Source: Clostridiales bacterium DTU069 (GTDB taxonomy: Bacteria > Bacillota > Clostridia > DSM-8532). From it: a stretch of DNA of 64,000 nt. Below the pieces are notes generated by a model. It made no database searches and was not told the DNA's origin. It was given only the letters and a program-made list of their open reading frames with translations. Location: the NCBI GenBank assembly GCA_001512485.1, contig LFRV01000095.1, forward strand, positions 1-64,000, written 5' to 3'. Position numbers and translations under genes: made by a program. This document shows, one piece after another, positions 1 to 64,000 of the stretch (positions are counted from its first letter, which is position 1; the number at the start of each line of letters is the position of its first letter).

Positions 1-56
1 TTTTCTGCATCCTTGTTATTAAGTATTATCGCTTATTTCAGAACTTCGCAATTTAC

Positions 57-1160
57 TCAAAACCATACAACTTTATTTTTTCCTGCTTTTTTAGCAGCGT
101 ACAGAACATTGTCAACTTTCTTCAAAAGTGTTGTTTCATCGTCATCGGGAGACATTTGAGCGACTCCTATACTGCATGTCAGTTTGCCGGCTATATAAAA
201 GTCATGATTTTCTATGCTCTTTCGTATCCTTTCAGCAAATTCGACAGCCTGATTAATATTTGTATTGGGAAGAAGAAGAATAAATTCTTCGCCTCCCCAG
301 CGCGCGAAAATATCGCATTCCCTGATGTTTTTTTTAATCAGGGACACAAACTCAATAATAACCATATCGCCGACAAGATGTCCGTAATTGTCGTTTATTC
401 TTTTAAAATCGTCAAAATCTATAATGGCGATTGAAAAATCAGTATTATACCTTTTAGCGTATCCTGTCCATTTTTCCATTTCCTCATTGAACTTTGCCCT
501 GTTAAACGCACCAGAAAGCGGATCTGTTATCGAAAGCCTTGTAAGCTCTTTATTGTTCATATACCATATTCTCTCAATGTAGTTACTTCGAAACGACAGA
601 ATTGCGGACAATATGATTACAATCCAGATATAGACCGCGCCGGCCCAGAATTCCCTGTCTTCAATACCTTTTATCAGCGATTTCGATAAAATTAGAAAAC
701 CGGTACTCGTGAAAACTGACATCGCTATTGTGTAAATCCACCGGTTCGGCACCATACACAATACCATAAGAATAACCATTACGCCAAAAGCTTGTATTAA
801 ATAATCAGGATTTTTATAGCTGTTTAACACATAAAAAAACAAACTAACAACAGCAGTTTCCCCTAATGTTATCCAAACCGCGAACTTTCTGTAATTGTTC
901 GTTCGCTTTATTCCGAAAAATAATATCAGCACGATTAAAAAAAGAACCGCCCTGCCTGCGGCAGCATGTATAAACGCGGAAAAATCTCCAATAAAGAAAT
1001 AATCGGGGATTATAAACAGTGTGTTAAGGATGCCTAAACACATCATGATAGGCCTTATATATCTCACAGCCTTTTGTATGTATTGGTTAAAAAACTCTAA
1101 TTCAAGCTCCTTGTCCGAAAACTCGGCGATATAGTTTATATTGTTCCTTAATACGCCCAT
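57..1160 (-). CDS. Membrane diguanylate cyclase (GGDEF domain)
   Basis: Predicted to make cyclic di-GMP from two GTP at the membrane. Residues 1-205 contain about six hydrophobic segments with no recognisable sensor domain. The C-terminal 160 residues are a GGDEF domain with the NDNYGHLVGD nucleotide-binding stretch and a GGEEF active site near residue 290. RECD sits five residues before GGEEF, which fits the RxxD inhibitory I-site, so product feedback is likely. The start has only a weak ribosome site. No EAL or HD-GYP partner is in the window. The catalytic call is firm; the signal sensed is unknown. Confidence 0.93.
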   Translation of the reverse strand: MGVLRNNINYIAEFSDKELELEFFNQYIQKAVRYIRPIMMCLGILNTLFIIPDYFFIGDFSAFIHAAAGRAVLFLIVLILFFGIKRTNNYRKFAVWITLGETAVVSLFFYVLNSYKNPDYLIQAFGVMVILMVLCMVPNRWIYTIAMSVFTSTGFLILSKSLIKGIEDREFWAGAVYIWIVIILSAILSFRSNYIERIWYMNNKELTRLSITDPLSGAFNRAKFNEEMEKWTGYAKRYNTDFSIAIIDFDDFKRINDNYGHLVGDMVIIEFVSLIKKNIRECDIFARWGGEEFILLLPNTNINQAVEFAERIRKSIENHDFYIAGKLTCSIGVAQMSPDDDETTLLKKVDNVLYAAKKAGKNKVVWF

Positions 1161-1270
1161 ACTGTTAATTTATTCCATTCAATATATAATATTTCATATT
1201 TCAATGCAGTTCCTGACATACACGAAGCCTGTGATGCCGCCCCTGAACCAAACGCGCTGCTCCCGGCTGG

Positions 1271-3046
1271 TTATTGGAGCATCGGCTTAATTGTCGAAAG
1301 CACCTGTGTTTTCAGATTATTAAGTGATTCGGCGGAAGAACGTTCGGTTTTCCCCGATACACCGTAATATATTTTCAGTTTTGGTTCTGTTCCGGAAGGC
1401 CTGATGCAGAACCAATGCCCTTCCATTGTTTCATAATAGAGCACATCTGCTGAAGGGAGGCCTAGGGGCTTCTCTTCTTTATTTCCGATTTCAAACCTCG
1501 TACCCTTTTTGTAATCCCTGACCGCTTTTATTTCAACGCTGCCGAAATTCGGCCGTACCTGTTCTCTCAACTGCTCCATCGCCCTTTTTATCTTCTCGAT
1601 GCCTTCCTTACCTTCTAGCGTAAATGAATCAAGCTCTTCCTTTTCGTAGCCGTATTTCTCAAACAATTCGGCAAGCCCGTCATAAATCGTCATTCCGCGT
1701 GATTTGTACCATGCGAGCATTTCCGCTGTCAGCATCGAAGCAACTACGGCGTCCTTGTCGCGGGCATATGTTCCCGCAAGATAGCCATAACTTTCTTCAA
1801 AGCCGAATATGAATTTCCCGTTTCCAAGCTCCTCGCGGATGAGAATCTGCTCTCCGATAAACTTGAATCCCGTTAGCACTTCAACCAGTTTTACGTTGTA
1901 CGCATCCGCTATTTTATCCGTAAGGTTCGTCGTAACAATTGTTTTCACAACAAACCCGTTCGGGGGTATCGCGTCCTTCCGATTCAGATTTGACAAAATG
2001 TATTCGAGAAGAAGACATCCTAACTGGTTCCCCGTCAACGGAACATATTCGCCGTGACGGTTCCTTATAACCACACCCACCCGGTCGCAGTCTGGGTCCG
2101 TACCAATTATAAGTTCGACATCCCTTTCTTCCGCTATTGATATGGCAAGTTCAAAGACATCCCTGTCTTCAGGGTTCGGGTATTTCACGGTAGGAAAATC
2201 CGGATCAGGCACTTCCTGTTCCGGTACGACATGCACATTATGAAAACCGGTTTCGTTTAGTATTCTTCGCACCGGAATATTTCCGGAACCATGCAGAGGT
2301 GTGTACACAATACCGCATTTATCCTTGATTTTTTGATCGGCCTCCGTTATTTTCAGTGATTTTAACGCCTCAATATACGCATCGTCTACTTCCGAACCAA
2401 CTATCTGAATCAGGCCTTCGGCTTTAGCTCTTTCAAAATCCATAACCTGTATTGCCGTTAAGTCCGAAATTGAGTTTACTTCCTTCAGTACCGCATCGGA
2501 AGCATCGGGGGGCATCTGTCCCCCATCTTTTCCATATACCTTATAACCGTTGTATTCCTTTGGATTATGGCTAGCTGTAATAACAACTCCCGCATCACAG
2601 TTAAGATGCCTTACAGCGAATGACAATTCGGGAGTCGGCCTTAAAGATTCAAATATATAACTTTTAATGCCGTTGCTTGCAAAAACGCAGGCACTTTCTT
2701 TCGCAAACTCATCTGATCGGTGCCTTGAATCAAATGCAATCACAATCGAGGGGGATGTATTCCCGTGCTTTTTGATATAGTTTGAAAGCCCCTGTGAAGC
2801 TTTACGCACAGTATATTTGTTCATGCGGTTAGTGCCCGCTCCTATTATGCCGCGCAGTCCTCCAGTTCCGAACTCAAGATCGCGATAAAACCTGTCTTCT
2901 ATTTCTTTTTCATTGCCGTGTATCTCCAATAATTCTTTTTTTGTGTCCTCATCATAATACGGATTCTCGAGCCAACTGTTGTATTTTTTAATAAAATCCA
3001 AACTTAGATCACTCCCCGTGATATTTATTATTGGATATCCGGCCAT
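1271..3046 (-). CDS. pgcA: Phosphoglucomutase / phosphomannomutase
   Basis: Alpha-D-phosphohexomutase that interconverts hexose 1- and 6-phosphates, supplying glucose 1-phosphate for cell-surface polymers and glycogen. At 591 residues it matches the long Firmicute PgcA type. All four family motifs are present: catalytic phosphoserine in TASHNP (about S159), metal-binding TDPDCDR (316-322), sugar-binding GFEESYG (415-421) and phosphate-binding RPSGTEPK near the C-terminus. It lies 26 bases after ymdB, probably in one transcript with rny and ymdB. Hexose specificity (glucose or mannose) cannot be read from sequence. Confidence 0.95.
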   Translation of the reverse strand: MAGYPIINITGSDLSLDFIKKYNSWLENPYYDEDTKKELLEIHGNEKEIEDRFYRDLEFGTGGLRGIIGAGTNRMNKYTVRKASQGLSNYIKKHGNTSPSIVIAFDSRHRSDEFAKESACVFASNGIKSYIFESLRPTPELSFAVRHLNCDAGVVITASHNPKEYNGYKVYGKDGGQMPPDASDAVLKEVNSISDLTAIQVMDFERAKAEGLIQIVGSEVDDAYIEALKSLKITEADQKIKDKCGIVYTPLHGSGNIPVRRILNETGFHNVHVVPEQEVPDPDFPTVKYPNPEDRDVFELAISIAEERDVELIIGTDPDCDRVGVVIRNRHGEYVPLTGNQLGCLLLEYILSNLNRKDAIPPNGFVVKTIVTTNLTDKIADAYNVKLVEVLTGFKFIGEQILIREELGNGKFIFGFEESYGYLAGTYARDKDAVVASMLTAEMLAWYKSRGMTIYDGLAELFEKYGYEKEELDSFTLEGKEGIEKIKRAMEQLREQVRPNFGSVEIKAVRDYKKGTRFEIGNKEEKPLGLPSADVLYYETMEGHWFCIRPSGTEPKLKIYYGVSGKTERSSAESLNNLKTQVLSTIKPMLQ

Positions 3047-3072
3047 TATTAAAACAATTTCCGAACCCGGAG

Positions 3073-3858
3073 CTACAAATCATATATTTCCGCTATTCTT
3101 TTTATATTGGTTGCTTTTCCTGATAAATCGTCTATCGTTATCAGAACTGCATTAAGGCAACCGCGGCCGCCTGCAGGCTTAAAGCGCGCAGGCAGCCCCG
3201 TAACAAATCTATTTATGATTTGAGATCTTTCCACACCGATTATTCCTTCTGACGGCCCGGTCATTCCAACATCGGTGATAAAAGCGGTGCCATTTTTCAA
3301 AATACGTTCATCGGCAGTTTGCACATGTGTATGTGTTCCGACAACAGCGCTTACTTTCCCGTCGAGATAATACGCAAGAGCTGTCTTTTCACTGGTCGCT
3401 TCCGCATGGAAATCGACCAGTATCGCATTGCACTGCTGCTTTAAAACCGATATTTCCCTGTCGGCAGTCAAAAACGGGCATTCTGCCGGCTGTTCCATAT
3501 AAACGCGTCCGATAAGATTGACAACACCTAACCTGATACCGTTTTTATCTATAAGCAGGCGCCCTTTTCCGGGAACTCCTTCGGGATAATTCGCAGGTCT
3601 TATCAGACCGTCGAAGGAATCGATGCAATCCAGTATTTCCTTTCGAGCCCACGCATGATTACCTAAAGTAAGCGCATCCACTCCGTATTCAAATATTTCC
3701 CGGGCTACATCATAGGTTATGCCTTTTCCTCCTGCGGAGTTTTCCGCGTTCGCAATACAAAGATCCCAACTGTACGCTCTTTTTAGTTTTTCCAATTCGC
3801 CGGCAAGTATAACTCTTCCGGTTTTACCGAATATATCGCCTATAAAAAATATTTTCAA
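3073..3858 (-). CDS. ymdB: YmdB-family metallophosphoesterase
   Basis: Calcineurin-like phosphoesterase of the TIGR00282/YmdB family. In Bacillus, YmdB hydrolyses 2',3'-cyclic nucleotides and affects biofilm genes. Metal ligands are visible in GDIFGKTGR at the N-terminus, NAENSAGG (E about 39), TLGNHAW (N67, H68) and VGTHTHVQTAD (about 172-182). Its 261 residues are the normal length. The start is TTG, giving LKIFFIGD, with AAGGG upstream. It directly follows rny, the classic rny-ymdB pairing, so a link with RNA turnover is plausible by context. Confidence 0.94.
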   Translation of the reverse strand: MKIFFIGDIFGKTGRVILAGELEKLKRAYSWDLCIANAENSAGGKGITYDVAREIFEYGVDALTLGNHAWARKEILDCIDSFDGLIRPANYPEGVPGKGRLLIDKNGIRLGVVNLIGRVYMEQPAECPFLTADREISVLKQQCNAILVDFHAEATSEKTALAYYLDGKVSAVVGTHTHVQTADERILKNGTAFITDVGMTGPSEGIIGVERSQIINRFVTGLPARFKPAGGRGCLNAVLITIDDLSGKATNIKRIAEIYDL

Positions 3859-3870
3859 ATCAATATACGC

Positions 3871-3910
3871 CCTTTTAAAGCGTAAGAAGCGTTTTACACG
3901 CTTCCTACAC
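3871..3910 (-). other. Hairpin between rny and ymdB
   Basis: GAAGCGT and ACGCTTC arms flank a five-base loop in the short rny-ymdB gap. The bases after it on the minus strand are only partly T-rich, so it may be a weak attenuator or an RNA-processing site. It is unlikely to be a full terminator. Confidence 0.35.
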
Positions 3911-3935
3911 TTTAATTTAATAATATAATAATTTA

Positions 3936-5507
3936 TTATTTCGCATATTCAACAGTTCGTGTTTCCCGAATAACGTTAACCTTGATCTGGCCGGGATAGT
4001 CCAACTCGTTTTCAATACGTTTGACAATATCCCTTGCAACCATTACCATTCTGCCATCATCAACATCTTCGGGTTTAACCATAATACGTATTTCTCGTCC
4101 GGCTTGTATCGCAAAAGATTTTTCCACACCGGAAAAAGAATTCGCAATTTCTTCAAGCTTCTGCAGCCTTTTAATGTATGATTCCAATGTTTCTCTCCGG
4201 GCCCCGGGGCGTGCTGCCGAAACAGAATCCGCGGCCTGTACCAGAACGGCTATTATCGATTTTGGTTCGGCGTCTCCATGGTGAGCCATTATGGCATCAA
4301 CAACAGCTTCATGCTCGTTGTATTTTTTGCATAAATCGGCTCCTATTGTGACATGTGAGCCTTCTATTTCATGATCCACAGCTTTGCCGATGTCATGCAA
4401 CAGCCCGGCACGTTTCGCAAGTGACACATCCTCACCGAGTTCACCCGCCATAAGGCCGGCCAAATTCGCAACTTCAATAGAATGGGTCAGCACATTCTGC
4501 CCGTAGCTTGTTCTGAACTTCAGTTTCCCAAGCAGTTTAATCAGTTCGGGGTGCAGCCCGTAGACACCTGTTTCAAATGTCGCATGATCGCCTTCTTCGC
4601 GGATTGTATTTTCAACTTCTTTCTTGGCCTTCTCAACCATTTCTTCAATACGAGCAGGGTGAATTCTGCCATCCAGAATAAGTTTTTCAAGGGTAATCCT
4701 CGCAACTTCTCGCCGTATCGGATCAAAACCTGATAATATTACCGCTTCAGGAGTGTCATCAATAATCAAATCTATTCCGGTCAATGTTTCCAATGTACGA
4801 ATATTTCTGCCTTCCCTACCGATAATTCTCCCTTTCATTTCATCATTCGGCAAGGACACAACCGAAACAGTGATTTCAGAGACATGGTCGGCGGCACATT
4901 TCTGAATCGCCGTAGCCAATACCTCTTTCGCTTTTCTGTTGGCTTCTTCTTTTGCTTTATCGTAAATATCCTTCACCAGAATAGCAGCTTCGTGTTTTAC
5001 TTCATCTTCAATATTTTTCAACAGGTATTCCTTCGCTTCTTCAACGGATAGCCCCGAAATTTTTTCAAGCTTTTCAAGCTGCTGTTTATAAAGTTCATCA
5101 ATTTTTTCCTGTTTTTCTTCTATTTCTTTTATTTGCCTGTTCAGCCCATCCTCTTTTTTCTCGAGGGCATCCATTTTCTTTTCAAGGGTTTCGTCCTTCT
5201 GCTGAAGTCGCCTTTCGGTTCTTTGGATTTCAAGCCTTCTTTCCTTAACTTCCTTTTCAAGCTCAACCCTGCTTTTGTGTATTTCTTCTCTGGCTTCAAA
5301 AAGAGCTTCTCTTTTCTTTCTTTCAGCTATTTTTTCAGCTTCACTTACGATTCGCTGTCCTTCCATCTCGGCGCTGCCTATTTCGGCTTCTGCCACCTTT
5401 TTTCTATGCTCAATTCCTTTACGGAACATTATAAGTGAACTGATAACTGCGATAACCAAGCCTGCTCCCAAACCTAAAAATAACATAAAATAATCTATCT
5501 CCCTCAC
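3936..5507 (-). CDS. rny: Ribonuclease Y
   Basis: Membrane-anchored endoribonuclease that starts mRNA decay. Domains in order: one transmembrane helix (about 7-28), a long charged coiled coil (35-150), a KH RNA-binding domain with [10 protein letters not shown] (226-235) and an HD nuclease domain with THSIEV and LLHDIGK (H371, D372). The ORF opens at a GTG inside a very strong AGGAGGTGAG ribosome site. An ATG at 5486 giving MLFLGLGAG is an equally likely start and would make 516 residues, close to B. subtilis RNase Y. A consensus promoter lies about 275 bases upstream. Confidence 0.97.
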
Positions 5508-5915
5508 CTCCTTATCGACTGTAACTCACAACCGGTTATCTCCTGTAAAATGTTTATTACATATAACAATTATATTTCGTTGATATAAGTATATATGCAA
5601 ATCTACACTTAATATAAACGGTGTTCCGTACTTGTTTCTTTTTATCGCAAACAAAACACCGCCACTTCACGATAATAACCGGCAGTTTTTATAATCGCGT
5701 CAAAGCATATAATACATATTTTTTAGAGCAAACTAATGCAAAATCAACGCGTTTACGCTGCAGAAGCTTACGCTATCAACATTGTAAACTTTTTTCAAAA
5801 TAGTGTCAAGAAACGGGCATAGCTGTTTGACTTAACCGATAAGACCTGGCTATGAACGGTAGATATGAACTGCCGTAAAATCTATTTGAAAAAATGTTAT
5901 AAAACAAAAGAAATC
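5508..5915 (-). promoter_or_regulatory. rny promoter and long leader; otherwise gene-free
   Basis: On the minus strand a near-ideal sigma-A promoter is visible: TTGACA at 5804-5809, a 17-base spacer, TACAAT at 5781-5786. Transcription should begin near 5774, giving an untranslated leader of about 265 nt before rny. No known riboswitch or T-box pattern was recognised in the leader. No convincing small ORF was seen. Confidence 0.65.
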
Positions 5916-6770
5916 TTAAATGGAATTCAGCATCTCCGCTGCCTTAACCGTGTTTTTCATAAGCATCGCGATTGTCATCGGCCCTACGCCGCCCGGAACC
6001 GGCGTTATATACGAAGCGACACCCTTCGCCCCGTCGAAGTCAACATCGCCGCATAACTTACCGTTTTCCATTCTGTTCGTCCCGACATCAATCACAACGG
6101 CTCCCGGTTTAATAAAATCAGCTTTTATCAGTTTAGGCTTTCCGACAGCCACTACAAGCACATCAGCCCTTTTGCACACGGATTTCAAATCCCTTGTTCT
6201 CGAATGACAAACAGTAACGGTGGCATGCTCATGCAGCAACAGCATTGCCATAGGTTTCCCTACAATATTACTTCGCCCGACAACCACGCATTCGCTGCCT
6301 TTTAAATCAATACCGGTACGGTGTATCATTTCTATAACTCCGGCGGGTGTGCACGGCAGGAACCTGTAATTTCCTATCATAATCTTCCCGACATTGACCG
6401 GATGGAACGCATCCACATCCTTGTCAGGGTCGATTTCGAACAATACCTTTTCGCTGTTTACATGCTGCGGCAACGGAAGCTGGACAAGTATTCCATGTAC
6501 ATTTTTGTCATTGTTCAATGTTTTTATAAGTTCAATAATCTCTTCTTCGCTTGTTTCTGCCGGCAGTGCATATTCAAAAGATCGAATTCCTATTTCCTCG
6601 CATGCCTTTTTTTTGTTATTAACATATATACGCGAAGCCGGATCATCGCCGACAATAACAACCGCAAGCCCGGGCTGAACTCCATTTTCCTTTAGTCTTT
6701 CAACATCGTTTTTCAAACCAAGTCTTATTTCAGAAGCAATATCACGTCCGTTTATTATTTTCGCTTCCAA
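5916..6770 (-). CDS. folD: Methylenetetrahydrofolate dehydrogenase / cyclohydrolase
   Basis: Bifunctional cytosolic enzyme interconverting 5,10-methylene-, methenyl- and 10-formyl-tetrahydrofolate. It has the normal 284 residues. Visible motifs are the catalytic YVNNKKKACEEIG (Y49, K53), QLPLP (about 97-101), the Rossmann loop GRSNIVGKPMA (165-175) and the signature PVPGGVGPMT (about 258-267). The start is TTG, six bases after GGAGAA. A consensus promoter lies about 60 bases upstream, so it is probably transcribed alone. A 5-formyl-THF cyclo-ligase elsewhere in the window serves the same folate pool. Confidence 0.97.
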   Translation of the reverse strand: MEAKIINGRDIASEIRLGLKNDVERLKENGVQPGLAVVIVGDDPASRIYVNNKKKACEEIGIRSFEYALPAETSEEEIIELIKTLNNDKNVHGILVQLPLPQHVNSEKVLFEIDPDKDVDAFHPVNVGKIMIGNYRFLPCTPAGVIEMIHRTGIDLKGSECVVVGRSNIVGKPMAMLLLHEHATVTVCHSRTRDLKSVCKRADVLVVAVGKPKLIKADFIKPGAVVIDVGTNRMENGKLCGDVDFDGAKGVASYITPVPGGVGPMTIAMLMKNTVKAAEMLNSI

Positions 6771-6828
6771 TTCAAATTCTCCTATTCCTTTGCTCTATAG
6801 CGGCACAAAAGTATTTGAACCGTGAATT

Positions 6829-6857
6829 ATTCTACGGCACAAAACCGTAATTGTCAA
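6829..6857 (-). promoter_or_regulatory. folD promoter
   Basis: Minus-strand TTGACA (6852-6857), 17-base spacer, TAGAAT (6829-6834). Its -35 box lies eight bases beyond the stop of the upstream AGE-family gene, making folD an independent unit. Confidence 0.7.
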
Positions 6858-6865
6858 GATATTCC

Positions 6866-8056
6866 TCATCGTACGGCGGATAGGTATTCCAGGCAAAAAC
6901 GGCCGTTGTGATAAGGGCCTTTCCATATATCCGCTTTCGGCAGGCTTGTTTTCGGGTTTCCTATTCTTGTCACGGAACCAAACCATTCCCCGTATCGGTG
7001 ATCAACCATATATTTATCAATAAATTCCCATGTCTTTATAACGGCATCGGAATATTTTTTATCACCCGAAAGCATATACGCGTTCAGAAAACCCGACACA
7101 GCCTCAGCCTGCGCCCACCAGTCCTTATCAAAATCAATATCATACTGTGCTGATATTTGATTATAGATACCGCCCAAAACTTCATCATATCCTTCATTAT
7201 AAACGGATTCGGCCATTTTCAGCGAAGCGTTTGCGGCCAAATCTTTAAGTTCTTCTTCGCCGGATATCACGGCAGCCTTATATATAAGCCGGCTTGCGGC
7301 AATATTGTATCCAAATGAGACAATATCCGAAACAGGTATCCAGTTTTCATTGAAATACAGCTTTAGGCCGCTGTTTTCATCATGCATTTTTTCAAGCATT
7401 AATCGTACGAGCGAGATAAGCTTTACTTTCGGCAGGCTTCCGGGAGCAGCAGCGTACAGGTTCGTATAAGCGTCAAGAATATGTAAATGAGTACTCGCAC
7501 TCTTTGCCGCATTAATATCCTCCCCGCTCATTGTCTTATCGGCAACGGGCTTCCAGTCTTCCGAAAAAGCACTGAAATAACCGCCGTCCATATTGTCAAA
7601 AGTGTTTTTTTCAATAAGTTCGAACAACTCGACAGCCATTGAAATGCTTTCGATGTTTCCGGTCGCCCTGTAAAATTCCGACAACCCATTTATGCCCGAA
7701 GCAATGCCGCAGACTATTTTTTTCCTGTTTTCCGGGCTGCCTTTATAATCGACAGTAAAATACAACCCACCGTATTTGTGATCATAAAAAGCGTCCTTCA
7801 GGAACCGGAAGGCATGTTCCGCTGTTTTCCGGCAGTTTTCGTCGTTAAAAAACGAATACGCGGCGGAAAATGTCCATAGTATCTGTGAAATAAGAACGCA
7901 GCTTTTATCAGCTGTTTTGTCAATACTCAAATCATTGGCCGCGCGTCCGTAAAACCCGCCGAATTCGCTGTCAAGCATCTGATTTCCCCAAAAAGGTAGT
8001 ATGTTTTCGACCAGTTCCTTTTGTATCCTGTTTTTTATTGATGACAGTTCCCGCAT
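6866..8056 (-). CDS. AGE-family protein, cellobiose 2-epimerase-like
   Basis: Member of the N-acylglucosamine 2-epimerase / cellobiose 2-epimerase / YihS superfamily, an alpha/alpha barrel of 396 residues. Family features present are THLHILDAYTNLY (H190, H192), DWWAQAEA (about 313-320) and WKGPYHNGR (H383). Those patterns resemble cellobiose epimerases most. However, the usual GHDIE segment carrying a catalytic histidine reads GYNIA here (Y250), so classic epimerase activity is doubtful. The ribosome site GGAGGTGA is excellent. The gene sits between the TPR gene and folD. The family is sure; the substrate and reaction are open. Confidence 0.85.
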   Translation of the reverse strand: MRELSSIKNRIQKELVENILPFWGNQMLDSEFGGFYGRAANDLSIDKTADKSCVLISQILWTFSAAYSFFNDENCRKTAEHAFRFLKDAFYDHKYGGLYFTVDYKGSPENRKKIVCGIASGINGLSEFYRATGNIESISMAVELFELIEKNTFDNMDGGYFSAFSEDWKPVADKTMSGEDINAAKSASTHLHILDAYTNLYAAAPGSLPKVKLISLVRLMLEKMHDENSGLKLYFNENWIPVSDIVSFGYNIAASRLIYKAAVISGEEELKDLAANASLKMAESVYNEGYDEVLGGIYNQISAQYDIDFDKDWWAQAEAVSGFLNAYMLSGDKKYSDAVIKTWEFIDKYMVDHRYGEWFGSVTRIGNPKTSLPKADIWKGPYHNGRFCLEYLSAVR

Positions 8057-8103
8057 AGGCCATCACCTCCGCCCATATATAAACTGCTGTTGCTACCTTC
8101 GGA

Positions 8104-9894
8104 TCATGAGGCTACAAGCGAACGATAACCCGGATGCCGGTACAGCGTCTTAAAATCGAGATCTTCTTTGATCCGGGCAGCAAATGAAGGATCCAACTCC
8201 AGTACTTTTTTCAGCAAATCAACTGCGATGTCCTTCTCGCCCATATGTGTATATACCTTTGACAAGCCGTATATCAATTCGGTATCATCAGGGTAATTCG
8301 ACATCCCTGCCTTGCATATTCTGATTGCTTTTGCGTAATCCCTTTTTTTCAGAAGCACAGCCGTATAATGGTAATACAGCATAGGATCATTCCGGTTCAG
8401 TTCATACGCCTTTTCGAAGTAAACTATCGCATCTTCGAGCCTTCTTGACATTTCGAGGACAATTCCAAGGTTAAAATGAAGCTGGTACGATTTATTGAAA
8501 ACACGTATTCCTTTTTCAAATACCTGCACCGATTCCCTATAACGCTTCATCTGCCCGAGCAGAACTCCGAGATAGTTGAACGCGTCTTCCAAAGGCTCTA
8601 CGCATTGAATTGACCTATACAAAACCTCAACAGCCTTTTCTTTTTTCCCGACCTCATCGAGCAGTGTTCCATAATAATAAAGGAGAGTGCCGTTAGTTTG
8701 GTTTTGCGCAATGCCCGCTTCATATGTCCATAAAGCGTCTTCGTTTTTCCCCATTGACCTCTGCGCGAGCGCCAGATGATAATAATGCGATGCTTCGGCA
8801 GGTTCCATTTCAACAAGAGTATTAAAGCATTCGACTGCCTTATCGTAAATTTTTTCTTTAATAGCCGCTTTCCCGCGCCATTTTAATGCCTCAATCTGTT
8901 TCGCGTTTGTTTTGACCGCCTCATCCAGGATCTCAAGAGCCCTTTTTGTATTGCCCTTGTTATAGTAAATAGAGCCAAGAACAATCCGCATATTGCTGTC
9001 CCTGACATCCATCCGTCCTTTTTCGAGGTATTCAATGGCTTTATCATCCATGCCTATTTTAAGATAAGCCCTTGCGATGTTCTTATATGCTACAGTTAAG
9101 TCCGGCTTCTTTTCCAACACTTTTTTAAAACGCCGGATCGAATGCTCATATTTTCCGATATTATAAAGTGAATAACCGATGTTAAACTCAATCACCAGAT
9201 CGAGATCCTCAGGAAGATAGTGCTTATGGCCTTTTTCTATTTCTTCAAAATCCCTTCCCCATTGTTTTTCATGCTTAACCAATTCATACGCTTTCCTGAG
9301 ATATTTGTAAGCTTCCCTGTATCTGCCGATGAAACAATGCAAAAACCCGGCATTATAACAAATCAAATGGGAGTCCGGAAGAATTTCAAACAAAAAACGG
9401 TACTGTTCTGCAGCCGTTTCGTACCTCTCGAGGTTAATCAAACGCTGCGTAATTATCAGTTTCTTTTTTATATTCTCCAAAATATGCGCATCCTGGACGG
9501 ATAATGAACGGTATACATCCATTGCGTGAATTTCCCTCTTCCAAAGCTCGGCGTTACTAAGGAAACTTGAACTGTCCAGTTCTTCCCTGCGCTTCTCTTT
9601 CTTTTCAATGAACTGGACAGTTATGCCCATTTTCCTTATCTTCCGATAAAAAACAATATGATCAAAGGCAATGACAAACACAGGCAAAACAATTCCTGTA
9701 GCTATAGCGACGAACTCAACTTCCGGAATTGTTAAAACTTCCTGAATAAGAGCAAAAACAATAACTGTCGCCGAAAAAAGCTGTATGCTCAAAATCATGC
9801 CTGTTATAACCGACGGTCTTTTAATAAAGCGGTTCATCATGTACAAAGCTATAAAACATGCCACAACTGCGACAAATATTAATGGGATGTCCAT
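8104..9894 (-). CDS. Membrane-anchored TPR-repeat protein
   Basis: About 100 N-terminal residues contain three hydrophobic helices. The remainder (about 150-590) is a run of roughly ten tetratricopeptide repeats, for example YNIGKYEHSIRRFKKVLEK and AYLKIGMDDKAIEYLEKG, all on the cytoplasmic side if the topology is simple. TPR arrays are protein-binding scaffolds; no enzymatic domain is present. GGAGG precedes the ATG. It follows the ftsK-like gene by 47 bases on the same strand and is probably co-transcribed. The partner is unknown. Confidence 0.85.
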   Translation of the reverse strand: MDIPLIFVAVVACFIALYMMNRFIKRPSVITGMILSIQLFSATVIVFALIQEVLTIPEVEFVAIATGIVLPVFVIAFDHIVFYRKIRKMGITVQFIEKKEKRREELDSSSFLSNAELWKREIHAMDVYRSLSVQDAHILENIKKKLIITQRLINLERYETAAEQYRFLFEILPDSHLICYNAGFLHCFIGRYREAYKYLRKAYELVKHEKQWGRDFEEIEKGHKHYLPEDLDLVIEFNIGYSLYNIGKYEHSIRRFKKVLEKKPDLTVAYKNIARAYLKIGMDDKAIEYLEKGRMDVRDSNMRIVLGSIYYNKGNTKRALEILDEAVKTNAKQIEALKWRGKAAIKEKIYDKAVECFNTLVEMEPAEASHYYHLALAQRSMGKNEDALWTYEAGIAQNQTNGTLLYYYGTLLDEVGKKEKAVEVLYRSIQCVEPLEDAFNYLGVLLGQMKRYRESVQVFEKGIRVFNKSYQLHFNLGIVLEMSRRLEDAIVYFEKAYELNRNDPMLYYHYTAVLLKKRDYAKAIRICKAGMSNYPDDTELIYGLSKVYTHMGEKDIAVDLLKKVLELDPSFAARIKEDLDFKTLYRHPGYRSLVAS

Positions 9895-9941
9895 TTCTCA
9901 TCCTCCGACAAAATGTATTTTTATTACTTGGTTCCAAAAGG

Positions 9942-12383
9942 TTATTTTCTATCCATTCCTCCCATTTTCATTTCTTCCCACTGTTCCTTGCTTATAAGAA
10001 CCCTGCGAGGCTTGCTTCCTTCAAATCCGCTTATTATCCCTCTTTCTGCCATCTGGTCGACTATTCTTCCCGCGCGCGCATATCCTACCTTAAAACGCCT
10101 TTGAATAAGAGAAACCGATGCCTGTCCGCAGTTAATAACGAGTTCAATAGCTTGCGGCAGCAGTTCGTCCGCGTCCATCGCCGCTGTGTCCGACTCATCG
10201 TCGGTCGCGGTTATTTTTTCGATAACATCCTCGTCATACTCCGCAATAACCTGGCTTTTTATATGGTTGACAACACTTTCAACCTCGCGCTCGTCAACAA
10301 ACGCGCCTTTTACACGTATTGGCTTTTGCGTGCCGACCGGATAATACAGCATATCGCCTTTGCCCAGAAGTTTTTCGGCGCCGCCCATGTCCAAAATAGT
10401 ACGCGAATCAACCTGTGACGAAACGGCGAATGCGATCCTCGACGGTATATTGGCTTTTATAACGCCGGTTATAACATTCACCGAAGGACGCTGCGTAGCG
10501 ATAACAAGATGCATTCCGGCCGCACGGGCCATTTGCGCAAGCCTGCAGATCGAATCCTCAACATCATGCGGCGCTACCATCATCAGGTCGGAAAGTTCGT
10601 CTATAATTATAACTATATGCGGAAGCCTGAAAGCTTCCGGGTCATCTTTAACTGCCCTGTTGTATCCCGCAAGATCCCTTACTCCCCTCTCGGCAAAAAG
10701 TTTGTACCTGTTTGCCATTTCCTGTACCGCCCACTGAAGCGCTCCGGCAGCTTTCGCGGGATCGGAAACCACAGGAATAAGAAGATGCGGAATCCCGTTA
10801 TACGCCCCAAGTTCTACAACTTTGGGATCTATCAGAACAAGCTTTACTTCTTCCGGAGTCGCCTTGTATAAAAGGCTTATAATGATACAGTTTATACAAA
10901 CGCTCTTTCCCGATCCCGTTGCGCCCGCAATCAACAAATGCGGCATTTTTGCAAGGTCAATAATTATATTCTCTCCGGAAATATCTTTTCCCAAACCTAC
11001 CGCGAGCCTTGATTTATATTTCACAAAATCCGGAGTTTCAAGAACTTCCCGCAGCCTTATCGGCGCTACTTCCCTGTTCGGTACTTCAATGCCGACCGCG
11101 GCCTTGCCCGGAATGGGAGCCTCAATTCTTATCCCTTGCGCCGCAAGGCTTAACGCAATATCGTCGGCAAGGTTGACAATGCGGCTGACCTTTACCCCCG
11201 GGCTTGGCTGAAGCTCAAATCTCGTAAACGCAGGGCCTACCGATACGTTAACCACCTGAACGCTGATTCCGAAATTAATCAGCGTTTCTTCAAGTTTTCT
11301 CGCATTTTCAAGCGCGTCAGCCCTTAATTTTCTCACATTTACCCCTTCGTCATCCGGAGCCTTCAGACAGGAAAAAGGAGGGAAATGATATTCTTTCCCC
11401 TGCACCGGTTTAACCCTGACTTCACTTTCCAACGATTTTTTGATCTCTTTAGCCGCTCCGGATATCTTTCTTCTCTTTACCCCGGTATCCGTTTCCAGCG
11501 CGCCGTTTGTTTTTGTCTCTTCGGTCATAAAACTTTCACGCTGTTCTTGAGCTCTCCTGTTAAGAGGAAAATCAATTATTTTACTTTTCGAAAATATTCT
11601 CTGCGGCCTGTCCTCAACAGCTGGTTCATCAAGTTCTTTAAGAAATACCGTTTCGTCGTCTTCTTCTTCATAAGCATCTTCGTATGTATCAACGACGGGT
11701 AAACTAATATTTTTTACTTTGTCGGCCGCGCTGACCAGTGTTTTCTTTATTGAAATTTCGGTAATCATCATAGCGATAATAATTCCTGATGTAGCAAGCA
11801 CAATAATGGTTCCGGTCTTTTGCAGCAGGAAAATAAGCGGTATGCTGATTACCCCGCCGACAACGCCGCCGTTAAGCGTATACGGCACTTTTGCGACACC
11901 ACGCCCTTCCTGGTAAAAAGACTTTAGATACTGAAACAGGGACATGTTTACGTAATCCGACTGGTTGAACGAACCCGCCTGGAAAATCGCTCCGACTATA
12001 ATGAGAAGCAGGAAAACAAGAAGCGCTTTATTTCTTATTCGGGGTCTCTGCGGGAAGAATATATGTAAAAGGCCGTAAATAAAAATAAGAGGAGGCATTA
12101 TAAAAGCGACAAAACCAAACATTCCCGTCAGAACATGCAAGATTATTTCACCGATGATACCGGTGGTATTACGCGTATAAATACTGAGCCCGAAAAGAAT
12201 GCTTAAGGCTATTAGCATTACGCCTGTAAATTCACGCCGCTGCCGCTTATTTTTTGCGCTTGACTTGCCGGCGGCGGCTGCTTTTTTATTTCTGCCGCTG
12301 CCCGAGGTACGGGCGGTTTTTCTTGAACCGGCTTTATTTCTATTACTATATACTTTTTTTTTCTTTTGTACCGTTTTTGACAA
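9942..12383 (-). CDS. ftsK: FtsK/SpoIIIE DNA translocase
   Basis: Septal DNA pump that moves chromosome ends through the closing septum or into the forespore. A basic N-terminal tail is followed by about four membrane helices (62-220), an acidic linker, the alpha and RecA-like beta domains with Walker A GATGSGKS (about 498-505 in the track numbering) and Walker B IIIDEL, then a gamma winged-helix domain (last 70 residues) that reads DNA polarity. I place the start at a TTG ([10 protein letters not shown], 813 residues), nine bases after GGGAGG; the track start ten codons upstream has no ribosome site. FtsK versus SpoIIIE cannot be decided from one copy. Confidence 0.95.
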
Positions 12384-12520
12384 AACAATAAACCTCCCGG
12401 AATAACTTTTCAAAATCTAAAACGCGGCCTCTCAATCTATTTTTACTATACCATATCATAGCAAATTGCCGCAAGCTGTCGGTTTCATCAGTTTACGCGG
12501 AAACCCGTATTAACCGATAT

Positions 12521-12790
12521 TTGCTTTGTCGCCCCAGGAACCCGAAACACCCGAACCAGGACCCGCGGGAATTACGACGAAAACACAGCGGGTGGTTCGG
12601 GTGCTTTCGGTGACGACGGGCGACATGCTCCGAAGCCCTTCTACCTACAGGCAACTGTGGAGCGGGTTAATGAGCGAAACGGGATATGGAGACCACTTCT
12701 TAATGAAATGAACAGGATCTAAAGCGTGTTGTCGGTATGTGCTTTGTCGACACAGGAAACGAAACACCCGAACCAGGACCCGCGGGAATA
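12521..12790. repeat. Intergenic repeat B, copy 1 (includes A-less site)
   Basis: G+C-rich repeat in the gap between ftsK and yjbQ. It contains two near-identical 50-base units starting GCTTTGTCG (about 12522 and 12740). The first unit runs straight from CCCGCGGGAA into a TTACG..GAAAACACAGCGGGTGG arm, that is, a B element with no family-A insertion. The middle segment (12620-12790) matches the reverse complement of copy B4. Confidence 0.8.
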
Positions 12791-12811
12791 ATGTCTAACA
12801 TTTTACTTCCT

Positions 12812-12960
12812 GAACTATTGTACAATAACGTCAACAAGGAGCTTCATTTGCAAGAGCTATACAGTTCAGCTCGGGAAAGTCGAAACTCGCAAAAATGCTT
12901 TAAAAAATCTCTGCTTCGTTTTCTGCCTTGTTTCATGCCGAAAAAGAGTATACAATAATG
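12812..12960. repeat. Hairpin element A, copy 1 (right arm degraded)
   Basis: Begins with GAACTATTGTACAATAAC and matches copies A2 and A3 nearly base for base to about 12905. The right arm is diverged and keeps only a TTTCATGCCG block and a TATACAATAATG end. It sits directly after the second B unit, at the same B-A junction as in A2. Confidence 0.8.
12928..12956 (+). promoter_or_regulatory. Possible yjbQ promoter inside element A1
   Basis: Plus-strand TTGTTT (12928-12933), 17-base spacer, TACAAT (12951-12956). The -10 box lies in the decayed terminal repeat of element A1. It is about 50 bases before the yjbQ start. Confidence 0.45.
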
Positions 12961-13007
12961 TAACGTGCATTCGTCCCGGATTCCGAGTATTGAAAGGAGC
13001 ATAAACA

Positions 13008-13403
13008 ATGGTTTTCAGGTACAGCATCAGAACAGGTTCGGAAGGCTTTTACAATGTAACGTCCAAAGTAAATTCGGCAGTATCGGAAAGCGGCGTTAAG
13101 GACGGAATATGCGTTGTATTCTGCCCGCATACAACGGCAGGCATAACGATTAATGAAAATGCCGACCCGGATGTGGTTAATGATATGTTATACGCATTGA
13201 GTAAAACCCTGCATGATCGCCCTGAATTCAGGCATGCCGAAGGCAATACGACAGCGCATTTAAAAGCCTCCTATACAGGAAGCAGCGCTACCGTAATTAT
13301 TGAAAACGGACGATTGGTATTGGGAACATGGCAGGGAATCTATTTTTGTGAATTTGACGGGCCAAGAAACCGTAATTTTTTCGTAAAGGTTATCTCCGGT
13401 TAA
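13008..13403 (+). CDS. yjbQ: YjbQ family protein (UPF0047)
   Basis: Small single-domain protein of 131 residues in the YjbQ/UPF0047 family, some members of which show weak thiamine-phosphate synthase activity; the physiological role is not settled. The family signature is visible as CPHTTAGITINENADPDV (about 44-61), with a second conserved stretch HLKASYTGSS (about 87-96). AAAGGAG lies eight bases before the ATG. Its stop overlaps the stop of the convergent DUF2161 gene by four bases. Its 5' gap is filled by repeats A1 and B1. Confidence 0.92.
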   Translation: MVFRYSIRTGSEGFYNVTSKVNSAVSESGVKDGICVVFCPHTTAGITINENADPDVVNDMLYALSKTLHDRPEFRHAEGNTTAHLKASYTGSSATVIIENGRLVLGTWQGIYFCEFDGPRNRNFFVKVISG

Positions 13404-14158
13404 TTAGTATTGTGCGATGGGGGCTGTGTAACTTCTATATCTTTTACCATATTGATGTAATAGGATGAAAGTTCGGGATACTTGCTGAATACTTCCTGCC
13501 CCCTGTCGCTTAATTTATACACACCTCTTTTCACTCTTTCAAACCATCCATAAAAATTCTTTTCAAGTATTGACTGGGTCTTCTTTCCTGTCCCTAACTC
13601 TCTCAAATTACGCGGGGATAATTGACCGTACTTTTTCAAACAGCATGCGATGTGGATTGCATTCTCCCTGTAAGCAGTCATTATCTTTGTTCGCGAACTT
13701 CCGCCGACGTTATAGCTTCCATGACGTCCGTCAATTTCACTGATAATGTTTTTTCTTTTTTTCTTCGAAAGTTTCATGCTTTTTAATCTGTCGAACGGGT
13801 GCGGTTCAAAGACTACATTTACCTGTTCCACATCGTCTTTCAGCGATACGGTTATTAAACCGAACTCAAGTCTCCTTGCAATAAAGCATAAGTCTTTCCA
13901 TTTTTTCGTGTATATGCTGTATCGCGGTTTCGGTATCGCTATATACACATTCTCGGTAATACGCTGGCGTTTCGCAGCCTGGATCAGCAGATCGAGGCTC
14001 ATATTACGCTTTAGTTCGATTATTATCAGTTCATCGCCTTTTGAAGCGGTTATATCACAGTCTTTAACTTCTCCGTGCACATCATAGCCAAGATTTTTAA
14101 AATAGTCATACACCGGCCGGTATAAATCTTTCTCAAGCATCTTTTCTGTTTTTTTCAT
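13400..14158 (-). CDS. DUF2161 protein with PD-(D/E)XK nuclease fold
   Basis: Residues 1-100 carry a restriction-endonuclease-like core. D in VKDCDITAS, then IIIELK, gives the D-x(n)-E-x-K pattern of PD-(D/E)XK phosphodiesterases, followed by QAAKRQRITENVYIAIP, typical of DUF2161. The C-terminal third looks helical and winged-helix-like (SPRNLRELGTGKKTQSILEKN). It may cut or repair DNA, but no partner methylase or defence gene is near. GGAG precedes the ATG. It converges tail to tail on yjbQ with a four-base overlap. Family fairly sure, biological role unknown. Confidence 0.82.
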   Translation of the reverse strand: MKKTEKMLEKDLYRPVYDYFKNLGYDVHGEVKDCDITASKGDELIIIELKRNMSLDLLIQAAKRQRITENVYIAIPKPRYSIYTKKWKDLCFIARRLEFGLITVSLKDDVEQVNVVFEPHPFDRLKSMKLSKKKRKNIISEIDGRHGSYNVGGSSRTKIMTAYRENAIHIACCLKKYGQLSPRNLRELGTGKKTQSILEKNFYGWFERVKRGVYKLSDRGQEVFSKYPELSSYYINMVKDIEVTQPPSHNTN

Positions 14159-14215
14159 TTCCGATACTCCAAATATCAGCAGCGGTAGTACCCGTATGTT
14201 CTTTAATCTTTGATA

Positions 14216-15376
14216 TCATCCTGTCTGGAGGCCGTTTCTGAAAAGTTTCTCCGCTTCCTCCATATTCTTAATGATTGGAACGTCGAACGGGCAGCGGTTC
14301 TCGCAGTTTCCGCAGCTAATGCAATCGCCTCCGTTATGCTCCAGGCTCAAATAGTGGGATCGGATCGATTCAGGTATATTCTCAGGATCCAATCGCGCTA
14401 TGTCCAGGTACTTGTTAACTGCCGCGATATCAATTTCCGCGGGGCAAGGCTGGCAGTGACTGCAATATACGCAGTTTCCTCTAAAATCATTCCGCATAGT
14501 TCCAATAATTCCAGTGTAATCCTTATCAGAATCACTGAGTTCAAAATACCGCACAGCGTCCGCAACCTCGTCCGCTGTCTTACAGCCGAGCAATACGCTC
14601 GCCACGGCCGGCCTGAACAGTGCATAATGAATGCATTGATGCACGCTAAGCGGCTTTTCGAACGGAGTGTGTTCCGGCGAGATTAATTTGCCCGCGCCGA
14701 GGGTCTTCATAACCGTAATTCCAACCTGTTTTTTCTGGCATAGCTTGTACAGTTCAGTTCGTTTCGGATCAATTCCCCTAAATAATTCAGGGCTAAAACC
14801 TTTATCAATATGATCCAAAGTGTATTCCTCAGGCGGAAGCATATCAAACGCAGGGTTTATGCTGAACATCATCATTTCCGGCAAACCTGTGTTTATTACC
14901 TTTATTGCTGTCGCCGGATTATGTGAACTAAAGCCGATATGCCCTATGTAGCCTTGATTTTTCATATGTTCTACATATTTAACAAAGTCTGTTTCAAAAA
15001 CATTTTTATAATCTTCATCCGAATCTATGAAAAACATCATCCCTAAATCTATGTAATCGCCGAAGATACGCAGGATATCTTCAAAATACCGCCGTACGGT
15101 AGGCAAATCCCTGCTTATATCGTACTGCTGTCTAATATCCGTAGAGCCGATATGCCCCTGTATTATTACTTCTTTGCGTCTGCTGCCCAGGGCTTTTGCA
15201 ATGTTTTCCCGAACCTCTTTTCCCGGCATAAACACATCAAGAATATTAATATTGTGTTCAAGTGCGGCATTAATTGTTTCTTCAACCTGTGAATAAGGCT
15301 TTCTGTCAAGATGTTCACACCCGAGGCCAATAGCGCTTACTTTAAGGCCTGTTTTGCCAAGCTCTCTAAATACCAT
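14216..15376 (-). CDS. Aldo/keto reductase-like iron-sulfur protein
   Basis: TIM-barrel AKR domain (about 1-280) followed by a ferredoxin-like tail holding two 4Fe-4S patterns, CVYCSHCQPCP and CISCGNCENRCP. The barrel keeps the active-site aspartate (D47), but the usual Tyr, Lys and His positions read Met/Pro, His (about 75) and Phe (about 117). A standard AKR hydride-transfer mechanism is therefore unlikely. It may be an electron-transfer or redox-sensing relative. AAAGGAG precedes the ATG. It lies between the DUF2161 and cupin genes on the same strand. Confidence 0.85.
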   Translation of the reverse strand: MVFRELGKTGLKVSAIGLGCEHLDRKPYSQVEETINAALEHNINILDVFMPGKEVRENIAKALGSRRKEVIIQGHIGSTDIRQQYDISRDLPTVRRYFEDILRIFGDYIDLGMMFFIDSDEDYKNVFETDFVKYVEHMKNQGYIGHIGFSSHNPATAIKVINTGLPEMMMFSINPAFDMLPPEEYTLDHIDKGFSPELFRGIDPKRTELYKLCQKKQVGITVMKTLGAGKLISPEHTPFEKPLSVHQCIHYALFRPAVASVLLGCKTADEVADAVRYFELSDSDKDYTGIIGTMRNDFRGNCVYCSHCQPCPAEIDIAAVNKYLDIARLDPENIPESIRSHYLSLEHNGGDCISCGNCENRCPFDVPIIKNMEEAEKLFRNGLQTG

Positions 15377-15440
15377 TTTCAGTGCTCCTTTTTTTACATT
15401 TTGTATATTATTTGTATATTATAATTGTATCACAACTTTT

Positions 15441-15953
15441 TTAGCGGGCGGATATAATTTTATGGATTTCATGAGGCCACTTATCGCTTACGTTTTCTTC
15501 CCCTTTGTAATAATCGACTTTATCCTTCACCTCGTATATCTCCCGGTACGGAAGGATATTTACTTTCCCCGAGTCCGGATATTCGCAGACATCTATATCG
15601 GCGGCCGTACGTATATCAAGATAAAAGCACGGATTTTCCGTATGGTTATACATCTGGTGCGCGCCTTCCGGTCCCATTTCAAAGAATACGATATCGCCTT
15701 CATCTAACTCTATAAATTCCTGGGGCGTTCTAAGAATTGCTTTCCCGGACAGGATTACGAAGAGCTCTTCCGCATTCCTGTGAAAATGGTACGGGTAAGA
15801 ATATTTTCCCGGATCAAGCGACCTTACGTCAAAATGCAAATGCTTTGATTTTACAAGTTCCGCGAGTTTTTGACTTGTATGCCAGGAAAATTCGGGTACC
15901 GGTGATTGCCGCAATTCAAACGGCAGATTTTTTGCGTTGAATATGTGAGCCAT
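15441..15953 (-). CDS. Cupin-domain protein
   Basis: Single cupin of 170 residues. Cupin motif 1 is seen in YPYHFHRNAEELFVILSG (metal ligands H-x-H and E), and motif 2 around GAHQMYNHTE. Cupins of this kind bind a metal and act as small-molecule isomerases, oxygenases or sensors, so the substrate cannot be assigned. GGAGGAG precedes the ATG. It is 64 bases upstream of the aldo/keto reductase-like gene and could share its transcript. Confidence 0.88.
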   Translation of the reverse strand: MAHIFNAKNLPFELRQSPVPEFSWHTSQKLAELVKSKHLHFDVRSLDPGKYSYPYHFHRNAEELFVILSGKAILRTPQEFIELDEGDIVFFEMGPEGAHQMYNHTENPCFYLDIRTAADIDVCEYPDSGKVNILPYREIYEVKDKVDYYKGEENVSDKWPHEIHKIISAR

Positions 15954-16013
15954 GCAATATTCTCCTCCTTACTTAATTATCTATGTTGACTATACTAAAC
16001 AACCAGCAGGTTG

Positions 16014-16064
16014 TGCTTTGTCGACCTAGGAAACGAAACACCCGAAACAGGACCCTTGGAAACA
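16014..16064. repeat. Intergenic repeat B, copy 2, left part
   Basis: GCTTTGTCG..CTAGGAAACGAAACACCCGAAACAGGACCC, the same unit as in copy B1. It is followed by a short linker and then element A2. Confidence 0.8.
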
Positions 16065-16084
16065 TGTCTAACATTTTACTTCCT

Positions 16085-16288
16085 GAACTATTGTACAATA
16101 ACGTCAACAAGGAGCTTCATTTGCAAGAGCTATACAGTTCAGCTCGGGCAAGTCGAAACTCGCAAAAATGCTTTAAAAAATTTTTGCAGGCAGCATTTTT
16201 GCTCAGACAGTCGACTTGCTTTCCCTCGCTCTGACTGTATATCTCTATGCTTCATTCCGCTATAGCTTCCGTTATTGTACAATAGTTC
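16085..16288. repeat. Hairpin element A, copy 2 (complete)
   Basis: 204-bp element bounded by perfect inverted 18-mers, GAACTATTGTACAATAAC and its complement. The halves are imperfectly complementary along their length (GCTTCAT..TATACAG..AGTCGA..GCAAAAATGC), so a transcript would fold into one long hairpin. It encodes no protein. The size and terminal repeats resemble a MITE-type non-autonomous element. Confidence 0.85.
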
Positions 16289-16303
16289 TTCTGAGTAGCC
16301 CGT

Positions 16304-16401
16304 GAGAGTTACGCCGAAAACACAGCGGGTGGTTAACGGGTCGAGGCTTTGCTGCCGCGTTCCGGTGGGTACACGGCTTTGGTTCGGGTGTTTTCGGTAA
16401 C
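16304..16401. repeat. Intergenic repeat B, copy 2, right part
   Basis: Continues the B sequence interrupted by A2: GAAAACACAGCGGGTGG, then a hairpin CGCGTTCC-GGTG-GGTACACG, then GGTTCGGGTGTTTTCGG. It ends about eight bases before the tyrA stop codon. Confidence 0.8.
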
Positions 16402-16408
16402 TTAACAG

Positions 16409-17497
16409 CTACTTAATGCCTACGGAAAAGCCCAGAGCCTTAAGAATCCAGTAACTGCTCTGCTGGCTTTCCCGGTCGTAGAAGCAAATTTCAAGCGCTC
16501 CGCCTTCCATCTCCCAACTGTTAATAATACCAATGTTTTTTATGTTTATACCGTGCCTGCCGAGTTCACCCGAAATTGATGCTATTACTCCCGGCTGATC
16601 TTCGACATCGACAACGATATCATATGTTTTAATCAGCGATCCATGCTTTCTTTCAGAGAACGAATCGCGGTATTCTTTGGCGCTGCCGAAAAAATCCATT
16701 AACGCCGGGGAATCTTTTTTTCGAAGAATTTCTCTGAAAGAACAAATACCCTCTTCGAATTTTGACAGTATTTTCAGGATATTGTCACTATTCGCCAGAC
16801 AAATGCTCTCCCATATTACCGGGGGAGATGACGCAATGCGCGTAAGGTCCTTAAATCCTCCCGCCGCAAGCGTATGCATTAATTTATCGTCACCGTCAAG
16901 CTGTTTAATCATATTTACAATCGCCGATGCCAATACATGAGGAACATGGCTTATCGCCGCGGTCACATAATCATGAACCGGGGGCTCCATAATAACGGGA
17001 AGTCCTCCAAGAGCTGAAATAAAATCCATCAGCTTATTCAAATGCGATTTTTTTGTATCGCTGAACGGAGTAAGTACATAATACGCGTTTTCAAACAAAG
17101 TATGCCTTGCCGCGTTATACCCGGCAGATTCGGAACCCGCCATCGGGTGACCGCCTATGAAGGTACAGGCAAGGGACATCTCGCGTATTGAGTTAACCAC
17201 ATTCACTTTTGTGCTTCCGACATCGGTTAGTATGCATTCGCCGTCAACAAGCCCGCTGAGCTTTTTCACGTAGAACGGCACTACATCAACCGGAACGCAA
17301 ATAAAGATAATTTCGCAGTCCCTGAAAGAATCATTTATTTCATAGGCGGCCTCCTGAATTGTACCCTCAGATAATGCCTGTTTAGTTACTTCAGGATTTC
17401 GGTTGTATGCGACAACACATTCGGACAAACCTTTTTTATTAATAGCCTTTACAATTGAACCGCCAATAATACCAAGACCGATTACACCTATTTTCAC
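16409..17497 (-). CDS. tyrA: Prephenate dehydrogenase with ACT domain
   Basis: Oxidises prephenate to 4-hydroxyphenylpyruvate with NAD for tyrosine synthesis. It has an N-terminal Rossmann loop GLGIIGGS (7-14), catalytic-region HPMAGSE (117-123) and SHVPH (183-187), and a C-terminal ACT domain (about 290-360: VEDQPGVIASISGELGRHG) that probably binds tyrosine for feedback control. The GTG start shares its G with the aroF stop (TAGTG) and has GGAGGGTGAT upstream, so it is translationally coupled to aroF. Length is typical. Confidence 0.96.
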   Translation of the reverse strand: MKIGVIGLGIIGGSIVKAINKKGLSECVVAYNRNPEVTKQALSEGTIQEAAYEINDSFRDCEIIFICVPVDVVPFYVKKLSGLVDGECILTDVGSTKVNVVNSIREMSLACTFIGGHPMAGSESAGYNAARHTLFENAYYVLTPFSDTKKSHLNKLMDFISALGGLPVIMEPPVHDYVTAAISHVPHVLASAIVNMIKQLDGDDKLMHTLAAGGFKDLTRIASSPPVIWESICLANSDNILKILSKFEEGICSFREILRKKDSPALMDFFGSAKEYRDSFSERKHGSLIKTYDIVVDVEDQPGVIASISGELGRHGINIKNIGIINSWEMEGGALEICFYDRESQQSSYWILKALGFSVGIK

Positions 17498-18510
17498 TAT
17501 ATCACCCTCCCGCAGAGAGCCGCTAAAGGTTTAAGTTCTTCAAGCAATTTTGTGAATTCTTCAAAATTTAAAGACTGCGGGCCGTCCGACAATGCTTTCG
17601 CCGGGTTTGGATGAACTTCGATCATAATGCCGTCAGCACCGGCTGCAAGCGCGGCTTTGCACAGTGAAGGAATATACTCCCTTACACCGGACGCGTGACT
17701 GGGGTCGATAAGTATCGGCAGATGGGACTTGCTCTTAATCGCCGGTATCGCACTGATGTCAAGCGTATTTCGCGTGGCTGTTTCAAAAGTCCTTATTCCT
17801 CTTTCACACAATACTACATTGCTGTTTCCTTCTCGCATTATATATTCGGCAGCATTCAGCCATTCATCTATTGTAGCCGAAAGACCTCTTTTCAGGACAA
17901 CGGGCTTATAGGTTCTGCCTACCTCCTTCAACAGTTCAAAATTATGCATATTTCTCGCGCCTATCTGAAGGATATCAGCGTAATCTGCCGCAATCTCCAG
18001 AGTTCTTAAACTGGTCACTTCGGTTACAATGATCATATCTGTTTCTTCAGCCGCTTCGCGTAAATACTCCAGGCCTTCACGGCCAAGACCCTGAAAAGAA
18101 TACGGTGATGTTCTCGGCTTAAAAGCGCCTCCCCTTAAAAAGCGGATTCCCAGCCCGGATAAAAACCTGGCTTCTGTGATAATCTGTTCCCTTCCTTCAA
18201 CCGAGCAGGGACCGGCTATAATGCAAAACGATTCGGCACCGATTGTCCGATTTTTTACACGTATTACGCTCGGTTCCGGATTAAACTTTTTATTGCTTAA
18301 CTTATAGCTCTCAGTGATAGGAACAAGTTTGTCGACTCCGTCAAGAATCTCAAGATTCTTTCCGGATATAACCGATTTGTCACCGACGACTCCGATAATT
18401 GTTACCTGTTTTCCAATTGAAAGATGTGCCTGGAGCCCGTGTTCTTCAAGAACTCCAATGACCTTTTCGATATTTTCCCGGTTCGCGCCGGGTTTCATTA
18501 CAATAATCAT
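17497..18510 (-). CDS. aroF: DAHP synthase (3-deoxy-7-phosphoheptulonate synthase)
   Basis: First step of the shikimate pathway, joining phosphoenolpyruvate and erythrose 4-phosphate. It is the type-I-beta form: an N-terminal ferredoxin-like regulatory domain (1-70), then the barrel with PCSVEG (101-106), RGGAFKPRTSPYSFQG (126-141), DPSHASG and GADGIMIEVHPNP. GGAGGG precedes the ATG. It is the first gene of a two-gene operon with tyrA, pairing pathway entry with the tyrosine branch. A promoter and leader hairpin lie just upstream. Confidence 0.97.
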   Translation of the reverse strand: MIIVMKPGANRENIEKVIGVLEEHGLQAHLSIGKQVTIIGVVGDKSVISGKNLEILDGVDKLVPITESYKLSNKKFNPEPSVIRVKNRTIGAESFCIIAGPCSVEGREQIITEARFLSGLGIRFLRGGAFKPRTSPYSFQGLGREGLEYLREAAEETDMIIVTEVTSLRTLEIAADYADILQIGARNMHNFELLKEVGRTYKPVVLKRGLSATIDEWLNAAEYIMREGNSNVVLCERGIRTFETATRNTLDISAIPAIKSKSHLPILIDPSHASGVREYIPSLCKAALAAGADGIMIEVHPNPAKALSDGPQSLNFEEFTKLLEELKPLAALCGRVI

Positions 18511-18568
18511 ATTTTTTCCCTCCTGCTACCATACTTCCATACTACAAAACGATAAAACGGGAACAGAA

Positions 18569-18615
18569 CTAAACCTTCCGTAACGGTCTATATAATAAAC
18601 GCCGTTATGGTTTAG
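18569..18615 (-). promoter_or_regulatory. Leader hairpin at the 5' end of aroF mRNA
   Basis: CTAAACC..TAACGG pairs with CCGTTA..GGTTTAG around an A+T-rich loop, beginning roughly at the predicted start of the aroF-tyrA transcript. It is not followed by a T run, so it is more likely stabilising or regulatory than terminating. Confidence 0.45.
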
Positions 18616-18618
18616 TAT

Positions 18619-18647
18619 ATTCTAAACGATGTCATGTTTTCAGTCAA
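18619..18647 (-). promoter_or_regulatory. aroF-tyrA promoter
   Basis: Minus-strand TTGACT (18642-18647), 17-base spacer, TAGAAT (18619-18624). It lies immediately after the xerD-like terminator. Confidence 0.65.
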
Positions 18648-18648
18648 G

Positions 18649-18676
18649 AAAAAAAAGCCCACAGCGGGGCATTAGA
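18649..18676 (-). terminator. Terminator after the xerD-like gene
   Basis: On the minus strand GCCCC-GCTG-TGGGC is followed by eight Ts. The stem is short but the T run is strong. It lies in the tail of repeat B3. Confidence 0.5.
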
Positions 18677-18722
18677 GCATGTCATCCTTCGTCACCGAAA
18701 GCACCCGAACGAGGGCAGCGTG
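18661..18722. repeat. Intergenic repeat B, copy 3 (partial)
   Basis: Contains TTCGGGTGCTTTCGGTGACGA..GACATGCTC on the minus strand, matching B1. It begins at the stop codon of the xerD-like gene. Confidence 0.7.
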
Positions 18723-19574
18723 CTACGAGCTTTCATTTACAATTTGCAAATATACCTGCGTCGATGAAATATCCGAATGTCCGAGCATCATCTGAACATC
18801 CTTGAGGTCCTTTCCCCTCTGTACAAGATGCGCAGCGAATGAGTGCCTCAGCGTATGCGGAGTAATATCCTTGTTGATGTTCGCTTTTGAAGTGTAATAC
18901 TTGACAATTTTCCAAAAACCCTGCCTTGTCAGCCTTTTTCCGTTCGTATTGACAAACAGGGCCTTTTCGTCCTTGTCCCTGAGCATGAACGGCCTTACTT
19001 TCTCAAGATATTCCTTCATAAGTTCGACGCATTTTCTTGAAATCGGAATTTTACGTTCACGGTTGCTGTGGCAGCAAGTTAGAATTGCTTTTTGTAAATC
19101 CAAATCTTCAACATTCAGTGAAATAAGTTCAGATACCCTGATTCCTGTCGAGTAAAGCAATTCCAGCATTGATTTGTCACGTACACCTTTCAAACCAATC
19201 CTGTTCGGCTGGTTTAAAAGTATTTCCACTTCTTCGACCGAAAGAATCTGTGGTATCTTTTTCTCTATCTTTGGTGATTCAAGCCCTATTGTCGGATTGC
19301 CCGTCATAAAGTCATGAGAAATTAAAAACCTGTAAAATGCTCTGATTGACGCAAGGCTCCTTGAAATAGTTGTAACCGCCCGCCCTTGACTGTTCTGATA
19401 TGCAATGTAGGTTGAAATTGTCGCTCTGTTGCTTTGTTGGATACTGTTAACGTTTTTGCGCTGAAGAAATGCGATATACTGTTCGATGTCCCTCTGGTAC
19501 GACATAAGTGTGTTTTGGGAAAGCTTTTTTTCATCCCTAAGATAATGGATAAATGCTGTAACAAGATTGTCCAT
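18723..19574 (-). CDS. XerC/XerD-like tyrosine recombinase, shortened
   Basis: Core-binding domain (about 1-90) and catalytic domain with R146 (STGIRVSEL), H240 and R243 (HTLRHSF), H266 (LGHSD) and nucleophile Y275 (TQVYLQI). Two oddities are seen. The lysine of the usual GKGNKER beta-hairpin reads HSNRER (H169), and the chain ends eight residues after Y275, about a dozen short of typical XerD, with the stop supplied at the edge of repeat B3. It may be impaired or a paralogue of the true XerD. The ribosome site is GGGGTGAT. Confidence 0.85.
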   Translation of the reverse strand: MDNLVTAFIHYLRDEKKLSQNTLMSYQRDIEQYIAFLQRKNVNSIQQSNRATISTYIAYQNSQGRAVTTISRSLASIRAFYRFLISHDFMTGNPTIGLESPKIEKKIPQILSVEEVEILLNQPNRIGLKGVRDKSMLELLYSTGIRVSELISLNVEDLDLQKAILTCCHSNRERKIPISRKCVELMKEYLEKVRPFMLRDKDEKALFVNTNGKRLTRQGFWKIVKYYTSKANINKDITPHTLRHSFAAHLVQRGKDLKDVQMMLGHSDISSTQVYLQIVNESS

Positions 19575-19702
19575 TTTTCAATCACCCCTATATTCCACAT
19601 AAAGCCATAAGGCTTCCAAATACCTGTACTGTGAAGCTAAGCTGTCCCAATTCTGTCGATTTATAGAGCGCTTTGGTAAAATTAGCATCTGCTACTGTGA
19701 GA

Positions 19703-19732
19703 ATTATATCCTAAGTACGATGTGTTAATCAA
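19703..19732 (-). promoter_or_regulatory. Promoter of the xerD-like gene
   Basis: Minus-strand TTGATT (19727-19732), 18-base spacer, TATAAT (19703-19708), leaving a leader of about 120 nt. The rest of the gap 19575-19957 shows no gene, repeat or clear structure. Confidence 0.6.
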
Positions 19733-19957
19733 ACATGATATAAATTTCCGTATTATGTTACATAACCAAAAAGTCTGCCAGATGCGATAAACAGAGAATA
19801 ATTCCGTTAACGATAATCTAATAGTATTTCCCAGGACTAACCTGAAAAAATAATCAAAAATCTAAGCAAAGCACCAAACCACTGTTACCCATTAATTACA
19901 AACTATAATCTGATGCTCTTTATATTAATTTACCACTTAATTCATTTTTATGCAAAC

Positions 19958-20509
19958 TTAACTTGATTTATACTCGCCTCGTATTATTCTGTCGGCAAGA
20001 AAAATACCTATAATAGTTTTTGCGTCCGTTATCTCTCCGTTATCAACCATATAAACGCAGTCAGAAAGCGGATATTCGCCGCATGTAATGAACTCGTCAT
20101 CATCGGGGCACGCTTCGCATTTGGTCAGGCCTGTAGCCACATACATATGCAGCACTTCGTCGGAAAAACCGGGCGCTGAATGTATTGTCATAACTTTCTG
20201 CAACTTTCTAGCATGGTACCCCGTTTCTTCCGCCAGTTCTCTCTCGGCGCAAACCACAGGATCTTCGCCTTTATCCAATTTGCCTGCGGGTATTTCCAAT
20301 GAAATCATATCACACGGCTTCCTGTATTGTTTTACAAGCAGGATATTTCCATTATCCTTGACAGGAATAACAACGGCCGCTCCCGGATGCCTCACCACAT
20401 CCCTTGTGGCTTCCTTTCCGTTAGGGAGCAGTACCGTTAGCTTTTCAACATTTATTATGTTTCCAGTATACTTTCTTTCTGTTTTTATTGTCTTCTCAAA
20501 GTATTCCAT
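19958..20509 (-). CDS. Nudix hydrolase, ADP-ribose pyrophosphatase type
   Basis: Cleaves nucleoside diphosphate derivatives. The Nudix box is intact (GKLDKGEDPV..REL.EETG, about 95-115). The protein resembles B. subtilis NudF, an ADP-ribose pyrophosphatase. The track start is a TTG at 20515, but the ATG at 20509 is nine bases after AAGGA and fits better, giving 183 residues. It is packed two bases after rnhA in a proC-rnhA-Nudix run on the minus strand. Substrate specificity is inferred from overall resemblance only. Confidence 0.9.
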   Translation of the reverse strand: MEYFEKTIKTERKYTGNIINVEKLTVLLPNGKEATRDVVRHPGAAVVIPVKDNGNILLVKQYRKPCDMISLEIPAGKLDKGEDPVVCAERELAEETGYHARKLQKVMTIHSAPGFSDEVLHMYVATGLTKCEACPDDDEFITCGEYPLSDCVYMVDNGEITDAKTIIGIFLADRIIRGEYKSS

Positions 20510-20511
20510 CT

Positions 20512-20964
20512 TCAATCTTCCTTTTGTTTATGTTTTAAAATCTCACCGGTTGCAAGTTTGTCGCACCTGTTGTTGTATTCATTATCGGAATGCCCTTTAA
20601 CCTTAATAAATTCAACGGAATGAATTTTTATCAGCTGTTCAATCTCTTTCCAAAGATCCGGGTTTTTCAGCTCTTCCTTCTTTTTACCGCGGGTCCAGCC
20701 GTTGTTCTTCCAATTTTTTATCCATCCCTCGTTAATTGAATTGACAAGGTAGGCGCTGTCGCTGTACAGTTTTACCCTGCAAGGCTCTTTGAGCGCTTTC
20801 AGTCCTTCAATAGCCGCTCTTAATTCCATTCTGTTATTCGTCGTGTTTTTTTCATGCCCGGAAAGAATTTTTTCCTTTCCTTTATAGACAAGAATGGCTC
20901 CCCAGCCGCCGTCGCCGGGATTGCCGGAACAAGCGCCGTCGGTATATATTTCAACTTCTTTCAT
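20512..20964 (-). CDS. rnhA: Ribonuclease HI
   Basis: Degrades the RNA strand of RNA-DNA hybrids. At 150 residues it is the compact E. coli-like form, with catalytic D9 (YTDGACSGNPG), E47 (NRMELRA), D69 (YSDSAYLV) and D135 (NRCDKLA). ATG follows the proC stop directly (TAAATG), with GGGAGA upstream, so it is coupled to proC. A type I RNase H is less common than RnhB in this group but ordinary. Confidence 0.96.
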   Translation of the reverse strand: MKEVEIYTDGACSGNPGDGGWGAILVYKGKEKILSGHEKNTTNNRMELRAAIEGLKALKEPCRVKLYSDSAYLVNSINEGWIKNWKNNGWTRGKKKEELKNPDLWKEIEQLIKIHSVEFIKVKGHSDNEYNNRCDKLATGEILKHKQKED

Positions 20965-21777
20965 TTACACTGTCTCCCTGGCGATTTCTCTCGCTTTTCT
21001 CGTGCATTCCATCATGGACGATATTACTGCGTTCCTGAAACCTTTGTGTTCAAGCATTGCGACGGCTTCTATCGTAGTTCCGCCGGGCGAGCATACCATG
21101 TCCTTAAGCTCGCCGGGATGTTTGCCCGTATCGAGTACCATTTTGGCGGCTCCCAGCACTGCCTGCGCCGCGAGCCGGTAACTTAACGCTCTCGGTATTC
21201 CCGACTGCACCGCCGCATCGGCCATCGCTTCAATGAACATATATACGTATGCCGGGCTGCTGCCGGTTACGGCAGTCACCTCGCTCATAAGCGATTCATC
21301 AAGTTCTTCGACTTTCCCGACACATTTAAAAATATCTTTTATCATCTCGCGTTCGGACGCGTTAACCCTTTCGTCAAAAGAAACAACCGTCATTCCTTCT
21401 CCTACCAACACGGGAGTATTCGGCATCGTACGCACAATTTTTACGCTGTCGCCGAGTATTTTTTTATAAGATTTTATAGGAATCCCAACGGCGACAGTAA
21501 CAAAAATTGTCGAATCATTAAACGAACCGGCGCATTCGTTCAAAACATCCTCTATATAAACAGGTTTCACTGCGATAACAACGATATCGCATTCCTTTAC
21601 GAGGGTGGGTATCGAAGGCATCGCATTCACGGCGTATAGGCCTGCCAGCTCTTTTATCGCCGTTTCGTTTATATCATACGCGTACAACTCATACTTGCCG
21701 GTGCCGGCGTTTGATAAACCTTTAATAAGAGCGCCTCCCATATTTCCCGCGCCGATAAACCCTATTCTTACAGCCAT
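20965..21777 (-). CDS. proC: Pyrroline-5-carboxylate reductase
   Basis: Last step of proline synthesis, NAD(P)H-dependent reduction of pyrroline 5-carboxylate. It has an N-terminal Rossmann loop IGFIGAGNMGGALI, the central MPNTP segment and a C-terminal dimer domain with TGSSPAYVY and VCSPGGTTIEA. I use the ATG giving MAVRIGFIG (270 residues), seven bases after AAAGGAG; the track start 13 codons upstream adds an unmatched tail. It is followed without a gap by rnhA. Confidence 0.96.
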   Translation of the reverse strand: MAVRIGFIGAGNMGGALIKGLSNAGTGKYELYAYDINETAIKELAGLYAVNAMPSIPTLVKECDIVVIAVKPVYIEDVLNECAGSFNDSTIFVTVAVGIPIKSYKKILGDSVKIVRTMPNTPVLVGEGMTVVSFDERVNASEREMIKDIFKCVGKVEELDESLMSEVTAVTGSSPAYVYMFIEAMADAAVQSGIPRALSYRLAAQAVLGAAKMVLDTGKHPGELKDMVCSPGGTTIEAVAMLEHKGFRNAVISSMMECTRKAREIARETV

Positions 21778-21855
21778 TGCGAATACTCCTTTCATACCGA
21801 TTGCAGGCGAACACAAAAACTTTTTCCGCGCTGAAAAAGTAAAATTTAAAAACTG

Positions 21856-22881
21856 TCAAATATCGTCAATTAAACTAATCTGATCCGCGTGATCGTAATT
21901 AATATTCAAATGACGGTAAGCCAGACGCGTAGCTTTCCGGCCTCTCGGTGTTTTCTGAATAAAACCAAGCTGAATCAGGTAAGGCTCATATACATCCTCA
22001 ATTGTCTCAGCTTCCTCGCCCGTAGAAGCCGCGAGGGTATCAAGGCCGACCGGCCCTCCGGCGAATTTTTCAATAATACAGTACAATAAATTCCTGTCTA
22101 CCCTGTCGAGCCCCTTTTCATCCACTTCAAGCGCTTCAAGGCCATATTTCGCTATCTCCATGTCTATAATTCCGTTTGAGCGCACCTGTGCAAAATCCCT
22201 TATTCTTCTCAGCAACCGATTCGCAACTCGAGGCGTTCCCCTTGCCCTTCCGGCAATTTCCTCCGCCGCGCCGGGTTCTATTTCTATGTTAAGTATCTTT
22301 GCTGAGCGCATTACTATTTTTGTTAATTCCTCTTTCGTATAAAGCTCCAAACGGTTGATAATGCCGAACCTGTCGCGCAGAGGAGAAGTCAGCAAACCCG
22401 CCCTTGTAGTTGCCCCTATCAATGTGAATTTTGACAGATCAAGGCGTATCGAACGGGCTCCCGGGCCTTTCCCGATGATTATATCCAGGGCAAACTCCTC
22501 CATCGCAGGATACAGTATCTCTTCCACCGTCCGGTTAAGCCTGTGGATTTCATCGATAAAAAAAACATCCATAGGTGCAAGGTTCGTAAGGATCGCGGCA
22601 AGATCCCCGGGCCTTTCAATCGCCGGTCCTGATGTTACCTTTATGCTTACTCCCATTTCCCGCGCTATAATACCTGCAAGCGTGGTTTTGCCAAGACCGG
22701 GAGGGCCATAAAGCAATACATGGTCAAGAGGTTCCTTTCTCTGTTTCGCGGCTTCTATAAAAACCATCAGGTTTTCCTTAACTTTTTCCTGACCGATATA
22801 TTCATCGAAGCATCTCGGTCTAAGCCCCGCTTCTTCGTAGTCTTCCTGCTTGAATCTATAGTCTACAAGCCTTTCATCCAA
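21856..22881 (-). CDS. ruvB: Holliday junction helicase RuvB
   Basis: Hexameric AAA+ motor that drives branch migration with RuvA. Walker [10 protein letters not shown] (about 60-68), Walker B FIDEIHR (about 112-118), sensor GATTRAGLL and a C-terminal winged-helix DNA-binding domain ([12 protein letters not shown]) are visible. The start is TTG, eight bases after GGAGG. It is the last gene of ruvC-ruvA-ruvB, all on the minus strand. Length 341 is normal. Confidence 0.98.
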
Positions 22882-22968
22882 AATAAACGCCTCCGTTACA
22901 ATTCCTTCTAGATATTAATATATCCGCGCAAATAAAGCCGGCCTAGCTTCATTCTTTAGTTTTCAGGT

Positions 22969-23577
22969 TTATATCGCAAGACTCTTCAGGGCATCGCGAA
23001 TAATATCTTCAAGGCTCTTGTCCTCGCTGAACACTCTTGACACAGCTCTATTCGCCTCATATGCGGAATACCCGAGCATAACAAGGGCGCCGACGGCTTC
23101 TTGAATTTTGCCTTCGGGTTTGTCGATACCGGCAATTTCAGAACCTGACATCGCTTCAATATCGCTTCCTATTTCCTTCTTTAATTTATCTTTTAACTCA
23201 AATATAATCCTCATCGCCGTTTTCTTTCCGATACCGGGTGCCTTCACAAACGAGTTAACATCATCGGTCAGCACGGCAAGTCCGAACTGTGAAGGCCGTA
23301 TAACGGATACGACTGACAATGCGGCTTTCGGTCCCACTCCTGAAACCTTTATCAACTGCTCGAACATTTTCAGCTCTTCCTCGGTAAGGAACCCGTACAA
23401 AAACAAACCGTCTTCCCGCACATTGAGATGGGTATGCATTTTCACTTCGGATCCTATGCTGTCAAGCCGCTCAAGCGTATTCGACGTGACGCTGATACGA
23501 TAGCCTATCTCGCCTGTGTCTATTACAACGTAATCCTGCCCTTTTGCCGCTAAAACCCCTTTTATGTACGCAAACAT
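22969..23577 (-). CDS. ruvA: Holliday junction protein RuvA
   Basis: Junction-binding partner of RuvB. The 202 residues comprise an OB-fold N-terminal domain (MFAYIKGVLAAKGQDYVVID), two helix-hairpin-helix motifs (IKVSGVGPKAAL about 77-88 and APGIGKKTAMRI about 112-123), a flexible linker and a C-terminal RuvB-contact domain (last 50 residues). It lies 87 bases before ruvB and 54 bases after ruvC. Confidence 0.98.
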   Translation of the reverse strand: MFAYIKGVLAAKGQDYVVIDTGEIGYRISVTSNTLERLDSIGSEVKMHTHLNVREDGLFLYGFLTEEELKMFEQLIKVSGVGPKAALSVVSVIRPSQFGLAVLTDDVNSFVKAPGIGKKTAMRIIFELKDKLKKEIGSDIEAMSGSEIAGIDKPEGKIQEAVGALVMLGYSAYEANRAVSRVFSEDKSLEDIIRDALKSLAI

Positions 23578-23631
23578 AAGCTTCCCCTTTTAAATATAAT
23601 GATTTGTGCAAAGATAATAATTGCCGGTTTT

Positions 23632-24120
23632 TTAAAGAGCCTTTCCGCCAATTCCCGAATAATGGGCGTGACATATCGCGGCAGCGAGCGCATCGGCCGC
23701 GTCATCGGGTTTTGGTATTTTTTCAAGATTCAGCAAAACCCTAACCATATGCTGTACCTGGACCTTATCCGCCCATCCGTATCCTGTAACACCCTGTTTC
23801 ACCTGAAGCGGAGTATACTCGTATACCGGTATTCCGGCGCGTGCAGCGCATAAAAGCGCCACACCCCTTCCCTGACCAACTTTTATCGCTGTTTTTGAGT
23901 TGCTGTTGAAAAACAATTCCTCAACCGACACCGCATCAGGCATGTATTTTTCGATTAACTCAACGAGACCTTTTTCTAGTATAAGCAAACGATTTGCGAG
24001 AGGCAGTGAAGCGTTTGTCGTAATAACGCCGTAATCAATCATTTGAAAACGGTTGCCTTCGTATTTGACAATTCCATACCCCAAAATGGCAAATCCCGGA
24101 TCAATTCCCATTATAACCAC
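23632..24120 (-). CDS. ruvC: Holliday junction resolvase RuvC
   Basis: Cuts Holliday junctions symmetrically. The RNase H-fold acidic residues are seen in GIDPGFA, SVEELFF and PDDAADALA, with the YGWADK loop conserved. It has 162 residues, the normal length. The start is GTG, seven bases after AAGGAGA. It is first in the ruvCAB operon and divergent from argG, sharing a 160-base control region. Confidence 0.97.
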
Positions 24121-24193
24121 GATGTAATCTCCTTGTGTTATTTATAAGGCATCTTCACGGATACCCTGTTCCGTAGTATGTAAAAAATCAAGT

Positions 24194-24231
24194 ATTGCAT
24201 AATTATGCATTCTAATGTATAATTATTAAAA
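24194..24231 (+). promoter_or_regulatory. argG promoter overlapped by two ARG boxes
   Basis: Promoter: TTGCAT (24195-24200), 17-base spacer, TATAAT (24218-24223). A perfect palindrome TGCATAATTATGCA (24196-24209) and a related TGTATAATTATTAA (24216-24229), spaced 20 bases apart, fit the ArgR/AhrC operator pattern. They cover both promoter boxes, so arginine-dependent repression of argGH is the likely control. Confidence 0.65.
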
Positions 24232-24293
24232 TAAATAATTTACCGTAAATCTGTAACATGATAATATTTTAACATAGAATGGAGAGATTTTGT

Positions 24294-25511
24294 ATGGCAA
24301 ATAAGGAAAAAGTTGTACTTGCATATTCCGGAGGCCTTGACACATCAATAATTATTCCGTGGCTGAAGGAAAACTACGATTACGAAGTTATCGCGATGGC
24401 AGCGGATGTCGGGCAGGGAGAAGAACTTGAACCGCTTAAGGAAAAAGCCGTAAAAACAGGCGCTTCAAAAATATATATCGAAGATCTGAAAGAGGAATTT
24501 GTCACCGATTATATCTTTCCGACATTGAAAGCGGGTGCTAAATATGAGGGGAAATACCTTCTGGGCACTTCGTTCGCAAGGCCGATCATTGCGAAAAGAA
24601 TGGTAGAAATCGCGAAAAATGAAGGAGCCGTCGCGATCGCGCACGGGGCGACAGGTAAAGGCAATGACCAGGTACGTTTCGAACTGGCTGTAAAAGCCCT
24701 CGCTCCCGAGCTTAAAATAATCGCCCCGTGGAGAATATGGGACATACGTTCGCGCGAGGACGCGATAGACTACGCAGCGGCACGAAATATTCCCATTCCG
24801 GTAACGAAACAGGACAATTACAGCCGCGACAGGAACTTATGGCATTTAAGCCATGAAGGTTCCGAGCTGGAAGACCCGGCAAACGAGCCCTTCTACGACA
24901 AGCTATTGAAGCTTTCGATCACCCCCGAGAATGCTCCCGATAAACCTGCCTATGTTGAAATAGAATTTGAAAAAGGCATACCGGTGAAACTTAACGGTTC
25001 TGTCAAAAAGCCTGTCGATCTTATCATGGAGCTTAACAAAATCGGTGGCGAAAACGGGATCGGAATAATAGACATTGTCGAGAACAGGCTTGTCGGGATG
25101 AAATCAAGAGGCGTTTACGAAACTCCCGGAGGTACAATATTATATGCCGCCCACCGTGAACTTGAGCTTCTGTGCCTTGACCGCGACACACTGCATTTTA
25201 AGGACATGATATCGCACCGTTTTGCGGAACTCGTGTATTACGGGCAGTGGTTCACTCCTCTTCGCGAGGCGCTGTCGGCTTTTGTCGATTCCACGCAGAA
25301 AACCGTCACGGGTAAAGTCAGGCTAAAACTTTATAAGGGGAACATTATTCCCGCCGGAAGCGAATCCCCCTATTCACTGTTCAGTGAAGAACTCTGCACC
25401 TTCGGCCGGGATGACGTTTATAACCAGAAAGACGCGGAAGGCTTTATCAACCTTTTTGGCCTCCCGGTTAAAGTGCAGGCGATGATGAAGAAAAAGAGCG
25501 GGCTTGAATAA
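24294..25511 (+). CDS. argG: Argininosuccinate synthase
   Basis: Joins citrulline and aspartate with ATP in arginine synthesis. The N-terminal ATP pyrophosphatase loop AYSGGLDTS, the [14 protein letters not shown] segment and the C-terminal multimerisation helix are present. I use the ATG giving [14 protein letters not shown] (405 residues), seven bases after GGAGAG; the track start five codons upstream has no ribosome site. It is followed by argH 60 bases on. ARG boxes at the promoter support arginine control. Confidence 0.97.
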
Positions 25512-25571
25512 TACCCTGCATTTTTCGAAAGAACACGAATATTCTGAAAGTATTAGTATGGAGGAAATGCA

Positions 25572-26939
25572 ATGAAACTGTGGAGCGGTCGTTTTTCAAA
25601 ATCTACGGATCCTTTGGTTGACGATTTCAACTCATCCATCCGTTTCGACAGCCGCCTGTATAAGTATGATATTTTAGGAAGCGTGGCTCATGCGAAAATG
25701 CTTGGGAAATGCGGGATTATTTCCGAAGAAGAATCCTCGCTCATTTGCAAAATGCTTCTTGAAATCCTGGCGGATATTGAAAATGGCAAAATAGAATTTG
25801 ATATCGACGCCGAAGATATACACATGAACATTGAGAAAATCCTTATATCCCGGATAGGAGAAGCGGGCAAAAAGCTTCACACCGGACGGAGCAGGAACGA
25901 TCAGGTAGCCTTGGACATGCGGATGTACTTAAAGGATGAAAACATTAAGATCCGTGAAATGATTACGGAATTAATAACCGTGCTTATAAATATCGCGGAG
26001 AAGAACCTTGATGTCATTATGCCCGGGTATACCCATCTGCAGAGGGCCCAGCCCGTGACATTCGCCCATCATCTTATGGCATATGTCCAAATGCTGTTAA
26101 GGGATCGCGAAAGGCTGTCGGACTGTTATGCGCGGCTGAATGTCATGCCCCTTGGTTCCTGCGCCCTGGCCGGCACAACCTATAATCTTGACAGGAGAAT
26201 GACCGCTATAGAGCTTGGATTTGATTCAATTACCGAAAACAGCATTGACGCCGTATCCGATCGTGATTTTGTCCTGGAAATGGCTTTTTGCCTATCGGTG
26301 TTAATGATGCATTTAAGCCGTTTCAGTGAAGAGATTGTTCTGTGGTGTTCTCATGAGTTCTCTTTTATAGAGCTTGATGATGCGTTCAGCACGGGAAGCA
26401 GCATAATGCCGCAGAAAAAAAATCCCGATGTTGCGGAACTGGTCCGCGGAAAAACCGGTCGAGTATACGGCAGCCTGATGGCCTTGCTGACCATGATGAA
26501 GGCTCTGCCGCTGGCCTATAACAAAGATATGCAGGAGGATAAGGAGGCAGTATTCGATTCAATTGATACGGTAAAAATGTGCCTGCCGGTATTTACCGGA
26601 ATGATTAAAACAATGAAAATAAACCGTGGCAATATGCTTAACGCGGCCAGGAGCGGTTTTACAAACGCTACCGATATAGCCGATTACCTGGTAAAAAAAG
26701 GGGTCCCGTTCCGCGATTCGCATAATATAACCGGAAAACTCGTAGCTTACTGCATAGAGCATAAAAAGGACATCAGCGAACTGACAATGGAAGAATTTAA
26801 ATCTTTTTCACCCGTTTTCGAAGATGATATTTACAGCGTAATCACGCTTGAAGCATGCGTAAACGGCAGAAAGCTCACGGGAGGACCGGCTAATGAAATC
26901 GTAAAGGCATCAATCGAAAAAGTAAAAAAACTCCTTTAA
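25572..26939 (+). CDS. argH: Argininosuccinate lyase
   Basis: Splits argininosuccinate into arginine and fumarate, the last step of the pathway. It is a helical fumarase/aspartase-superfamily fold of 455 residues. The signature [12 protein letters not shown] (about 277-288) holds the catalytic serine; [13 protein letters not shown] and TPGYTHLQ-like [10 protein letters not shown] are also present. GGAGG precedes the ATG. It is second in the argGH operon, which ends at a clear terminator. Confidence 0.98.
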
Positions 26940-26945
26940 AAAGCG

Positions 26946-26983
26946 AAACAGGAAAGAATTGTTTTACATCTTTCCTGTTTTTT
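26946..26983 (+). terminator. argGH terminator
   Basis: AAACAGGAAAGA pairs perfectly with TCTTTCCTGTTT around an 11-base loop, ending in a T run. It lies just after the argH stop. Confidence 0.9.
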
Positions 26984-27052
26984 AATTCATATTAGCGTGT
27001 CCAACAGTTTCACCAATTATCTCTTTATCAAGAGGGAACAACTATTAATCAA

Positions 27053-27083
27053 TAAAAAAGCTCCGGCTTTTCTAACCGGAGCT
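27053..27083 (-). terminator. Terminator of the 106-residue gene
   Basis: AGCTCCGG and CCGGAGCT arms with a nine-base loop, then a T-rich tract on the minus strand. It begins two bases after the stop codon. Confidence 0.85.
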
Positions 27084-27084
27084 A

Positions 27085-27405
27085 TTAATATGGTTTTGCT
27101 TTCTTGTCAAGGGCTTTGCCCATACTATACCAGGAATCCCTTAACTTTTTCCTCATAGCTCCGTCAAGTGTACTTTCAATTACATCATTAAACTGCCTGC
27201 GCATTCTGTGATACTCTCTAATATCGAATTCTTCTTTCTCCAGCAGTGCATCCATTTCTTCGAGCCAATCCATAAGATAATCGATACCCATATATTCTTT
27301 CGAAGCCTTTTTCTTTAAATGTGCCACGACAAGCTTTACGGCTTTCTTTTTTACATCGGCATCGGTCAACTGTTTTTTCGTGGTTTTTTCTGTCTTTACA
27401 TCCAT
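27085..27405 (-). CDS. Small basic helical protein, unknown
   Basis: Not recognised. It has 106 residues, strongly charged and lysine-rich at the N-terminus (KTEKTTKKQLTDADVKKKA), probably all helical, with no membrane segment, cysteine motif or known domain. The middle is acidic (LMDWLEEMDALLEKEEFD). AAAGGAG lies before the ATG and a strong terminator directly follows, so it is very likely a real single-gene unit. It sits alone between argH and the deacetylase gene. Confidence 0.75.
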   Translation of the reverse strand: MDVKTEKTTKKQLTDADVKKKAVKLVVAHLKKKASKEYMGIDYLMDWLEEMDALLEKEEFDIREYHRMRRQFNDVIESTLDGAMRKKLRDSWYSMGKALDKKAKPY

Positions 27406-27434
27406 TTTAGCTCTTACTCCTTTCTATATATTAA

Positions 27435-27473
27435 TGAGGTAAAAGGTGCGCTTACGCCCTACCTCTGTTTTTT
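27435..27473 (+). terminator. Terminator-like hairpin without an upstream gene
   Basis: GAGGTA and TACCTC arms with an inner GCG/CGC pairing, then TGTTTTTTAT on the plus strand. No plus-strand gene ends here (argH already has its own terminator), so it may end a small RNA or be fortuitous. Confidence 0.35.
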
Positions 27474-27606
27474 ATAAAAAACAAAAATCAAGTGCAAAAA
27501 TCCGTTATTTTCTGCTTCAATCGTGGGTATAAACCATCACTGCAAGGGCATTTGATAAAATGGTCTTGTGCGAAGTTACGCGACAAAACTGGCTTTTAAA
27601 AAATAA

Positions 27607-27682
27607 CGAAAGAAACTGTTACGCAATTTTAATACACCAGGTTACATGGGCAAGCAAACCACAGGAATGTGCAAAAATTGCC
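27607..27682. repeat. Short repeat C, copy 1
   Basis: AAAGAAACTGTTACGCAATTT..ACACCAGGTTACATGGGCAAGCA matches 33463-33512 with about 10 mismatches over 48 bases. It lies in the gap 27406-27801, which otherwise holds two hairpins and no gene. Confidence 0.6.
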
Positions 27683-27699
27683 TAAAAAAACAATAAACA

Positions 27700-27740
27700 A
27701 CTTAATAGCACCGGTTGCAAACAGTAAAATGTCCGGTGCA
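27700..27740 (-). terminator. Possible terminator after the deacetylase gene
   Basis: GCACCGG (27708-27714) and CCGGTGC (27733-27739) form a stem. The minus strand then reads TATTAAGTTGTTTATTG, a loose T tract. Confidence 0.45.
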
Positions 27741-27801
27741 TTTATATTATACCTTAAATCTTCCAGAATTGCAAATTCAAAATAAGGAAAAATCAGGGTT
27801 T

Positions 27802-29034
27802 TTAGTAGGTTATCAATTTCTTTCCGTTAAGTTTTCCGGTATCTATCAGGTTTTCTTTTCCCTTCGGAACGACAACGGTATTCGGATCGCCGTCACTTAT
27901 ATACATCCTGTCCCTTGTCATATTAGGAAGCCAATATGTAAGGTCGAATTTTATCTCAACTTTGCCCTGCGAACGTATACGCGCTACATATTCGGGATTA
28001 TAGTCTTTATGAATTGAAGGCACGCTCGGCGTAGAGCCGACTGCCATAATAGTCTCATGGAAGTAACGGGTGCCTTCATATTCCCCCCGGATCATTGCGT
28101 CCTTTAGTTCTTCGGGCGCTTTTCCCCCATGCGGCAGCGCGAGGGAATAAAATGAGACGCCCCCTATTATCTCCTGCAGGCGTTTTTGGTTCCTGCCGAG
28201 TCTTTCATAAATCTGCTCGCGGTTTTTAGCCTGCGAAAAATAGAAATGCCCCCATGAATGGTTGCCGACTTCAAAACCGTAACTCATCAGTATTTCCAGT
28301 CTTTCTTTCAATGTGCCGGCTCCCTCGAAAGTCTTTTCTTCCTTATCCATGTTCAGGTAGAAAATGCCCTTTAACCCGAAGTCGGGATGCTTCTCGCTGA
28401 ACTTAATCATAATTCCGGCGGCAGACTTGGGATTCACAACCAGTTTGCCGTTTTCTTCGATAAGGTTGAACTGCCCGGGAGAACCGTCATCAAACGTAAA
28501 TACCATCGGTTTCGTGCCCGCGGGGACTGATATGTTGTGATCTATGAAATCACGCATGCTGATAAGCCTGTAACCTTCATTATATAAAGTTTCAAGCAGT
28601 TCCTCGAAAGCCTCGAATGAAGTAGTAAACTCCTCATCGTTCGTTGAATCCAGGTCTTCCACAAAATTGTGAAACATGACAATAGGTATATCACCCGATT
28701 CATTCGGTCGTATTTCCGAATAATCAACAGGTTCGATATTTGCCTCCTGTGCCGGTGCTGATGGTTTCTGTTCAGGGGAAGAAAGAGCCGGTGTCGGCTC
28801 CGAAGGCTCTTGTCCGGACGGTGAAATATCCGGTGCCGGTGAAGTTTCCTGCCCGGACGATACCATCGCCGGTGTCGGGGAAGCTATTCCGGGCGACGGT
28901 TCACTTTCTGTCGTCCCGTCCGCTATATGCTCCCGGGACGGAGCCTTTTTATTCTCATTTCCAATTATGCACGACACTGCTATCAGCAAACATACCGCCA
29001 GCGTTAACATCAGTATCCCTTTTAAAATTCTCAT
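27802..29034 (-). CDS. Polysaccharide deacetylase, probable lipoprotein
   Basis: NodB-type metal-dependent deacetylase acting outside the cell, perhaps on peptidoglycan or another N-acetylated glycan. A hydrophobic signal ends in AVSC (C22), a plausible lipobox. Next comes a 70-residue Pro/Ser/Glu-rich linker with SP-EP repeats, then the NodB domain with TFDDG (metal/base aspartates, about 173-177) and NHSWGH (second histidine pair). GGGAGTGA precedes the ATG. It is near cobO but has no obvious functional partner. The exact substrate is unknown. Confidence 0.88.
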   Translation of the reverse strand: MRILKGILMLTLAVCLLIAVSCIIGNENKKAPSREHIADGTTESEPSPGIASPTPAMVSSGQETSPAPDISPSGQEPSEPTPALSSPEQKPSAPAQEANIEPVDYSEIRPNESGDIPIVMFHNFVEDLDSTNDEEFTTSFEAFEELLETLYNEGYRLISMRDFIDHNISVPAGTKPMVFTFDDGSPGQFNLIEENGKLVVNPKSAAGIMIKFSEKHPDFGLKGIFYLNMDKEEKTFEGAGTLKERLEILMSYGFEVGNHSWGHFYFSQAKNREQIYERLGRNQKRLQEIIGGVSFYSLALPHGGKAPEELKDAMIRGEYEGTRYFHETIMAVGSTPSVPSIHKDYNPEYVARIRSQGKVEIKFDLTYWLPNMTRDRMYISDGDPNTVVVPKGKENLIDTGKLNGKKLITY

Positions 29035-29057
29035 CTTTTGTTTTCACTCCCAAAACA

Positions 29058-29594
29058 TTAATATTCTATCCCATGCCTTGCGCATACTCCTTTATCAAAG
29101 GGATGCCTTACTTTTTCAATTAATGATATATAGTCCGCCAGATTACGCAAACTGTCCGGCGCATCGCGGCCTGTACATATTATTTCCGTTTTTCCGGGTT
29201 TTTTTATTAACACATCCGTTATATCTTCTTCCGGAAGCAGACTACTTGAGATAACGTCAAGAACTTCATCAAGCACAACGACGTCCCATTTACCGAACAA
29301 TATTTCTTCGCGGATATGCCGCCAGCCTGCATGAATATCTTCTTTCGTTTCAGCCAACTGTTTTTCGGTCATTTTCCACAGGAACATCGTATGTCTCTGC
29401 TCCGGGCGGTAAAAATAAAGGCTTCCGGAAAACTTCTCCATGATATTTTTCTCGCCTGTTATCGTATTCTTAAGAAATTGAACAAAGAAAACCTTTAGAC
29501 CCGCGCCAAGTGCCCTTATCGCAAGACCTACGGCAGCGGTGGTTTTCCCTTTTCCGTTTCCGATATACAGGTGGATCATTCCCTTTGACAGCAT
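29058..29594 (-). CDS. cobO: Cob(I)alamin adenosyltransferase
   Basis: Adds the 5'-deoxyadenosyl ligand to corrinoids using ATP. It is the CobO/BtuR type (P-loop family) with an N-terminal GNGKGKTTAAVGLAIRALG and the VVLDEVLDVI Walker B-like strand; 178 residues is normal. AAAGGAAA precedes the ATG. No other cobalamin gene or cobalamin riboswitch was seen nearby, so it may serve salvage or an unlinked pathway. It is on the same strand as the deacetylase gene, 23 bases before it. Confidence 0.95.
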   Translation of the reverse strand: MLSKGMIHLYIGNGKGKTTAAVGLAIRALGAGLKVFFVQFLKNTITGEKNIMEKFSGSLYFYRPEQRHTMFLWKMTEKQLAETKEDIHAGWRHIREEILFGKWDVVVLDEVLDVISSSLLPEEDITDVLIKKPGKTEIICTGRDAPDSLRNLADYISLIEKVRHPFDKGVCARHGIEY

Positions 29595-29611
29595 ACCGTT
29601 TCCTTTCGGAA

Positions 29612-29663
29612 CAATAAAAAATACGGCATTGAAAACAAATATTTATTTGTCCCAGACAATGCC
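29612..29663 (-). terminator. Terminator after the TIGR04086-like gene
   Basis: GGCATTG and CAATGCC arms enclose an inner A+T hairpin (ACAAATAAATATTTGT), followed by GTATTTTTTATT on the minus strand. It separates the membrane-protein gene from cobO. Confidence 0.75.
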
Positions 29664-29739
29664 GAGAATATTATGCAGCAATTCAATATTTATTATATTA
29701 CATTATGTTTTGTACCGCAACGAAAACTGCCGTATACTT

Positions 29740-30201
29740 TTACTTCCTGTATTTGCTGAGCGGATTCGATATTTTCCCGATTCCTTTATACCTGCTTACA
29801 GGTTTTATCTTTCTGTTCATTCCAATAACGCTGCCAATGGCTCCGGCCAGTATTCCTGCCAATATCATTATAACAGCGCGGCTATTCAGCATAAAATCCT
29901 TATAGGCGATACTGCTGGCCATATACAGTATGACCATATATATAAGCCCGCATAACGTTCCTTTCAGCACGCCGTTTTTCTGGTTAAGGACTCCCGCTTT
30001 AAAACCTGCCGCAAGCAGGCCTATTAATGTGGCAATTAATACGGCAATCGTAGTATACTTTTCGGGAAAATCGGTAAAAGCCAGAATGCCGGCCAATACC
30101 AGCAGAGCCGGAACGGTAATTCCGTAAGCGGTAATCAGCGCGGAACCGATGCCGTACCCTTCCGCTTTAACCGCACTTTGACCTCTCATCTTATCCAACA
30201 T
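29740..30201 (-). CDS. TIGR04086/YrzE-like four-helix membrane protein
   Basis: About 153 residues with four hydrophobic segments (ALLVLAGILAF, TIAVLIATLIGLLAAGF, LCGLIYMVILYMASSIAY, VIMILAGILAGAIGSVIGM), resembling the small TIGR04086 membrane family of Firmicutes. Function unknown. I prefer the ATG at 30201 (MLDKMRGQ) after GGGGTGAT. The longer track ORF would start inside the terminal repeat of element B4 and its extra 20 residues are probably not coding. Confidence 0.78.
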   Translation of the reverse strand: MLDKMRGQSAVKAEGYGIGSALITAYGITVPALLVLAGILAFTDFPEKYTTIAVLIATLIGLLAAGFKAGVLNQKNGVLKGTLCGLIYMVILYMASSIAYKDFMLNSRAVIMILAGILAGAIGSVIGMNRKIKPVSRYKGIGKISNPLSKYRK

Positions 30202-30240
30202 TTTAATCACCCCAATACCTTCGCATATTGCTGTCCGAAA

Positions 30241-30588
30241 GCCGCTTTTGAACTGTTGCACTAAACACTATCCCCGCGGGTCCTGCTTCGGGTGTTTTCG
30301 TTTACTTGGGCGACAAAGCACCTACCGATAGCACGCTCCATGCATTTTATTAAATTCGCACAGTGGTCTCCATATTCCGGGTCGCTCATTTGCCCGCTCC
30401 ACAGTTACCTGTACGCAGCAGGGCTTCGGAGCATGTCGCCCGGCGTAACCGAAAACACCCGAATCAGAGCCGCGTACCAATCGGAACGCGGCAGCAATGC
30501 CTAGACCCGTTAATCACCCGCTGGTTTGCGGCATTAATTGCAGGTGAAGACTTGTTACCATGTAATTACGCAATAGTTCAAAAGCGGC
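30241..30588. repeat. Intergenic repeat B, copy 4, with 13-bp terminal inverted repeats
   Basis: 348-bp unit bounded by GCCGCTTTTGAAC (30241-30253) and its perfect complement (30576-30588). The similarity extends inward as GAACT-TTGC. The body matches B1 in reverse orientation and contains the hairpin CGCGTTCC-GATT-GGTACGCG on its minus strand. Short ORFs in the track here are not credible. No clear target duplication flanks it. Confidence 0.8.
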
Positions 30589-30745
30589 ATTTGAACAGCA
30601 GTCTTCGCTTCAATGTATGCGCGGAAACCGGACTTTAGAACCGGTCCGGCCGCGGAATCGGTTCCGGCATAATTAATAAAGCTGTAACATCATTACGTTA
30701 ACTTGAATAAACTGTTATTGAAAATAATATCAGGGGGTCAAGGAC

Positions 30746-30859
30746 ATGGGCTCACGTAGAAGAGGAATTATGGGATGCAATAGCGAAATATTGTTCTTCA
30801 TTATCCTGTTCCTGCTTCTGTTCTGCAACACAGACTGCGGATGCGGTGTCTGTGACTAA
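30746..30859 (+). CDS. Tiny Cys-rich membrane peptide 1
   Basis: 37 residues, too short for the ORF track. A basic start (MGSRRRG) is followed by one hydrophobic segment ILFFIILFLLLFC and a tail CNTDCGCGVCD with five cysteines in the last eleven residues. GGGGG lies upstream. It is clearly related to the next ORF (SE-I/V-LFFI-L-IFL core), which argues that both are real. Such small hydrophobic peptides are often made during sporulation in Firmicutes; that role is inference. Confidence 0.75.
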   Translation: MGSRRRGIMGCNSEILFFIILFLLLFCNTDCGCGVCD

Positions 30860-30901
30860 TGGCACGGAATAGGAGAGCTTAACGTAAAGGAGGGAAAAAT
30901 A

Positions 30902-31021
30902 ATGCCGGACGGAATTTTTGGCGACTGGAACAACAGTGAAGTTCTTTTCTTCATCCTTATTTTCCTGTGCTTGTTCTTCAATCGTAGTTGTGGCAGCTAT
31001 GGCTACGACGACAAGTGCTAA
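30902..31021 (+). CDS. Tiny Cys-containing membrane peptide 2
   Basis: 39 residues with a very strong ribosome site, AAAGGAGG, eight bases before the ATG. MPDGIFGDWNN leads into the hydrophobic SEVLFFILIFLCLFF and a tail with two cysteines, two tyrosines and charged ends (RSCGSYGYDDKC). It is a homologue of peptide 1, 42 bases downstream of it on the same strand, so the two are probably one transcript. Function unknown. Confidence 0.8.
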   Translation: MPDGIFGDWNNSEVLFFILIFLCLFFNRSCGSYGYDDKC

Positions 31022-31084
31022 AGGAATTATCCAAAATTGAAAACTGAAAAAACACTGACTTAAATAATTTCACCACTCATAATT

Positions 31085-31113
31085 AAAGAAGCGGCGTTCC
31101 GCTTCTTTTGCTT
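31085..31113 (+). terminator. Terminator after the two small peptides
   Basis: AAAGAAGCGG and CCGCTTCTTT form a 10-bp stem with a four-base loop, followed by TGCTTT on the plus strand. Confidence 0.75.
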
Positions 31114-31170
31114 TAAGTGGCTATTATCTATTATCATCTTTTCATATTCAAAATACCCCAGGCCGTCGGT

Positions 31171-31719
31171 TCAATCCAATTCTTTCCGTCCGGTGCCGGG
31201 ACTTTTAAGCTGTTTAACATAACAATTAAGGTACACGAAAGACGCAGCGATTGAAATCGCGGTACCAGCCCACATAATGTAGACCGCGGCAGGAATGTTT
31301 AGAAAAGCAAGTACGATTCCCGCAAAAAGGACAGCGGCAGCAGCCTTCCCAACCCAATTCGACGAAACCACAATCTCTTTGCGAAGAAAAAACAAAGAAC
31401 CGATAATCATCGCGGCTTCCTTAGCGATCAGGATGAAAAAGAAATAATACGGGAGCCTGCCGCCCCTGGCTAAAAGCAGCAGGGCAGTTAATTGAATTGC
31501 TTTATCGGCGAACGGATCAGCAAGCTTTCCAAAATTCGTTATAAAATTATATTTCCTTGCGATATAACCGTCGAGTATGTCGGTTAATTCAGCAGCAGCA
31601 AAAACAATCAGGCCTTCCGTCAATTTCCCCGAGATCATCAATAAAGCCATGACAGGCACGGCGATAAGCCTTAATATCGTTAAAATGTTCGGCACATGCC
31701 TCCATTTGCTCTTATTCAT
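31171..31719 (-). CDS. pgsA: CDP-alcohol phosphatidyltransferase (phosphatidylglycerophosphate synthase type)
   Basis: Membrane enzyme joining CDP-diacylglycerol with an alcohol phosphate, most likely glycerol 3-phosphate. The family signature DG-x2-AR-x8-G-x3-D-x3-D is complete (DGYIARKYNFITNFGKLADP..D). Several membrane helices are present. The ATG at 31719 (MNKSKWRHVPN, 182 residues) overlaps the thioesterase stop by eight bases and has AAGGGGAG upstream; the track start is ten codons too early. Head-group choice rests on overall resemblance. Confidence 0.9.
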   Translation of the reverse strand: MNKSKWRHVPNILTILRLIAVPVMALLMISGKLTEGLIVFAAAELTDILDGYIARKYNFITNFGKLADPFADKAIQLTALLLLARGGRLPYYFFFILIAKEAAMIIGSLFFLRKEIVVSSNWVGKAAAAVLFAGIVLAFLNIPAAVYIMWAGTAISIAASFVYLNCYVKQLKSPGTGRKELD

Positions 31720-32149
31720 CGTCACAGTTCTCCCCTTGCATGAACACATCGATAAGCAGTTGGTATAAATCAGGGCGATATTTTTTCATGTTGACAGGTT
31801 TTAGCTGTCTGTTTGCCCAAACATGCTCGGTTTCGCCGGAAGCAGCGGGTTTCACGGAGCCTTTACGAAAAACTTCATAAAAGAAAGTTATCCGAGTCGG
31901 TTTAATATCCTTAACACCGGTTTTCACAATAACCGTGTCACCATAAAAACACGGAGAAGCAAACCTGCATTTCAGATCCAGTAACGGCAGCATAACACCG
32001 TCCTTCTCCATTTGGTCATATGTTATTCCGGCTTTTTTTATTAAATCGGTTCTGCCGCATTCAAACCAAACCGGATAGACCGAATGATGGACAACGCCCA
32101 TTTGATCCGTTTCCTGGTATCTTACAATAATTTCGGTTTGTGATAACAT
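31712..32149 (-). CDS. Acyl-CoA thioesterase, 4HBT/YbgC type
   Basis: Hot-dog-fold thioesterase of 145 residues. The active-site stretch YQETDQMGVVHHSVYPVWFECGRTD matches the 4-hydroxybenzoyl-CoA thioesterase family with its catalytic aspartate (about D17). It hydrolyses some acyl-CoA or acyl-ACP; the substrate is not predictable. AAGGAGAG precedes the ATG. It lies 16 bases after pfkA and overlaps pgsA, suggesting a pfkA-thioesterase-pgsA operon with a lipid link. Confidence 0.9.
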   Translation of the reverse strand: MLSQTEIIVRYQETDQMGVVHHSVYPVWFECGRTDLIKKAGITYDQMEKDGVMLPLLDLKCRFASPCFYGDTVIVKTGVKDIKPTRITFFYEVFRKGSVKPAASGETEHVWANRQLKPVNMKKYRPDLYQLLIDVFMQGENCDDE

Positions 32150-32165
32150 CGGACTCTCCTTAACA

Positions 32166-33137
32166 TTACAGCGCCAAAATCTTATTCAACTCAATCATTT
32201 CCTCATCAATGGATTTTTTCATTGAAAGGGCTTCGGCCAGATCAAAGTCGGTAATCTGTCCGTTTATAAACGAAACTGCCCTGTTTATATGTCCATCTTT
32301 CAGCAATTTGACCGCATGGGCACCCATACGGCTTGCCATTACCCTGTCATGAACTGTTGGGCTTCCCCCGCGCTGAATATGCCCCAGGATAGTCGCACGT
32401 GTTTTAATCTCGGTTTTCTTTTCTATGTATTCGGCTATTTCCACCGCTCCGCCGACACCTTCCGCGATTATCACAAGATAGTGCTTTTTCCCGCGGTTTC
32501 TTCCTTCTACAATCGGCTTAATTATATCAATATCTATATTAAAGTCCTTTTCGGGCAAAACAACGGCTTCCGCGCCTCCTGATATCGCAACGTTCAACGC
32601 GATATATCCCGCTTTCCTGCCCATAACCTCGAGAACACTGCAGCGTTCGTGGGAATACGCGGTATCCCTTATCTTGTCTATTGCATCCTGAACTGTGTTC
32701 ATCGCGGTATCGAAACCAATTGTATATTCCGTGCACGAAATATCATTATCAATCGTACCGGGAATGCAAATCACCGGCAGCCCTTTTTTGCTCAAGTCAA
32801 GAGCTCCGCGATATGAACCGTCGCCGCCGATAACAACAAGCGCGTCAATCCCGAATACTTTCGCAATCGTTATCGCTTTATTTACGCCGGCTACAGTATT
32901 GAATTCCGCTGACCTTGCGGTTTGAAGCGCAGTGCCGCCCCGGTGTATTAAATCACCCACCGAACGCGCCGTCATTTCTTCAATGTCACCGTTTAGAAGA
33001 CCTTCATATCCTTTACGGATTCCCATAACCTTAAATCCATAGTATACGCCGGTCCGCACTACGGCACGTACCGCCGCGTTCATTCCGGGAGCGTCCCCTC
33101 CGCTTGTTAAAACTCCTATTGTCTTCAATTCGCCCAT
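32166..33137 (-). CDS. pfkA: ATP-dependent 6-phosphofructokinase
   Basis: Commits fructose 6-phosphate to glycolysis. The bacterial 323-residue form shows LTSGGDAPGMNAAVRA (N-terminal ATP loop), GGDGSYRGA (about 102-110, the GDGS of ATP-PFKs), PGTIDNDI with catalytic D (about 127) and GHIQRGGSP. GGTGAAAG precedes the ATG. It lies downstream of dnaE, the same neighbourhood as in B. subtilis (dnaE-accDA-pfkA), but acc genes are absent here. Confidence 0.97.
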   Translation of the reverse strand: MGELKTIGVLTSGGDAPGMNAAVRAVVRTGVYYGFKVMGIRKGYEGLLNGDIEEMTARSVGDLIHRGGTALQTARSAEFNTVAGVNKAITIAKVFGIDALVVIGGDGSYRGALDLSKKGLPVICIPGTIDNDISCTEYTIGFDTAMNTVQDAIDKIRDTAYSHERCSVLEVMGRKAGYIALNVAISGGAEAVVLPEKDFNIDIDIIKPIVEGRNRGKKHYLVIIAEGVGGAVEIAEYIEKKTEIKTRATILGHIQRGGSPTVHDRVMASRMGAHAVKLLKDGHINRAVSFINGQITDFDLAEALSMKKSIDEEMIELNKILAL

Positions 33138-33175
33138 TCTTTCACCACTCTTTTATTAATTTAATGTAATGAATA

Positions 33176-33196
33176 GCCCGTGTTATTCACACGGGC
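33176..33196 (-). other. Hairpin upstream of pfkA
   Basis: GCCCGTGT-TATTC-ACACGGGC, a perfect eight-base stem between the 64-residue gene and pfkA. There is no T run on the minus strand, so it may be a processing or stability element and is a poor terminator. Confidence 0.45.
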
Positions 33197-33228
33197 ACAT
33201 TCGTAAATGCGGTTTTTAAATAAATCAT

Positions 33229-33423
33229 TCAGAAGCCTTTTTCTATTATTATACTGTGTGCTTCCTCTACTTCACCTTCCGGAACTGATACTTCAAAATA
33301 GTTGTCGTTTTTTTCTTTCTGGCTGACCGGGTTCAGCTTTACAAGTATACCTTCAGCCTCGAGAATTTCTTTAAGTTTTTCAGCCATTTCCTTATTCTGG
33401 GCCATATATACGACAGTCCACAT
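33229..33423 (-). CDS. Small DUF2007-like protein
   Basis: 64 residues: MWTVVYMAQNKEMAEKLKEILEAEG then VSVPEGEVEEAHSII, a beta-alpha-beta pattern like the small DUF2007 (putative signal-transducing) family; homologues are common next to pfkA/dnaE in clostridia as I recall. GGGGGAG lies six bases before the ATG. Function unknown. Family assignment is tentative because of the size. Confidence 0.7.
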   Translation of the reverse strand: MWTVVYMAQNKEMAEKLKEILEAEGILVKLNPVSQKEKNDNYFEVSVPEGEVEEAHSIIIEKGF

Positions 33424-33462
33424 TTTACGCTCCCCCCTGTTAATTCAGGTCTTTCAAAAAGC

Positions 33463-33535
33463 GGAAGAAACTGCTTGGCAATTTCAACACACCAAGTTGC
33501 ATCGGCAGGCATTAAACCTTCATGTTTGCAGCCAG
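33463..33535. repeat. Short repeat C, copy 2
   Basis: GAAGAAACTGCTTGGCAATTT..ACACCAAGTTGCATCGGCAGGCA, the partner of 27607-27682. It lies in the 283-base gap between dnaE and the 64-residue gene, which shows nothing else. Confidence 0.6.
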
Positions 33536-33706
33536 CCATGTTTCAACGAGGCGGCCGGTTATTGCCCGCCGCCTGCACCTTAAACCGGTATTAACCGTCC
33601 AAAACCAAAAAATATCCCTTACAGGCTATATGGATTGAATATAGCTACGACATTACTATATATTATTTTCAGAAAAAACGCAAGTAATAGGCTTAGATAT
33701 GCCCAT

Positions 33707-36700
33707 TTATTTCCATAAACCGTTTTTTACGGGTACCTTTTCCTGTTTTACGTTTTCCGCGCCCAACATGTCCTTCAACTCATTTATAAGAGTATTATTC
33801 AGTGTTACCCTGAAGCCTTTTTTTACTGAACCGGCATGATAAATATATACCGGGACCGTCCCGTCAAAGTATTTCAGCATCGAACCGACAGCGTGCATAA
33901 CTTCTTTGCCGGTGCCCGCGGGTATGCGTATTTTCAGGCACTCTATCATCGTGCCGTATCCATTGTTTATTTCCTGAATATAACCTGTGTCATTTGTTGC
34001 CCCACCGGGTAAACCCGAATATCTTTTCGGTTCAAAAGGCTTTTCACCCTTAACAATAGGTTTTGCCATTTCCATTATGATTTTCGGAGCCTCATCTTCC
34101 CTTACGCTTATTTTCCCCTCAATCCATATAGGTAATTCCGGTTTAAGAAAAGCCCCGTATTTTTCAAGCACGCTTGGAAATACTATAACTTCCATCTGTC
34201 CCATCAGATCCTCAACAGTAACAAACGCCATCAATTGATTGCTCTTTGTCGTAATAGTCTTAATGTCCGTGACCAATCCGGCAACGCGCGCAAAAGCGCC
34301 GTCTGCGATATTATTCCCGGATACATCACCGGTTTTCTCCTCATCTATTAAATCAACGGAATGTATCGTTACCCAATTATTTATGTCATCTTCAAATTCC
34401 CTTAAAGGATGTCCCGATAAATATAATCCAAGCATATCCTTTTCCATTGCCAATAAAAGCCTGTCGTCATATTCGTCAATCTCGGGATATGATACATCGA
34501 AACCGGAGCTTTTCAAATCGCCGTTGTCGAAGAACGACAGCTGGCCTTCCATTCTCATTTTTTTTGCATTGGCAATGTTGTCCATTATCTTCTCATACGA
34601 GTTAATCAGTCTTGAACGGTAGATCTTCAGCGAATCAAAAGCACCGCTTTTTATGAGGCTTTCAATACATCGTTTATTCAAATCCCTTCCTTCCATTCTT
34701 TCGCATAAATCGGGCAGACTTGTAAACGGGCCGTTCTTTTTCCTTTCCGCAATTATTTGCTTTACAACACTTGAGCCGACATTTTTAACAGCCGCAAGCC
34801 CAAACCTTATTTTGCCGTCCGATACCGTAAACCCGACACCGCTTTCGTTAATATCGGGAGGCAGCACCTTAATACCCATTTTTCTGCATTCATATACATA
34901 GCGTGATATTTTTTCCGGCGATCCGAGAAAACTGTTCAAAAGCGCCGCCATAAATTCAACGGGATAATAACGCTTAAGCCATGCGGTCTGATACCCTACT
35001 ACCGCATACGCGGCTGCATGGGATTTATTAAACGCGTAGCTTGCAAAATCCGACATTTCATCGAATATCTCATTTGCAGTCCTCTCATCCACACCATTTC
35101 GTACCGCGCCCGGAATTATAACGTTCCCGGACGGGTCCGTTTCGCCGTATATAAACCTTTGACGTTCATCATCCATTATTTCCTTTTTCTTTTTTGCCAT
35201 AGCCCTTCGGACAAGATCGGAGCGGCCAAGCGAATACCCGGCCAAATCCCTTACGATCTGCATTACCTGTTCCTGGTAGATGATGCAGCCGTAAGTTACG
35301 TTCAAAATCGGTTCAAGCAAAGGATGGGCATACCGAACTTCTCCGGGATTCTTTTTATTCCTGATATACCTTGGTATTTGATCCATGGGCCCGGGACGAT
35401 ACAGGGAAATCCCGGCGATAATGTCTTCTATCGAGGATGGTTTAAGCTCGGTAAAAAACTGCGTCATACCCGAGCTTTCCAACTGAAACACGCCGGCGGT
35501 GTCACCATCGGATATCATCCTGAAAACCTCGGGATCGTTCATGTCGATATTATCAATATTAATCTTTATTCCGTGATTTTTTTCTATCATATTCAGCGCG
35601 TCGCGTATTACCGTAAGCGTCCTGAGTCCGAGAAAGTCCATTTTCAAAAGCCCGAGTTCTTCGAGCGTTGTCATCGGGAACTGGGTCGAGATATTACCTT
35701 CGCTCTGGTAAAGAGGAACATATTCGGTTATCGGTTCGCTTGAAATAACGACACCTGCCGCATGCGTAGACGCATGCCGCGGCATTCCCTCAAGCAGAAC
35801 GGCGGTATTGATAAGTTCATGCACACGGTGGTCGTTTTCATAAACCTGCCTTAATTCATTATTCAATTCAAGGGCTTTTTTTATGTTCATGCCAATTTGC
35901 ATCGGAACCATTTTCGCTATCCTGTCAACTTCGGAATACGGAATTGCCAATGCGCGTCCTACATCCCTTATCGCTGCCCGAGCAGCCATAGTTCCGAAGG
36001 TTATTATTTGCGCAACCCTGTCTTTTCCGTATTTGTTGACAACATAATCTATTACTTCGCCGCGCCTTTCATAGCAAAAATCTATATCAATATCTGGCAT
36101 GCTTATTCTCTCGGGGTTAAGGAACCTTTCAAATATAAGGTTATAGCGGATTGGATCAACATTCGTGATCCCAAGGCAGTACGAAACCAGGCTCCCCGCA
36201 GCCGAACCTCTGCCCGGCCCTACCATTATGTTGTTTTCCTTCGCATAGCGGATAAAATCCGATACAATAAGGAAATAGTCCACGTAATTCATCTGCCTGA
36301 TAACCGAAAGCTCATATTCAAGCCGTTCGAGAAGTGAATCTTCATCGCCGTAGCGTTCGCGGAAACCTTTAACACACAGCTCTCTCAGGTATTCGAACTT
36401 ATCGACGTTTTCCGGTACTTCAAAAGTAGGAAGACGCGGATTCCCGAACTCAATTTCGACATTACATAATTCTGCAATTTTAACGGTGTTTTCAATTGCT
36501 TCAGGATAATAATTGAACTGCTTCGTCATTTGATCCGGGGATTTTAAAAAGAGCTCATCCGTTCTGAATGTCATCCTGTCTTCATCTTCAATCGTTTTTG
36601 CCGTTTGTATGCACATCAGTATTTCCTGCGCTCTTGCGTCCTCTTTGTTCAGATAATGAACATCATTAGTGGCAACGACCGGGATTCCGGTTTCGGCTGA

Positions 36701-37279
36701 CAGTTCGCGCAGTTTCATATTGACAAATTTCTGCTCCTCAATGCCGTTATGCTGGAGCTCAAGGTAGAAGTTCCCCTTGCCGAAAACAGCTTCTAACTTT
36801 ACGGCGAGATCCTTTGCACGTTCATACCTGTTATCCAGGAGCGCTTTCGGAATATCTCCCGCAAGGCACCCGCTTAGACAAATAAGGCCTTCATGGTATT
36901 TCTCCAAAAGCTCAATGTCAATTCTCGGTTTATAGTAGAAGCCCTCGATATAACTAGCAGAAACCAGCTTCATAAGGTTCTTGTAGCCTGTCGAGTTTTT
37001 CGCGAGCAGGATTAAATGTCCCTGATCGGCATCAAGCCTTGCATCCTTGTCAAACCTGGAGCGCGCGGCAGTATAAACCTCGCATCCGATAATCGGTTTA
37101 ATCCCGTTTTTCACGCAGGCCTTGTGAAAATCTATCACCCCGAACATAGCGCCGTGATCGGTGATCGCAACCGCGTCCATCCCGAGCTCCTTAACCCGTT
37201 CCACAAGTGAATCGATCCGGCAGGCTCCGTCAAGAAGGCTGTATTCTGTATGAACATGCAAGTGAACAAAAGAACCCAT
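33707..37279 (-). CDS. dnaE: DNA polymerase III alpha subunit (DnaE)
   Basis: Replicative polymerase used with PolC in Firmicutes, mainly for primer extension. PHP domain at the N-terminus (HLHVHTEYSLLDG), palm with GRGSAAGSLVSY and catalytic PDIDIDF (about 380-410), fingers and helix-hairpin-helix region, then an OB fold near residue 1000-1090. I use the ATG giving MGSFVHLHVH (1190 residues), nine bases after AAAGGAG; the extra 25 residues in the track are not family sequence. Its upstream gap is filled by repeats A3 and B5. Confidence 0.98.
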   Translation of the reverse strand: MGSFVHLHVHTEYSLLDGACRIDSLVERVKELGMDAVAITDHGAMFGVIDFHKACVKNGIKPIIGCEVYTAARSRFDKDARLDADQGHLILLAKNSTGYKNLMKLVSASYIEGFYYKPRIDIELLEKYHEGLICLSGCLAGDIPKALLDNRYERAKDLAVKLEAVFGKGNFYLELQHNGIEEQKFVNMKLRELSAETGIPVVATNDVHYLNKEDARAQEILMCIQTAKTIEDEDRMTFRTDELFLKSPDQMTKQFNYYPEAIENTVKIAELCNVEIEFGNPRLPTFEVPENVDKFEYLRELCVKGFRERYGDEDSLLERLEYELSVIRQMNYVDYFLIVSDFIRYAKENNIMVGPGRGSAAGSLVSYCLGITNVDPIRYNLIFERFLNPERISMPDIDIDFCYERRGEVIDYVVNKYGKDRVAQIITFGTMAARAAIRDVGRALAIPYSEVDRIAKMVPMQIGMNIKKALELNNELRQVYENDHRVHELINTAVLLEGMPRHASTHAAGVVISSEPITEYVPLYQSEGNISTQFPMTTLEELGLLKMDFLGLRTLTVIRDALNMIEKNHGIKINIDNIDMNDPEVFRMISDGDTAGVFQLESSGMTQFFTELKPSSIEDIIAGISLYRPGPMDQIPRYIRNKKNPGEVRYAHPLLEPILNVTYGCIIYQEQVMQIVRDLAGYSLGRSDLVRRAMAKKKKEIMDDERQRFIYGETDPSGNVIIPGAVRNGVDERTANEIFDEMSDFASYAFNKSHAAAYAVVGYQTAWLKRYYPVEFMAALLNSFLGSPEKISRYVYECRKMGIKVLPPDINESGVGFTVSDGKIRFGLAAVKNVGSSVVKQIIAERKKNGPFTSLPDLCERMEGRDLNKRCIESLIKSGAFDSLKIYRSRLINSYEKIMDNIANAKKMRMEGQLSFFDNGDLKSSGFDVSYPEIDEYDDRLLLAMEKDMLGLYLSGHPLREFEDDINNWVTIHSVDLIDEEKTGDVSGNNIADGAFARVAGLVTDIKTITTKSNQLMAFVTVEDLMGQMEVIVFPSVLEKYGAFLKPELPIWIEGKISVREDEAPKIIMEMAKPIVKGEKPFEPKRYSGLPGGATNDTGYIQEINNGYGTMIECLKIRIPAGTGKEVMHAVGSMLKYFDGTVPVYIYHAGSVKKGFRVTLNNTLINELKDMLGAENVKQEKVPVKNGLWK

Positions 37280-37360
37280 TTGCCGATGCTCCTTTTTAAA
37301 GAAATGCCGCAAAAACGAATGTTCCCTTAAAATTATAACATAACGGATCATCACTGCAAA

Positions 37361-37412
37361 CTGTTACCCGTCGTCACTGAAATCACTTGAATAGACCCCG
37401 CGGAAATAATGT
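37361..37412. repeat. Intergenic repeat B, copy 5, left part
   Basis: CGTCACTGAAATCACTTGAATAGACCCCGCGGAAATAATG, the mirror image of the right part at 37661. Element A3 lies between them. Confidence 0.65.
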
Positions 37413-37429
37413 TTATACACTGCCCATTA

Positions 37430-37635
37430 GAACTATTGTACAATAACGTCAACAAGGAGCTTCATTTGCAAGAGCTATACAGTTCAGTTCGGGCAAGTCG
37501 AAACTCGCAAAAATGCTTCGGAATATTTTTTGCAGGAAGCATTTTTGCTCAAACAGTCGACTTGCTTATCCTCGCTCTGACTGTATATCTCTAGGCTTCA
37601 TTCCGCTATAGTTTCCTTTTATTGTACAATAGTTC
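37430..37635. repeat. Hairpin element A, copy 3 (complete)
   Basis: 206-bp element with the same terminal GAACTATTGTACAATAAC (right end one base different) and the same imperfectly palindromic interior as A2. It lies upstream of dnaE and downstream of the CPBP gene. No coding capacity. Confidence 0.85.
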
Positions 37636-37660
37636 CTCTGATTATTGCGCTGATTCAACC

Positions 37661-37700
37661 AATCAGCCAGCGGGTGGTTCGGGTGATTTCAGTGCGACTG
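37661..37700. repeat. Intergenic repeat B, copy 5, right part
   Basis: CAGCCAGCGGGTGGTTCGGGTGATTTCAGTGCGA, complementary to the left part (CACTGAAATCAC). It ends about 20 bases before the CPBP protease stop. Confidence 0.7.
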
Positions 37701-37720
37701 GAGATACTGCGGTGTTGCGT

Positions 37721-38647
37721 TCAGAGCAACGGCCTTGTTAAGGATATTAAGAACAGAACCGTGATTATAAGGTATGTCGAATATACGGCCAGCATCGGCC
37801 AATGCGCAATAACCGGAACAACTGCGGATTTTTTATTGCCTGAAGCGGGTTTTACTTTACCCTTTTTTAATGCTTCAAAAGCTTTAAGCATAATTGCAAG
37901 GATAAACCCGACAACAGAAGCAAGAATAAGAAGCTCTCCCATTATTGCCGGAGTCAGCGCTGCGTCGCTTGCGGGTATATGCCTGTTGTTCCAGTTAATT
38001 AACACGGCAAGAAGGTTATTTGTAAAATGCGCAAGAATTCCCGTTAATATTGAGCCCGTCCTATAGCAGAACCATGCAAATAGAAGCCCAAGGAAAAAAG
38101 GGCCAAGCAGGTTTCTTATATCGAAATGAAACAAAGCAAAATAAAAAGCGGATATTATTACCGCCGCTCGGGTACCAAGCGGCTCAAACATGCCAAATAC
38201 AACGCCTCTGAAGAATAACTCCTCGCATACGGCCGGAAGCAGAACTATCACAAAAATTTGCGTCCATAATTCCGGTACGCTTGCCGGGGCTGGTACATTA
38301 ACGGTTGTTACCTTACCGATTTTTTCAAGCAGGAAAATCACAAACGAATTCAGAACCGACGCAATAAGGCTTGAAGCGACGGTCATCATAATTACCAGAA
38401 GCGCTTCGAGAATTGTTATTGGTTTCAGCTTTAGAACCGCTGCCGGGGAAGTACCGTTTAAATATATAAAAACAAGCGCCGGGAGAAGTATTACAATCAA
38501 CTGGAAAAAGGCAAGCAGCATATACAGGTTATTATCAATCCACGCATCTCCGAACAACAGCTTGAATAAAAATTGAAATATGAGATATATCAAAACAACT
38601 GCAAATACCAGATAGTTGGTATGTTTCTCAGTTAATTGCCGCTCCAA
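37721..38647 (-). CDS. CPBP-family intramembrane metalloprotease
   Basis: Polytopic membrane protein (about eight helices, 308 residues) of the CAAX/CPBP protease family. Conserved motifs are CEELFFRG (EExxxR), FALFHFD (second histidine) and ILAHFTNN (third histidine and asparagine). Bacterial members process prenylated or bacteriocin-like peptides or act as immunity factors; the target here is unknown. The start is a TTG (LERQLTEKH), five bases after GGAGG and 13 bases past the upstream stop; the longer track ORF overlaps the cyclo-ligase gene and lacks a ribosome site. Confidence 0.88.
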   Translation of the reverse strand: MERQLTEKHTNYLVFAVVLIYLIFQFLFKLLFGDAWIDNNLYMLLAFFQLIVILLPALVFIYLNGTSPAAVLKLKPITILEALLVIMMTVASSLIASVLNSFVIFLLEKIGKVTTVNVPAPASVPELWTQIFVIVLLPAVCEELFFRGVVFGMFEPLGTRAAVIISAFYFALFHFDIRNLLGPFFLGLLFAWFCYRTGSILTGILAHFTNNLLAVLINWNNRHIPASDAALTPAIMGELLILASVVGFILAIMLKAFEALKKGKVKPASGNKKSAVVPVIAHWPMLAVYSTYLIITVLFLISLTRPLL

Positions 38648-38660
38648 CTTAACCTCCGTT

Positions 38661-39245
38661 TTACTTTTCCGCCGGGCACAGCAGTATTCGTTTTTCTGTA
38701 ATGATAAGCATAACCGGTTTGTCGTGTTTTCCACGCGGAAGTGTTTGTACCAGCTGGTTTTCAAATGCAAGCCCTATTGTCCGGCAGTGCGGTGAAATCG
38801 TATAAACCCTGTCAAGATACCTGTCATAATATCCTTTCCCGTAACCTATGCGGTATCCCCTTCTGTCAAACAAAAGGCCGGGAACAATAATAAGGTCGAT
38901 ACAAGCTTCGGAAACAGGCAGTAAATGTAATTTCGGTTCCATTATTCCGAACTTACCGGGTTCCAGGTCCTGTTCAAGGTCTCTTACCGGAACCGCATGC
39001 ATTTGTGTTCCCGGACCAATCCTCGGCACAGATACGGTTTTCCCGCCGGCCAGAGCGTTTTTTATTATATTGTGCGTCGGAACTTCATTCCCCATCGATA
39101 CATATATAAAAATGCTTTTGCTTGATTTATACCATTCATGATTTATAACGCGGTTTGCAATAATATCGCCATATTTGCAAACCATCAGTTTATCCATTGA
39201 ATCTCTTTTTATCTGCGCCTGCTTTCTTAATTCGCTTTTTAGCAT
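38661..39245 (-). CDS. 5-formyltetrahydrofolate cyclo-ligase
   Basis: ATP-dependent conversion of 5-formyl-THF to 5,10-methenyl-THF, returning stored folate to the active pool. It has 194 residues, with the phosphate-binding signature GYRIGYGKGYYDRYL (about 128-142) and substrate region IIVPGLLFDRRGYR. It corresponds to B. subtilis YqgN and E. coli YgfA. It is followed closely by the CPBP gene on the same strand. Confidence 0.94.
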   Translation of the reverse strand: MLKSELRKQAQIKRDSMDKLMVCKYGDIIANRVINHEWYKSSKSIFIYVSMGNEVPTHNIIKNALAGGKTVSVPRIGPGTQMHAVPVRDLEQDLEPGKFGIMEPKLHLLPVSEACIDLIIVPGLLFDRRGYRIGYGKGYYDRYLDRVYTISPHCRTIGLAFENQLVQTLPRGKHDKPVMLIITEKRILLCPAEK

Positions 39246-39275
39246 TTATAACCTCTTACGCTGTTTTAGCGCAGA

Positions 39276-39617
39276 CTAATTCAGCTTGTTTCCGCACTGG
39301 GGGCAAAACGCGGTATCCGCGGTAACTTCCGTTCCGCACCCCGGACACTTCTTCGAATTCTTTATTTCCTGGATTTTCTGCTGGAGTTCTTCAATTTTCT
39401 GTTCAATTTCAGCTATCTGGGAACATTTTTCTTCCATTCCCAGATTGTTTCCGGCTTTGTACTGTTCATAAACGGCAGTGCCTATTTCATAATATAATTT
39501 TCTGATCTTTTCCTTTTCCTGTGAAATAGCGGAATTTAACTTTGTTACCTCAACCATATCACTTGTCTTTTGGGAAATATTTTTGCCAAATTTCTTTAAA
39601 TCGTCCATAAATGCCAT
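39276..39617 (-). CDS. Coiled-coil zinc-ribbon protein
   Basis: 113 residues. A helical, coiled-coil-prone body (about 1-88, EIEQKIEELQQKIQEIK) ends in a C-terminal zinc ribbon CPGC-x9-CPQCG (last 22 residues). It resembles many unnamed clostridial zinc-ribbon proteins. Function unknown. I use the ATG giving MAFMDDLKKFG, eight bases after GGAGG, instead of the track start five codons upstream. Confidence 0.82.
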   Translation of the reverse strand: MAFMDDLKKFGKNISQKTSDMVEVTKLNSAISQEKEKIRKLYYEIGTAVYEQYKAGNNLGMEEKCSQIAEIEQKIEELQQKIQEIKNSKKCPGCGTEVTADTAFCPQCGNKLN

Positions 39618-39686
39618 ATATATCGCCTCCAAATTATAATTTTACTTTTCCTGACACTAATAGGATATTATTTATTTACCGCAAAA

Positions 39687-40160
39687 TCAAGAGCCTATAA
39701 CATTACCCGTATCTTCCTGTTTGATCGCGGAAATCCACAAGGTCAGTTCCGAAGAAAGCACGACTCTGTCAACATGAAGCTGGTACTGGTATTTATCTGT
39801 CCTGAATAACCTTTTATCGACAACTTCAATAACAAGATCGATATCAATCTCTTTTGTTTTCTTGCCGAGCAAAACACTGTATTTTTGTTTGACAGCCTGC
39901 TGCAGGACCATTTTTTCAATGTCGTCATCGACGTTTATTTCAACAATAATATCCTTTAAAGTTTGTTCTGTTTCCTGTTGGGATTGTTCCAGTTTTTCAA
40001 GCTTTGTCCGATAATCTTCAACCATTGTTTCAAGGTACCTGTTTCTTTTATATAAATCATCGATTTTCCCCGCAAGCAGAAGATTCCATAATAACGCACC
40101 TATCGCGATTCCGACTAAAATGCCCGAAATATGATATATAAACGCGGTTTTTTTCTTCAT
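39687..40160 (-). CDS. ytrI: YtrI-like sporulation membrane protein
   Basis: 157 residues: one N-terminal membrane helix (ISGILVGIAIGALLWNLLL), a coiled-coil stretch (about 38-70) and a compact alpha/beta C-terminal domain presumably on the outer side. Sequence alone is not decisive. The four-base ATGA overlap with ytrH and the closeness to dnaE match the ytrH-ytrI pair of B. subtilis, which is needed for efficient sporulation. Assignment by context. Confidence 0.65.
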   Translation of the reverse strand: MKKKTAFIYHISGILVGIAIGALLWNLLLAGKIDDLYKRNRYLETMVEDYRTKLEKLEQSQQETEQTLKDIIVEINVDDDIEKMVLQQAVKQKYSVLLGKKTKEIDIDLVIEVVDKRLFRTDKYQYQLHVDRVVLSSELTLWISAIKQEDTGNVIGS

Positions 40161-40501
40161 GGCAGTAAATCCCCAAAACCCGGAACAAATTTAAATACAT
40201 ATGACCCGCAGTTCGCTCCTGCCATTGCGCAGATAATATAAATTACCTCCCTTGCCATTGCCCTAATTTCGCCCTGCAGGAGTCCTTTTTCAAACATCTT
40301 CAGTGAATTAAATGAACCTCCGAGAGCAATGGCTATTGCCCATACTTTTACAAAGCTGGCCATGTCATTCATTGCCTTAAGCGGGGGCTGATCATTAATA
40401 ACAGCGGCAATACCGGCAAAACACGCGGCTCCCAGTACAACGCCGAAAGAAACTAGGAAGTGATATATAACAGCTCCCAAAAAGGACGACACGTTATTCA
40501 C
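40157..40501 (-). CDS. ytrH: Sporulation membrane protein YtrH
   Basis: About 114 residues with three hydrophobic helices (VIYHFLVSFGVVLGAACFAGIAAV, VWAIAIALGGSF, EVIYIICAMAGANCGSYVF). The pattern and length fit YtrH, a sigma-E-controlled integral membrane protein of the sporangium. The track start is a GTG only one base from GGAGG. The GTG at 40492, ten bases from GGAGG, is an equally good start. It is first of the ytrH-ytrI pair. Confidence 0.85.
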   Translation of the reverse strand: MNNVSSFLGAVIYHFLVSFGVVLGAACFAGIAAVINDQPPLKAMNDMASFVKVWAIAIALGGSFNSLKMFEKGLLQGEIRAMAREVIYIICAMAGANCGSYVFKFVPGFGDLLP

Positions 40502-40565
40502 ACCTCCAAAAGCTTATACTATTGAAGTTTATGCTAAAAGATAATTATGAGAACATGAAAATAAA

Positions 40566-41792
40566 TTATAGACTTTTCTTTCTAAGTATCGAATTCGGTA
40601 ATACACGGCATGGTGTTTTTATTTTAAACATCATCTGCGGATGCGGTGCGGCAGTAATAACATTGCCTTCCATATCCTGCATAAGATCGGCAACCATCCG
40701 GATGTCATTCCCGTCAGGCTGCATTATTTCAATTTCATCACCTTTTACAAGCTTGTTGCGCTGTTCCACAACAGCAAGATGTTCCCGTTCATCATAGGAC
40801 CTTACAATCCCCATGAACTCCCAAGTCCTGATATAGCTTGAAGTACGGTAGTTCTGACTTTCAGAGCCGGGTTTTCCGAAGAAAAAACCGGTTGTAAATC
40901 CGCGGTGGCTTACTTTAGAAACCTCTTCAAACCATCTTTGTTCCGGTTTATATCCTTCAGGGTCTTCACGCCACTTGTCGAACACGTTTCGGTATGCTCT
41001 TACAACCGTAGCCACATAAAATACGCTTTTCATGCGCCCTTCTATTTTCAGGCTCGTTATGCCCGCTCTCGCAAGTTCCGGGATATATTCAATCATGCAC
41101 AGATCCTTTGAGTTAAATATAAAAGTGCCCTTTTCGTCCTCCTCAACAGGGAAATACTCACCGGGGCGTTTTTCTTCGGTCAGGTAATACTTCCACCGGC
41201 AGGGATGGGCACAGTCGCCGCGGTTCGCGTCCCTTCCGCACATGAAATTGCTTAACAGGCACCTTCCGGAATACGAAATGCACATCGCGCCGTGAACAAA
41301 CACTTCCAGTTCGATATCCGGCAGCATTTGGCGCATAAACGCAAGCTCTGAAAGCGACATTTCCCTTGCCGCGATAATCCTCGATACCCCTTGCTGCTGC
41401 CAGAAGCGGGCGCTCATATAATTGGTCACGTTCGCCTGCGTGCTGATGTGAATCGGCATACCGGGGCTTATTTCCCTGACAAGGGATAAAACTCCGGGAT
41501 CCGATACAATAACGGCGTCGGCGCCGAGAGCGGTTATTTCTTTTATATAATCCGCCATGCTGTTAAAATCTTCATTGTGAGCGATGATATTTACCGTTAC
41601 ATATACTTTCCTGCCCCTTTCATGGGCAAATTCAATCCCTTCCTTCATCTGTTCCGGCGTGAAATTACCGGCACCTGCCCGAAGTCCGAAACGTTCTCCG
41701 GCAACGTAAACGGCATCGGCTCCGTATATAACGGCCATTTTAAGTTTTTCAAGGTCTCCGGCGGGAGCCAGAAGTTCCATTTTAATATTCAC
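40566..41792 (-). CDS. trhP: U32-family tRNA hydroxylation protein TrhP
   Basis: Peptidase U32 family, 408 residues, with ELLAPAGDLEKLK at the N-terminus and the family signature E-x-F-x2-G-x-C (LEVFVHGAMCISYSGRC, about 160-176) plus further cysteines (CGRDANRGDCAHPC) that may hold an iron-sulfur cluster. In B. subtilis and E. coli the homologues (YrrN/YrrO, YegQ) make 5-hydroxyuridine at tRNA position 34. It overlaps the upstream trmR-like gene by GTGA, and an ATG four codons in is an alternative start. The pairing with trmR strongly supports the wobble-modification role. Confidence 0.85.
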   Translation of the reverse strand: MNIKMELLAPAGDLEKLKMAVIYGADAVYVAGERFGLRAGAGNFTPEQMKEGIEFAHERGRKVYVTVNIIAHNEDFNSMADYIKEITALGADAVIVSDPGVLSLVREISPGMPIHISTQANVTNYMSARFWQQQGVSRIIAAREMSLSELAFMRQMLPDIELEVFVHGAMCISYSGRCLLSNFMCGRDANRGDCAHPCRWKYYLTEEKRPGEYFPVEEDEKGTFIFNSKDLCMIEYIPELARAGITSLKIEGRMKSVFYVATVVRAYRNVFDKWREDPEGYKPEQRWFEEVSKVSHRGFTTGFFFGKPGSESQNYRTSSYIRTWEFMGIVRSYDEREHLAVVEQRNKLVKGDEIEIMQPDGNDIRMVADLMQDMEGNVITAAPHPQMMFKIKTPCRVLPNSILRKKSL

Positions 41793-42439
41793 ACCTTCCT
41801 GTAACTGATTGCGATACCATCTCCAATCGGAACAACGCTTGTTATTAAATTATCCATCGCAAAAAGTTCTTCGAGGTATTCCCTGAGCCTGTTCGCTATT
41901 GTACGGTGCTTATGCTCAACAGTCCCTTGCTTTGCGACAAGCCCTCCATATAATACGTTATCGGACAGCAGAATACCGTTTATGTTAATTAATCTGACGC
42001 AATGCGGAAGAAACAGCGGATATTGGCCTTTTGCCGCGTCAAGAAATATTAAATCGTATGGTTTGTCAAGGCACTGCAAAACGTCAAGAGCTTCACCGTT
42101 AATAATGCGTATAACCTTATCAAGGCCGGCCTTTTTTATATAAAACACGGCCGTTGAAGCCATATCTGCGTCTACTTCAATCGTATCAATGGTACATTCG
42201 GAATTTAATGCCTTTGCGATAATAATTGACGAATAGCCGATAGCAGTTCCTATTTCAAGGATTCTGCGCGGTTTCGAAATTGCGCATATCGTTTCGATAA
42301 ATCTTGCGGTCTCGGGAACAACAACAGGAATATGCCTGCTTTCGGCATATTCCTTCATCTCGGCCAGCAGCGGATCCTTTTGTTTTATTAATTCTGAAAT
42401 AAAAGCGTTTATATAACGGTAATCAACCCTATTGTCCAA
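41789..42439 (-). CDS. trmR: tRNA 5-hydroxyuridine methyltransferase (YrrM/TrmR type)
   Basis: Class I SAM-dependent O-methyltransferase, 216 residues, like B. subtilis YrrM. SAM motif ILEIGTAIGYSSIIIA (about 80-95), acidic IEVDADMA and metal site LIFLDAAKGQY are visible. YrrM/TrmR converts 5-hydroxyuridine 34 to 5-methoxyuridine in tRNA. It sits between mltG and trhP, as in the yrrL-yrrM-yrrN-yrrO order. The generic family also contains catechol-type enzymes, so the assignment leans on context. Confidence 0.83.
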   Translation of the reverse strand: MDNRVDYRYINAFISELIKQKDPLLAEMKEYAESRHIPVVVPETARFIETICAISKPRRILEIGTAIGYSSIIIAKALNSECTIDTIEVDADMASTAVFYIKKAGLDKVIRIINGEALDVLQCLDKPYDLIFLDAAKGQYPLFLPHCVRLININGILLSDNVLYGGLVAKQGTVEHKHRTIANRLREYLEELFAMDNLITSVVPIGDGIAISYRKV

Positions 42440-42473
42440 ATCGGAAACACTCCCGGCTTTACAGGAATTTAAC

Positions 42474-43562
42474 CTATTTCATCCCGTATCTTTTCAGGTC
42501 CCTTTCATGCCCGCTAAAGGTTTCGTTATATATAACAGTGCCATCAGGAGGCGAAAAGAAGAAATAATATTCTGTTTCTTCGGGGTACAGCGCAGCCTCT
42601 ATGGCTTCAACCCTCGGCGAACAAATCGGCCCCGGCGGGAGCCCGCCTACTTTATACGTGTTATACGGGCTATCTATTTCAAGGTCTTTAAACGTTACTA
42701 TCTGGATACGCCCGAGCCCAGCCATTATTCTCGCGTACTGGATAGTAGCGTCCGATTCGAGACGCGTATAAGCGCGGCTGTTCAGCCTGTTATGAAAAAC
42801 GCTTGATATCTTTTTATAATCATCCAGATATTTCGCTTCCATTTCAATGAGAGAAGCAAGGGTAACCACCTCATCGACTGTCATGCCGAGTTCTTCCGCC
42901 CGTTCATAATATTCCGGCTTAAATACGGAATCAAACTCTCTAAGAAGCCTGTCTACAATTTCTTCTTCTTTCCAATCAAGTTCTATTTTATACGTATCCG
43001 GGTATAAATATCCCTCCAATGGGTATTTTCTGTCGGGAACATTCTCTAAAAATTTATATTTTTTTATTTTTGTTTTGCAAAGAGATTCAAACCTGTCCCT
43101 GTCAACAATATTCCTCTCCACCAGGTAATCTATAAGCTCGACAACGGTGAACCCTTCCGGAATACGCACATCCTTAGTCGGCTCGGCCATCGGGTTGCTC
43201 GTTAATACAAGCATAAGGCCTTCATAGTTCAATTCCTTGCTGACAATATGTTTTCCGGCCTTGTATTTCGTATCATACCCGTTCAGTTTCGAAAGCAATC
43301 TGTACAGCCACGGATACTCCACAAGACCTTCTTTATACAAAATGGATAATATTTTAGTTTCGGTCGCGCCTTCCGGAATTTCTATTATAATCTGTTCCTC
43401 TTTGGGAATTTCAATTTTACCGGTCGTAGCGTATTCGACTCCATATTTCGTTAGATAATCATACGCGACATATGCGGATGAAAAAAATAGACCCATACAT
43501 ATTACAACAAATATAAGAAAACGCAAAAATAATCGTTTTTTCTTTTTCCCAGTTCTTGCCAT
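42474..43562 (-). CDS. mltG: Endolytic transglycosylase MltG
   Basis: Cleaves nascent peptidoglycan strands, setting glycan chain length. One N-terminal membrane helix follows a basic MARTGKKKKRL; a LysM-like subdomain (about 55-130) precedes the YceG catalytic domain with ASLIEMEA (catalytic E) and HNRL. The start ATG at 43562 gives 362 residues, three bases after GGAGGGTGAT; the track start seven codons upstream is less likely. It is first in the mltG-trmR-trhP group. Confidence 0.95.
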   Translation of the reverse strand: MARTGKKKKRLFLRFLIFVVICMGLFFSSAYVAYDYLTKYGVEYATTGKIEIPKEEQIIIEIPEGATETKILSILYKEGLVEYPWLYRLLSKLNGYDTKYKAGKHIVSKELNYEGLMLVLTSNPMAEPTKDVRIPEGFTVVELIDYLVERNIVDRDRFESLCKTKIKKYKFLENVPDRKYPLEGYLYPDTYKIELDWKEEEIVDRLLREFDSVFKPEYYERAEELGMTVDEVVTLASLIEMEAKYLDDYKKISSVFHNRLNSRAYTRLESDATIQYARIMAGLGRIQIVTFKDLEIDSPYNTYKVGGLPPGPICSPRVEAIEAALYPEETEYYFFFSPPDGTVIYNETFSGHERDLKRYGMK

Positions 43563-43701
43563 AAGATCACCCTCCGGCAACAATATAAAGCAGCCGCAAT
43601 TCTTAAGACCCTGCCGCCCTTATCCTTTATATAACAAACCATCCATTAAAACAAGATTAATTATACCATTTCATCTCGTGACAGTCAAAACGGGTGTACC
43701 G

Positions 43702-46191
43702 TCAACCCTGGAACAGGAAGCCTCTCCTGAGTATCCTTGCAGCAATATACATATTCCGCCCGGTTTTCGTTTTAACTTCGCCTGCAAACCTGAATAAATC
43801 GTTGATGGTCTTTTTGTCCGGTACACGGCCGCCGTAGCGAACACTGTAATATATGTCCGTCATATCTGCCATGCTCATCTTAACAAAATTATAACGCTGA
43901 TCAACCCTGACGGCAAAATTTTTCGGGGTTTCCCCGGTTATAATAACACATCCGGTATGTTTAAGAAGCGAGACTATATAACGGTATAGGTAAAGAACCG
44001 TTTTCCCGGGAGCAATCAAATGCAAAACAGCCTGTCTTGTCAGTATGAACAATATGTTAACAAGCGCGATTGCAAGTATAACAGCGGCAATATATAATAT
44101 TACCTCGCCTGAAGATATGCCGCTTTGCGTGTTATAAAGGTCGTCCGGTCCGTATCCGTCCCTTCCGTAGAAATCCATATACTGTTCGGCGTAGGATTCG
44201 TCATACATTGAATACGGATCTTCCGAACCGCCGGTGTTGACACTAAGGGGCACTATATAATTCATTGCACCCGCGAACGGCGATGTCGGTTCAAAACTAA
44301 CCCATCCCGCGCCTTCAAGGTACACTTCAACCCATGCGTGTGCGTTTTGGTTAGTAACATGATAATATCCGTCATTACCGGTGTTTACCGGCATTACAAA
44401 ACCCTCAACATATCTTGCGGGAATACCGGCAGCTCTTGCCATAATGCACATCGCACTTGCATAATAAGAACAATACCCTTCTTTTAATTCAAAAAGGAAA
44501 TAATCGACAAAATCCTGCCCTTCAGGCGTGTATCCGGGTGCCAGCGTATAGTTGTAGTTATTTCTTAAATATCTCTCGATTGATTTAACCTTTCCATAAA
44601 CCGTATCGACATTTGAAGTCAGTTCGTAGGCAAGCTCGTAAACCCTGTCCGGCAGATTCCCGGGAAGCTGCGTGTAAAGTTCGTAAACCTCGTCCCGGTG
44701 CCTTTTCAACTGCTGAAACAGTTCAATAACGTCAATGACTTCCTCCCTTATAAGCTCGGCGTTTTCAATATCCTCCGTTTCAAGTTTTCTTAAGAAGTCC
44801 ATGTTTGTGTTAATAAAATCATAATACATCCCCGGCCGGCTTATATTAAAGAAATTGTCCAGAGCACTCATACCATAGCCGGGCTGAATATAATTGATCT
44901 CGTACGTTGTGTTTCCGGAAAGTCTCCTGTCCGCCCTCACCGTTCCGGTTATATCCTCTTCGAGGGCATGGCCCAGCGACGAAATCCCTCTTATTGGCAG
45001 CAATATCTTGAGCGGCGTAAAAACCGTTTTAGTGCGCACATTCAAATGCCTTATCGACAGATTTCCTTCCGGAAAGAGCATTTTTAATTCATCCGGCATT
45101 TGTTTCCGGCTGATATACTCAACGTATTGTTCGGGCTCTTCAATGCTTGCCGATAGATCAACGACATTGTCCTGGTATATGTTAATGGTACTGCCTATAG
45201 CCGCTTTCCATCCGTGTTTAAGCTCCTCGTGATCATAATACCTGTCGGTAAGATATTCCTCCTTGTCCCTTTCCGTTTTCTCCCATCCAACACCTGTATA
45301 TTTGTCATAAACCGCTCCACGCAAATAAACCCGCGCAGGAGCCTTAACTCTCATAACCGGAGTATAGTCGGGCGCCACCGGTCCGCCAAGACGCGACGGG
45401 TCTCCGAAACCCGTATTCGCAAGCGAAAAATCATCATACCTGTCAACAGAATATTTATAATAAAGGTCCCAGTAAACCGTGTTTATTTTATCTCTCATCC
45501 ACGGCCATTGAATCGGCAGCGGATTCTTAGGAATAAGTGACACAAGCAGAATCAAAACCAAACCGACCGGAACAAAATAAACCGAAATGTCCCCGTGTTT
45601 TCTGAACGCTTCAGCATCCTTCGTTTTTATTGTATACAGCAGATAATTATGGCGTACATATGCAATTATCGCCACTATTATGAAGATGAAAAAAGACAGT
45701 TTATCGACATAACGGATTAAGCCCCAGACCGTGATAAAAAAAACAAGGCCGGGCACAATCAAAGGATAAAACCTGAAACGCCTTACAAGGAAGTAGTATA
45801 TCGGCATAGCCGCGATTACCGACAGCAATCCGGTTCCGTACATAAGCACGGAATAAGGAACGGTTTCGTCATAGTAACCTGTGCCCACCTTGACTATCAT
45901 CTTCACAAATTCTTCGGCATACGACAATAACGGCATCACCGAGCCAATACCGCTCACTGCTATCCTGATTGTTATATAAATAATCCCGAGCGCTATCGAT
46001 GACAAAAAAACAATACGACCCGCAAATGTATTCAGCAGGGAATAAAATACAAACGCTCCGACTGCAAACAAAAGCATCTGCCATGAATAAACGGGAATAT
46101 GCATCGGCATCAAAGACGCCTTAATTACCGCAAACAGATAGAATACGCCTATTAACCAGCAGGATAAATAATTGCGGTGCTTTTCGTTCAT
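43702..46191 (-). CDS. Membrane transglutaminase-like protein (TgpA type)
   Basis: About 829 residues. Five or six N-terminal membrane helices (to about 235), a large outer region with the transglutaminase-like core (KEGYCSYYASAMC catalytic Cys, NAHAWVEVYL catalytic His, then VSFEPT), one more helix (about 700-725) and a cytoplasmic tail. It is the third gene of a MoxR-DUF58-transglutaminase operon, a conserved set of unknown exact role, perhaps exported protein cross-linking or proteolysis. Start ATG (MNEKHRNY) seven bases after AAAGGAG. Confidence 0.9.
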   Translation of the reverse strand: MNEKHRNYLSCWLIGVFYLFAVIKASLMPMHIPVYSWQMLLFAVGAFVFYSLLNTFAGRIVFLSSIALGIIYITIRIAVSGIGSVMPLLSYAEEFVKMIVKVGTGYYDETVPYSVLMYGTGLLSVIAAMPIYYFLVRRFRFYPLIVPGLVFFITVWGLIRYVDKLSFFIFIIVAIIAYVRHNYLLYTIKTKDAEAFRKHGDISVYFVPVGLVLILLVSLIPKNPLPIQWPWMRDKINTVYWDLYYKYSVDRYDDFSLANTGFGDPSRLGGPVAPDYTPVMRVKAPARVYLRGAVYDKYTGVGWEKTERDKEEYLTDRYYDHEELKHGWKAAIGSTINIYQDNVVDLSASIEEPEQYVEYISRKQMPDELKMLFPEGNLSIRHLNVRTKTVFTPLKILLPIRGISSLGHALEEDITGTVRADRRLSGNTTYEINYIQPGYGMSALDNFFNISRPGMYYDFINTNMDFLRKLETEDIENAELIREEVIDVIELFQQLKRHRDEVYELYTQLPGNLPDRVYELAYELTSNVDTVYGKVKSIERYLRNNYNYTLAPGYTPEGQDFVDYFLFELKEGYCSYYASAMCIMARAAGIPARYVEGFVMPVNTGNDGYYHVTNQNAHAWVEVYLEGAGWVSFEPTSPFAGAMNYIVPLSVNTGGSEDPYSMYDESYAEQYMDFYGRDGYGPDDLYNTQSGISSGEVILYIAAVILAIALVNILFILTRQAVLHLIAPGKTVLYLYRYIVSLLKHTGCVIITGETPKNFAVRVDQRYNFVKMSMADMTDIYYSVRYGGRVPDKKTINDLFRFAGEVKTKTGRNMYIAARILRRGFLFQG

Positions 46192-46204
46192 CGGCAAACT
46201 CCTT

Positions 46205-47410
46205 TCAAACCGCTTTTGTATCGGGCATATCATCGAATTCCTTCATGTTTTCAAACATATTAACAACACGTATGCCCAACTCCGATAATTCCTCAGCGAG
46301 CGCCTTTTCCACTTCCTGCTTCATTTGTCCTGAGACATCGCAGTAAAAAAGCGATATATTATGTCCGTTAGCATGCATTCTGGCGATACTTTCAAGGCAG
46401 CTTTCATTAACCATCGGTGAAAAAACCATTACGCTCTGGCGTTCGGGCATGCTCTCTATAAAATAGTCCATAACGCTGTTGAATGAAACTTTCTGATCGA
46501 ACGGAATAAACGCAAATAATTCGTATAGTTGATTAAAAGCGTTCATATCCTGATAAGTAAGCGTGATCTGTTCTTTCCTGAAAAAACATGTTTTAAGAAC
46601 AACGCCCGAGCTAAGAAACACCCTCGCCAGCGAAACCAGGACTTCTATTGTCCTGTCTTCAATTTTAAGAACATATTCCGCTTCCCCGGGTATTTCCTCA
46701 AAATTTATTATTATCCAGAATTCCTTTTCGGAGGACGAGTGCGTTTCCTTTGTCATAAGCTTGTTAAACTTCGATGAAAGCTTCCAATGTATTTTTTTCA
46801 AACTGTCGCCATACATGTAATCTCTTATGTTGTCTATTTCGGAATGACCCATTTCTTTTTTCCGGGAGAGGTATTCATTCTCCGAAACCCTTGCAAATTG
46901 ATGTTTAGCCTCCTCAAGCGGCAGAATCCTGGGAAATACGCGTATAAACTTTGTTTCGCCCATTTTATATTTTAATGAAAACAGGTTTAAAAAATCCCTT
47001 ATTTCAATACACGATATGCCGATTTTATACCTGCCCCTGTACAGTATCGGAACGCTGAAATGGAATTCACGGCGGCTGAATGGCTTCAGTACAAGGTGCT
47101 CGGTTTTCATGCCGCTGATTAACATTTGCCCTTCCATATGCATATACACCGTGAAGTATGGAATGTACAACGGTGTGACATTATGTATTTTTAACTTGTA
47201 GTCAAGTATTTCACCTTTCCGGTATTCGCGTTTGTCCAGTCTCTCACTGAAAGTAAACGTATTATACACTATAAAGAGGTAAGTAAACGACACAAAAGGC
47301 AGGAAAAGAACCACATAAAAAAGTGTATACGGCAAAAATCCGCCGTCAATGAATATATAAACAAAGGACAGAAAGAGAATAGCCAAATAAACAATCCTGC
47401 TTTTTTTCAT
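46205..47410 (-). CDS. DUF58 protein
   Basis: 401 residues with two N-terminal membrane helices, an extracytoplasmic-looking beta region, and the DUF58 core with IRDYMYGDSLKKIHWKLSSK (about 193-212), followed by a vWA-like fold (VMVFSPMVNES). It always accompanies MoxR ATPases and transglutaminase proteins and may be the MoxR client or scaffold. GGAGG lies six bases before the ATG. It is the middle gene of the operon. Confidence 0.92.
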   Translation of the reverse strand: MKKSRIVYLAILFLSFVYIFIDGGFLPYTLFYVVLFLPFVSFTYLFIVYNTFTFSERLDKREYRKGEILDYKLKIHNVTPLYIPYFTVYMHMEGQMLISGMKTEHLVLKPFSRREFHFSVPILYRGRYKIGISCIEIRDFLNLFSLKYKMGETKFIRVFPRILPLEEAKHQFARVSENEYLSRKKEMGHSEIDNIRDYMYGDSLKKIHWKLSSKFNKLMTKETHSSSEKEFWIIINFEEIPGEAEYVLKIEDRTIEVLVSLARVFLSSGVVLKTCFFRKEQITLTYQDMNAFNQLYELFAFIPFDQKVSFNSVMDYFIESMPERQSVMVFSPMVNESCLESIARMHANGHNISLFYCDVSGQMKQEVEKALAEELSELGIRVVNMFENMKEFDDMPDTKAV

Positions 47411-47477
47411 AAATAACCTCCGCCTGCTGCATAAACAGCCGACTTTTTATTCATAAACACGTACGGAATGATTTTAA

Positions 47478-48410
47478 TTACATCGGTACCCTGACATTTG
47501 TCAATAATTCCGACAGGACGCTTTCAGCGGTGATTTTCCTGATACGCGCTTCCTGCTTCAGAATTATGCGGTGTGACAGCACGGGAACAACGAGGCTTTT
47601 GACATCATCCGGTATCACATAGTCCCTTCCCATATATAAAGCAAGGCTCTGAGCCGCGCGCATCAAATATAATGACGCCCTCGGGCTGCATCCCAACAGC
47701 ACATGTTCCTGGCGGCGCGTTCTCTGCACGATCTCAACTATGTATTCACCGATTGCCCGCTCCACATGAACCTTCCTCACCTGTTTCCTAAGCTCTATAA
47801 TTTGCCCGCCGTCGGCGACAGCACTTAATTCAGCCAGCGGATTGTCCTGCCTGAACCTGAATAAAATATCCACCTCATCATCCTTATCAGGGTATCCCAT
47901 TGTTATTCTCATCAGAAACCTGTCCAGCTGCGCTTCGGGCAGAGGATATGTCCCCATGTATTCTACGGGATTCTGAGTTGCGATAACCATGAACGGATCG
48001 GGTACGGAGTATGTAACGCCGTCGACCGTAACCTGCCTTTCTTCCATAACTTCAAGCATACTGGCCTGGGTTTTCGGCGATGTGCGGTTTATTTCATCGG
48101 CAAGAATGATATGGCTCATAATATTGCCCTGTCTGTATTCAAATTCGCTGGTCTTCGGATTAAACACCGAAAAACCCGTTATATCCGAAGGCAATATATC
48201 AGGCGTAAACTGGATCCTGTTAAATGACACGCCTATTGATCGCGCAAGCGAATAAGCCATTGTTGTTTTGCCTATCCCGGGCACATCCTCGATAAGCACA
48301 TGCCCGCCCGCGGCAAGGCAAACAACCATTAACTTCGACGCCCCGCTTTGGCCGACCATTACTTTTCCCATGTTTTCAACAATTCTTTGCATAATGGAAC
48401 CGTTATCCAT
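47478..48410 (-). CDS. MoxR-family AAA+ ATPase
   Basis: Chaperone-like ATPase, 310 residues. Walker A DVPGIGKTT (about 41-49), Walker B LADEINRTSPKTQ (about 107-119), sensor 1 ATQNP and the C-terminal lid GCSPRASLYLMRA are all present. MoxR proteins remodel or activate metal- or vWA-containing partners, here probably the DUF58 protein 67 bases downstream. AAAGGAA precedes the ATG. The 207 bases between it and murD show no feature. Confidence 0.95.
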   Translation of the reverse strand: MDNGSIMQRIVENMGKVMVGQSGASKLMVVCLAAGGHVLIEDVPGIGKTTMAYSLARSIGVSFNRIQFTPDILPSDITGFSVFNPKTSEFEYRQGNIMSHIILADEINRTSPKTQASMLEVMEERQVTVDGVTYSVPDPFMVIATQNPVEYMGTYPLPEAQLDRFLMRITMGYPDKDDEVDILFRFRQDNPLAELSAVADGGQIIELRKQVRKVHVERAIGEYIVEIVQRTRRQEHVLLGCSPRASLYLMRAAQSLALYMGRDYVIPDDVKSLVVPVLSHRIILKQEARIRKITAESVLSELLTNVRVPM

Positions 48411-48617
48411 ATGACCATTCCTTTCGGCGAGAAACTTATACTGTACAGCTTGCGATATGCAGCTTAAACACAGATTTCATCCTGACAATATCCGGCATAA
48501 TAACAAGCAGCGGAAAATCCGAAAAAACATACGGTTTATATTTATTTAAGATTTTATCACAATAATAATAACGGTAAATATCAGCACAATGAACGAAAAA
48601 TGAGAATAAATTTTGGA

Positions 48618-50021
48618 TTATTTCTTTTTACCGGTAAGGCCGTTTACAATATCTTTAAAATGATTGCCCTTTTCCATAAAGTTTGCATACATGTCAAAAC
48701 TGGCGCTGGCAGGGGATAAAAGCACAATACCTCCGTTGCCGGCTAACAAAAAAGCTTCCGTTACCGCGGCTTCCATTTCGGAAATGCGTATTATCGGCAC
48801 AGGTTCAGCGCCAACCATTTCTATGTATTTCCTGTACGCCTGTTCAATTTTTTGTGCAGTATCGCCCATTAATACCAGGGCACTTGCATGATTGTGCAAA
48901 ACCTCTCCCATTTCGTCATAGGAAAGGTTTTTATCATATCCTCCGGCAATAAGGACGACTTTACGGTTAAATGCTTTCAGGCTCGCAATCGTACGTGTCG
49001 GGCTTGTTCCGATTGAATTATTGTAGAACGAAACGCCGTCCACTTCCCTGACAAACTCAATTCGGTGTTCGACACCCTTAAATGTCTGCGCTACATACCT
49101 GATTGTATTTATGCTCACTTCGGGCATTACCGCGGAAACGGCGGCCATTATGTTCTCCACATTATGCATTCCCGGCAGCTTTATTTTTTCTATAGGAAGT
49201 ATATCAACCTCGGACGTATCCCTGTAAACAATACGGCTGTTTCTTAAAAAAGCCCCGCAAATTACTTCCTCCCTGCTGCTGAACAGCACCGGTTTGCCCG
49301 GGACTTCGGACAGAAAACCCGCGGTTACCGGGTTATCCGCGTTCAATACAACCCTTCCTGTTGAAGTTTGGTATCTGAATATGTTTTTCTTTGCATCGAT
49401 GTATTCTCCCATGGATTTATGCACATCAAGATGGTTTGGCGTAATATTTGTTATAACGGCGACATGAGGACTGTTTTTCATCGTATGGAGTTGAAAGCTC
49501 GAAAGCTCGAGGACAACCCTGTCATCAGGCTTTATTCCGCCCAGCTTCTCAAAAAGAGGAGTTCCGATATTACCGCCTAGATAACAGCTGTACCCCTGTT
49601 TTTCGAGCATATTGAATATTAATGAAGAAGTGGTGGTTTTCCCGTCGCTTCCCGTAACGCCGTAAATTTTAGCAGGGCAAAGCTTAACAAATACCTCTAT
49701 TTCCGAGGTCAGTTCCGCCCCTTCATGCAAAGCCGTTGTAATCTGCGGAAGATCAAACCGCATCCCCGGCGTACGGAAAATAATATCGAATCCTTTAAGG
49801 TTGTCAAGGTAATTTTCGCCAAGCGAGAAACGTATTCCCCGTTTTATATAGTCCGGCAGTATGTCGGATAACTCTTCTTCCTTCTTTTTGTCAAATACCG
49901 TAACAAACGCTCCCCAATCGGTTAACGTACCGGCCAGCGGCCTGTTACTGATGCCAAAGCCAAGAACCGCCACCTGTTTGCCTTTAATCTCTTTTTTAAA
50001 TGATTCCAACGCCAGGTTCAA
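48618..50021 (-). CDS. murD: UDP-N-acetylmuramoyl-L-alanine:D-glutamate ligase
   Basis: Adds D-glutamate to the peptidoglycan precursor in the cytoplasm. A Rossmann-like N-terminal UDP-binding domain (VAVLGFGISNRPLAG), ATP loop GVTGSDGKTTTSSLI (about 118-132), the central ITPNHLDVH, and the C-terminal ligase domain (GGYDKNLSYDEM) are present; 467 residues is typical. The start is TTG (MNLALESF), seven bases after AAAGGTGG. It follows a small membrane ORF by 14 bases. Confidence 0.97.
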   Translation of the reverse strand: MNLALESFKKEIKGKQVAVLGFGISNRPLAGTLTDWGAFVTVFDKKKEEELSDILPDYIKRGIRFSLGENYLDNLKGFDIIFRTPGMRFDLPQITTALHEGAELTSEIEVFVKLCPAKIYGVTGSDGKTTTSSLIFNMLEKQGYSCYLGGNIGTPLFEKLGGIKPDDRVVLELSSFQLHTMKNSPHVAVITNITPNHLDVHKSMGEYIDAKKNIFRYQTSTGRVVLNADNPVTAGFLSEVPGKPVLFSSREEVICGAFLRNSRIVYRDTSEVDILPIEKIKLPGMHNVENIMAAVSAVMPEVSINTIRYVAQTFKGVEHRIEFVREVDGVSFYNNSIGTSPTRTIASLKAFNRKVVLIAGGYDKNLSYDEMGEVLHNHASALVLMGDTAQKIEQAYRKYIEMVGAEPVPIIRISEMEAAVTEAFLLAGNGGIVLLSPASASFDMYANFMEKGNHFKDIVNGLTGKKK

Positions 50022-50035
50022 AGTATTTCCACCTT

Positions 50036-50203
50036 TCAGTCAACATACCTTTTTTTCATTCTTGCTCTTCTGATAATAAGCCCTACAAGAAATCTTAACG
50101 CCAGCAGAGCAAGAATAATGACAGCCCGCGGATCGAGACGGTCGGACAATTCCTTTAAATAATCCATTATCCCTTTTAGGCTTTTACCAGGAATATCAGC
50201 CAT
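50036..50203 (-). CDS. Small single-pass membrane protein before murD
   Basis: 55 residues, missing from the ORF track. MADIPGKSLKGIMDYLKELSDRL leads to one helix AVIILALLALRFLVGLII and a basic end RRARMKKRYVD, which predicts a cytoplasmic C-terminus. GGAGGGG lies five bases before the ATG and the stop is 14 bases before the murD TTG, so the two are probably co-transcribed. No family recognised. Confidence 0.65.
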   Translation of the reverse strand: MADIPGKSLKGIMDYLKELSDRLDPRAVIILALLALRFLVGLIIRRARMKKRYVD

Positions 50204-50444
50204 TCAAAACCCCTCCATACCAACTATAATATAATAGCCCGCATAATTTAATATTACCATATTAACCAGTGCAGCGAAATCAAAGCCAAAAAATTTTTCT
50301 TGTTTTCCGTGGACACTGATTCTTGGGATCGGGTCTGAATTTTTACTTATAACGGCAGGATTATTTTTAATAGGAATAAACACATAATAAGCTGTAGGAT
50401 TTATATTTCTGTATAAAAATTGATTGGATAGGTATTTAATTATG

Positions 50445-50472
50445 CAAAAAACCCGCTGAAACAGCGGGTTTT
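50445..50472 (-). terminator. tRNA-Leu terminator
   Basis: AACCCGCTG-AAA-CAGCGGGTT, a nine-base perfect stem, followed by TTTTTT on the minus strand, ten bases after the CCA end of the tRNA. Confidence 0.9.
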
Positions 50473-50481
50473 CGGACAACC

Positions 50482-50569
50482 TGGTGCGAAAGGCGGGATT
50501 TGAACCCGCACGTGCGTAATGCACACTAGATCCTGAATCTAGCGAGTCTGCCAATTCCACCACTTTCGC
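50482..50569 (-). tRNA. tRNA-Leu (anticodon CAG)
   Basis: 88 nt with encoded CCA. Acceptor GCGAAAG pairs with CTTTCGC, discriminator A. D-arm GGTGGAATTGGCAGAC, anticodon stem CTAGA/TCTAG with loop TTCAGGA (CAG), a long variable arm and T-arm GCGGGTTCAAATCCCGC are all in place. It has its own consensus promoter and terminator and is a single-tRNA unit. Confidence 0.97.
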
Positions 50570-50592
50570 ACGTTACTTTTACGACAATGTTA

Positions 50593-50621
50593 ATTATAAA
50601 GTGGCGGCATGAGTTTGTCAA
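50593..50621 (-). promoter_or_regulatory. tRNA-Leu promoter (perfect consensus)
   Basis: Minus-strand TTGACA (50616-50621), 17-base spacer, TATAAT (50593-50598), about 25 bases before the mature 5' end. This is an exact sigma-A consensus. Confidence 0.85.
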
Positions 50622-50642
50622 TAGAAAAAGTCGCGGAACGGT

Positions 50643-53393
50643 TTACCAAATGCACTCAAAGTGATACTCCCCCGATCCTGTTTCAAAGCAGATGTAACCA
50701 TCCTCCTCTATAGCCTTTGCTACCCCTGCAGCATTACCAGTAAACTTACCCTCCTGCCAGAGGCTCCTGCCACCCTCTTTTATAATGAATTTACCTTTCG
50801 CATCACCGGGCACAGGAACGCATATCTTTGCTGTACTGTTACACGGAACAGCGACCTCCATATTAAGCGCCTTGTCATTTCTTTTCCATCTTGATAAAAC
50901 AACACCCAACATTGTTTTTACAGAACCTTCAGCAAAATCAAGTCCATCAGGCATATACGGCTTAATGGTAAACTTGCTGAACCCTGGCCCTTCTTCATTT
51001 ACATTAATGCCTGCCAGGTATTTGTAGAACCATGCACCCACTGAACCATACATGGGATGATTATGAGAAGCCATTTCGATAAGCTTGCCCCCCGTAACGT
51101 ATTCCCATCTTTCCCAAATGGTCGTCGCGCCTTTAGAAATCATATATCCCCAACTTGGGTAAGTTGTTTGTGTTACAAGTGCATATGCTACATCGACACG
51201 GCCCATTTCGGTAAGCACTTCAATGATGTACTTCGTACAGAGATTTCCTGTTGTAATATGGGTATCATTTTTTACGATATCATTGATTAAATTGTCTAAT
51301 ACAGCCTGCTTATTTTCCTCCGGAACAATGCCAAGATATAACGGGAATACATTGGAAGCCTGGTTTCCCGGGCCATAGTTATTTGTATCCCTGTCAAAGA
51401 ACGTATTGTTCATCGCTTCTTTTATTTTATCTGCAAGTTCTTCATATTCTACTGCTTCCTCTGCCCTGCCCAATACTTTTGCAAACTTTGCCATAAGCAC
51501 TGCATTATAATAATAGTAGCCTGTAGATATCAAAGCACCCGGAGTTATGGCGGAAATTGCGCTGGCACCTACACTTCCCTCAATTGCCTGGGCAAAAGGA
51601 GGAGCCCAGTCACCTATCCTACTATAGTTAATTATGTAATCCTCTCCTGCAAGGCCGCTCATGTAGGACACCCATTTCTTCATATTTTCATAGTGTGTTT
51701 CAATGACTTTTATATCCCCATAGTGCAGATACATAAGCCATGGAAAGATTAAATAACTGCTAGCAACAGGGTCGGCGGGCCTTCCACCGTAACGGATGAA
51801 AGGAGCTACATCTGTAATTGCGCCGGTTTTTTCGCCCTGAGCATCCGTTATGTCATCCATCCATTTTGAATATAACCGGGCAAGGTTAAAGTTAAATACT
51901 GCCTCTTCTGCCCTTACCGTCATATCATTGAGCCATCCTAACCGCTCATCCCTTTGGGGACAGTCGGTAGGTACACTGTGCAGGTTATTGGATTCCGTCC
52001 ATACTACATTCCTGTGAATTTGGTTTACAAGCGTATTACTGCAGGAAAAAGAACCAATGGGCTCAACAGATGACCGTACAACCCTTCCTGTAATAGTGTT
52101 AATATCCGGTTCGCCCGGGAAGCCTTCAAGCTGTACATAACGGAAACCATGGTAGGTAAACCTTGGCTCATAAACTTCCACGCCTTCACCTTTTAGTATA
52201 TATGTATCCAATTGGCGGGCAGTCCTTAAGTTTTCACGGTTCACAGTACCATCTTCGTAAAGAACCTCTGCAAACTTCATTGTAACTACAGTACCACGGT
52301 CACCTTTGACTCTAATCTTTGCCCAGCCTGCAAAATTCTGACCCATGTCATAGACATAAATTCCAGGAGCAGGATTTGTAACACGGATAGGCTTTATGTC
52401 ACTGATTACTTTAATTGGTTCCAGCGCCTGTGCCCTTAGTTCTCCTCCCGGCCCCTCAACAATCAAAGGAAGATCCCAGCTGCCCTGATCTTTTCCATTC
52501 ATATCGAAACCGGCCATATCCCAACCTGTCTTTTCGAGCCTCGCATCATAAGTCTCTCCGTTGTAAATACTGTTTTGCACTATAGGGCTGTCGGAAGAAG
52601 CATACCAGCCGGATCTCCTGTCACTTACAATGATTTCTTCCTCCCCATCTGCATAGTTTATGTGCAGTTGGAGAAGCATCTGCGGGATGCACTTGCTCCG
52701 CTCCTCTGTCTCAGAAAAACAGTGCCAGCCATTCCCAAGAATAACTCCTATTGCATTCATACCAATCTTTAGATTATTTGTTACATCATAGGTAGAATAC
52801 AGTACCCTTTTTGTGTAGTCTGTCCACCCAGGGTCCAAAACATGGTCTCCTACTTTATTTCCATTTATGCGTAGTTCATAATATCCAAGGCCTGTTATAT
52901 ATGCCCTGGCCTGAGTAATCTCTCTATCAATCCTGAATTCCCGGCGGAACATGCAAGACCCGGGTTTTGTAATTAAACATGCAATCCACTGGGCTTTCCA
53001 TTCACTTGCGTCTAAAAAGGCGGTCTCGAACTTAGCAGCTTTACTGTAGCAGCTTACATTTCCTTCTTCATCCCATATGCGAACTTTCCACCAATAGCAT
53101 TTTCGGTTCTCCAGAGGCTTCCCTCCATATACAACACCTATGGAAATGCCTGACTCGACCTTGCCGCTGTCCCACATTTCGCCAATATCCTGTTCCAGCA
53201 TTTCAAGGCTTTTCGCAACAAGAATTTGATACGAGGTTTGTTTCATACCTCTTCTGTTACAAACAGTCTTCCATGAAAACCTTGGTTTTGCGATATCAAT
53301 GCCAAGGGGATCCGTTGCGTACTCGCACATGAGATCTACCGGCACACATTCATTAATTACTGTACTTTCACAATTCTTCAAACAGTCCGTCAT
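50643..53393 (-). CDS. Alpha-L-rhamnosidase, GH78
   Basis: Removes terminal alpha-L-rhamnose from plant glycans or glycosides. 916 residues: N-terminal beta-sandwich domains (about 20-440), the alpha/alpha-barrel with CPQRDERLGWLND (general acid region, E near 485) and TTIWERWEYV (second glutamate), and a C-terminal beta domain. There is no signal peptide, so it is probably intracellular and acts on imported oligosaccharides. GGAGAATC precedes the ATG. No transporter or regulator adjoins it. Its codons look more A/T-ending and AGA-rich than neighbours, hinting at acquisition (impression only). Confidence 0.93.
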   Translation of the reverse strand: MTDCLKNCESTVINECVPVDLMCEYATDPLGIDIAKPRFSWKTVCNRRGMKQTSYQILVAKSLEMLEQDIGEMWDSGKVESGISIGVVYGGKPLENRKCYWWKVRIWDEEGNVSCYSKAAKFETAFLDASEWKAQWIACLITKPGSCMFRREFRIDREITQARAYITGLGYYELRINGNKVGDHVLDPGWTDYTKRVLYSTYDVTNNLKIGMNAIGVILGNGWHCFSETEERSKCIPQMLLQLHINYADGEEEIIVSDRRSGWYASSDSPIVQNSIYNGETYDARLEKTGWDMAGFDMNGKDQGSWDLPLIVEGPGGELRAQALEPIKVISDIKPIRVTNPAPGIYVYDMGQNFAGWAKIRVKGDRGTVVTMKFAEVLYEDGTVNRENLRTARQLDTYILKGEGVEVYEPRFTYHGFRYVQLEGFPGEPDINTITGRVVRSSVEPIGSFSCSNTLVNQIHRNVVWTESNNLHSVPTDCPQRDERLGWLNDMTVRAEEAVFNFNLARLYSKWMDDITDAQGEKTGAITDVAPFIRYGGRPADPVASSYLIFPWLMYLHYGDIKVIETHYENMKKWVSYMSGLAGEDYIINYSRIGDWAPPFAQAIEGSVGASAISAITPGALISTGYYYYNAVLMAKFAKVLGRAEEAVEYEELADKIKEAMNNTFFDRDTNNYGPGNQASNVFPLYLGIVPEENKQAVLDNLINDIVKNDTHITTGNLCTKYIIEVLTEMGRVDVAYALVTQTTYPSWGYMISKGATTIWERWEYVTGGKLIEMASHNHPMYGSVGAWFYKYLAGINVNEEGPGFSKFTIKPYMPDGLDFAEGSVKTMLGVVLSRWKRNDKALNMEVAVPCNSTAKICVPVPGDAKGKFIIKEGGRSLWQEGKFTGNAAGVAKAIEEDGYICFETGSGEYHFECIW

Positions 53394-53420
53394 AATGATT
53401 CTCCTTACAGCGCTACTGCT

Positions 53421-53452
53421 TTTGAAAATCCGTAAGCTAATAGATTTTCAAA
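53421..53452 (-). promoter_or_regulatory. Inverted repeat in the rhamnosidase leader
   Basis: TTTGAAAATC and GATTTTCAAA, perfect 10-base arms around 12 bases, just before the ribosome site. A promoter-like TTGTAA-17-TATATT lies upstream. This may be a regulator operator or a leader hairpin. Confidence 0.5.
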
Positions 53453-53586
53453 TTTCCTTTAAGTTAAATATATAAAACTTCAACAGAATTTACAATACTG
53501 GCAGCGTTATTTGATGGAGTCATATGTGTAACCATTTGCCGTTCACGCAATATGATATATTAACGAGTATTGTGCATGGTGGTAAT

Positions 53587-54858
53587 ATGGAAACCCTGAT
53601 GTTGAATTCGCGCGGTCCTTACGTGAAACTAATCCAGAGCCTGCTTGCGAGGATTAGATACAATCCCGGCTCGGTGGACGGCATTTTCGGTCCGCAGACA
53701 CAGCGTGCCGTAATTAATTTTCAAAGAGATAACGGACTCACCCCCGACGGTATTGTTGGTCCAAGAACATGGAGTTATTTTCAAAGGTTCCTGCTCGGAT
53801 ACGATACATATACGATACAGCCCGGCGACACGTTATATGCTCTTGCGCGGAGGTATTACACGACGGTAAACGCGATCCTGACCGCAAATCCCGGGATAAA
53901 CCCGTTGTACCTGCGAGTCGGGCAGAGGATAATAATCCCGTACGGAATTGATGTTGTCTTTACCGATATAGATTATACATACGAGATAATGGAAATGGAC
54001 ATTGAAGGCCTTCAAGCGAGATACCCGTTTATTGAAACGGGAGTTGCCGGAAGAAGCGTTCTCGGCAAAAATTTATATTACATCCGCCTTGGTACGGGGC
54101 CTGTCCAGGTTCATTACAACGGCGCGCATCATTCCCTCGAATGGATCACTTCGCCGCTTCTTATGAAATTCATTGAAAACTTCTGCCGCGCTTATGCCGC
54201 AGGCACAAGCATACGCGGCTATAATATCCGTCAAATCTGGAACAGCAGCAGTATATATATCATACCGATGGTTAACCCGGACGGCGTGAATCTTGTCCTT
54301 GAAGGACTTAAACCCGACAACCCGTATTATAACCAGCTTCTTCAATGGAACGATACGGGGCTTCCGTTTTCACAGGTATGGCAGGCTAATATCAGGGGAG
54401 TGGATTTAAACCGCAACTACCCGGCAAGCTGGGAAGAAGCTAAAGCCCAGGAGCCGTCACTCGGAATAACCGGCCCGGGACCGACGCGCTTCGGCGGACC
54501 ATTTCCTTTATCCGAACCCGAAACGCAGGCAATGGTAGACTTTACGCGCCGGCATAATTTCAAGCTCGTGATTGCATACCATACCCAGGGTGAGGTTATT
54601 TACTGGCTTTATAAAAACATGTTTGTCCCGCGGGCGCAGCAGATCGGTGAAATATTTGCAAGGGCAAGCGGTTACGCGCTCTCGGCAACACCTTATGAAG
54701 CGGCATATGCGGGTTACAAGGACTGGTTCATTGAAGAGTTTACGCGCCCCGGATACACAATTGAAGCAGGCCTTGGAAGAAACCCGCTTCCGATATCGCA
54801 GTTTGACACGATTTATAATGACAATGAGGAAATAATGCTTCTTGCGCCAATTATTTAA
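53587..54858 (+). CDS. Peptidoglycan-binding LysM M14 peptidase
   Basis: Likely gamma-D-glutamyl-L-diamino acid endopeptidase that trims peptidoglycan stem peptides. Order: PG_binding_1 domain (about 6-62, [23 protein letters not shown]), LysM (about 75-118, [16 protein letters not shown]), M14 carboxypeptidase domain with zinc ligands HSLE and YHTQG and catalytic glutamate in YTIEAGLG. I use the ATG giving [10 protein letters not shown] (423 residues); 21 upstream codons in the track are not domain sequence. There is no signal peptide. It resembles Bacillus endopeptidase I, tied to spore or wall turnover. Confidence 0.93.
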
Positions 54859-54873
54859 CCGGATTTCTCTAAC

Positions 54874-55668
54874 CTATTCAATGTTTTTAACTTTTTGATA
54901 AAAGAATGTTTGAATAGGTTTTAATCCATACTTTATCGAACCGATAATCTGCTCCGTGCTGCCGAGGAAGAGTATGCCCCCATGTACAAGCGAACGGTTG
55001 AAAGCTTTATATATATTGACTTTTGCTTCCTCAGTAAAATATATCAATACATTTCTGCATACAATCAAATCCATATTCTGGGGGTAATCATACTCGAGCA
55101 GGTTTAGCTGGCTGAAATTGACGCAGTTTTTTACTTCGTCTATTATCTTGTATGAGTTGTCGCCAATCTTTTTAAAATACTTTTTCAAAAACTCATCAGG
55201 CAGATCCTTTATGCTTCTATCAGAATATATGCCCTGTTTTGCTTTTTCAATCGCGCTCATATCAATATCCGTAGCTATTATCCGGATCTTTGACAGCGGC
55301 AGGTATTTGCTTAATATCATTACAATAGTGTAAGGCTCATCCCCGGTTGAACAAGCCGAACTCCATATTTTAACGTTCTGAAGATCCCCTTTCAATTTTT
55401 CAAGCATTGGGATCATACTCTTTTCAAACAATTCCCACTGAGTCGGGTTCCTGTAGAACTCCGAAACATTTATCGTCAAATAGTTTATAAATGAATTGTA
55501 CAACTCCTTGTCGTTTTGCATCGCAAAAAAAAACGACATAAACCTGCTGTGCCCGTTTCTTTCGACAAGAGATGTTATCCGTCGCTTCATCTGTTTTTCC
55601 TTGTAAAGGTTCAAGTCAATTCCTGACTGTTTATAAAAAGCATTTTTAAACTCTTCATAATCGGTCAT
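54874..55668 (-). CDS. cheR: CheR-type protein-glutamate methyltransferase
   Basis: SAM-dependent methylation of chemoreceptor glutamates. N-terminal helical domain (about 1-70), then the SAM domain with WSSACSTGDEPYTIVMIL, ATDID and DLIVCRNVLIYF. Start ATG (MTDYEEFKN, 264 residues) after AGGTGATAG; the track adds nine codons. No other che gene is present, so it is an orphan that could serve an unlinked chemotaxis set. It converges with the M14 gene, 15 bases apart. Confidence 0.93.
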   Translation of the reverse strand: MTDYEEFKNAFYKQSGIDLNLYKEKQMKRRITSLVERNGHSRFMSFFFAMQNDKELYNSFINYLTINVSEFYRNPTQWELFEKSMIPMLEKLKGDLQNVKIWSSACSTGDEPYTIVMILSKYLPLSKIRIIATDIDMSAIEKAKQGIYSDRSIKDLPDEFLKKYFKKIGDNSYKIIDEVKNCVNFSQLNLLEYDYPQNMDLIVCRNVLIYFTEEAKVNIYKAFNRSLVHGGILFLGSTEQIIGSIKYGLKPIQTFFYQKVKNIE

Positions 55669-55730
55669 TTCTATCACCTGTTCAAACCTAAGCAAACAAA
55701 CTTATTTAGCTGCAAAAAAACGCATAAACC

Positions 55731-55758
55731 AACAAGACCGGCTGTAACCGGTCTTGTT
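55731..55758 (-). terminator. Terminator after ispH-S1
   Basis: AACAAGACCGG and CCGGTCTTGTT, an 11-base perfect stem with a six-base loop; a T run (GTTTTTTT) follows about ten bases later on the minus strand. Confidence 0.7.
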
Positions 55759-55778
55759 AATTATATCGGCAAATTATT

Positions 55779-57806
55779 TTATTCCTTTATCATGTCTCCG
55801 ATAGTGGTTTTCATCTCTTCGACATGCTCACTGGGAACATCTGCCTCTTCAGCCGGTGCTTCTGGTTCGTCTTCACGGACGGGATCAATCGGCTCCACAT
55901 CCCGTATGCTTAAACTTATTTTCTTTAGATCCGGGTTTACCTCAAGAACTTTCATCTTAACTTCCTGTCCTATCGATAAAACCTCATCCGGCTTTCCAAG
56001 ACGGACATTTGATATTTGAGATATGTGAACCAGTCCTTCGACACCATCCTCAAGCTCGACAAACGCACCGAAAGGCACAAGACGCACTATTTTCCCCGTT
56101 ACCTCGTCGCCTACGGTATACTTTTCTTCAATATTGAACCACGGGTTATCTTCCGCTTTTCTGTAACCGAGGGATACTTTCTGTTTTTCCCTGTCAAAGC
56201 CAAGTATTCTTACGGTTACAGTCTGCCCGATTTTTAGTACATCGGAAGGCTTATTTATTTTCTTCCAGGACAATTCGGAAACGTGAATTAACCCGTCAAC
56301 AACGCCGAGGTCGACAAAAGCCCCGAAATTGGTAAGGCTCTTAACCTTTCCTGTATACTCCTGTCCTACATCAACACTGTTCCAGAATTCTTCCAACTTA
56401 GCTTCCTTTTCTTTTTCAATGACATTTCTGCACGAGCCTACAACGCGTCTTTTATTTTTGCTCATTTCCACAACTTCGAATTTTACTTTTTTATTAAGAT
56501 ATTCGTTGAGGTCTTTTACATAACGGTCACTTATCTGCGAAGCCGGAATGAAAACGCGAATTCCCTTATAATTTGCAACAACGCCGCCGTTTACAACTTC
56601 TCTTACCGTTGCTTCAAGAGGGGTTTTATTGTTGAAAGCCTGATCGATATCTTCCATACCTTTTATTGAATCGACGCGTTTCTTCGACAGAGATACATTT
56701 CCCTCTCCGTCGTTTACTTTTATAACATAAACAAGGATTTCGTCTCCTTCCTTTAAATCTCTTTCAGGATCAAAATCGGGATCCTCTAAAAATTCTTCCA
56801 TTGAAATGGTCCCGTCGGCTTTATATCCCAGATCGACAAAAACTTCGCTGGTATTGTAACCGATAATACGCCCTTTTACAACTTCACCTGCCCGTATGCT
56901 GTTTACCTCCGTCTCTTCGAAAGCCTTTTCGAAAGAAATCTCATTTTCTGTCTCCTGTTTGTTGTTTAAAATTTCTTCCATCGTTTTGATAACCTCCTTG
57001 ATTACCCAGTCCGGTGTTGAAGCACCTGCAGTAATCCCAAATGTGTTTATATTATTATTCAGCGGCGGTATATCCGCCGCAATTTCAACTTTATACGTGC
57101 ACTGACAATTTTCGGAGCATATTTCAAACAGCTTTTGGGTATTTGAACTGTTTTTGCCTCCAATAACAATCATTACGTCGGATTCTCTTGATATTTCAAG
57201 GGCTTCACGCTGGCGTTTCTCGGTTGCATTACATATTGTATCAGATTTTATTGCATTTGCAAACTTTTTCTTTATCAAATCGCATATTTCACCGTATTTT
57301 TCAGGCTTCATCGTCGTTTGGGCTACAACAAACACACATTTGTCAGTATCGGGCAAGAGTTCGACTTCTTCAGGTTCCGATACGACAAAAGCTTCGTTTC
57401 CGCACCATCCGTTAATGCCGATAACTTCAGGATGCGTTCTGTCTCCAACTATAATAATACGGCATCCTTCATTATATTTTTCCCTGACCAGATTGTGTAT
57501 TCTTTTGACATATGGGCAGGTCGCGTCGTGTATCACAACGTCTCTGCTTTTTAATTCGTTATAAAGATCTTCCCCTATTCCATGAGCTCTTATAACAACA
57601 TGATCACCCGGCTCAAGCTGATCGGGGGATTGAACGCTAAATGCGCCCTCTTCAGCCAGGGCATCCGATACCTGACGGTTATGTATAAGTTCGCCATATA
57701 TGCGGGTTCTGCCCGGATTTTCTTTTAACACCCGAAACGCCGTCTGTACGGCATTGGCAACACCGAAACAAAAACCCGCAGTCTTTGCCAAAATTATTTT
57801 AGCCAT
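55779..57806 (-). CDS. ispH: IspH (HMBPP reductase) fused to ribosomal protein S1-like domains
   Basis: Residues 1-285 are IspH, the iron-sulfur enzyme ending the MEP isoprenoid pathway, with cluster cysteines in GFCFGVANA, HDATCPYVKRIH and DTICNATEKRQ. Residues about 300-640 are four S1 RNA-binding domains (e.g. TGKVKSLTNFGAFVDLG, TGKIVRLVPFGAFVELE), then an acidic tail. This fusion is known in clostridia; how the two halves cooperate is not known. GGAGAGG precedes the ATG. It follows plsC and cmk and ends at a terminator. Confidence 0.96.
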   Translation of the reverse strand: MAKIILAKTAGFCFGVANAVQTAFRVLKENPGRTRIYGELIHNRQVSDALAEEGAFSVQSPDQLEPGDHVVIRAHGIGEDLYNELKSRDVVIHDATCPYVKRIHNLVREKYNEGCRIIIVGDRTHPEVIGINGWCGNEAFVVSEPEEVELLPDTDKCVFVVAQTTMKPEKYGEICDLIKKKFANAIKSDTICNATEKRQREALEISRESDVMIVIGGKNSSNTQKLFEICSENCQCTYKVEIAADIPPLNNNINTFGITAGASTPDWVIKEVIKTMEEILNNKQETENEISFEKAFEETEVNSIRAGEVVKGRIIGYNTSEVFVDLGYKADGTISMEEFLEDPDFDPERDLKEGDEILVYVIKVNDGEGNVSLSKKRVDSIKGMEDIDQAFNNKTPLEATVREVVNGGVVANYKGIRVFIPASQISDRYVKDLNEYLNKKVKFEVVEMSKNKRRVVGSCRNVIEKEKEAKLEEFWNSVDVGQEYTGKVKSLTNFGAFVDLGVVDGLIHVSELSWKKINKPSDVLKIGQTVTVRILGFDREKQKVSLGYRKAEDNPWFNIEEKYTVGDEVTGKIVRLVPFGAFVELEDGVEGLVHISQISNVRLGKPDEVLSIGQEVKMKVLEVNPDLKKISLSIRDVEPIDPVREDEPEAPAEEADVPSEHVEEMKTTIGDMIKE

Positions 57807-57837
57807 ATATAATATTTCCTCTCCGGAAATAATGAGA

Positions 57838-58434
57838 CTAATTCGCCTGTTCTATGCTTTTATCCAATGAGTATATCCTATCCATCAAATCCTGCGCAAG
57901 CGCGTCCATTTCCTGCTTGGAAACCTTGCCGCTGCCTGCTGCGGGATAATAGGGCTTGCCGTAAAATACACGCAGTTTTGAAAAAAGCCTGTAGTTTCCA
58001 AAAATCCCGACAGGAACAATCGGCACCCCGGATTCTATCGAAAACAATATCGCCCCGTTCTTCGGCCTTTGCTTTTTTTTGCTTACATTTCTTCTGCGCC
58101 CTTCGGGGAAAATACCGACCACTTTGCCCTCATTAAGCAGTTTCAGTGTGGTTTTTGCCGCGTATAAATCTCCACGGCCTCTGTTTACCGGGTAAGCGCC
58201 GAGATTTTTTATAATAATATTAAGCAAAGGGATTTTAAACAGTTCCTGTTTCGCCATGAAATGAATCCTGTGCGGTACTCTCGGGCCAAACAAAAACATA
58301 TCAAGCATGCTGATATGGTTCGAGCAAATGATAAATGGACCCTGTGCCGGAATATTCTCAATACCGTGAAAAGAGACCCTGTAAAATATGCGGAAAAAAA
58401 CCCTGCTTAACCAGGCTGCAAACCTATATAGCAT
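57838..58434 (-). CDS. plsC: 1-acylglycerol-3-phosphate acyltransferase
   Basis: Makes phosphatidic acid at the membrane. 198 residues with an N-terminal hydrophobic helix, catalytic NHISMLD (H-x4-D, about 38-44), the GIFPEGRR motif (about 115-122) and VPIVPVG. GAGGG lies upstream. Its start overlaps the cmk stop by 11 bases, and ispH-S1 follows 31 bases on, the conserved cmk-plsC-ispH/S1 order of clostridia. Confidence 0.94.
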   Translation of the reverse strand: MLYRFAAWLSRVFFRIFYRVSFHGIENIPAQGPFIICSNHISMLDMFLFGPRVPHRIHFMAKQELFKIPLLNIIIKNLGAYPVNRGRGDLYAAKTTLKLLNEGKVVGIFPEGRRRNVSKKKQRPKNGAILFSIESGVPIVPVGIFGNYRLFSKLRVFYGKPYYPAAGSGKVSKQEMDALAQDLMDRIYSLDKSIEQAN

Positions 58435-59107
58435 TATTAACCCTCGCCTTGACTATATCCAATATCATCTTAACCGTCTTTTCCAAGGAAAAACCGGTAG
58501 TATCGAGCAATATAGCGTCATCCGCTTTTCTCAACGGGGCTATGCTTCTGCTGCTGTCGTTTTTATCCCTGTATTCCATCTCACGCTTAAGCTCTTCAAA
58601 TGTTTGGGTGAGAGCGCCTTTTTCAATAAGCTCTTCATACCTTCTTCTTGTCCTGTCTTCGACGGAAGCGGTTAAAAATATTTTTATATCGGCATCGGGC
58701 AGAACATACGTGCCTATGTCACGACCATCCATAACAACACTGTTTTCAGCGGCAATCGCCCGCTGAAGCTCAACCATTTTCTGGCGCACTCCCGGCACGA
58801 CCGCTACATTTGACGCTCCTACCGTCACATCCGGTGTTCTGATTTTTTCGGTAACATCTTCGCCGTCAAGAAAAACTTTTTGCTGCCCGTTATCATATTC
58901 AATCCGGATATCTATGTCTTTAACCATTTCCTCCAATGCCTTTTCATCATTATCGGCTATCCCTTCCCGCAGCGCTTTCAGCGCCACGGCGCGGTACATC
59001 GCTCCCGTATCGAGGTAAAGAATTCCGAGCTCCTTCGAAACCATTTTTGCCATTGTACTCTTGCCTGCTCCCGAAGGCCCGTCTATAGCGATTTTTATTT
59101 TCTTCAT
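58424..59107 (-). CDS. cmk: Cytidylate kinase
   Basis: Phosphorylates CMP and dCMP. P-loop AIDGPSGAGKST (about 6-17), YLDTGAMYRAVAL, the NMP-binding VVMDGRDIGTYVLPDA (about 120-135) and lid RRRYEE are present; 227 residues is normal. I use the ATG seven bases after GGAGG; the track begins one codon earlier at a TTG. It is first in cmk-plsC-ispH/S1. Confidence 0.97.
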   Translation of the reverse strand: MKKIKIAIDGPSGAGKSTMAKMVSKELGILYLDTGAMYRAVALKALREGIADNDEKALEEMVKDIDIRIEYDNGQQKVFLDGEDVTEKIRTPDVTVGASNVAVVPGVRQKMVELQRAIAAENSVVMDGRDIGTYVLPDADIKIFLTASVEDRTRRRYEELIEKGALTQTFEELKREMEYRDKNDSSRSIAPLRKADDAILLDTTGFSLEKTVKMILDIVKARVNNAI

Positions 59108-59213
59108 CAATTCCCCTCCATAACAAAGCAGGCAATAAGCATATCGATACAGCCTGTCCCACTGCTGTACTGCCCGCCTATGTATCCGGTATCGTAAAAC
59201 TGTCAGGAAGGAT

Positions 59214-59645
59214 TCATACTACCCTGTGCCCGACTCCAATAGATATTTCATTCAAATGAAGAAGACCTATGCCGAAAAATACGCACACTGCGACATGATC
59301 ACGATACCGCGCGACACCGATTTTACCGCCCACGTTTAATCCTATTGCCTTTGGCGTCACCTGGGTAAGCGCCTCTCTCGCGGCGCCGGCGACAGCGCCT
59401 TCTTCAGCGTGGCTTTCAATGATAACTCCTTCTCTTTTCGAAGAAACCACAGCTCTTTCTATAATTTTCATTATAGATGATAAAAACTCTCCGCCGTAAT
59501 CCACAGCACAAGCTTTTATGCCAATGTCGGTATAATAGGCCTTAAGCTCCTTCTCTTCGTCACGGTTTGCAGATAAGGCCATTCGTATTGCCGCTTTTAC
59601 GACATCCTTGCTTCCGAATTCAAATTGCTGCTGATTGTATGACAT
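59214..59645 (-). CDS. HutP-like protein
   Basis: 143 residues resembling HutP, the histidine- and Mg-dependent RNA antiterminator of Bacillus histidine use, with a conserved EGVIIESHAEEGAVAGAAREAL centre and a C-terminal GKIGVARYRDHVAVCVFFGIGLLHLNE. No hut operon is present, so it is an orphan and may act elsewhere. Start MSYNQQQFEF, six bases after GGAGG; the 36 extra residues in the track are not family sequence. The family call is from pattern recall. Confidence 0.78.
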   Translation of the reverse strand: MSYNQQQFEFGSKDVVKAAIRMALSANRDEEKELKAYYTDIGIKACAVDYGGEFLSSIMKIIERAVVSSKREGVIIESHAEEGAVAGAAREALTQVTPKAIGLNVGGKIGVARYRDHVAVCVFFGIGLLHLNEISIGVGHRVV

Positions 59646-59768
59646 AAAAAACCTCCGGCATAAAACATCTTTTGCCCGGTCGTGGCTGTTGTATCGACAT
59701 TCATCATTATATAAAAACCGTTTGCGGAATACAAGCAAAAATATGGATTTCATATATGAGAGCTGGAT

Positions 59769-60218
59769 TTATTTTTTTCGATCTGCCGCGCATATTACTT
59801 TCCCGATACGGTGCAATCCCTTATTAAGTGGCAGGGATGTCCTTGAGTATTTCAGCCTGACATTTTCGCTCGTGTTCTTAACTATTAAAGAAGCTCCGGG
59901 GTTTTCTTCCAAAACCCATATTTCCAGCACGTCTCCTTCTATTACTTCTATTTCAACCGGAAACATCTCAACCAAAAGATAACGCTCACCATTTTTATAT
60001 ATCATCGCGCTGTGGGGCTCATAGATTCCGGCTGCATCTACCGTTACGATTCCCCGCTCCACCAGTGAAACAAACTGTTCCATAGGAGCGCCGGCATAGG
60101 GATCCTCGGGAAGTTTTGCCCATACCGGATAAACCCTTGAAACCTGTACTCCCGCAAGCAATATTAACATTATTATCGAAATGAATATGAAAAACCGGCC
60201 CATTTTCAATCGAACCAC
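59769..60218 (-). CDS. Unknown membrane-anchored protein
   Basis: 149 residues: one N-terminal hydrophobic helix (FFIFISIIMLILLAGVQV) followed by an outside domain of about 115 residues rich in beta strands, with no recognised motif and no cysteine pair. It starts at a GTG with weak ribosome site; an ATG five codons in (MGRFFIF) is possible. It lies between the HutP-like and BaiN-like genes on the same strand. No function proposed. Confidence 0.7.
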   Translation of the reverse strand: MVRLKMGRFFIFISIIMLILLAGVQVSRVYPVWAKLPEDPYAGAPMEQFVSLVERGIVTVDAAGIYEPHSAMIYKNGERYLLVEMFPVEIEVIEGDVLEIWVLEENPGASLIVKNTSENVRLKYSRTSLPLNKGLHRIGKVICAADRKK

Positions 60219-60301
60219 TCAGCCTATTTCGGATTTCCCATTTGATATCAGGGAGAATTTATTTTATTATTCCCATTAAGCTTGTAATTCATTCCGAAAA
60301 A

Positions 60302-60356
60302 AGCGGGTGATTAACGACGGGCGAAGCATTGCTTGCGCGTTCCTGCAGGTACGCGG
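60302..60356. repeat. Intergenic repeat B, copy 6 (partial)
   Basis: AGCGGGTGATTAACGACGGGCGAAGCATTGC then a hairpin CGCGTTCC-TGCA-GGTACGCG. It matches B4 and B2 and ends about ten bases before the BaiN-like stop codon. Confidence 0.75.
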
Positions 60357-60365
60357 CTAACGATA

Positions 60366-61592
60366 TTATACCGAATTTCCCGCGGTATAGCCCGTGGAAA
60401 ACGCTATTGTAAGGTTGAACCCCCCGGTATAGGCATCAACATCAATTATTTCACCGGCAAAAAACAAACCTTTCACTATTTTTGATTCCATTGTACTAGG
60501 TATTATCTCTTTAACCGATACGCCGCCCGCAGTTACGATTGCTTCATCGAGCGGACGCGCGCCTTTGATTTCAAACGCAAGGTTTTTCAGCAGTTTTCCG
60601 ATTCGCTGCCTTTCCTCCTTTGTTATCTGATGAACAGGTTTTTCGGGAGAGATCCCGGTAAGCTCTATAAAAACGGGGATCATCATTTTAGGCAGCAAAT
60701 CCCCGAGAGAATTTTTAAACTGCTTTCTCGAATATTTCATAAAATCCCTTTGAAGCCTGAGATCCAACTGTTCTTCGGTCAGCGCCGGTTTTAAGTCTAT
60801 AACGAAAACAACGTCACGGTAATCATATTTTAAAATATGTCGGCTCGCGCTTAAAACAACAGGCCCCGACACGCCGAAATGCGTAAACATCATTTCGCCG
60901 AAATCGGTGTAAATAACATTTTTGTTATTATCTTCAAGCCCTATTGACACGTTTTTCAGCGACAAACCCTGCATCCGCTTCACCCAGTTTTCGTCTGTCT
61001 CCAGCGGGACAAGGGACGGCTTAAGCGGGGTTATGGTATGGCCGAGTTCCCGGGCCATTTTATGCCCGTCACCGGTGGAACCGGTTTTCGGGTATGAAAC
61101 GCCTCCTGTCGCCAGAATAACTGCGTCAAATTCCATAATTTCGCCGCTGTGAAGTTTTATACCGGTAACTGCCCCGTTACCGGCGATAATCTCGCGTACC
61201 ACGCACCTGTATTTTATCTCTGCATTATTTGAAAGCACGTAATGAACAAGGGCTTTAACCACGTCTTCCGCGTTATCGGATTCGGGAAAAACACGTCTTC
61301 CTCGTTCCACTTTCAGCTTTATGCCCATGTTTTCGAAAAAACTCATCACATCCGCGTTGGAAAAAGTACGAATTGCCGAATGCATAAACTTCCCGTTTCC
61401 GGGTACGTTCGAAATGAACGAGTCAATATCGCACGCATTCGTGATATTGCATCTGCCTTTTCCCGTAATGCGAAGTTTTTTCCCGGCACCATTATTTTTT
61501 TCAAAAACAAAAACGCGGTGCCCTCTTTCGGCTGCTCTACCGGCAGCCATAAGACCGGCCGCGCCCGCTCCGATAACCGCTACTCTTTTCAT
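60366..61592 (-). CDS. BaiN/HI0933-family flavoprotein
   Basis: FAD-dependent oxidoreductase, 408 residues. N-terminal dinucleotide fold VAVIGAGAAGLMAAGRAAE, the family signature GAGKKLRITGKGRCNITN (about 41-58), VILATGGVSYPKTGSTGDGH and the C-terminal GLFFAGEIIDVDAYTGGFN are all present. Relatives include BaiN of bile-acid metabolism and E. coli RdsA/YhiN, but the substrate is generally unknown. Start MKRVAVIGAG after AGAGAGGT; the 32 upstream residues in the track overlap the rpiR gene and are not used. Confidence 0.92.
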   Translation of the reverse strand: MKRVAVIGAGAAGLMAAGRAAERGHRVFVFEKNNGAGKKLRITGKGRCNITNACDIDSFISNVPGNGKFMHSAIRTFSNADVMSFFENMGIKLKVERGRRVFPESDNAEDVVKALVHYVLSNNAEIKYRCVVREIIAGNGAVTGIKLHSGEIMEFDAVILATGGVSYPKTGSTGDGHKMARELGHTITPLKPSLVPLETDENWVKRMQGLSLKNVSIGLEDNNKNVIYTDFGEMMFTHFGVSGPVVLSASRHILKYDYRDVVFVIDLKPALTEEQLDLRLQRDFMKYSRKQFKNSLGDLLPKMMIPVFIELTGISPEKPVHQITKEERQRIGKLLKNLAFEIKGARPLDEAIVTAGGVSVKEIIPSTMESKIVKGLFFAGEIIDVDAYTGGFNLTIAFSTGYTAGNSV

Positions 61593-61608
61593 TTTACCTC
61601 TCTTTGCA

Positions 61609-62490
61609 TTAATCGGTTTGATGAGTTGTATAAGGCTCATCCTTCTCGTAAACCTGGTACTCGTCCCAGATACTTTCAAGCCTCTCAAGGCTCGCCTGTA
61701 TATGCTCTTTCTTTTTCAAACCTATCGCAACTATAAGCGCATTGATTACACTTAACGGCGCTACCAGTGAATCGACGAACGAATTCATGTCGCTTCTCGC
61801 AAAAAGTGAATAACTTGAACTTTTTGCAAGCGGCGAATCTTCATTGTCTGTGATTGCTATCGCCGTCGCGCCCTGTTTTTTGACAAACTGCATGGCCTTT
61901 GTCGTTCTCCTTGAATACCTCGGAAAACTGATTCCTATAACAACATCGCCTTTCCGCGCGTTAATTATCTGTTCAAACATTTCGCTCGCGCTTGTCGTGT
62001 GCACGAGGCGGACATGCTCAAAAATCAGGTTGAAATAAAAGCCTAAAAAGCTTGCCAGGGGCGCCGAGCTCCTAACCCCAATTATATAAATTCGTTTGGC
62101 TGCAAGTATCTCTTCCACTACACGGTTAAAATTATCTATATCTATTTCTTCCATCGTCATTTTTATTTTATTCATGTCGGACTGAAGAACACTTTTAAGC
62201 ACATTGTTGCTGTCAATCCGGCTTGATGAAACCTCAAGCCTTTGTACAGCGGTAAGCTTGCTTTTAATAACCTCTTTCAGTTCCTTCTGGAGCATAGGAT
62301 AACCATCAAACCCCAGTTCGGCAGGAAACCGGACAACCGTCGATTCGCTCACGCCCACTTCCTCGCCGAGCCTGGCCGCGGTCATGAACGCGGCTTTGTC
62401 ATAATGGTTAATGATATAAGAAGCGACAGCCTTATGACCTTTACTGAGATTAGGGTATTTTTCCTTTATTAATGAGATCAAATTATCCAT
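61609..62490 (-). CDS. MurR/RpiR-family transcriptional regulator
   Basis: 293 residues: HTH_6 DNA-binding domain (1-77, GEEVGVSESTVVRFPAELGF) and a SIS sugar-phosphate-binding domain (about 125-265, IIGVRSSAPLASF, GISFPRYSRRT, ITDNEDSPLA). Such regulators answer to phosphosugars. No adjacent sugar operon points to a target; the BaiN-like gene follows 16 bases on. AGGAGAG precedes the ATG. Confidence 0.94.
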   Translation of the reverse strand: MDNLISLIKEKYPNLSKGHKAVASYIINHYDKAAFMTAARLGEEVGVSESTVVRFPAELGFDGYPMLQKELKEVIKSKLTAVQRLEVSSSRIDSNNVLKSVLQSDMNKIKMTMEEIDIDNFNRVVEEILAAKRIYIIGVRSSAPLASFLGFYFNLIFEHVRLVHTTSASEMFEQIINARKGDVVIGISFPRYSRRTTKAMQFVKKQGATAIAITDNEDSPLAKSSSYSLFARSDMNSFVDSLVAPLSVINALIVAIGLKKKEHIQASLERLESIWDEYQVYEKDEPYTTHQTD

Positions 62491-62612
62491 TATGCTCTCC
62501 TCAAAAACATTGAATATTCCGGATAAACATACTGTTTAATAATAATATATAGCCGTAATGTATTAAAATCAAGATTGCGGCATAATGCCGGACATCGACC
62601 GTCCATTTCAAA

Positions 62613-63434
62613 TCACGCATCCCGGTATTCTTGGGACCGCTGTTGATTTAAAACAAAAACTTCTATAACTTTCGCAACTCCATCTTCATCGTTTGAAAAG
62701 GTGATATAATCCGCGGCATTTTTCACTTCTTCCGGAGCGTTGCCCATAGCAACGCCAAGCCCGGCATATTCTATCATCGCCAGATCGTTAAAACCGTCTC
62801 CAACCGCTATCATTTCTTCACGCCTGATACCGTAATGCTCTCCCATTTTCTCGAGAGCAACTGCTTTTGATACGTTGCGGTCGACAAACTCAAGAAAAAT
62901 CGGCTGCGAAGTATGAACGTTAACGGAAGGGCTTAATAAGCCGTTAAGCCTGCGCTCAAAGCCGTTTATCCGTTCAATTTCATCGTACCAGAGTACTTTA
63001 CTGACGCCCATGCTAACAGGTTCCATAACATCGGTATAAATTTGCGGGCTAACACCACTTATTTGAGCGTACTTCAATGCGCGCTCATTGAGTTTATTTA
63101 CAAAGAGCCGGTTACCGGCCCAAATTGCAATGGTTGTCCCCCACTCCTGCCCGAGCCTTTCAATATGCAGTACATCCTCTTTTTGCATTGTACACGAGAA
63201 AATAACCTTGTCGTCGACAATTACCATCGCGCCATTATATGTAATTACCGGGATATCAATTTCAAGCATATCGGTTATTAATTTAACACCCTGCACAGGC
63301 CTTCCGCTGCAAATTGTAAAAACAATCCCTTTTTCAATTGCTTTTTGTATGCTTTGCTTTGTGAGCATAGTAATCTCACGGCGGCTATTCAGTAAAGTTC
63401 CGTCAACATCGACTGCCAGTAATTTATATTTCAT
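62613..63434 (-). CDS. Cof-type HAD-IIB phosphatase
   Basis: Sugar-phosphate or nucleotide phosphatase of the Cof family. Nucleophile motif LLAVDVDGTLLN (D8, D10), motif II ITYNG, a capped middle domain and C-terminal GDGFNDLAMIEYAG (motif IV) are present; 273 residues fits. Start MKYKLLAVD after AAAGGGGATC; the track start 13 codons upstream is not used. Divergent from trmB. Substrate unknown. Confidence 0.92.
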   Translation of the reverse strand: MKYKLLAVDVDGTLLNSRREITMLTKQSIQKAIEKGIVFTICSGRPVQGVKLITDMLEIDIPVITYNGAMVIVDDKVIFSCTMQKEDVLHIERLGQEWGTTIAIWAGNRLFVNKLNERALKYAQISGVSPQIYTDVMEPVSMGVSKVLWYDEIERINGFERRLNGLLSPSVNVHTSQPIFLEFVDRNVSKAVALEKMGEHYGIRREEMIAVGDGFNDLAMIEYAGLGVAMGNAPEEVKNAADYITFSNDEDGVAKVIEVFVLNQQRSQEYRDA

Positions 63435-63784
63435 CAGGATCCCCTTTACCCTTGTTAACTGTTTTTCTTTCAATAAAAAACCTTTTCACTTCTCTGCTGA
63501 ATATTTTTATTTTATATGATAAATCCCTTTTCAGCAACCGCTGTCATTGAAAATGGCCGATATTGGCTTTTTTCCGGCTTGTTTTTCTGCTTATCGTATC
63601 TTATACTATTATCTGTTGAAACCGCTGTGTCTTTTACTGAAGAAATTTGTCCGGGATTTAAACACGGGACGCACAGGTGGACAGCACAGCGGAATAATCT
63701 AGCCCCGGCTGCACAGGCAGCATGACCTGCTGATCAATGTAACGGCTGTTATACGCGCTTTTTGTAATAAGGAGGATACGTGCT

Positions 63785-64000
63785 TTGAGGCTCAGAAATT
63801 TACCGCACGCTAATGAGCTTGTCAGAAATCATCCGAACTTTATTCCCGAACCCGAGGAATATAAGGGCAGATGGTCCGAATACTTTCAGAATACAAATCC
63901 TATCCATATTGAAATAGGTTCAGGCAAGGGTAAATTTATAACAACTCTTGCCGGTCAAAACAGGGGCATAAACTATATAGCCCTTGAAAGACAGGTTTCA
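63785..64000 (+). CDS. trmB: tRNA (guanine-N7)-methyltransferase, start only
   Basis: First 72 residues; the gene runs off the window and is not in the track. It starts at TTG (LRLRNLPHANEL), eight bases after AAGGAGG. RNLPHANELVRNHP and the SAM motif IHIEIGSGKGKF (about 42-53) followed by YIALERQ identify TrmB, which methylates G46 of tRNA. The 350 bases between it and the HAD gene show no other credible feature. Confidence 0.93.
   Translation, partial: MRLRNLPHANELVRNHPNFIPEPEEYKGRWSEYFQNTNPIHIEIGSGKGKFITTLAGQNRGINYIALERQVS

What the first reader, a model, noticed from the sequence alone, without database searches (positions are those of the whole stretch)
16014..16401. Nested composite repeat: hairpin element A lodged at one fixed site inside repeat B
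Elements A1, A2 and A3 all sit at the same point of the B sequence, between CCCGCGGGAA and the GCGGGTGG arm. The first unit of B1 (12522-12620) runs through that point without A, an apparent empty site. A has 18-bp terminal inverted repeats and folds end to end into one hairpin. This looks like a small non-autonomous mobile element or structured RNA gene spreading as an A-in-B unit, and I do not recognise it as a named family.
Basis: partly seen in the sequence, partly recalled or inferred. Interest (0 to 1): 0.75.

Follow-up and report, generated by a model that had tools for sequence, protein, structure and literature searches.

The report
Nested mobile hairpin repeats in Clostridia
A 204-base DNA hairpin, scattered in dozens of copies through a few Clostridia genomes, nearly always sits in the loop of a second repeated hairpin, and it carries a short unpaired-base signature that also tops unrelated-looking hairpins in other bacterial phyla.

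Summary
Element A (window 16085-16288) has ~19-bp terminal inverted repeats, folds end to end (z = -6.9) and sits in the loop of hairpin repeat B. In the three g1 genomes, 30 of 49 near-full A copies have B arms detected on both sides and 15 on one side, with A always in the same orientation.

A is not bound to B. Related genomes carry it in tandem (G004) or inside another outer hairpin (G007). It is patchy: 8 of 33 genomes of the order, absent from two congeners of carriers. There is no Rfam match, no open frame, no transposase-sized pair of its ends, and no link to Y1/RAYT transposases.

A's stems covary strongly while its internal-loop letters stay fixed. The same letters, compacted to AACTCGCTNCGCTCAAACAG, cap other hairpins in 12 of 399 genomes of the phylum and on named plasmids from further phyla.

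Most likely A is a non-autonomous, structure-selected hairpin repeat (MITE/REP-like) moved in trans by an unidentified enzyme, lodged in B and copied with it.

The parts
12522..12739 (+). complete B unit with empty loop (GAATTACGACGAAAACA) plus its linker; the next unit follows directly (218-bp tandem period)
   Evidence: 52 own-genome matches; loop class; DNA fold z -3.0
12740..12811 (+). left arm of second B unit and spacer leading to A1
12812..12914 (+). A1: left half of A only, truncated
   Evidence: homology stops near 12914; model R1 gives only 18 bits here
16014..16062 (+). left arm of B around A3
16085..16288 (+). A3: full element A, end-to-end hairpin
   Evidence: R1 core at 16125-16246, 144 bits
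16085..16103 (+). left terminal inverted repeat GAACTATTGTACAATAACG, holding the 12-bp palindrome TATTGTACAATA
16270..16288 (-). right terminal inverted repeat
16157..16162 (+). conserved left internal loop AACTCG
   Evidence: same letters in five distant genomes
16202..16210 (+). conserved right internal loop CTCAGACAG (family consensus CTCAAACAG)
16323..16401 (+). right arm of B around A3, interrupted by hairpin C
16333..16380 (+). hairpin module C (GCCGCG...CACGGC) in the right arm of B; in the relative G001 it lies in the left arm, reversed
18667..18721 (-). fragment of B right arm
30261..30580 (-). B units on the other strand; the orthologous place in G001 lacks 30338-30571
37372..37705 (+). 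B around the A copy at 37430; both outer arms are of right-arm type, so the interior looks flipped
37430..37635 (+). full element A; G002 has A at the orthologous place, G001 has an empty B there

Best explanation
A is a non-autonomous interspersed hairpin element (MITE/REP-like) whose folded form is under selection. Shown: dispersed intergenic copies, a patchy distribution, palindromic ends, covarying stems and fixed internal-loop letters. Inferred: an enzyme supplied in trans recognises the folded hairpin (probably as single-stranded DNA) through its internal loops and moves or copies it. In an ancestor of genus g1 A landed once or a few times in the terminal loop of an older hairpin repeat, B, and the composite was then copied and exchanged among intergenic sites by recombination. 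Palindrome-only loops are most likely former A sites from which the core was lost precisely between its two 12-bp TATTGTACAATA ends, and internally deleted copies are steps of the same decay.
For: Copies: 48 in own genome, 17, 26, 54, 8, 31 and 7 in relatives; absent from congeners G010 and G015 of G004. No full copy lies inside an open frame. Covariation: 12 of 32 pairs and 116 cells change on both sides against 36 in shuffles; 96% of cells paired against 36-44% with slid partners. Loop letters are fixed while stems are replaced in G397, G280, G256, G395 and G013. A is found outside B, in tandem (G004) or in hairpin D (G007). Four loop states in B and frequent internal deletions. At the 37.4-kb locus two species have A and one has an empty B. 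A's strand is not tied to that of co-directional neighbouring genes (10 same, 18 opposite), which argues against a role in read-through transcripts.
Against: No transposase with matching ends was found. No clean insertion with a target duplication was seen: a copied loop sequence beside A is significant in only 2 of 35 filled loops. The orthologous sites read in detail mostly hold repeats in both species with different content, so single insertion events could not be dated. Whether palindrome-only loops come before or after A cannot be settled from sequence, because the end repeat is itself a palindrome.
Confidence: 0.55

Rival explanations
1. A inserts site-specifically: the bare 20-bp palindrome in the B loop is the target and is duplicated on insertion (12 bp TATTGTACAATA), as IS elements do that target REP palindromes. 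Each filled loop is then an independent insertion.
For: The bare palindrome occurs many times, often inside B loops. Filled copies look exactly like palindrome - core - palindrome. Palindrome-only and filled copies share at least five spacer classes. Precedent: ISPsy8, ISPpu9/10 and ISRm22 insert at one point of REPs (PMC1525189).
Against: In G004, G006 and mostly G007 the flanking sequences are inverted, not direct, repeats and not perfect palindromes, so they look like element ends rather than duplicated target. Precise loss between 12-bp repeats flanking a hairpin gives the same picture, and partial deletions are common.
Confidence: 0.2
2. A is a structured non-coding RNA gene family that multiplied with a mobile carrier; conserved internal loops are a protein- or RNA-binding motif acting in RNA.
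For: Covariation with fixed loop letters is what RNA genes show. Diverged single copies exist in other families; one sits between argS and the next gene. All 39 full copies with both neighbours assigned lie upstream of at least one gene, none between convergent genes.
Against: Up to 54 near-identical copies per genome, tandem arrays, absence from close relatives, no strand preference relative to neighbouring genes, no Rfam match. Folded single-stranded DNA would give the same covariation.
Confidence: 0.15
3. The covariation is a by-product of palindrome homogenisation (template switching between arms), with no selection on structure; A is a neutral, decaying palindromic repeat.
For: Quasi-palindromes are known to be homogenised this way (general knowledge). 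End repeats change on both arms together in L023 and L137.
Against: Homogenisation would also erase the asymmetric internal loops, yet their letters persist across genera and in far relatives with wholly different stems.
Confidence: 0.1

Closest known systems
MITEs, e.g. RUP and Correia elements (PMC3049150 and references there)
   Same: Short, non-coding, terminal inverted repeats, strong folding, intergenic, many copies
   Different: No target-site duplication shown, no partner IS with matching ends, and conserved internal loops with covarying stems, which ordinary MITEs do not need
BOX elements of Streptococcus (PMC3049150)
   Same: Modular interspersed repeats made of hairpins with variable module content, clustering and nesting with other repeats
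   Different: Different sequence; here one hairpin sits in the loop of another, and the guest also exists alone or in another host hairpin
REP/BIME and REPIN elements moved by RAYT (Y1) transposases (PMC2817692, PMC3116915)
   Same: Imperfect hairpins in intergenic space, tandem and inverted arrangements
   Different: 200 nt rather than 20-40 nt (length as in PMC3733652), and Y1 transposase is missing from four A-rich genomes
IS elements that insert into REP palindromes (IS1397, ISPsy8, ISPpu9/10, ISRm22; PMC1525189)
   Same: A mobile element lodged at one fixed point of a repeated palindrome
   Different: A has no transposase gene and no short target duplication was shown
Integron attC sites
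   Same: Folded single-stranded hairpins with conserved unpaired bases and free stem sequence (general knowledge)
   Different: No integron boxes recognised by eye, no cassette arrays, no integrase beside A; the comparison was by inspection only

Membership tests
MITE | terminal inverted repeats | tested here: met
   19-20 bp in the own genome; an equivalent GATATTGTGCAATA end in other genera
MITE | no coding capacity | tested here: met
   one search lists only short chance frames across A; its stem sequences are replaced in relatives
MITE | target-site duplication | tested here: inconclusive
   Copied loop sequence significant in 2 of 35 filled loops; the palindromic end makes duplication and inverted repeat indistinguishable in g1
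MITE | autonomous relative with the same ends | tested here: not met
   No pair of ends at IS-like spacing among the listed end matches in the own genome (list cut at 100 of 136; draft assembly)
REP/REPIN moved by RAYT | Y1 transposase in the genome | tested here: not met
   No PF01797 in G001, G002, G004, G006, though these carry 8-54 A copies; also none in G141, G256, G395, G754
Rfam RNA family | match to a curated covariance model | tested here: not met
   nothing above gathering score in A, B or distant homologues
Structured RNA or folded DNA element | compensatory changes in stems | tested here: met
Structured RNA | transcription with defined ends | not testable with these tools
   no expression data
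BOX-type modular repeat | modules recombined in variable number | tested here: met
   B, C, palindrome and A occur in different combinations
BOX-type modular repeat | homology to boxA/boxB/boxC | not tested
   no BOX sequence was compared
Integron attC | conserved end boxes and neighbouring cassettes or integrase | tested here: inconclusive
   Boxes judged by eye only; no shared neighbour gene near the apex-motif hairpins; tyrosine recombinases next to one Aureibacter copy
ISfinder element | match to a named IS or MITE | not testable with these tools
   no ISfinder library available

The most novel reading that the evidence does not exclude
A is one branch of an undescribed, cross-phylum class of mobile hairpins defined not by stem sequence but by one conserved, largely unpaired apex, AACTCGCTNCGCTCAAACAG (opened up in A as AACTCGC...GCTCAAACAG). 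An unknown enzyme reads the apex in the folded single strand and moves hairpins of any stem sequence that carry it, which would explain hairpins lodged inside hairpins.
Probability: 0.3. Interest if true: 0.8.

Novelty: new variant of a known kind. Interest (0 to 1): 0.55.

Why it matters
Bacterial interspersed palindromes are usually grouped by sequence, genus by genus. Here a shared internal-loop signature links repeats whose stems have nothing in common, in several phyla, and gives a simple pattern for finding them. It makes the question of what recognises and moves such hairpins testable. Nested loops with empty, palindrome-only, deleted and full states in one genome are also a natural record of hairpin gain and loss. 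On a practical level, A copies sit at the ends of several contigs of related draft genomes.

Tried and rejected
Rfam scans of the window, of A/B loci and of distant homologues: nothing above threshold. Phage and plasmid records with the full A-in-B sequence: no match. Viral contigs with A and B patterns: none. RAYT/Y1 transposase as the mover: not correlated. An autonomous element with the same ends: none seen. Target duplication as proof of insertion: I first thought the filled loops carried a 15-bp duplication, but a shuffled control left it significant in only 2 of 35, so it is not used as support. Orthologous sites in G001/G002 as clean empty sites: most hold repeats in both species with different content. 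Covariation in B's own arms: weak. Literature: no paper in the held library prints the apex motif in a bacterial-repeat context, and no described Clostridia repeat family of this kind was found.

Full report
WHAT IS THERE. The window lies in a 2.55-Mb draft Clostridia genome. Its closest named relative is MAG JAAYXD010000123.1, 'Clostridiaceae bacterium', syntenic at about 87%; that contig has the same length as contig C142 of G001, so G001 is taken to be this MAG. The 388-bp stretch has 83 matches in the own genome. Element A is 204 bp, ends in inverted repeats GAACTATTGTACAATAACG / CGTTATTGTACAATAGTTC, and folds end to end. Repeat B is an independent hairpin that also occurs in tandem with a 218-bp period. 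Hairpin C sits in B's right arm and, in a relative, reversed in its left arm.

THE NEST. B loops were classified by what lies between GGACCCGCGG and CAGCGGGTGG. About 16 loops are 15-17 nt and empty. About 14 are 61-92 nt, and nearly all of these hold the 20-bp palindrome GAACTATTGTACAATAGTTC. Several of 122-152 nt hold A with internal deletions. The rest, 234-274 nt, hold full A. In the three genomes of genus g1, 30 of 49 near-full A copies have B arms detected on both sides and 15 on one side, always with A in the same orientation. Spacers beside A fall into at least five classes, and each of these holds both palindrome-only and A-filled copies. So A was gained repeatedly at the palindrome, or lost repeatedly and precisely between its two 12-bp palindromic ends. 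I favour loss, because partial deletions are common and because in other genera the same ends are ordinary inverted repeats rather than palindromes. A copied piece of the B loop on the far side of A would have been good evidence of insertion; with a shuffled control it is significant in only 2 of 35 loops, so I do not rely on it.

A WITHOUT B. A homologues at 75-87% identity occur in other genera of the family. In G004 they stand in tandem about 220 bp apart with no B. In G007 all 13 near-full copies have at least one arm, and 8 have both, of a different outer hairpin, GTTACTGTTCAC...GTGAACAGTAAC. In G006 another hairpin has entered A's own left arm. A covariance model finds A in 8 of 33 genomes of the order: 48, 17, 26, 54, 8, 31 and 7 copies, and one weak hit. 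It is missing from G010 and G015, which belong to the same genus as G004. This patchiness with high similarity between genera points to mobility.

STRUCTURE IS KEPT. In 60 distinct copies 96% of cells of the 32 predicted pairs are paired. 12 pairs and 116 cells have changes on both sides (36 expected from shuffles), and sliding the partners by 1-3 columns drops pairing to 36-44%. The variable stem GAGCTNNNCAG / CTGNNNATCTC shows it by eye. The unpaired letters AACTCG, CTCAAACAG and TATCCTC hardly vary. A class-wide search found diverged single copies in G397, G280, G256, G395 and G013. In these, stems are replaced by other complementary sequences while the loop letters stay. That argues against plain homogenisation of palindrome arms, which would also erase the asymmetric loops.

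A WIDER CLASS. In four of the distant hits the apex is compact: AACTCGCTTCGCTCAAACAG or one base longer. This 20-mer, with up to one mismatch, occurs in 12 of 399 genomes drawn from the phylum, with 1-17 copies each, against one hit for the reversed control. Among 24 distinct sites the flanking 8 nt are complementary at 6.5 of 8 positions on average, against 3.6 shuffled and at most 4.6. It also occurs on plasmids of Ilyobacter polytropus (13 places), Variovorax, Parabacteroides, Aureibacter and Butyrivibrio. The sites read there top predicted hairpins, and in Variovorax and Parabacteroides two face each other about 350-400 bp apart. It is absent from 28 Gb of E. coli genomes and from phage records apart from weak matches. 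No common neighbour gene was seen.

HOW IT MIGHT WORK. Shown: dispersal, patchy distribution, end repeats, folding, covariation, fixed loops, nested loop states. Inferred: an enzyme acting in trans reads the folded single strand. The obvious candidate, a RAYT/Y1 transposase, is absent from several A-rich genomes. In the g1 genomes no full A copy interrupts an open frame. Of 39 copies with both neighbours assigned, 28 lie between co-directional genes, 11 between divergent and none between convergent genes. A's strand relative to co-directional genes is 10 same to 18 opposite, not significant (simple ORF calls, hand count of strands). This speaks against a function in read-through RNA, but a short RNA of its own is not excluded.

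WHAT IS UNCERTAIN. Orthologous sites show turnover rather than clean insertion. At 37.4 kb the own genome and G002 have A, while G001 has an empty B in the other orientation. At 30.3 kb G001 lacks 234 bp of the B cluster. The own-genome copy at 37.4 kb has two right-type outer arms, so hairpin interiors seem to flip. All G genomes are held without names and most are drafts. ISfinder and expression data were not available. I have a vague recollection of similar motif-bearing repeats in other bacteria, which is a lead and not a test, so the wider class may be partly known to specialists.

Noticed in passing
L185 1501-1621; L190, L191, L193, L180, L192: Single diverged homologues of A's core in other Clostridia families, with stems replaced and loop letters kept; one lies between argS and the next gene.
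   Followed up: partly
L233-L237 and L226 (plasmids of Ilyobacter, Variovorax, Parabacteroides, Butyrivibrio, Aureibacter): The apex motif AACTCGCTNCGCTCAAACAG tops hairpins on plasmids of several phyla; Ilyobacter pILYOP01 has 13 places. In Parabacteroides two inverted copies flank a 25-codon 'smalltalk protein' gene; in Aureibacter two tyrosine recombinase genes lie alongside.
   Followed up: partly
window 16333-16380; L063 11329-11385: Hairpin C sits in B's right arm here but reversed in the left arm at the orthologous locus of G001, as if hairpin interiors invert between their own arms.
   Followed up: partly
G002 contigs C65, C59, C98, C346; G001 contigs C136, C255, C57: Several contigs of related draft genomes start or end inside or next to A, so A breaks assemblies and copy numbers are underestimates.
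   Followed up: no
A copies of G000, G001, G002: Of 39 full copies with both neighbours assigned, none lies between convergent genes and 11 lie between divergent ones; in co-directional pairs A tends to sit close behind the upstream stop codon.
   Followed up: partly
L105-L107 (G006): A second, unrelated hairpin (GTTTTTAACGCAGAGCGTTAAAAGACGC...) is inserted in A's left arm in the G006 copies read: a further level of nesting.
   Followed up: no
L138 139-344 (G002): One A copy in G002 has the ends of the other-genus type (AGATATTGTGCAAT), suggesting transfer or an old second subfamily.
   Followed up: no
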